A DNA stretch of 10,771 nt from Candidatus Segetimicrobium genomatis (GTDB taxonomy: Bacteria; Sysuimicrobiota; Sysuimicrobiia; Sysuimicrobiales; Segetimicrobiaceae), in contig VBAN01000164.1 in NCBI GenBank assembly GCA_005882445.1, forward strand, positions 1-10,771. The letters are read 5' to 3'. Under the pieces are notes generated by a model. The model was not told where the DNA came from, did not search any database, and saw only the letters and a program-made list of their open reading frames with translations. This document shows, piece after piece, positions 1-10,771 of the stretch (its first letter is position 1; the number at the start of each line of letters is the position of its first letter). The translations under genes were made by a program, and so were the position numbers.

Positions 1-59
1 ACGTCTTTCGCCGCGACGACCCCCGGTTCGCCCGCGCCCTCGAGCCCATCAAGCTTTGA
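1..59 (+). CDS. 3' end of an unidentified protein (partial)
   Basis: An open frame enters from the left edge and stops at TGA 57-59. It encodes a charged tail reading VFRRDDPRFARALEPIKL. Eighteen residues are too few to identify a family. It lies 18 bases upstream of the RidA-family gene on the same strand, so the two may be cotranscribed. The frame is chosen because it is open to the edge and its stop sits just before the next start. Some other explanation, such as chance openness in GC-rich DNA, cannot be excluded. Confidence 0.45.
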   Translation, partial: VFRRDDPRFARALEPIKL

Positions 60-77
60 GCGTGGATCGCCGGTAAC

Positions 78-432
78 ATGGAGCGGCGGCGGTATGCCAC
101 CGGCACACCGTGGGAGCCCATCGTCGGGTACTCGCGGGCCGTTCGGGTCGGACCCTTTGTGCACGTCTCGGGCACCACGGCCACCGATGCCTCCGGCAAG
201 ATCGTGGGCGCCGGGGACCCGCACGCCCAGACCGTGCAAATCCTCCGGAACATCGATGCGGCGCTCCCGGATCTACGTCACCGACATCGGCAGCTGGGAG
301 CAAGTCGGCCGCGCGCACGGTGAAGTGTTCCGGGACGTCCGGCCGGCGACCAGCATGGTGGAAGTGAGCCGGCTGATCGCTCCGGAGATCCTCGTGGAGA
401 TCGAGGCCGACGCCATGCTCGCTGAGGAGTAG
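78..432 (+). pseudogene. RidA/YjgF/UK114-family protein, frameshifted with internal loss
   Basis: Rid proteins are small trimeric deaminases or metabolite-damage scavengers; archetypal RidA hydrolyses reactive enamine/imine intermediates. The first frame, from ATG 78, gives the family N-terminus ([20 protein letters not shown], then [13 protein letters not shown] and [13 protein letters not shown]). At about base 267 homology jumps to the +1 frame, which carries [20 protein letters not shown] and the C-terminal VEVSRL...VEIEADAML block. Family members normally have about 13 residues (a GASLxDVVRT-like helix) between NIDAAL and RIYVTD. Here they are absent, so both length and frame are wrong. 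Dropping one C of the CCC at 266-268 would restore the frame but not the missing helix. The C-terminal motif reads PATS where archetypal RidA has PARS, so the carboxylate-binding arginine is absent, as in the non-canonical Rid4-7-type subfamilies. There is no strong ribosome site. It converges with the MFS gene, 8 bases apart. Confidence 0.8.
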
Positions 433-440
433 GCTCGCGC

Positions 441-1709
441 TCAGGCCTCTGCCGAGAACACACGTCCCCTGGGCTCCGGTCCCGCGGCGACCACGATGGC
501 GAGCGCGACCAGCGCCATCGCGATGGTGATCCCGATCGACTGCCCGAGGGACATGCCGCCCCGGTGGAACAGCGCCTGGAGTGTCGGCGTGAACGACCCG
601 ATCGCCGCGCCGACGTGGTAGGCGGCGCCCGGGCCGGCGCCGCGCGCCGCCGTGGGGAAGCGTTCGGCGAGGTAGGCCGGAGCCACCCCCCACAGGCCCA
701 CCCCGATGGCGCCTTCGAGAATGCCGCCGATCAACACCTGCGTGTGATTGAGGGTCAGCGCGTACCATGGGATGAACGCGAGGCCCACGATGGCGAAGAG
801 GACGAGGGTGGTTCTGCGCCCGAGACGCTCCGAGATCGGTCCGGCGGTCCAGTACCCGGCGAGGCTGCCCAGGTTCAGCAAGACCAGGAACAGGGTCTTC
901 TGTCCCACGGTGAGATGCAGTTCGGTGCTCAGAAAGGTCGGCCAGAATGAGGCGATCGCATAGTACGAGAACATCATGGCGCCCATGACGAGAAAGGCGT
1001 GGAGAGTCGTGCCGATCAGGTCCGGACGAAACAGGCGCAGCAGCGATACTTGATCCGAGCGGCCCTCCCGGCGCAGCTTCTCGCGCCGCGCGAGCCACAC
1101 CGGTGACTCCGGCACGCGGCGGCGGATATAGAGGACCAGCAGCGCCGGCAGCGCGCCGACCCAGAAGAGCGCCCGCCAGCCCCACATCGGGAACACCACA
1201 AAGTACACGATCGTGGCCAGCAGGTAGCCGACCGGCCAGCCCCCCTGAAGGAATCCCGAGGCGATCCCGCGGGATCGCTGGGGCCAGCTCTCCATCGCGA
1301 GCGGGGTCCCGGCCGCCCACTCGCCGCCCATGCCCACCCCAAACAGCAGCCGGAGGATCAGGAACGTCGAGTAGTTCGGCGCGAACCCGGAGAGGAGCTC
1401 GAAGAACGAGAACGCGATAATGGACACCATCAGGGGGAGCCGGCGCCCGACTCGATCGGCCCACGTCCCCACCAGCACCCCGCCGATCAGGCGGCAGAAG
1501 AGCGTGCCGGTGATCACCGCCCCCATCGCGACGAGGCTGACGCCAAATGTCCCGGCAATGTTGCCGAGCACCAACAGGAGAATGGTGAAGTCGAACGCGT
1601 CGAGCACCCAGCCCGCCCAGGCGGCGAGCAGCGTCCGCCGCTGCTCAGGTGTGACTTCGGCCCACCATGAGGCCTGCGCGCGGGTCCCCATGGCCATGGT
1701 CAGGTCCAT
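441..1709 (-). CDS. MFS transporter, sialate:H+ symporter (SHS/NanT/Jen1)-like
   Basis: A 422-residue secondary carrier of the inner membrane with about 12 hydrophobic segments, the usual length for the superfamily. The motif-A loop GTWADRVGRR is at residues 81-90 and is echoed by GPISERLGRR at 290-299 in the second half. TM1 holds acidic residues (WVLDAFDF, D37 and D40) and TM4 reads GVGMGGEW followed by LAMESWPQRSRG, both typical of SHS carriers of sialate, lactate or other monocarboxylates. PESPVW is at 200-205. Substrate is not predictable beyond an organic acid or aromatic acid. The ATG at 1709 is preceded by AAGGGGGG (plus-strand 1717-1724) seven bases upstream, which supports this start. 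It sits 39 bases downstream of the PEBP gene on the same strand, so cotranscription is likely. Unlike several neighbours, no internal loss is apparent. Confidence 0.88.
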   Translation of the reverse strand: MDLTMAMGTRAQASWWAEVTPEQRRTLLAAWAGWVLDAFDFTILLLVLGNIAGTFGVSLVAMGAVITGTLFCRLIGGVLVGTWADRVGRRLPLMVSIIAFSFFELLSGFAPNYSTFLILRLLFGVGMGGEWAAGTPLAMESWPQRSRGIASGFLQGGWPVGYLLATIVYFVVFPMWGWRALFWVGALPALLVLYIRRRVPESPVWLARREKLRREGRSDQVSLLRLFRPDLIGTTLHAFLVMGAMMFSYYAIASFWPTFLSTELHLTVGQKTLFLVLLNLGSLAGYWTAGPISERLGRRTTLVLFAIVGLAFIPWYALTLNHTQVLIGGILEGAIGVGLWGVAPAYLAERFPTAARGAGPGAAYHVGAAIGSFTPTLQALFHRGGMSLGQSIGITIAMALVALAIVVAAGPEPRGRVFSAEA

Positions 1710-1748
1710 ACCGGTTCCCCCCTTCGCACCGAAGAGCTACAGGCAGCG

Positions 1749-2519
1749 CTACTTCATGCCGATCCTCTTGGCGATGTCGGGATTGAGCGCGTAGAGGCCG
1801 ACCGCCTCGCCCACGGCCAGGATGTGATTCTCCATCGCCCTGAGCGCTTCGGTTCCGTTGACTTTCCCGTGCACGGCGAGCATCGAGACGTTGAGCGCGT
1901 ACACCATGAAGTGGTAGTGGTGCGGGATCTCATCGTTCCAGGGCGGGCAGGGCCCATCGTACCCGCCGTAGTCGCCCTTCATCGCCGGGTTGCTGGCGAA
2001 GAAGAAGCCGTAATCGTTGACCCCGCGGTTGCCGTACTTGGTCATGCCCGGCTTCTTTCCATGGGGGGTGACGCCGCTCGAGTCCGCGCCGGCGGGGATG
2101 CTGGTGGTCGCCGCCGGGATATCGACCAGGATCCAGTGGTAGAAGTTGATGCGCCGCAGGCTGGCGGGGATGGCCTGGCCTTCCTTGTTGACCGCGTCAA
2201 AGGCCGACGGCACATCGGGGTCGACCACGATGATGGCGTAGGACTCCGTGCCCGCGGGCCCCTTGGACCAGGAGATCTCCGGGTTCTTGTTGGGGCCCAG
2301 GGTCACGTGGCCCTGCGCGGCCGGGACGCAGAAGGCGAACTGGCCGGGAATGGGCCCATTCGGCTTGACGCCGGAGACGGTGACGTCGATCGCGGGAGCC
2401 CCCGCCGCCCGACCGACGAGGTCGCCTCCCGCCGGCCCGGCCGGGCCGCCGAACGCCAGGAGCCCGCCGCACACCAGAAGGATCGTCGTTCCCCACATGG
2501 TCTTCCGGTCTCGAGCCAT
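1749..2519 (-). CDS. Exported PEBP (YbhB/YbcL Raf-kinase-inhibitor-like) family protein
   Basis: A 256-residue member of the phosphatidylethanolamine-binding protein fold. Bacterial members are poorly characterised and are thought to bind small anionic or lipid ligands. The ligand-pocket elements are in order: DPDVP at 100-104, HWILVDIP at 128-135, GGYDGPCPP at 185-193 and HYHFMVYALN at 201-210. The N-terminus (MARDRKTMWG, then a hydrophobic run to about residue 24, then a Gly/Ala/Pro-rich stretch) looks like a secretion signal, so an extracytoplasmic location is inferred. Plain YbhB proteins are about 160-180 residues; the extra length here is the leader and a longer loop before HW. ATG 2519 has an excellent AAGGAGG site seven bases upstream, which fixes the start. 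It lies between uppP and the MFS gene. The C-terminal helix (residues 223-256) appears intact. Confidence 0.9.
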   Translation of the reverse strand: MARDRKTMWGTTILLVCGGLLAFGGPAGPAGGDLVGRAAGAPAIDVTVSGVKPNGPIPGQFAFCVPAAQGHVTLGPNKNPEISWSKGPAGTESYAIIVVDPDVPSAFDAVNKEGQAIPASLRRINFYHWILVDIPAATTSIPAGADSSGVTPHGKKPGMTKYGNRGVNDYGFFFASNPAMKGDYGGYDGPCPPWNDEIPHHYHFMVYALNVSMLAVHGKVNGTEALRAMENHILAVGEAVGLYALNPDIAKRIGMK

Positions 2520-2587
2520 CTTCCTTCCTCCTTCTCTTCTCGATTACGACGACGCGGTCCGGCCGGTCGCCGCCGCGATGCGCCGGC

Positions 2588-3376
2588 TCAGCGGAACACC
2601 CCTCGGGCCGCGCCCCAGAGGAGCACGATTCCCAGCACGATCCGGTACCAGACGAAGACCCAACTCGTGTGCTCCTTCAGGTAGCGCACCAATCCCCACA
2701 GCGCGAGATAGGACGCCGCGCTGCCCGAGGCCAATCCCAGCGCCAGCAGCGCCCAGCCGTGGGCGTGCAGCCCGGCCTTGCGGAGGCTCAAGAGCTCCAC
2801 GAGTCCCGCCAGCGCGATCGCCGGCAGGCCGAGGAGGAACGAGAACCAGGCCGCGGTGGCGCGCTCCATCCCCAGGGCCAGCGCGGCCGTCAGCGTGGAG
2901 CCGGACCGGGATACCCCCGGCACCAGGGCGAACGCCTGGGCGATCCCGACGGCGATGCCGTCCCCGAAGGTCAGATCGGCCTCGCGGCGCCTGGTCCGGC
3001 CCGAGTGGCTCTGCCCGTAGCGTTCGGCGAGCGCCAGCAGGGCGCCCATGACGACGCACGCCCACCCGATCACCGCGATGTTCCGGAGGGGCGACCCGCA
3101 CCCCTCCAGCGTCCTCTTCAGCGCGAGCCCGGCAATCGCGATCGGCAGCGTGCCGAGCACGATCCCGGCCGTGACCCGGAACGAATGATCCTGCCAGTCT
3201 CCCCGCCGGGCCGCGTCCGCCGCGCGCCCGGCGATGCGGAGGGCATCCCCGCCCAGGAAGCTGATGACGGCGAGGAGGCTCGCCAGCTGCATGGCGGCGG
3301 AGAAGGCCGACCCTGGATCGGGCCAGCCCAAGAGGCTCGGGATGACGCGGAGGTGCGCCGAATTACCATGCGCCAT
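2588..3376 (-). CDS. uppP: Undecaprenyl-pyrophosphate phosphatase (UppP/BacA), N-terminus truncated
   Basis: UppP dephosphorylates undecaprenyl pyrophosphate in the inner membrane to recycle the lipid carrier for peptidoglycan and other polymers. From the ATG at 3376 the protein is 262 residues and mostly hydrophobic. It has SAHLRVIPSLLGWPDPG at 6-22, the signature PGVSRSGST at 153-161, and a typical C-terminal YRIVLGI. Family members begin with a hydrophobic segment ending in a QGLTEFLPxSSxAHL-like motif whose two glutamates (E17 and E21 in E. coli BacA) are catalytic. Here the sequence before SAHL is MAHGN and no glutamates are present. Codons further upstream in this frame give non-hydrophobic residues, and no ribosome site precedes ATG 3376. 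So the 5' end is missing or replaced and the enzyme as written is probably inactive. Identity is sure; the start is not. It lies downstream of the CoxL-like gene and 68 bases upstream of the PEBP gene. Confidence 0.85.
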   Translation of the reverse strand: MAHGNSAHLRVIPSLLGWPDPGSAFSAAMQLASLLAVISFLGGDALRIAGRAADAARRGDWQDHSFRVTAGIVLGTLPIAIAGLALKRTLEGCGSPLRNIAVIGWACVVMGALLALAERYGQSHSGRTRRREADLTFGDGIAVGIAQAFALVPGVSRSGSTLTAALALGMERATAAWFSFLLGLPAIALAGLVELLSLRKAGLHAHGWALLALGLASGSAASYLALWGLVRYLKEHTSWVFVWYRIVLGIVLLWGAARGVFR

Positions 3377-3379
3377 GGT
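3365..3379. repeat. Perfect 6-base inverted repeat at the uppP truncation point
   Basis: ACCATG (3365-3370) and CATGGT (3374-3379) are perfect inverted copies separated by CGC. The repeat lies where recognisable UppP sequence begins and overlaps the first candidate ATG of that gene. Six-base inverted repeats do occur by chance in 10 kb, so its significance rests only on the position. Confidence 0.5.
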
Positions 3380-3434
3380 CCGAGCTGCGTGAAACCGATG
3401 TCGACCTGACCGACTTCCGCGCAGGGGGCGGGCG

Positions 3435-5645
3435 TCATCGCGTCCCTCCGCGCAGCGCCTGCCATATCCGGTCGGGCAAGAGCGGAAGGTCGAGCCTGCC
3501 GGCCAGCCGCGGCCGCAGGGCATCCTCCACCGCATTGACGAGGGCCGGTGGGGCGCCGATCGTTCCGGACTCGCCGATCCCTTTGGCGCCCAGGGGATTG
3601 AGCGGCGACGGCGACACCAGGGAATCCCTGGAGAACTCAGGGAAGTCGGCCGCCGTCGGCACGGCGTAGTCGAGCAGCGATCCGGTGAGGAGTTGGCCGT
3701 CTTTGGCGTAGACCACGCGCTCGAAGAGCGCCTGCGCCAGCCCCTGCGCCAGGCTGCCGTGGATCTGTCCCTCGACGAGCATGGGATTGACCACGCGCCC
3801 GCAGTCGTCTACCGCGGCGTAGCGCAGCACGTCCACCTCCCCGGTTTCCTCATCGACCTCGACCACGGCGACATGCGCGCCGGACGGGACCATCATGCGT
3901 TCCATGGTGAAGTCAAGCGCGGCGTCCATTCCGGCCGGCGCCGCGTTGGCCACCTCCGCGAGCGACACCGCGCGCGCGGCCTCGAGGAGCCGCGCGGCGA
4001 CGCCAATGATCCCGGTCCGCAGCTGCGCGGCCGCGAGGTGCACCGCGGAGCCGCCGATGGAGAGCGAGCGGCTGCCGTAGGTGCCCAGCCCGGTCGGCAC
4101 CGCGTCCGTGTCCCCGTGCACGACCGCGACGTCTTCGGGCGCGACCCCGAGGGCGTCGGCGGCGATCTGGCTGAACGCCGTGGCGAGTCCCTGTCCGTGA
4201 GGCGACGAGCCCGTCAGCACGGTAATCTGTCCCGAGGGTTCCAGGCGCACCGCGCCGCTCTCCCACAACTCGCCGCCGCCCGCGATCTCGACCCACGTGC
4301 TGATCCGGATCCCGACGGGATGCCCGCCCTGGCGGCGCCGCCGCGCCTGTTCCTCGCGCCAGTGCCGGTAATCGGCCAGCGCCAGCGCGCGGTCGAGCAG
4401 GGCCGGATAGTTCCCGGAGTCATAGGTCAGTCCGGTCGGGCTCGCGTAGGGAAACGCGACGATGAAATTTCGGCGCCGCACCTCCACGGGGTCGAGTCCC
4501 AGCCGCGCGGCCACGAGATCCACGATCCGCTCGATGTAGTAGGCGGCCTCGGGCCGCCCCGCCCCCCGGTACGGCCCCGTCGGGGCCGTGGTCGTCGCCA
4601 CCCCGCGCACCCGATAGCGAACGTGCTCGATCCGGTAGGCGCCGAGCCCGACGATCGGCGTGAGGGTCGGAACCCCCGCGGTGAAGGACAGGCAGTAGGC
4701 GCCCAGGTCGGCGAGGACGTCGGTCTCCACGGCGAGGATCCTTCCGTTCTGCGCCGCCGCGGCGCGGACGCGCGCCCGCTGGCCGCGGCCGTGCGTCATG
4801 ACGCGGAGGTTCTCGATCCGGTCCTCCACCCACTTGATGGGCCGGCGGAGGCGAAGGACCAGATAGGCGGCAAGCACTTCCTCGGGGTAGAGGCTTCCTT
4901 TCGCGCCGAATCCGCCCCCCACATCGGGCGCGACGACGCGGACGCGGTCCCGCGGGATCTCGAGGATCTCCGCGATGAGGTCGCGCGCGCCGTGGGGCGT
5001 TTGGGTGGAGAGCCAGACTTCGATCCGGTCGGCGCGCGGGTCGTAGGCCGCCACGATGCCCCGGCACTCCAGGGGAACCGCGGCCAGCCGGGGTTGCTCG
5101 AGTACGGCCTCGACGACGACCGCAGCGCTGCGGAACGCCGCGTCGGGATCGCCGCCCGAGACGGTGCGCTCGAACACAAGGTTCGACGTCCGGCCGGCGT
5201 GCAGGACCGGCGCCTCCGGCGCGAGCGCTCCCTCGGGATCGACGACCGCCGGGAGCACGTCGTAGGCGACCCGCACGCGGTCCGCGGCGTCCTCGGCGGT
5301 GTACCGGTCGGAGGCCAGGATGGCCGCGATGGGTTCGCCGACGTACCGGACGATCCCGTCGGCGAGCAGCGGGTGCGCGACGGTGTCCAGTCCTGGGACG
5401 ATCGGGACCGGTGGGATGCGAGGTCCCGGCGCGGGCAGGTCGGCGGCGGTGAAGACCGCGGCCACGCCGGGGAGCGCGGTCGCCTCCTTGGTGTCGATCC
5501 GGCCGAGGCGGGCGTGCGCGTGGGTGGAGCGCACCACCGCCAGGTGGAGCATCCGCGGCAGCCCGATGTCGTCGACGAACCGGCCGGCGCCGGTCAGCAG
5601 AGCGCGGTCTTCGCGTCTGCGCACAGGGGAACCTACATACGGCAT
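3435..5645 (-). CDS. Xanthine dehydrogenase-family molybdopterin-binding subunit (form II CoxL-like)
   Basis: The large catalytic subunit of a molybdenum hydroxylase, usually in a heterotrimer with FAD and 2Fe-2S subunits. It is 736 residues from ATG 5645. It opens with the family N-terminus MPYVGSPVRRREDRALLTG, then GEPIAA at 103-108, DVGGGFGAKG at 241-250, PYRGAGRPEA at 358-367, HGQG at 483-486 and GAKGIGESGTIG at 687-698, with E692 the expected catalytic glutamate. The active-site loop is PYRGAGR, the form II type. Form I CO dehydrogenase has AYxCSFR, so CO oxidation is unlikely and the substrate is unknown. GGGAGG nine bases upstream supports ATG 5645; the frame stays open to an alternative GTG at 5690. 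The loop around residues 553-572 (LLEA to PAGM) seems about 20 residues shorter than usual. No FAD or Fe-S subunit gene lies in the window. The TGA overlaps an ATG (ATGA, 3435-3438) that begins an out-of-frame reading. Confidence 0.92.
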   Translation of the reverse strand: MPYVGSPVRRREDRALLTGAGRFVDDIGLPRMLHLAVVRSTHAHARLGRIDTKEATALPGVAAVFTAADLPAPGPRIPPVPIVPGLDTVAHPLLADGIVRYVGEPIAAILASDRYTAEDAADRVRVAYDVLPAVVDPEGALAPEAPVLHAGRTSNLVFERTVSGGDPDAAFRSAAVVVEAVLEQPRLAAVPLECRGIVAAYDPRADRIEVWLSTQTPHGARDLIAEILEIPRDRVRVVAPDVGGGFGAKGSLYPEEVLAAYLVLRLRRPIKWVEDRIENLRVMTHGRGQRARVRAAAAQNGRILAVETDVLADLGAYCLSFTAGVPTLTPIVGLGAYRIEHVRYRVRGVATTTAPTGPYRGAGRPEAAYYIERIVDLVAARLGLDPVEVRRRNFIVAFPYASPTGLTYDSGNYPALLDRALALADYRHWREEQARRRRQGGHPVGIRISTWVEIAGGGELWESGAVRLEPSGQITVLTGSSPHGQGLATAFSQIAADALGVAPEDVAVVHGDTDAVPTGLGTYGSRSLSIGGSAVHLAAAQLRTGIIGVAARLLEAARAVSLAEVANAAPAGMDAALDFTMERMMVPSGAHVAVVEVDEETGEVDVLRYAAVDDCGRVVNPMLVEGQIHGSLAQGLAQALFERVVYAKDGQLLTGSLLDYAVPTAADFPEFSRDSLVSPSPLNPLGAKGIGESGTIGAPPALVNAVEDALRPRLAGRLDLPLLPDRIWQALRGGTR

Positions 5646-5731
5646 CGCGTCATGCCTCCCGCGGGCAGTGCGCGTGGAAGCGGCTGCCACGAAATGTTCG
5701 CTCCCGAGGCCGTCGAAGCCCTGCAGGTCCT

Positions 5732-6256
5732 CTAGGGAGCCTGCTGCATCGCTGCGATCTGCGCAGCCGCTGCGTCCGTCGCGCGATCGAGGTCCTCGCG
5801 TTCCGGGCTGGGCGGAGCGAGGGGGATCCCGATTCGCACGGTGACGGGCCGCGGCCGCGGCATGATCCGGCCGAGGGGGAGGGCGTCCGCGGTCCCGATG
5901 ATCGCGACCGGGATCAGGGGCGCGCGCGCGCGGGCGGCCATGAGCGCCGCGCCCCGATGGAACGGGCGGAGCCGGCCATCAGGGCTGATGCCTCCCTCGG
6001 GAAAGACGATGAGCAGCGCTCCGTCCCTCAGCGCCTGCAGGCTGCGCTTGAGCGCCGTCTCGTCGACGGCGCCGCGGTTGAGGGGAATCGCCAGCGGGCC
6101 GTAGGCCCGCATCACCAGGCGGACCCCCCGCATCCGCCACAGCTCTTCCATCGCAAGAAACGCCGGCTTCCGCGGCAGCGCAAGCGGGAGGATGATGGGG
6201 TCTTCCCCGATCACCGTCAAGCGGAACACCGCCCGGGCGAACGCCCGGACGGCCAC
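5732..6256 (-). CDS. PlsC-like 1-acyl-sn-glycerol-3-phosphate acyltransferase lacking the catalytic His block
   Basis: Lysophosphatidate acyltransferases add the second acyl chain in phospholipid synthesis at the inner membrane. Block III is clear (FPEGGISPDGRL, 85-96), as are a block II-like LNRG (59-62) and block IV-like LIPVAI (114-119). The defining block I, NHxxxxD with its catalytic histidine, is absent. The protein reads FRLTVIGE directly into DPIILPLALP, where relatives have about 20 residues ending in NHxSxxD before the same DPIIL. The reading frame is kept, so this looks like an in-frame loss of about 60 bases. The listed start is GTG 6256, with no clear ribosome site. Upstream codons to about 6298 (LRILLDGILYRVLY) also resemble the family N-terminus, so the true start may lie upstream, perhaps a CTG at 6286 preceded by GAGGA. 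It sits 67 bases after the MOSC gene. Confidence 0.82.
   Translation of the reverse strand: MAVRAFARAVFRLTVIGEDPIILPLALPRKPAFLAMEELWRMRGVRLVMRAYGPLAIPLNRGAVDETALKRSLQALRDGALLIVFPEGGISPDGRLRPFHRGAALMAARARAPLIPVAIIGTADALPLGRIMPRPRPVTVRIGIPLAPPSPEREDLDRATDAAAAQIAAMQQAP
6193..6212. repeat. Hairpin at the PlsC missing-block junction
   Basis: TGATGGGG, then TCTT, then CCCCGATCA can pair as an eight-base stem with a single-base bulge and a four-base loop. It lies within the codons for VIGEDPII, exactly where the NHxxxxD segment of the acyltransferase should be. Either it marks a deletion joint, or the pairing is chance in GC-rich sequence. Confidence 0.4.
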
Positions 6257-6323
6257 ATAGAGAACGCGGTAGAGAATGCCGTCCAGGAGAATCCTCAGGC
6301 GTGGGGTGCGACCGGGCGGGACG

Positions 6324-6785
6324 TTACGATCCCTGCACCGGGTCTCCGGGCCGGATCACCCCACCGGTCAGGATCTGCGCGCGCAGGCCCCCCCTGTGGA
6401 CCAACCCGGCTTTCACGCCTTCGCGGGTGAGCCCTTCGAGGTGGCCGCAGGGCTCGCACAGGCGGATCCCCTTCAGGCCGACCGAGCCCACAGTGAACTC
6501 CCGGCCGATCAGCTGGTTGAGCGGCACCCCCCGGGTGGCGATGTTGCGGCGGCTGTCCCCGGCATCCAGCGCCACGCGATAGTCGCGATTCAACGCTTCG
6601 ATCGCCTCGATCTCGATCAAGGTGACCTCGCGGTCGGGGGCGGGCTTCGAAAAGGTGCCGCGTTGAAGGAAGTAGCGGTCTCCTTCCAAGCCCTTCCCCG
6701 GCACGGCGCGCACCTCCTTGACCGGGACCATCTTCGCGGTCGCGTCAGGCGCGATATGGATGGCAACGACGGTTCCTTTGAACAC
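6324..6785 (-). CDS. MOSC domain-containing protein
   Basis: A stand-alone MOSC (MOCO sulfurase C-terminal) domain, 153 residues from GTG 6785, matching the usual size of single-domain members. MOSC domains are found in molybdenum-cofactor sulfurases, mARC-type reductases and YiiM-like proteins, and are thought to handle sulfur or bind molybdenum cofactor through a conserved cysteine. Visible elements are GTVVAIHIAP (4-13), GLEGDRYF (32-39), TLIEIEAIEAL (55-65), RRNIATRGVPLNQLIGREF (79-97) and LCEPCGHLEG (109-118), with C110 and C113 the candidate functional cysteines. GTG 6785 is chosen because AGGGAG lies nine bases upstream and the domain begins right after it; the frame is open further upstream but that sequence overlaps the divergent gene and is not MOSC-like. 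It heads the minus-strand run that includes the CoxL-like subunit, a possible molybdenum link. Exact substrate is unknown. Confidence 0.88.
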   Translation of the reverse strand: MFKGTVVAIHIAPDATAKMVPVKEVRAVPGKGLEGDRYFLQRGTFSKPAPDREVTLIEIEAIEALNRDYRVALDAGDSRRNIATRGVPLNQLIGREFTVGSVGLKGIRLCEPCGHLEGLTREGVKAGLVHRGGLRAQILTGGVIRPGDPVQGS

Positions 6786-6939
6786 CGGCTCAGGCTCCCT
6801 TCGCCGTCCACCCTCTGGGGTGCCCGGCAGCGCGTCTCGGTAGCCATATTGTGCAGTGGCGATCCAGATCCTCTGCCCCACGTGGATGCCGGCTCCCCGA
6901 TCCTCGCGGCGTCTGGTGCTCGGGCCGCCGCGGGAGCGG

Positions 6940-6945
6940 TACAAT
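6940..6945 (+). promoter_or_regulatory. Candidate -10 box (TACAAT) for the endonuclease III gene
   Basis: TACAAT matches the sigma-70 -10 consensus at five of six positions and ends nine bases before the ATG at 6955. Initiation at the usual distance would start the transcript within a few bases of that ATG, a leaderless arrangement, which fits the lack of a good ribosome site there. No convincing -35 hexamer stands 16-18 bases upstream. It lies in the 169-base gap between the divergent MOSC and nth genes, the only divergent interval in the window. A separate promoter for the MOSC direction was not identified. Confidence 0.35.
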
Positions 6946-6954
6946 CGAACAGGT

Positions 6955-7682
6955 ATGGGCGCACGAGCGCGCGTCGGAGCGAAGGGCCGGGTCACCGGGT
7001 CTCGACGCTCGTCCACACCGTCCTCTCTCAGCACACCAGCGACACCAACAGTCACCGGGCGTTCGAGCGGCTGCGGGGCCGGTTCCCGTCCTGGGCGATG
7101 CTGCGCGATGCGCCGGTCGAAGCGGTGGTCGACGCGATCCGCCCCGCCGGCCTGAGCAGGCTCAAGGCGCCGCGTATCCAGGCCCTCCTGAGGCGCGTCA
7201 CCGCCGAGCGGGGACGGCTCTCATTGGATTTTCTCCGGCGGTGGCCGGTCGATCGCGCGAAGGCGTGGCTCCGGACCCTCGACGGGGTGGGCCCCAAAAC
7301 GGCGGCGATCGTGCTCATCTTCGGCTTGGGCAAGGCCGCGTTCCCGGTCGACACCCACGTCTACCGCGTCGGGAGGCGCATCGGGATCATCCCCAAGGGA
7401 CTGTCCGTGGAGAAGGCGCACGGGTGGATCGAGGCGCTGGTTCGGCCCGCCCGCTACGGGCCGTTCCACCTGCTCCTGATCCGCCACGGGCGTGAGATCT
7501 GCAAGGCGGGCCGCCCGCGCTGCTCTGTCTGTCCGCTGCGCAGGCACTGTGACTTTTTTCGCCGCGCCGGCGTGGGGGGCGGTGAGCAGCCGCCCGCGCC
7601 GTATTGGGGCGGAGGGAGGGTTTCGGCTTCCAGCGAAGGTCGGCATCTGCACCGCCGGCAGGATGCGGTGAATGGGGTGTGA
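6955..7682 (+). CDS. nth: Endonuclease III-like HhH-GPD DNA glycosylase/AP lyase, N-terminus out of frame
   Basis: Base-excision repair glycosylase of the Nth family. The core reads STLVHTVLSQHTSDTNSHRAF, then the helix-hairpin-helix LDGVGPKTAA with the catalytic lysine codon at 7296, VDTHVYRV with the catalytic aspartate codon at 7350, and a C-x6-C-x2-C-x5-C iron-sulfur motif (cysteine codons at 7500, 7521, 7530 and 7548). The core therefore appears catalytically complete. Its frame has no ATG, GTG or TTG close upstream of STLV. The natural ATG (6955, MGARARV) is in a different frame. The bases between contain CCGGGTC twice (6987-6993 and 6995-7001); removing one eight-base unit would join ATG and core in frame, though the N-terminus would still be about 15-20 residues shorter than usual. 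A roughly 37-residue C-terminal extension after the cluster is not family-like. The stop abuts the next gene's ATG. Confidence 0.8.
6987..7001 (+). repeat. Short direct repeat (CCGGGTC x2) at the nth frame break
   Basis: CCGGGTC occurs at 6987-6993 and again at 6995-7001 with one base between, an eight-base period. It lies between the ATG-containing frame (MGARARVGAKGRV) and the frame encoding the endonuclease III core. An eight-base duplication shifts the frame by exactly the amount needed to explain the mismatch, so slippage or an assembly duplication is plausible. Confidence 0.55.
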
Positions 7683-8639
7683 ATGGATATGAGTTCGCTT
7701 CGCGTCGCCCTGCTCCAAATGACGGCCTGCGGCTCCGACCAGGATGCGAATCTTCGCAAAGGGGAGGCATTCTGCCGGCGCGCGCAGGCGATGGGAGCGG
7801 ACATTGCGCTGTTCCCCGAAATGTGGAACATCGGATACACTCCCTACGCGGGATGTCCTCACGAGTACCGGGCTCTCGGCGCAGAGCGCCCGGACCAGCA
7901 GGAGGCTCGTGCCCGATGGCAGGCGCAGGCGATTGGCCGAGATGATCCCTTTGTGTTGCGGTTTCGCCGGCTGGCCAAGGAGTTGCGGATGGCCGTCGCG
8001 CTGACGTATCTCGAGCGCTGGCCGGCCGCCCCGCGCGATACCGTTTCCCTGATCGACCGCCATGGAGATATTGTCCTGACCTACGCCAAGGTGCACACGT
8101 GCGACTTTTCCCTCGAAGCGGCGTGTACGCCCGGGGAGGACTTCCCCGTGTGCCCGCTGGACGCAGCGCACGGATCTGTGAACATCGGTGCGATGATTTG
8201 CTATGATCGGGAGTTCCCTGAAAGCGCCCGGATCTTGATGCTCAACGGAGCGGAGATCATCCTGACGCCCAATGCCTGCCCGTTGGAGGAGAACCGGATC
8301 GGGCAATTTCGCGCGCGCGCCTTTGAGAACATGGTGGGGGTGGCCATGGCCAATTACGCGGCCCCCCAGGAAAACGGACACTCCGTCGCGTTCGATGGGA
8401 TGGCCTTCAACGCCGACGGAGCGGGGCGAAATACGCTCATGATCGAGGCGGACGGGAGGGAAGGCGTGTATCTGGCGGGGTTCGATCTGGACGCGCTGCG
8501 GGCATATCGGGACCGCGAAGTCTGGGGAGGCGCGTTTCGCCGGCCACACCGGTATGATCCCCTCACCTCGACGGGCCTGGCCCGCCCGTTCGTGAGGACG
8601 AATGCGGCCGGCGAGCGATATGACCCGGCCACGAGATGA
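7683..8639 (+). CDS. Carbon-nitrogen hydrolase (nitrilase superfamily)
   Basis: A 318-residue cytoplasmic hydrolase of amide, carbamoyl or nitrile C-N bonds. The catalytic residues of the superfamily are all present: E46 in ALFPEMWNIGY, K136 in LTYAKVH, and nucleophile C173 in GAMICYDREFPESARI. E145, in FSLEAACTPGEDF, matches the accessory glutamate position. LTPNACPLEENRIGQFRAR and ENMVGVAMANY follow as in N-carbamoyl amidohydrolase-like members. The 50-residue C-terminal part (VYLAGFDLDALRAYR, then WGGAFRRPHRY) is also family-typical. It could be a carbamoylputrescine-amidase-like or N-carbamoyl amino acid amidohydrolase; the sequence does not decide. ATG 7683 directly follows the TGA of nth; a second in-frame ATG two codons later is possible. 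The ribosome site is weak (GGGGTG). It appears intact and may be read through from nth into the YCII gene. Confidence 0.92.
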   Translation: MDMSSLRVALLQMTACGSDQDANLRKGEAFCRRAQAMGADIALFPEMWNIGYTPYAGCPHEYRALGAERPDQQEARARWQAQAIGRDDPFVLRFRRLAKELRMAVALTYLERWPAAPRDTVSLIDRHGDIVLTYAKVHTCDFSLEAACTPGEDFPVCPLDAAHGSVNIGAMICYDREFPESARILMLNGAEIILTPNACPLEENRIGQFRARAFENMVGVAMANYAAPQENGHSVAFDGMAFNADGAGRNTLMIEADGREGVYLAGFDLDALRAYRDREVWGGAFRRPHRYDPLTSTGLARPFVRTNAAGERYDPATR

Positions 8640-8658
8640 AGGGAGGCGGGGCACCGTC

Positions 8659-9027
8659 ATGGCGAAGAGCGACAAGGGAACACCCCCGGGAGGCGCGGGA
8701 AGCGGCGGCGGCATGAAGTGTTACGCGCTGATCTACTACGTGGTCGATGACTTTGTTGCCCGGCGGGCACCGCACCGCGAGGAACACCTCCGGCTCGTCA
8801 GGGAAGCGCATGGCCGCGGGGAGCTGCTCCTGGCCGGGGCATTGGGCGATCCCCCGGATCGGGCGCTGCTCGTGTTTCGCGCCCCGGACGGCTCGATCGC
8901 CGAAACCTTCGCGCAGCGCGATCCTTACGTGGTCAAGGGCGTGGTCACGCGCTGGGAGGTGCAGCCCTGGGCGGTCGTGGTTGGCCAGGAACCGTCCGGG
9001 AAGACCCCGATCGGCGGTGTCCGGTGA
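8659..9027 (+). CDS. YCII-family (YciI-like) protein
   Basis: A small alpha/beta protein of the dimeric ferredoxin-like YCII family. Members are mostly uncharacterised, though a few act as dehalogenase- or muconolactone-isomerase-like enzymes or as partner domains. The domain starts at MKCYALIYYVVDDF, followed by RRAPHREEHLRLV with its paired histidines, then GELLLAGALGDPPD, the VFRAPDG turn, and QRDPYVVKG...WEVQPW at the end, all typical. The start is uncertain. ATG 8659 has GGGAGG twelve bases upstream and adds an 18-residue Gly/Ser/Pro-rich leader; ATG 8713 begins exactly at the domain but has only a weak GC-rich ribosome site. The GTG of the next gene overlaps its TGA (GTGA, 9024-9027), so the two are probably translationally coupled. 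No damage is visible. Confidence 0.82.
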   Translation: MAKSDKGTPPGGAGSGGGMKCYALIYYVVDDFVARRAPHREEHLRLVREAHGRGELLLAGALGDPPDRALLVFRAPDGSIAETFAQRDPYVVKGVVTRWEVQPWAVVVGQEPSGKTPIGGVR

Positions 9028-9338
9028 TTGCGCGGTTTTGGTCGGCGCGCGCCACGCCCGCCGGGGCCCGGGCCTATGCCGGCCATCTGAGGAGCCACGT
9101 CCTGCCGGCGGTCAAACAGGTGGACGGGTACGCGGGCGCCGTGCTGCTCGAGCGGGAAGTCTCCGCCGCGGTCGAGATCCTCGTCATTACCTGGTGGCGG
9201 TCGCTCGATGCGATTCGACGGTTCGCCGGTCCCGACCCGGAGGAAGCCGTGGTCGCCGATGCCGCCGCCGCTCTGCTGACGACCTTTGACCGGCGGGTGC
9301 GCCATTACGAGCTCGTGGTCAAGGACGAGGCCAGGTGA
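9024..9338 (+). CDS. Antibiotic biosynthesis monooxygenase (ABM)-like domain protein
   Basis: A 104-residue small protein of the dimeric alpha/beta-barrel ABM type. It begins MIARFWSARAT, then a helix with AYAGHLRSHVLPAVKQVDGY, GAVLLEREV, an ITWWRSLDAIRRFAGPDPEEA segment, and ends with FDRRVRHYELVV. The W-x-S-x-x-A-I-x-x-F-x-G pattern with a C-terminal HYE is common among proteins annotated as antibiotic biosynthesis monooxygenases. Function in this subgroup is unknown; these folds bind or oxidise small cyclic molecules without cofactor, or act as accessory dimers. It starts with GTG in a four-base overlap with the upstream stop and ends in another GTGA overlap with the aminotransferase, implying coupled translation and a shared role with both. 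Confidence 0.78.
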   Translation: MIARFWSARATPAGARAYAGHLRSHVLPAVKQVDGYAGAVLLEREVSAAVEILVITWWRSLDAIRRFAGPDPEEAVVADAAAALLTTFDRRVRHYELVVKDEAR

Positions 9339-10459
9339 CCCGGGTGAAGATCGAACCCTTTGCGCTCGAGCGCTGGATGACCCGGCACGAGCTCAACGCC
9401 CGCTACGATATCGCGGAAAGCGGCATCCTGCCCCTGCGGCTTGCCGACCTGCTCGGCTGGCTGCCGGTGGACGAGCGCCAGGCCACGCTGGATTCCCTGC
9501 TCGGGATGCCGCTCGGCTACTCGGAAGCCGTTGGCACTCGCGCGCTGCGTTCGTTGATCGCCGCCACCTACACAGACTGCGATCCCGACAATATCCTGGT
9601 CACCACCGGCGCGATCGAGGCGAACTTTCTGCTGTTCAGCGCGCTCCTGGGCGCCGGCGACCACGTGATCGTGTCCCACCCCGCCTACCAGCAGCTCTCC
9701 AGCGTGCCGCGGGCCCTCGGCTGCGAGGTGTCGCTGTGGGATGTGGGCCAAGATTATCGGTTCGATGTGAGCGCGCTGGCGCGGCTGGTCCGGCCGGCCA
9801 CGCGCCTGATCGTCGTCAACACGCCGCACAATCCCACCGGCGCCGTGCTTTCACCGGAGGGGGCGCGAGGCGTGTACGCGCTGGCCGAGTCGGTCGGGGC
9901 CAGGGTGCTGTGCGACGAGGCCTATCGCTGGCTCACCGTCCCCGGCGGCGACCCGTTCGCGCCGCCGATGGTCGACCACGGACCGCGCGGCATCAGCGTC
10001 GGCACGGTGTCCAAGCCGTTCGGGCTTCCGGGCCTGCGCATCGGGTGGATCGCCGCGTCCCGGGACGTGATTTCCGCCTGTCTCGGGATACGCGACTACG
10101 TCTCGCTCAGCCCCGGCAAGCTCAACGATGCCATCGCCCAACTCGCGCTCCGCCACCGCGAGCGGATCATCGAGCGCAACAGCCGCATCATCGCCGCGAA
10201 TCTGGCCGCCACCACGCGATGGATCGCGCGGCACTCCGAGATCCTCTCCTGGGCGCCGCCGCGCGGCGGGCTGCTGGCGCTGGTGCGCTACCGGCTCGAA
10301 CCCGAGATCGGGTCGCTCGAGCTCGCCGACAGGCTGGCCATCGAGTACGACGTCATGCTGGCCCCGGGCTCGGCCTTCGGCTGCGAGCACCACCTGGCCG
10401 GCCTCGAGGCGGCGGGCCGCTGCTTCGAAGCGCTTCGGCGTCGACCGAGGAGCTGCTAA
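9335..10459 (+). CDS. Class I/II PLP-dependent aminotransferase (VioD/capreomycidine synthase-like), C-terminal segment missing
   Basis: A fold-type I aminotransferase of 374 residues. Cofactor residues are clear: TTGAIEANF (90-98), NTPHNPTG with N166 (162-169), CDEAY with D194 and Y197, TVSKPFG with Schiff-base K227, and GLRIGW with R235. The N-terminus (KIEPFALERWMTRHELNARY, then DIAESG) resembles the group annotated near capreomycidine synthase, whose natural substrates are mostly unknown. Near the end, PGSAFGCEHHL runs straight into AGLEAAGRCFEAL. Relatives have about 12 residues here (hlRIGxG...F), including the arginine that holds the substrate carboxylate. An in-frame loss of roughly 36 bases is inferred and would harm activity. 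GTG 9335 overlaps the upstream stop and has GAGG four bases before it; GTG 9344 is an alternative. Its TAA shares four bases with the convergent gene's stop. Confidence 0.88.
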   Translation: MTRVKIEPFALERWMTRHELNARYDIAESGILPLRLADLLGWLPVDERQATLDSLLGMPLGYSEAVGTRALRSLIAATYTDCDPDNILVTTGAIEANFLLFSALLGAGDHVIVSHPAYQQLSSVPRALGCEVSLWDVGQDYRFDVSALARLVRPATRLIVVNTPHNPTGAVLSPEGARGVYALAESVGARVLCDEAYRWLTVPGGDPFAPPMVDHGPRGISVGTVSKPFGLPGLRIGWIAASRDVISACLGIRDYVSLSPGKLNDAIAQLALRHRERIIERNSRIIAANLAATTRWIARHSEILSWAPPRGGLLALVRYRLEPEIGSLELADRLAIEYDVMLAPGSAFGCEHHLAGLEAAGRCFEALRRRPRSC

Positions 10460-10771
10460 CCCGCGCCCGGCTCTACGAGCCGCCGGTAGACCGCCACGGC
10501 CTCGCCGGCCAGGCGCTCCACGGCGTCAGGGGTCCGAGGGTCCGGCGGCCCCAACTCCATCATGAACGGTCCGCTGTAGCCGATGCGTCGCAGGCAGGTC
10601 AGAAAGGGCGCCCAGGCGATCCCGCCTTTCGAGGGAAGCCAGTGGCGGTCCCCCTTGCCGTCGTTGTCGTGGGCGTGGATCGTGGCCAGGCGAGTCCCCA
10701 GGCGGCAGGCCACCTCCGGCGCCTGGCCGGCGATCCACCCGTGCCCGGTATCCCAACACGCCCCCAACCCG
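10456..10771 (-). CDS. Sugar phosphate isomerase/epimerase, xylose isomerase-like TIM barrel (partial)
   Basis: The C-terminal 105 or so residues of an AP-endonuclease-2/xylose-isomerase-like barrel; the start lies beyond the right edge. The visible metal-site elements are CWDTGHGWI (aspartate and histidine), IHAHDNDGKGDRHWLPSKGG (two further histidines) and the strand MMEL with its glutamate after RRIGYSGPF. The family includes sugar epimerases, inosose and hydroxypyruvate isomerases, and endonuclease IV; the HDNDG...H...GG pattern favours the sugar isomerase branch over a DNA repair enzyme. A TTG at 10767 is open but is not considered the start because the frame runs to the edge in family sequence. 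Its TAG overlaps the TAA of the aminotransferase on the other strand, at CTAA 10456-10459. Confidence 0.85.
   Translation of the reverse strand, partial: GLGACWDTGHGWIAGQAPEVACRLGTRLATIHAHDNDGKGDRHWLPSKGGIAWAPFLTCLRRIGYSGPFMMELGPPDPRTPDAVERLAGEAVAVYRRLVEPGAG

Follow-up and report, generated by a model that had tools for sequence, protein, structure and literature searches.

Chimeras formed during whole-genome amplification (MDA) were characterised in a 2007 study, reportedly by Lasken and Stockwell. In the part of that study that deals with junctions, 85% of the MDA chimeras are inversions, and more than 90% of those joining segments less than 10 kb apart share at least 2 bp (PMC1855051). For metagenome-assembled genomes, local assembly errors and scaffolding gaps are described as yielding incorrect protein-coding sequences, and IDBA-UD assemblies are suspected of prominent local errors, according to the relevant sections of Chen et al. 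(2020, PMC7111523). Here we analyse a stretch of bacterial DNA of 10,771 nucleotides (hereafter the window) in which six genes lack short blocks. These losses are almost certainly no biological deletions but gaps that were closed without a mark by assembly software.

The window forms contig 130 of a scaffolded draft genome (G000) that comprises 2,498,628 bases in 500 contigs and is estimated to be 64.19% complete and 0.25% contaminated. We sought its relatives in a set of 61 genomes that included G000 itself. The nearest one, G001, is about 93% identical to G000, and its contig 169 is in large part colinear with the window, the aligned pieces being 85-96% identical. Among the best 80 loci listed, none from a named genome exceeds 72% identity to the window.

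A reading of the letters alone (the sequence-only reading) had proposed that RidA, UppP, PlsC, endonuclease III and the aminotransferase each lack a conserved block, and perhaps CoxL as well. Alignment to relatives bears this out for the five genes and turns the conjecture on CoxL into a confirmed loss: each of the six is without a block of 36-103 bp that relatives keep, the sequence on either side being clean (Table 1). The relatives are not shortened in the same way. When counts are taken over the relatives whose loci matched a given gene, the block is present in 3/3 for RidA (13 residues), 6/6 for UppP (17-18 residues), 8/8 for PlsC (19-20 residues) and 3/3 for the aminotransferase (12 residues), and extra residues occur at the CoxL join in 21 of 22, the 22nd being a partial locus. 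The proposed block size of 10-25 residues was nearly right, the measured range being 12 to about 34. The same reading held that some losses keep the frame and some do not, and by length three keep it and three break it.

Table 1. Joins, one possible join and two unaffected neighbouring genes, in positions of the window
Feature	Position	Strand	Observation
Join in RidA (gene about 78-432)	263..268	+	38 bp missing after position 265, frame broken; alignment to G001
Join in UppP (gene about 2588-3455)	3357..3364	-	About 46 bp net missing at 3359-3363, frame broken; against G001
Join in CoxL-type molybdenum hydroxylase large subunit (3435-5690)	3888..3976	-	About 78 bp missing, in frame; against G002
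Join in PlsC acyltransferase	6201..6205	-	About 57 bp missing, in frame; against G001
Join near N-terminus of endonuclease III-type glycosylase	6999..7000	+	103 bp missing against G001, frame broken
Join in aminotransferase (9335-10459)	10395..10396	+	36 bp missing against G003, in frame
Possible join between CoxL and PlsC	5725..5732	.	81 bp of G001 missing; G001 sole comparison
PEBP/YbhB-type gene, unaffected neighbour	1749..2519	-	TIGR00481 above cut-off
Carbon-nitrogen hydrolase, unaffected neighbour	7683..8639	+	Absent from G001 at this place

The halves of RidA on either side of its join match PF01042 in different frames, the CoxL alignment to G002 breaks off at 3900 and restarts at 3976, and the alignments of several relatives to PlsC stop exactly at 6202. 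A conserved N-terminal motif is gone with the UppP block and a conserved motif with that of PlsC. In the relatives' alignments, nearly invariant stretches occur within the blocks missing from UppP, PlsC and the aminotransferase, and we take these stretches to be functional motifs. The endonuclease III gene gives a clean gap of 34 residues against G002 only, the short upstream piece being poorly aligned in the other five of six relatives, so that this case rests on the nucleotides of G001 and on G002; an ORF taken from 7023 first matches the nth profile at its position 36. The PEBP and carbon-nitrogen hydrolase genes had been described as intact, and they are indeed unaffected neighbours, the PEBP/YbhB-type gene showing no gap of at least 15 bp against G001. 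The candidate site at 5725 is intergenic and lies in a rearranged place (G001 is without CoxL). With six in 10.8 kb, joins are more closely spaced in the window than in the sampled genome, where they average one per 4.5 kb.

The window also differs from G001 at a larger scale, and these differences were not counted as joins. Stretches of 872 bp, 3,468 bp and about 1.4 kb of G001 are missing here, the first two being intergenic, and CoxL, the carbon-nitrogen hydrolase and the aminotransferase are present in the window and absent from that place in G001 (the gene-level difference sites are window 55-61, 433-436, 6882-6999, 3455-5687, 7569-8616 and 9341-10449). Gene turnover is the probable source of these differences. 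CoxL was probably lost by G001, because G002 also has it between UppP and PlsC. Within the MOSC gene (window 6648-6670), a local swap of about 20 bp with clean flanks (22 bp in G001, 19 bp here) could reflect either a small patch of divergence or an error at a contig end. Two repeats were also observed. A dispersed element of about 50 bp (G001:C169:61299-61346, or L046:13299-13346) has partial copies in both genomes, with 6 matches in 285 kb of G000 (contigs C5, C218, C309, C84, C110 and C120) and 6 in 547 kb of G001. Another of about 52 bp (G000:C5:3791-3842) matches four adjacent copies at G001:C126:52722-52926.

Losses of the same kind occur across the sampled genome. We took 36 contigs of G000, of which 24 aligned to 546,510 bases of G001 and 12 did not. 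The comparison covers 158,132 aligned bases, with ORFs predicted mechanically and gaps of at least 400 bp ignored by the chaining step; only colinear joins were sought, so all counted joins are direct by construction. Relative to G001, blocks of 30-130 bp are missing from G000 at 35 N-free places, or about once in 4.5 kb. They measure 33-111 bp (mean 61.5), with 33 of the 35 at or below 91 bp, and 23 of them fall inside predicted ORFs and 12 outside. The reverse comparison gives 13 losses of 30-130 bp on the G001 side, none of them in an ORF. N-free gaps of 131-400 bp were found on neither side of the 158 kb aligned, and losses of 12-29 bp show only a modest excess (15 in G000, 8 in G001). Seven of the 24 contigs were added after the loss pattern had been noted, and they give a like picture (10 losses, 6 in ORFs, 3 in frame).

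The polarity of these changes can be read from two further relatives. G002 and G003 both span 9 of the 20 ORF losses in the first set and both keep the whole block in 9/9, which places the change on the G000 side; polarity could not be assigned for the remaining 11. As a baseline, the ORFs of G001 show 8 gaps of at least 8 residues against G002 in 15,504 residues, 4 per side, and 13 against G003 in 12,287 residues, of which 10 are missing in G003 and 3 in G001. Because the 13 reverse events lie outside ORFs, some of the 12 non-ORF losses in G000 may be real.

Within ORFs, the losses are indifferent to the reading frame. Only 8 of 23 are in frame, the one third expected were frame ignored, against 23 of 28 indels of 3-11 bp (Fisher p = 0.0012); a looser count over the first set gives 7/20. 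An early by-eye excess of lengths that are multiples of three (12/20) was gone once ORF interiors of the extended set were counted. The cut points look random as well: the sequence shared at them averages 0.71 bp, against 0.84 bp (0.51-1.29) under a random-cut null, and neither direct repeats nor microhomology was found there beyond chance. Microhomology-mediated deletion was rejected on this comparison. Relaxed selection was likewise not found in the ORFs with losses, where dN/dS is 0.221 (21 ORFs, one of them with its loss at an N-run), or 0.222 in the 12 with a frame-breaking loss, the value being 0.221 in 62 ORFs without gaps of at least 12 bp. In-frame stop codons are about equally rare in the ORFs with a loss (6 in 8,583 codons) and in the intact ones (10 in 16,291).

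The genes struck include indispensable ones. The sole copy of the cysteinyl-tRNA synthetase gene (cysS) above the family cut-off in G000 is split at C77:4915/4916, and its pieces cover profile positions 2-147 and 174-300. G001, G002 and G003 have one uninterrupted copy each, and G004, an incomplete draft, has none above the cut-off. A gyrB copy in G000 is also broken, this being the one copy judged in an incomplete draft. A living cell with gyrB and its only cysS both broken is hardly credible. Ten proteins of G001 at loss sites can be named: cysS, a Clp-type ATPase, aroB fused to shikimate kinase, gyrB, ClpB, a PASTA-type kinase, an Lgt-like protein (below cut-off), an RluA-family enzyme, PriA and RsmB. 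Three further ones are a CoaBC-type protein and a dehydrogenase, both below cut-off, and a thiamine-diphosphate enzyme.

Gaps that the assembly did mark allow its gap estimates to be calibrated. The 36 sampled contigs contain 14 N-runs, 10 of which could be paired with G001, and the true gap minus the number of Ns is 76, 86, 76, 93, 78, 35, 15, -6, -238 and -343. Seven of the ten are too short and none is exact; five are short by 76-93 bp, three of these values near 80 (76, 93 and 78) coming from the single contig C267. The true gap is at least 97 bp in 7/10. N-free losses are mostly at or below 91 bp and N-run gaps mostly at or above 97 bp, a pattern that agrees with a scaffolder whose estimates fall about 80 bp short of the true gap. 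Contigs failing to meet by about 30-110 bp would be placed side by side, presumably by means of paired reads, with a gap estimate some 80 bp too small. A positive estimate would lead to Ns being written, but too few, and an estimate of zero or below to contigs butted together with no mark. The outcome would be apparent blunt deletions strewn at random over genes and intergenic DNA. We infer that this scaffolding step made the N-free joins.

The offset of about 80 bp is not universal: at two of the ten N-runs, one of them next to repeats, G001 has less sequence rather than more, and two others differ by only -6 and 15. At two N-runs, G000:C199:516 (234 Ns) and G000:C5:3952 (182 Ns), G001 has no extra sequence; either the Ns are over-estimated there, or G001 differs. 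If coverage gaps fell at random, many of them should be short, so the modest excess at 12-29 bp counts against the model. Because of the discordant N-runs and the few losses under 30 bp, the simple scaffolder model is incomplete. Even so, joins made in a scaffolded assembly are, with high confidence, the best explanation of the losses, and the blocks would then never have been lost from the organism. The evidence for this comprises the spread of the losses across the contigs sampled, their indifference to gene function, frame and base composition, the random cut points, the lack of relaxed selection, the indispensable genes struck, and the N-runs that are too short in 7/10. An artefact had been one of the two classes of explanation offered by the sequence-only reading, and an assembly artefact is now strongly supported.

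What opened the gaps is a separate matter. The same reading had pointed to difficult GC-rich sites, and a drop-out of coverage at GC-rich hairpins, skipped by the assembler, would suit a genome whose sampled contigs mostly have a GC content of 64-72%. However, 26 missing blocks (one at an N-run) are neither more GC-rich than random blocks from the same regions (0.701 vs 0.701, p = 0.91) nor more foldable (p = 0.99), and we rejected this cause as very unlikely. That evidence bears on the cause of the gaps only, not on the artefact reading. We also give little credence to a mixture of strains or chimeric binning, in which the joins would result from a consensus drawn over strains that occur together. 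Mismatch rises a little in the 40 bp next to the joins (0.083-0.124 per 5-bp bin vs 0.072), and G000 and G001 differ in gene content, as such a mixture might suggest. The raised mismatch, also a point against the scaffolder model, could be due to contig-end errors or alignment effects. The contamination estimate is low (0.25%), and a mixture alone gives no reason to expect losses of 30-110 bp that are blunt, blind to frame and end near the size at which N-runs begin.

The other class that had been offered, a truly deletion-prone lineage, is contradicted by the data. Genuine short blunt deletions, arising as a burst while a lineage decays or acts as a mutator, would agree with losses that exist in the contigs themselves and fall on the G000 side, and with a genome of 2.5 Mb, smaller than those of G001-G003 (3.7-4.4 Mb); but this small size accompanies an estimated completeness of 64% in 500 contigs. 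The breakage of a gyrB copy and of the only recognisable cysS, the blindness to frame of the losses while small indels still respect it, the normal purifying selection on ORFs with losses, whose dN/dS is that of intact ones, and the lack of microhomology beyond chance all stand against such a burst and make it most improbable. We regard as barely conceivable that blunt deletions of 30-110 bp swept the whole genome in a burst of such recent date that selection would not yet appear relaxed in the broken genes, gyrB and cysS among them. An amplification artefact, also raised by the sequence-only reading, is exceedingly doubtful: a completeness of 64%, a contamination of 0.25% and 500 contigs would also suit MDA chimeras from a single-cell genome, but the sizes of the losses are narrow, only 7/35 joins share at least 2 bp, unlike the nearby junctions in the published part on chimeras, and 85% of those chimeras are inversions (PMC1855051). 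The joins found here come from a colinear search and are direct by construction.

Under the preferred reading, that of joins made by a scaffolded assembly, the losses in the window are almost certainly not a biological feature: as biology they carry no weight, the genes being almost certainly whole in the organism. A draft whose sampled sequence has unmarked joins at intervals of about 4.5 kb is nevertheless a warning, as false frameshifts and spurious losses of conserved motifs would enter any gene count, pseudogene call, completeness estimate or protein family drawn from it. A test for blindness to frame, combined with the calibration of N-runs, provides a read-free flag for such assemblies.

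Compared with known artefacts, the joins of G000 resemble MDA chimeras in that both arise in the sequencing process and drop the intervening DNA. They differ in geometry: the chimeras, as far as the junction data of the 2007 study go, are mostly inverted and have short complementarity (PMC1855051), whereas the counted joins of G000 are direct and share bases at the level of random cuts. The relevant sections of Chen et al. (2020, PMC7111523) contain no description of butted joins that are free of Ns and have an offset of about 80 bp. In comparison with the errors treated in those sections, the joins of G000 recur about once per 4.5 kb and were detected through relatives, not reads.
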